Shown here in pieces: positions 1-6,436 of a DNA stretch of 6,436 nucleotides. This DNA comes from Aquisalimonas sp. (GTDB lineage: Bacteria > Pseudomonadota > Gammaproteobacteria > Nitrococcales > Aquisalimonadaceae): contig SLMR01000021.1 in the NCBI GenBank assembly GCA_007133445.1, positions 1-6,436 of the forward strand. The letters run 5' to 3'. The notes beneath the pieces are model-generated. The model was not told the DNA's origin and searched no databases. It saw only the letters and a program-made list of their open reading frames with translations. The first letter of the stretch is position 1. Each line of letters starts with the position of its first letter. The translations under genes and the position numbers were made by a program.

Positions 1-341
1 GCCCGTGCCGCCACAGGAATGGGCACGGGCAGCCCCTGGTCGCGCAGGGTTGCCAGCAGGCGCCATTCCCGGAACGGGCGGGTGCGCTCACGGCCGGTCC
101 AGACGTAGACATCCGGTGACAAACGCGCGACGATCCCTCCGCGCCAGTAGTGGCGCAGCACGAAGGTGGTGCCGTCCAGGTGGAAGAACCACGCGCTGCT
201 GCGCCCGGTGCCGGTGCCGCTGATCAGCTCCCGCTGCGCCAGGGCGTCCGGGTCGAAGAGCCACTCCGGCAGAGGGTCCACGCACCGAGGGTCGTGGATG
301 ATATGGTCCGAGCCATGCTGTTGCACAACCTGATGGTTCAT
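1..341 (-). CDS. kdkA: 3-deoxy-D-manno-octulosonic acid (Kdo) kinase, N-terminal part, cut by window edge
   Basis: Predicted to phosphorylate O-4 of the Kdo residue on lipid A with ATP, on the cytoplasmic side during LPS inner-core assembly. Reading leftward from the ATG at 341-339, 113 codons are open to the edge with no stop. The translation contains TGRSSAWFF (glycine-containing nucleotide-loop region), FVLRHYWRGG, then RPFREWRLLATLRDQGLPVP followed by IPVAAR. The same blocks occur in this order in Haemophilus influenzae KdkA as I recall it (GRGTTYF, ALRHYYRGG, GLPVPKPIAAR). The catalytic HxDLNxHN-type motif would lie beyond the window. The start MNHQVVQQHG sits where the family usually starts and no other early Met is available. 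The Shine-Dalgarno signal is weak. The start overlaps the first codons of the divergent heptosyltransferase gene. Family call is firm; activity is inferred. Confidence 0.85.
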   Translation of the reverse strand, partial: MNHQVVQQHGSDHIIHDPRCVDPLPEWLFDPDALAQRELISGTGTGRSSAWFFHLDGTTFVLRHYWRGGIVARLSPDVYVWTGRERTRPFREWRLLATLRDQGLPVPIPVAAR

Positions 342-1442
342 ACCCCGTCGGCTTCCCTTGCTGAACCACCGCAGCGGCTGTGCCTGTTCCGCCTGTCCGC
401 CATTGGCGACTGCTGCCACCTGGTGCCGGTGATTCGGACCCTCCAGGCCGCCTGGCCGCAGACTCGGCTGACCTGGATCATCGGCCGCACCGAAGCGGCC
501 CTGCTTGGTGATCTCGACGGCGTGGAGTGTATCACCTTCGACAAGCGTGCCGGCCGCCGTGCCCTGCGGCAGCAGCTCGGCGACCGCAGGTTCGACGCCC
601 TGCTGCTCATGCAGGTGGCGTTGCGTGCCGGCTGGGCCTCCACCGCCGTGCGCGCGCCGTTGCGGGTGGGGTTCGACCGCGGCCGCAGCAAGGATCTGCA
701 TGGCCTGTTCGTCAATCGTCGTATTGCTTCCCACCCGCGCGCCCATGTCATGGAGGGGTTCTTCGACTTCATCCAGGCCCTGGGTGTGACCGAGCGCCAG
801 CTGCGCTGGGATGTGCCGGTGCCCGAACCCGCCCGGGCCCGTGCCGAGGAGCTGATCCCCGACGACCAGCCCACGCTCCTGATCAGCCCCTGCAGCAGCC
901 AGCGCTTCAACAACTTCCGCAATTGGCCGGCGGATCGCTATGCCGAGGTGGCGACCGAGGCCGTTCGCCGCCACGGTATGCGCGTCATCCTCACCGGCGG
1001 CCCCAGTGACGAGGAACGCGCCTATGCCGAGGCCATCAGCGCGCGCGCCGGCGTGCCGGTCACCGACTGCATCGGCAGGACGTCCCTGAAGGAGCTGTTC
1101 GCGCTGCTGGAGCGGGCGACCGTGCTCGTCTCGCCGGATTCCGGGCCCGCCCACATGGCCGTGGCCGCCGGCACGCCGGTGATCGGCCTCTACGCCACCT
1201 CGAACCCGGATCGCACGGGCCCGTATCTCGGCCGCGAATGGGTGGTGAATCGCTATCCCGAGGCCGTGCGCGCCGAGCTCGGCCGGGACGTCAGCGACAT
1301 CGCGTGGGGGCGGCGGGTCCGCAAGGCGGATGCCATGGCCCTGATCCAGGTCAATGACGTGCTGGAGCGTCTGGCTATACTGCTGCAGACACCAGCCGAG
1401 GCGCGGCTGCTGCCCCCCGAGCGGAGTCGGCCGGAGGCCTGA
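333..1442 (+). CDS. Glycosyltransferase family 9, probable ADP-heptose:LPS heptosyltransferase
   Basis: Predicted to transfer L-glycero-D-manno-heptose from ADP-heptose to the Kdo-lipid A inner core at the cytoplasmic face. The 369-residue product has the GT9 two-domain layout. The N-terminal domain opens with RLCLFRLSAIGD (residues 15-26, whose Asp is the conserved acid). The C-terminal domain has LISPCSSQRFNNFRNW (183-198), VILTGG (218-223), SPDSGPAHMA (267-276, nucleotide-sugar binding) and PVIGLYATSNPDRTGPY (282-298). It is followed directly by waaA. I cannot decide between a WaaC role (first heptose) and a WaaF role, and the SPCSS..NFRNW form looks like a side clade, so no symbol is given. 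Start choice is uncertain. ATG 333 leaves 14 residues before the core strand, as is usual, but has no clear Shine-Dalgarno; ATG 303 has GAGGGT about 10 bases upstream and ATG 315 is also possible. Confidence 0.85.
   Translation: MVHTPSASLAEPPQRLCLFRLSAIGDCCHLVPVIRTLQAAWPQTRLTWIIGRTEAALLGDLDGVECITFDKRAGRRALRQQLGDRRFDALLLMQVALRAGWASTAVRAPLRVGFDRGRSKDLHGLFVNRRIASHPRAHVMEGFFDFIQALGVTERQLRWDVPVPEPARARAEELIPDDQPTLLISPCSSQRFNNFRNWPADRYAEVATEAVRRHGMRVILTGGPSDEERAYAEAISARAGVPVTDCIGRTSLKELFALLERATVLVSPDSGPAHMAVAAGTPVIGLYATSNPDRTGPYLGREWVVNRYPEAVRAELGRDVSDIAWGRRVRKADAMALIQVNDVLERLAILLQTPAEARLLPPERSRPEA
1433..1437 (+). promoter_or_regulatory. Ribosome binding site of waaA, inside the upstream gene
   Basis: GGAGG lies 4 bases before the waaA ATG and within the last codons of the heptosyltransferase gene. 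The spacing is slightly short. Together with the TGATG overlap it suggests translational coupling and supports the ATG at 1442. Confidence 0.55.
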
Positions 1443-2710
1443 TGCGACACCTCTACAGCCTGCTGTGGTACCTGATCACGCCAGGCCTGCTGATCTACCT
1501 GGCCTGGCGCGCCCGGCGCGAGCCACCCTACCGGGAGCAATGGGCCCGCCGGTTCGGATTGAGCGCTCCGCAGGTGCCCGCCGGTGCCATCTGGGTCCAT
1601 GCAGCGTCCATGGGTGAGGTGCAGGCCTCGGCGGTGTTCATCCGCGAACTCCGCGCCGCCCACCCGGACATCCCGCTGGTGGTCAGTACCATGACGCCCA
1701 CTGGTGCTGCCCACGTGCAGCGCCTCTTCGGTGAAGGTGTCCATCACGCCTACCTGCCCTTCGACTACCCCCATGCCGTGGCGCTGTTTCTGCGCGCCCT
1801 GCGCCCGCGGCTGGCGGTGATCGTGGAAATGGAGCTGTGGCCGAACCTGTTCGCCGCTATCCGCCGGCGCGGTATCCCGCTGCTGCTGGTGAACGCCCGG
1901 CTCTCCGCCGCCAGCGCCCGCGGCTACAGCCGTCTGCGCGGGCTCATGGCCGGCGTGCTCCAGTGCCCGGATGCCATTGCCGCCCAGAGTCGTGAGCACG
2001 CCCGCCGGCTGATCCACCTGGGCGCGCCGGCGGAGCGCATGTCGGTCACCGGCAGCCTCAAGTTCGATGTCACCGTGCCCGCCAGCGCCCGGGAGCAGGG
2101 TGAGGCGCTGCGGGCGACCCTGGGCGCCGAGCGGCCGGTCTGGATCGCCGCCAGCACCCGTGACGGCGAGGAGGAACGGGTGCTGGACGCCTTCGACGAG
2201 GTGCGCCGGACCATTCCGGATGCGCTGCTGCTGCTGGTGCCGCGTCACCCGGACCGCTTCGCCCGCGTCGGCAGCCTGTGCCGGGAGCGTGACTACGTGG
2301 TCGTGACCCGCAGCAGCGGTGATGTCTGCACACCCGACACCCACGTCCTCCTCGGTGACAGCATGGGGGAGATGCCCGTGTTCTATGCCGCCGCCGATGT
2401 CGCCTTCGTGGGCGGCAGCCTGGTGCCCCTGGGCGGTCAGAACGTGCTGGAGCCGGCGGCGCTGGCCCTGCCCGTGGTGGTCGGCCCGCACACCTACAAT
2501 TTCGAACAGATCGTCCAGCAGCTGGTGGCGCAGGGCGGCGCCTACCAGGTGGCGGACCACCACCACCTGGCGGATGCGGTGATCGAGCTGCTGGAGCGCC
2601 CGGAGCGGCGGGCGGAGATGGGGCGTCGGGCCCACGCCTTGATCGAGGCGAATCGGGGTGCCACCGGGCAGGTGCTGGCCCTCGTGGAACGGTTCCTATC
2701 CCCGGGCTGA
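1442..2710 (+). CDS. waaA: 3-deoxy-D-manno-octulosonic acid transferase (Kdo transferase, GT30)
   Basis: Transfers Kdo from CMP-Kdo to lipid IVA, an essential early step of LPS synthesis, as a membrane-anchored inner-membrane protein. At 422 residues it matches the family (E. coli is 425). A hydrophobic N-terminal anchor (about residues 4-22) is followed by WVHAASMGEV; its Glu59 corresponds to the catalytic base of the HxxSxGE motif. Further family blocks are EMELWPN (129-135), NARLS (151-155), TGSLKFD (203-209), GDSMGEM (305-311), FVGGSLVPLGGQNVLEP (322-338) and GPHTYNF (349-355). The start overlaps the stop of the upstream heptosyltransferase by one base, so the two are surely cotranscribed. 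The nearby kdkA suggests a monofunctional enzyme adding one Kdo, but sequence alone does not separate mono- from bifunctional WaaA. The last 15 bases overlap the converging ubiF-like gene. Confidence 0.96.
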   Translation: MRHLYSLLWYLITPGLLIYLAWRARREPPYREQWARRFGLSAPQVPAGAIWVHAASMGEVQASAVFIRELRAAHPDIPLVVSTMTPTGAAHVQRLFGEGVHHAYLPFDYPHAVALFLRALRPRLAVIVEMELWPNLFAAIRRRGIPLLLVNARLSAASARGYSRLRGLMAGVLQCPDAIAAQSREHARRLIHLGAPAERMSVTGSLKFDVTVPASAREQGEALRATLGAERPVWIAASTRDGEEERVLDAFDEVRRTIPDALLLLVPRHPDRFARVGSLCRERDYVVVTRSSGDVCTPDTHVLLGDSMGEMPVFYAAADVAFVGGSLVPLGGQNVLEPAALALPVVVGPHTYNFEQIVQQLVAQGGAYQVADHHHLADAVIELLERPERRAEMGRRAHALIEANRGATGQVLALVERFLSPG

Positions 2711-3910
2711 CCCGCGACCGTCACTCCACAGCGGCAGCCCCATGGCGTGCCGCATGACCTGGCGCCGACCCACGGGAACCTTGTCCGCCAGCCGCAGCAC
2801 GCCGCTGGCGATTCGCGTCAGCGGGCCGGGTTCACGGGTGAAGAGCCGGTGGAAGCTGTCGGTGGCCACCATCATGGCCAGCGCCCGGGGCCGATGCCGG
2901 TGCTCGTAGTCCGCCAGCACGGCGGCGGTTCCCGGGTCGCGACCCAACTCCCGGGCGTGCAGCAGCGTGTCGACCAGCGTATCCACCCCCTGCAGGCCCA
3001 GGTTCAGGCCCTGGCCCACCAGCGGGTGGATGGCGTGCGCCGCGTCGCCGACCAGGGCGACGCGGCTGGACGTGTAGCTCGTGGCGTGCTGGCGCCGGAT
3101 GGGAAAGCTGGCCCGGCCCAGCACCGCGGTGATGCCACCCAGCTCCTCGGGGAAGGCATCGACGATCTCGCCGGCCAGGGTTTCGTCATCCAGAGACTCC
3201 AGCAGCGACACCGTGTCCGGGTCGTTGTACCAGACCAGCGAGGCCCGATGGCCGGGCAGCGGCAGAAAGGCCTGGGGGCCGCTGGGGGTGAAGCGCTGCC
3301 AGGTCACATCCTGCTGCGGCAGCTCCGTGGCCACGTTCACGACCAGTGCCCGCAGTCCGTAGTCGGTGCTGGTGTAATCGATCTCGGCGAGCTGGCGGAC
3401 GGTGGAGCGGGCGCCGTCGGCGCCGATCACCAGCTCTGCCTCCACCTCGGTGCCGTTGTTCAGCGTCAGGCTGGCACCCGTGGCGTCAGCCGTCAGCGCT
3501 GCTGGCCGCGCCGGTGCGATCCAGCGCACGTTCGGAATCCCGGCCAGCGCCTCGTGCAGCCCGGCAAGAATCACCTGGTTCTCCACGAACCAGCCGAACC
3601 AGTCGTGACCTATCTCGCGCGCATCGAAGCGTGTCTCCGCACCGCTCATGTCCCGTGCACGCACGCCACGGAAGGGACAGACACGGCGACGCGTCATGCC
3701 GTCCCAGGCGCCGGCACGCTGGAACAGCTCGGAGGAGGCGAGATTGACGGAGGAGACGCGCAGATCCGGGGTCGCGTCAGCCGGATCGGTGGTTGTCGGC
3801 GGGTGTTCTTCCACCACGGCCACGTCCACGCCGGCCCGACCGAGCAGACAGGCCAGCGACGCGCCGACCATGCCGCCGCCAACCACGATGACTTCCGTCG
3901 ACTCCGTCAT
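2696..3910 (-). CDS. ubiF: UbiH/UbiF-family FAD monooxygenase, probable DMQ hydroxylase of ubiquinone synthesis
   Basis: Predicted flavin hydroxylase acting on a prenylated benzoquinol; the best match is UbiF, which hydroxylates C6 of 2-octaprenyl-3-methyl-6-methoxy-1,4-benzoquinol. The 404-residue product has an N-terminal FAD Rossmann motif GGGMVG (11-16) ending at Glu34, the family pattern PDLRVSSVN (48-56), FVENQVI (108-114), the DG motif IGADGARS (162-169) and GDAAHAIHPLVGQGLNLG (288-305). Two stretches resemble E. coli UbiF more than UbiH or UbiI: TWQRFTPSGPQAFLPLPG (203-220), and the C-terminal RRQVMRHAMGL. E. coli UbiF has 391 residues. Start ATG 3910 places the Rossmann strand seven residues in; upstream in-frame extension would run into the methyltransferase gene, and the Shine-Dalgarno is weak. 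It lies 20 bases after that gene and is likely cotranscribed. The TAG stop at 2698-2696 lies inside waaA. UbiI- or UbiH-type regiospecificity cannot be excluded. Confidence 0.8.
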   Translation of the reverse strand: MTESTEVIVVGGGMVGASLACLLGRAGVDVAVVEEHPPTTTDPADATPDLRVSSVNLASSELFQRAGAWDGMTRRRVCPFRGVRARDMSGAETRFDAREIGHDWFGWFVENQVILAGLHEALAGIPNVRWIAPARPAALTADATGASLTLNNGTEVEAELVIGADGARSTVRQLAEIDYTSTDYGLRALVVNVATELPQQDVTWQRFTPSGPQAFLPLPGHRASLVWYNDPDTVSLLESLDDETLAGEIVDAFPEELGGITAVLGRASFPIRRQHATSYTSSRVALVGDAAHAIHPLVGQGLNLGLQGVDTLVDTLLHARELGRDPGTAAVLADYEHRHRPRALAMMVATDSFHRLFTREPGPLTRIASGVLRLADKVPVGRRQVMRHAMGLPLWSDGRGSARG

Positions 3911-3930
3911 GGGCGCCCGCCCGGCAGACC

Positions 3931-4593
3931 TCAGAAATCGAAACGCCGGGTCCGCGGTGCGTTCACCAGCGGCGGCAGCCAGGTGTCGAACAGGCTCTCG
4001 GTCGACCACTGATTCTGGCCTACCCGGGTGATTAGCAGTCCTTCCATGATCGGCGCCTCGCCGACGATGAGAATGAGCCGGCCGCCCACGGTCAGGGATT
4101 CGTGGAAGCCCTTGTGCAGCTCGGGCAGGCCGCCGGTGACAACGATGGCGTCGTAGCGGTTGCCGTCATCCCAGCCCCGGGCAGCGTCGCCCTGCTCAAG
4201 GGTGACATTGCGGATGGCCTCGCGCTCCAGGCGCTCGGCCGCCTGATCCAGGAAATCCTGATGGATGTCCACGCTGACCACCTGCCGGCACAGCCGCGCC
4301 AGGCAGGCCGTGAAATAACCACTGCCAGTGCCGATCTCAAGCACCTGCTCCGCCTGCGTCAGCTCCGCCGCCTGGGCCATCCGGCCCTCCTGCTTGGGCG
4401 ACAGCATGACCTCGTCGTGGCCGATGGGGAGGTTCATGTCCGAGAAGGCAAGATTGCGCAGGTGGTCGGGCACGAAGCGCTCCCGCGGGGTGTGCTGCAG
4501 CACGTCCAGCACCCGGGGATCCAGCACCTCCCATGGGCGGATCTGCTGCTCCACCATGTTGAAACGGGCCTGTTCCAGGTTCATTTCGCTCAT
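3931..4593 (-). CDS. PCMT-family SAM-dependent methyltransferase, annotated-type protein-L-isoaspartate O-methyltransferase with altered active site
   Basis: This 220-residue protein belongs to the protein-L-isoaspartate O-methyltransferase family (COG2518-like). Canonical members methylate isoaspartyl residues in damaged proteins using S-adenosylmethionine in the cytosol. Shared features are RERFVPDHLRNLAF (37-50), LPIGH (55-59), SAM motif I VLEIGTGSGYFTACLARL (84-101), acidic SVDI (107-110), QGDAARGW (134-141), YDAIVVTGG (147-155) and GGRLILIVG (170-178). The canonical T-I-S-x-P signature is here V-M-L-S-P-K (62-67), so Leu64 replaces the conserved Ser in an ungapped alignment. The protein opens with MNLEQARFNMVEQQIRPW, typical of a distinct proteobacterial subgroup. 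The substrate may therefore not be isoaspartate, and the symbol pcm is withheld. A strong Shine-Dalgarno five bases upstream fixes the start. It heads a two-gene unit with the ubiF-like gene. Confidence 0.85.
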   Translation of the reverse strand: MSEMNLEQARFNMVEQQIRPWEVLDPRVLDVLQHTPRERFVPDHLRNLAFSDMNLPIGHDEVMLSPKQEGRMAQAAELTQAEQVLEIGTGSGYFTACLARLCRQVVSVDIHQDFLDQAAERLEREAIRNVTLEQGDAARGWDDGNRYDAIVVTGGLPELHKGFHESLTVGGRLILIVGEAPIMEGLLITRVGQNQWSTESLFDTWLPPLVNAPRTRRFDF

Positions 4594-4598
4594 CCCAC

Positions 4599-4603
4599 CC
4601 TCC
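4599..4603 (-). promoter_or_regulatory. Ribosome binding site of the PCMT-family gene
   Basis: On the minus strand GGAGG lies 5 bases before ATG 4593 (reading GGAGG-GTGGG-ATG). This decides for Met1 over the in-frame Met4, which would sit 14 bases away. Confidence 0.75.
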
Positions 4604-4626
4604 GTCTGTTGTGCCCGGGCCCCGCA

Positions 4627-4655
4627 ATCCTAAGCAGATTCCCCCGTGTCGGCAA
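4627..4655 (-). promoter_or_regulatory. Candidate sigma70-type promoter for the methyltransferase-ubiF unit
   Basis: On the minus strand TTGCCG (4655-4650) is a -35 candidate with four of six consensus bases. After exactly 17 bases comes TAGGAT (4632-4627), a -10 candidate also with four of six. Transcription would begin near 4620, giving a leader of about 27 bases that contains the strong Shine-Dalgarno. The position and spacing are good, but the hexamers are only moderate matches. Confidence 0.45.
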
Positions 4656-4687
4656 GCAGTTGCGCCAGCGGAACAACCGGCTTCCTG

Positions 4688-4706
4688 ATTGCAAATGATT
4701 CGCAAT
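4688..4706. promoter_or_regulatory. 19-base near-perfect palindrome, probable Fur box
   Basis: ATTGCAAATGATTCGCAAT is two 9-base arms around a central G. Eight of nine pairs match; the exception is A4693 against C4701. Its core TGCAAAT-G-ATTCGCA (4690-4704) agrees with the Fur 7-1-7 consensus TGATAAT-n-ATTATCA at 11 of 14 arm positions. It lies 49 bases before exbB, which begins an exbB-exbD-exbD-tonB operon, a class often repressed by iron-bound Fur. It overlaps the candidate -35 of that operon. It stands out as AT-rich within GC-rich DNA. Binding by another dimeric regulator is possible. Confidence 0.6.
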
Positions 4707-4717
4707 TCGCTTAACGT
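4689..4717 (+). promoter_or_regulatory. Weak candidate promoter for the exbB operon
   Basis: TTGCAA (4689-4694, four of six -35 bases) is followed after 17 bases by TAACGT (4712-4717, three of six -10 bases). The -35 would be inside the palindrome at 4688-4706, which fits repression by occlusion. The -10 is poor, so the true promoter may lie a few bases away. Confidence 0.25.
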
Positions 4718-4738
4718 CCCAGACTGAATCTTACCCAC

Positions 4739-4748
4739 AGGGAGCAGG
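4739..4748 (+). promoter_or_regulatory. Ribosome binding site of exbB
   Basis: The purine-rich AGGGAGCAGG ends 7 bases before the exbB ATG at 4756. It contains two partial Shine-Dalgarno matches (AGGGAG and GCAGG) and supports that start. Confidence 0.5.
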
Positions 4749-4755
4749 CCGCTAC

Positions 4756-5481
4756 ATGGCCGACGCCGGAACGCTTGCCGACTTTGCCGGCCGCCTTGAA
4801 GCCTTTCTGGATCTGGGCGGTCCGGTGGTGGTGCTGCTGCTGATGATGTCGGTGGTGGCCATTGCCATCGCCCTGCTCAAGCTCTGGCAGTTCCACAGCC
4901 TGCGCCTGGGCCGCCAGGGCTTTGTTCCCGGCTGCCTGGACGGGCTGCGCAAGGGCGAGGACGAGGCCGTTCTGCAGCGGCTGGCGGCAGAGCGCAACCC
5001 CATCGCGCGTGTCATGGAAGTGGCGGTGAGTGGGCGGCGGAATCCGGACATGCCGCTGGAGCTGGTGCGCGAGGAAGTGGCCCGGGTGGCCACCGGGTAC
5101 CTGGACTCCCTGCGTGCCTACCTGCGCGGTCTGGAAGTGATCGGCTCTCTGGCGCCCCTGCTGGGGCTGCTGGGTACCGTGCTGGGCATGATCGACGCGT
5201 TCCGCCAGCTGGAGGGCGCCGGCAGTCAGGTGGATCCCGCCCTGCTCTCCGGCGGCATCTGGGAAGCGCTGCTGACCACCGCGGTGGGCCTGGCCGTGGC
5301 GATCCCCGCCGTGATCCTGCTCAACTGGCTGGAAGGGCGGGTGGAGCGCTTCCGTCATCGCATGGAAGACGCCGTGACCCGCGTGTTCACGCAGACGGCC
5401 GTTGCTGCCGCTCCCGGGAAGGACGGCGAGGACGGCGAAATTACGCGGCTGGAGTCCCGCCGCAGCGCCGATGCAACTTGA
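4756..5481 (+). CDS. exbB: ExbB, MotA/TolQ/ExbB proton channel family
   Basis: Inner-membrane channel subunit that, with ExbD, uses the proton motive force to energise TonB for uptake through outer-membrane receptors. The 241 residues are close to E. coli ExbB (244). Three membrane helices are visible: about 22-46 (PVVVLLLMMSVVAIAIALL), 126-148 (LEVIGSLAPLLGLLGTVLG and on) and 168-192 (from IWEALLTTAVGL). Polar channel residues are conserved: Thr141 in LGTVLG, and Glu170 with Thr175 in GIWEALLTTAVGL, which correspond to T148, E176 and T181 of E. coli ExbB. The cytoplasmic stretch lies between helices one and two. A charged C-terminal tail (KDGEDGEITRLESRRS) follows helix three. The three downstream genes (ExbD, ExbD, TonB) favour ExbB over TolQ. 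The stop overlaps exbD1 by 11 bases. A Fur-like palindrome upstream suggests iron control. Confidence 0.92.
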   Translation: MADAGTLADFAGRLEAFLDLGGPVVVLLLMMSVVAIAIALLKLWQFHSLRLGRQGFVPGCLDGLRKGEDEAVLQRLAAERNPIARVMEVAVSGRRNPDMPLELVREEVARVATGYLDSLRAYLRGLEVIGSLAPLLGLLGTVLGMIDAFRQLEGAGSQVDPALLSGGIWEALLTTAVGLAVAIPAVILLNWLEGRVERFRHRMEDAVTRVFTQTAVAAAPGKDGEDGEITRLESRRSADAT

Positions 5482-5869
5482 GAGTACCGCGCCCCGTCGC
5501 CGCCGCCTGGTCTCGCTGACGCCGCTGATCGACGTGGTGTTCATCCTGCTGGTGTTCTTCATGCTGGCCTCCACGTTCACGGACTGGCGCTCCCTGCAGC
5601 TGGCCGTGCCCGGCGAGGCCACCACCCCCGACGCCGATGCGCCCGCCCCGCTGGTGGTGAGCGTTGGCATGGACAGCCTGCGGCTCGACGGTGAGGAGCT
5701 GAGTCTGGACGCGCTGGCGGCCGGTGTCGGCGAGGCCGTGGCGGAGGAGCCCGAGCGCAGCGTCATCGTGCGCCCCGGGGACGACGTGCCCCTGCAGCGG
5801 CTGGTGACCGTCATGGAACGTCTCCACGAAGCCGGCGGCAGCCGCGTCAGTCTGCAGCGGGAGGAGTGA
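5471..5869 (+). CDS. exbD1: ExbD, first paralogue, with the canonical proton-carrying Asp
   Basis: Single-span inner-membrane partner of ExbB whose membrane Asp takes part in proton transfer and whose periplasmic domain contacts TonB. The 132 residues have a short basic cytoplasmic start (MQLESTAPRRRRLVS), one helix of about 18-36 in LTPLIDVVFILLVFFMLAST and a periplasmic domain ending in VMERLHEAGGSRVSLQ. Asp21 in PLIDVVF corresponds to D25 of E. coli ExbD. The ATG at 5471 is chosen because it puts the helix at the usual distance from the N terminus; longer readings in this frame would be out-of-frame exbB sequence. It overlaps the end of exbB by 11 bases and has no good Shine-Dalgarno of its own (GGAG is 17 bases away), so translation is probably coupled to exbB. 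Confidence 0.9.
   Translation: MQLESTAPRRRRLVSLTPLIDVVFILLVFFMLASTFTDWRSLQLAVPGEATTPDADAPAPLVVSVGMDSLRLDGEELSLDALAAGVGEAVAEEPERSVIVRPGDDVPLQRLVTVMERLHEAGGSRVSLQREE
5553..5582 (+). repeat. Direct repeat copy 1, in the membrane-helix coding part of exbD1
   Basis: This 30-base stretch matches 5951-5980 at 26 of 30 positions, including the shared block TTCTTCATGCTGGC and the shared block CACGTTCACGG. Both copies are in the same reading phase of their genes. It encodes the end of the helix (FFMLASTFT) and reflects homology of the two exbD genes. Confidence 0.7.
5860..5866 (+). promoter_or_regulatory. Ribosome binding site of exbD2, decides its start
   Basis: GGAGGAG lies at the very end of exbD1, and its GGAGG core ends 7 bases before ATG 5872. 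A GTG at 5866 is in frame but overlaps this site, so ATG 5872 is the better start. Confidence 0.8.
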
Positions 5870-5871
5870 CC

Positions 5872-6279
5872 ATGCGCTTTCCGCAGCCCGCGCGGCGGCA
5901 GTTCGGCGAACCCGTCATCCCGCTCATCAACATTGTCTTCCTGCTGCTGATCTTCTTCATGCTGGCGGGCACGTTCACGGCCCCGGAGCCGTTCAGTGTC
6001 GACCCACCCGAGGCGCGCAGCGGCACGCCGGCCGACGACGACGAAGGGGTCGTGCTGCTGGGCCCGGACGGCGCCCTTGCCTTCGAGGGTGAAGAGGTGG
6101 AAGACGGGGAGGCGCTGGAGCGCGCAGTGGCGCGCCGGCTGGAGGAGGAGCCGGAGCTGGCTTTGCGGCTCAAGGCGGACGGCAATGTGGCCTCCCATCG
6201 CCTGCTGGATGTCATGGATCGCCTGCGTGATGCCGGGGCCGAGCGGGTGCTGCTGCTCACGGCGGAGGCCCCCGAGTGA
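5872..6279 (+). CDS. exbD2: ExbD, second paralogue, with Asn in place of the membrane Asp
   Basis: The second ExbD-family subunit has 135 residues: a short cytoplasmic start (MRFPQPARRQFGEP), one helix of about 15-34 in VIPLINIVFLLLIFFMLAGT, and a periplasmic domain ending in LLDVMDRLRDAGAERVLLLT, which aligns with the end of ExbD1. The helix Asp that carries protons in ExbD is Asn20 here (codon AAC, 5929-5931), while the surrounding residues are conserved. In E. coli ExbD the D25N change abolishes function, so this subunit should not relay protons alone. It may pair with ExbD1 or have a structural role. The periplasmic linker is acidic (ADDDEG). The gene starts two bases after exbD1 with a strong Shine-Dalgarno and overlaps tonB by one base. 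Confidence 0.88.
   Translation: MRFPQPARRQFGEPVIPLINIVFLLLIFFMLAGTFTAPEPFSVDPPEARSGTPADDDEGVVLLGPDGALAFEGEEVEDGEALERAVARRLEEEPELALRLKADGNVASHRLLDVMDRLRDAGAERVLLLTAEAPE
5951..5980 (+). repeat. Direct repeat copy 2, in the membrane-helix coding part of exbD2
   Basis: Partner of 5553-5582 (26 of 30 identical, same codon phase, 398 bases apart). It encodes FFMLAGTFT. Confidence 0.7.
6264..6268 (+). promoter_or_regulatory. Possible ribosome binding site of tonB
   Basis: GGAGG lies 10 bases before ATG 6279, inside the end of exbD2. The spacing is long, so coupling through the TGATG overlap probably also contributes. Confidence 0.4.
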
Positions 6280-6436
6280 TGGGGCGCCTGCGCTGGCCGC
6301 ACTGGCTGATCGCGCTGGTCATCGCCGGCGCCCTGCATCTCGCCGTGCTGGGCCTGTACCGCCAGGCCAGCCCGGAGCCGGAGCGCGAGGAGCCCGCCGG
6401 CATCGAGGTGACGCTGACGCCAACCGCCGGCGAAGA
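6279..6436 (+). CDS. tonB: TonB-type energy transducer, N-terminal part, cut by window edge
   Basis: TonB spans the periplasm and passes energy from ExbB/ExbD to outer-membrane receptors. Only about 52 residues are visible. They show a short basic start (MGRLRWPHW), one signal-anchor helix (about 9-27, LIALVIAGALHLAVLGLY), then an acidic, proline-containing stretch (ASPEPEREEPAG) and IEVTLTP, which resembles ISVTMVTP after the E. coli TonB anchor. His20 falls in the helix as in E. coli TonB (H20, the key residue for coupling). The Ser at position 16 of E. coli is Ala here. The start overlaps the exbD2 stop by one base. The receptor-binding C-terminal domain is outside the window, so the name rests on the helix and on gene order. 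Confidence 0.78.
   Translation, partial: MGRLRWPHWLIALVIAGALHLAVLGLYRQASPEPEREEPAGIEVTLTPTAGE

Follow-up and report, generated by a model that had tools for sequence, protein, structure and literature searches.

In the canonical ExbB-ExbD-TonB systems of Escherichia coli and Serratia marcescens, both ExbD chains are the same Asp-bearing protein, and two such chains have been placed in one ExbB pore (PMC12215075). Two ExbD domains hold a single TonB strand between them, one in parallel and one in antiparallel orientation to it (PMC10907165). The ExbD(D25N) and TonB(H20A) mutants are both inactive in E. coli (PMC11658791); for D25N, this is what the earlier note on the present DNA had stated. 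The MotAB and PomAB stators have a 5:2 architecture with two copies of one axle protein, whose two essential Asp residues lie in different surroundings (PMC12215075). One of the two Asp residues in 5:2 motors likely carries the proton, and the rotary models differ (PMC12215075); 10 protons per turn are given for a symmetric motor (PMC9389320). For MotB, the D-to-N substitution D22N is said to imitate the protonated state (PMC9389320).

Pairs of adjacent exbD genes have been described as well. Sphingobium SYK-6 and Xanthomonas each have a cluster of a tonB, an exbB and two exbD genes. In SYK-6, Asp-25 is reportedly conserved in both exbD products, attempts to disrupt exbB1, exbD1 and exbD2 failed, and the remaining gene of the exbD type is tolR (PMC8599685). 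SYK-6 is the one tandem system whose site residues were looked up in the literature for the present comparison. The tandem exbD2 of Xanthomonas is not needed for iron uptake (PMC3551730). In the AglR-AglQ-AglS gliding motor of Myxococcus, one MotA/TolQ-type protein accompanies two MotB/TolR-type proteins; AglQ and AglS both carry the membrane Asp, and whether they form heterodimers was called unknown (PMC9389320).

The locus described here comes from a window of 6,436 nucleotides of Aquisalimonas sp., the whole stretch of DNA that was analyzed. It shares protein families, operon logic, predicted fold, ExbB threonines and an adjoining TonB with the canonical systems, the gene set (single tonB and exbB, double exbD) with Sphingobium and Xanthomonas, and the one-plus-two composition with the Agl motor. 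Unlike the canonical systems and the stators, it has two different ExbD gene products, one of them with Asn at the proton-carrier position. Asp in both tandem copies, the mark of the Sphingobium-type class, is not what the window holds: its pair is D and N, whereas AglQ and AglS, like the two SYK-6 copies, are both Asp proteins. In the excerpts of open-access PMC articles that were searched, neither an Asn-type ExbD nor a heteromeric ExbD motor was found described. The features of the window are as follows.

3-371, minus strand: Kdo/WaaP-type kinase fragment
312-1442, plus strand: glycosyltransferase family 9 gene
1442-2710, plus strand: Kdo transferase gene
2696-4009, minus strand: FAD-binding oxidoreductase gene, divergent from the Ton operon
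3931-4593, minus strand: PCMT-type isoaspartate methyltransferase gene, divergent from the Ton operon and adjoining it
4756..5481, plus strand: exbB (MotA/TolQ/ExbB family), 241 aa (PF01618, 107 bits)
5471..5869, plus strand: exbD1, D-type ExbD, 132 aa, ATG at 5471 and stop at 5867-5869 (PF02472, 90.4 bits)
5531..5533, plus strand: Asp21 codon GAC of ExbD1, membrane proton-carrier position (E. coli D25), from the sequence; D in 70/70 ExbD1 partners
5777..5779, plus strand: Gly103 codon of ExbD1, E. coli D107 position, from the sequence, with the E. coli number by alignment
5792..5794, plus strand: Leu108 codon of ExbD1, homodimer-interface position (E. coli Tyr112), from sequence and alignment; interface role from PMC10771500
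5872..6279, plus strand: exbD2, N-type ExbD, 135 aa (PF02472, 79.5 bits; AlphaFold2; fold matches)
5908..5910, plus strand: Glu13 codon of ExbD2, ExbD2-specific acid at -7 from the Asn, from residue counts across groups
5929..5931, plus strand: Asn20 codon AAC of ExbD2, proton-carrier position, from the sequence
6178..6180, plus strand: Asp103 codon of ExbD2, the kept periplasmic Asp (D in 69/70 ExbD2)
6193..6195, plus strand: Ser108 codon of ExbD2, Tyr112 interface position (small residue in 62/70 ExbD2)
6279..6436, plus strand: tonB-like gene, first 52 codons, running past the window end, from the sequence

The exbB, exbD1, exbD2 and tonB-like genes on the plus strand overlap or almost touch. 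The ATG of exbD1 overlaps the end of exbB, exbD2 starts 2 bases past the exbD1 stop, and the ATG of the tonB-like gene overlaps the exbD2 stop. The kinase fragment, the glycosyltransferase gene and the Kdo transferase gene form an LPS-core cluster at the far side of the window.

Both small proteins are members of the ExbD/TolR family, with scores well above the Pfam PF02472 cut-off of 25.4 bits. The AlphaFold2 models (pLDDT 85.8 for ExbD1 and 86.1 for ExbD2) each show one N-terminal transmembrane helix, predicted at residues 17-39 and 18-34, respectively, and a folded periplasmic domain of the ExbD type. A Foldseek search with the ExbD2 model returned ExbD/TolR periplasmic domains as top matches (8p9r, 8vgc and 8pek), chain 8p9r_A with a TM score of 0.87 normalized by target. 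In the profile search, both proteins scored below the equivalog cut-offs of the two NCBIfam ExbD models (TIGR02803, 152.95; TIGR02804, 123.45) and of the TolR model (TIGR02801, 127.3), ExbD2 reaching 40.6, 23.4 and 45.3 bits, respectively. Among the matches listed, the closest ExbD2 homologue with a source name belonged to Aquisalimonas sp. and was 75% identical over 90% of the query.

The ExbD2 open reading frame begins MRFPQPARRQFGEPVIPLINIVFLLLIFFMLAG, and rereading of the codon at 5929-5931 upheld AAC, hence Asn20, in place of the proton-relay Asp, as the earlier note had it. Asn20 aligns with D25 of E. coli ExbD, the membrane Asp of ExbD and TolR. Asn occupied the site in 120/120 homologues listed, of 644 matches, the 120 being proteins without genomic context. 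Over the 67 rows that make up the ExbD2 group, this column (63 N, 2 S and 2 D) ranked 11th in conservation of 126. The dN/dS ratio of exbD2 was between 0.02 and 0.41 in 10 of 14 comparisons with close relatives, those with finite dS, dS being saturated in the other 4. These ratios indicate that exbD2 is under purifying selection, and the gene shows no signs of decay, in line with the earlier reading. ExbD2 has no Asp in its transmembrane helix, the feature of an ExbD that carries protons autonomously.

We looked for a functional acid elsewhere in the helix, a result that the earlier note had named as fatal to its Asn claim. No D or E was present at positions -5 to +13 around the Asn in any of 70 ExbD2 proteins; thus the helix holds no substitute acid, and a relocated acid within it is ruled out. 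An acid was present at -7 in 57/70 ExbD2 proteins and in 97/120 listed close homologues, and in 0/70 ExbD1, 0/62 single ExbD and 0/20 TolR-like proteins. This position precedes the predicted ExbD2 helix. The membrane Asp itself was found in 70/70 ExbD1 proteins, 62/62 single ExbDs and 20/20 TolR-like proteins. Two members of the ExbD2 group carry Asp at the site, one from a Competibacteraceae genome (L010, 3660-4184) and one from an alphaproteobacterium (L131, 1501-1923), and the site is therefore able to be Asp; whether by reversion or as the ancestral state, these two are natural test cases. Ser stands at the carrier position in the second gene of two other tandem pairs (L050, 3986-4390; L109, 1489-1893).

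Loci were collected by a one-pattern scan of genome contigs, of which 80 of at least 492 loci were kept, and from 229 gammaproteobacterial and 240 alphaproteobacterial genomes. The N-type pair was found in at least 13/229 gammaproteobacterial genomes (G010 included) and at least 30/240 alphaproteobacterial genomes (G001 included), figures that are lower bounds because the class samples comprised the best 30 loci of 189 and of 196 matching genomes, plus five further alphaproteobacterial pairs. Among named records, N- or S-type pairs came from 18 alphaproteobacteria, 12 gammaproteobacteria, one record labeled Nitrospina and one Gemmatimonadota. Over all loci, with duplicates included, the 86 tandem pairs read D,N in 74 cases, D,D in 7, D,S in 2 and N,D in 1; in the other 2, one place fetched twice, the N-type is second to an ExbD cut by the contig end.

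The earlier note had proposed scoring D or N at the site against the presence of an adjoining second exbD. Across the loci read, each of the 78 N-type ExbDs (duplicates included) adjoined another ExbD gene: 74 stood second after a D-type, 2 followed the contig-cut ExbD, 1 lay in the merged frame of L121 and 1 came first in the N-then-D order of L060. The open reading frames of the pairs overlapped or lay at most 85 bases apart in 78/78 spacings, overlap being overstated because the first possible start was used for each frame. The 294-aa open frame of L121 (1048-1911) was not counted as an ExbD1-ExbD2 gene fusion that would prove contact, as a frameshift near the end of ExbD1, from sequencing error or mutation, carries its frame into that of ExbD2. 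In L060 (3932-4775; Gemmatimonadota), the N-type ExbD comes first and the D-type second, with a different motif; a large TPR protein lies upstream, and a gene without a Pfam match and then a rotamase-domain protein follow. It may be a separate case and may belong to a different machine.

A tree was calculated from 228 rows with the Asn column left out; because it was made quickly and from 128 columns, its support values carry less weight. It grouped 64 ExbD1 partners together (support 91) and placed 64 ExbD2 proteins in one group (support 99; 60 N, 2 S and 2 D). The second-position N-types of L041, L125, L127 and L135 fell outside the main ExbD2 group, and the ExbD1 partners of L012, L041, L139 and L140 fell outside the ExbD1 group, some of these rows on long branches. 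By setting four rows apart, the free tree suggested that the second-position Asn had arisen more than once; this reading was dropped, as a single group for all second-position N and S types was not rejected in a 130-row subset (p-AU 0.968). Given the two groups and this test, the pair seems to stem from a single ancient duplication whose copies were passed on as a unit. The tandem class L141-L144, with Asp in both copies, lay outside the D/N groups and presumably represents the known Sphingobium-type class.

The most telling result of the comparison concerns a second acid, the periplasmic Asp equivalent to D107 of E. coli ExbD. It was counted in 70 pairs, which leave out near-identical duplicates, D/D pairs, L060, L125 and L147 (partner cut), L048 (truncated) and L121. 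The residue was Asp in 69/70 ExbD2 and 9/70 ExbD1 proteins, in 62/62 single ExbDs and in 20/20 TolR-like proteins; all the single ExbDs and TolR-like proteins (62/62 and 20/20) carried the membrane and the periplasmic Asp together. In the window, Gly103 of ExbD1 stands against Asp103 of ExbD2, and the next helix begins at residue 108 in both AlphaFold2 models. In a table of 80 pairs from which near-identical ones had been removed beforehand, 59 combined D/N at the membrane site with not-D/D at the periplasmic one. As read from these alignments, each subunit usually lacks one of two otherwise invariant acids. Both subunits, not ExbD2 alone, therefore look specialized, because ExbD1 has usually lost an invariant Asp of its own. 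In the searched excerpts of open-access PMC articles, no role was found described for this Asp.

Exceptions to the reciprocal pattern were 8 D/N pairs and 1 D/S pair with the periplasmic Asp on both subunits, and L135 with it on neither. The N-type of L060 has lost both acids, so complementarity fails there. In the D/D pairs L010, L131, L141 and L075, the first copy lacks the periplasmic Asp; its loss is thus not tied to the Asn alone.

A further regular difference was found at the position of Tyr112, which in ExbD homodimers lies at the center of a hydrophobic interface network (PMC10771500). The residue was large in 68/70 ExbD1 and small in 62/70 ExbD2 proteins, both together in 60/70 pairs, and large in 57/62 single ExbDs. 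Both copies of L141-L144 have a small residue (S/T) there, indicating that a large one is not needed in every ExbD dimer. Leu at the position of E. coli Leu132, where L132Q abolishes D-box binding (PMC10907165), was present in 51/70 ExbD1 and 60/70 ExbD2 proteins. Covariation between ExbD1 and ExbD2 over the 70 pairs stayed within the shuffled range (best 0.309, versus 0.326 for the best of 20 shuffles). Opposite charges at +19 in the two subunits were common (33/70) but uncorrelated (Fisher p 0.29). Just outside the membrane, ExbD1 has DWR at residues 38-40 (window 5582-5590; D in 40, W in 46 and R in 35 of 70), residues that are not among the commonest of ExbD2 proteins, most of which carry an acid at +19 (47/70).

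The partners of the pair were inspected as well. By motif and alignment, the window ExbB keeps two Thr at what we take to be the counterparts of E. coli T148 and T181, together with a Glu at the presumed E176 site. The two pore threonines, named essential as Thr148 and Thr181 (PMC12905483), were kept in all D/N loci where they could be read (72/72 and 73/73, duplicates included). The Glu was present in 39/73 readable D/N loci (duplicates included), with V, L, Q, T or G in the others, and in 40/59 single-ExbD loci. A Pfam profile search of the 52 residues of the window's tonB-like gene gave no TonB match; the gene at the same place was tonB (PF03544) in 5/5 D/N loci scanned. The locus thus has the ExbB pore threonines and the operon TonB of a Ton system, the window showing only the first 52 TonB-like residues. 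A membrane His was counted in 59/75 TonB proteins by a crude script that picked some segments wrongly, a figure to which we give no weight; by the same crude pick, the N-terminal TonB segment seemed to lack it in L018, L019 and L033 (Thalassospira) and L037 (Kordiimonas).

We then counted Ton-type genes in 29 alphaproteobacterial assemblies with an N-type pair. Exactly three PF02472 matches were present in 21 of them and four to six in the other 8. The third gene, fetched in 20 of the 21, was TolR-like in each case, with the membrane Asp. A TolQ/ExbB-type GTVWG motif was found upstream in 20/20 and an LQA-type TolQ N terminus in 9/20. All 20 third genes matched the TolR model and also the ExbD models; the one protein with scores passed the TolR cut-off (137.4 versus 127.3) and failed that of ExbD (138.5 versus 152.95). 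A match to the TonB C-terminal domain (TonB_C) lay beside the pair in 21/21 assemblies, as the sole one in 16, and on the contig stretch of the third gene in 0/21; where one contig held both, the match adjoined the pair. The upstream motif, the TolR scores and the absence of a nearby TonB_C make the third gene most likely tolR.

TonB-dependent receptors (PF00593) were found in 20 of the 21 three-match assemblies and in 28/29 overall. Two assemblies of about 0.8 and 1.0 Mb (G261 and G393) have both exbD genes beside their only TonB_C match, and in a Thalassospira assembly (G001) the pair was the only Ton-type set found. The 4.3-Mb assembly G435 has a D/N pair and TonB and gave no PF00593 match at E 0.001. 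A second Ton motor could fall in a gap, the completeness of the 29 assemblies not being given, but gaps alone are unlikely to have hidden one in 21 of them. If the pair did not work, these cells would be without a Ton motor. Since the pair and one TolR-like gene account for all PF02472 matches in 21/29 assemblies, each with a tonB beside the pair, it is very probable that the pair is a working Ton motor. The near-fixed Asn, the neighboring ExbD in every locus read and the frequent status as the only Ton-type set bear out the earlier suggestion of a specialized partner rather than a pseudogene. That it belongs to a recurrent, little-studied class also holds, with a group spanning two proteobacterial classes and no description of a D/N class in the open-access excerpts searched.

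Our favored reading, which we hold to be likely, is that ExbD1 and ExbD2 are paralogues sharing one job, as a 1:1 heterodimeric axle in an ExbB pentamer that drives the adjoining TonB. ExbD1 would provide the sole protonatable membrane Asp. The Asn of ExbD2, shaped like an Asp that always stays protonated, would lock its helix in an uncharged state, so that the motor would cycle one proton carrier, not two. ExbD2 would in turn provide the periplasmic Asp usually missing from ExbD1, and the periplasmic domains would pack by large/small pairing at the Tyr112 position. A heterodimer would offer a natural place for two different chains, since the TonB strand sits between two ExbD domains. We infer the heterodimer, the 5:1:1 stoichiometry, the single-carrier cycle, the role of the periplasmic Asp and the direction of force, and the energizing of TonB-dependent receptors by the pair, driven by the proton motive force, is putative. 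The reciprocal losses and the large/small pairing agree with an axle that is obligately heterodimeric and has a single protonatable Asp. The inactivity of D25N in E. coli counts against the model, though both ExbD copies are mutated there. Also against it are the chance-level covariation and charge pairing between the subunits and the exceptions to the reciprocal pattern.

The same sequences would also be compatible with separate complexes, in which ExbD1 homodimers are the motor, while a non-conducting complex of ExbD2 homodimers, or of a minor mixed kind, regulates or stores ExbB and TonB. Covariation between the subunits was not detectable, and exbD2 of Xanthomonas, be it an Asn-type or not, is dispensable for iron uptake and needed for another TonB-linked process (PMC3551730). 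We nevertheless consider such a division unlikely. It leaves unexplained why ExbD1 usually lacks a periplasmic Asp that single ExbDs and TolR-like proteins always keep, and why the two subunits differ so regularly at the dimer-interface position; moreover, the two assemblies of about 0.8 and 1.0 Mb mentioned above keep both genes by their only TonB_C.

The other alternatives restore or dismiss the missing acid. The carrier of ExbD2 might have moved two helical turns toward the cytoplasm, to the -7 acid (Glu13), so that both subunits carry protons. The acid is confined to ExbD2 among the groups compared, and seven residues are one heptad, which would place it on roughly the same helix face. It is however missing from 13/70 ExbD2 proteins, whereas the canonical Asp is invariant in the other groups, and it precedes the predicted helix and would lie outside the E. 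coli transmembrane residues 21-42 (PMC12215075), making this reading improbable. Conversion of the Asn to Asp after translation would likewise restore a normal carrier, and the isoaspartate methyltransferase gene adjoining the operon in the window is in its favor. Deamidation is expected to be slow, however, for an Asn that precedes Ile or Val within a membrane helix. In D/N loci of more than 6 kb, a PCMT-like match was present in 0/24 (tblastn, E 1e-5), and deamidation aided by a neighboring PCMT was rejected; conversion as such is very improbable. Finally, AAC is one base from GAC, as expected if exbD2 were a decaying copy or the Asn a sequencing error. The uniform Asn of the listed homologues and the purifying selection over 10 comparisons rule this out as far as the present results reach, and together with the close spacing of all pairs they leave it hardly any credence.

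Returning to the proposed shared axle of ExbD1 and ExbD2, the lopsided pair is probably an old, widespread and working design. Its fullest form would be an obligately asymmetric Ton motor, ExbB5-ExbD1-ExbD2-TonB, with one proton-site helix and one protonated-like helix, a separate periplasmic function for ExbD2, and a status as the sole Ton motor of many bacteria; the chances for and against this whole picture seem to us evenly balanced. The use of two identical carriers in 5:2 proton motors is unsettled. If the reading is true, one carrier beside one locked mimic would directly test whether both carriers are needed, and cryo-EM should distinguish two unlike axle chains more readily than identical ones. 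The D/N motor would then inform both the number of protons per turn and the function of the reported asymmetry of ExbD dimers.
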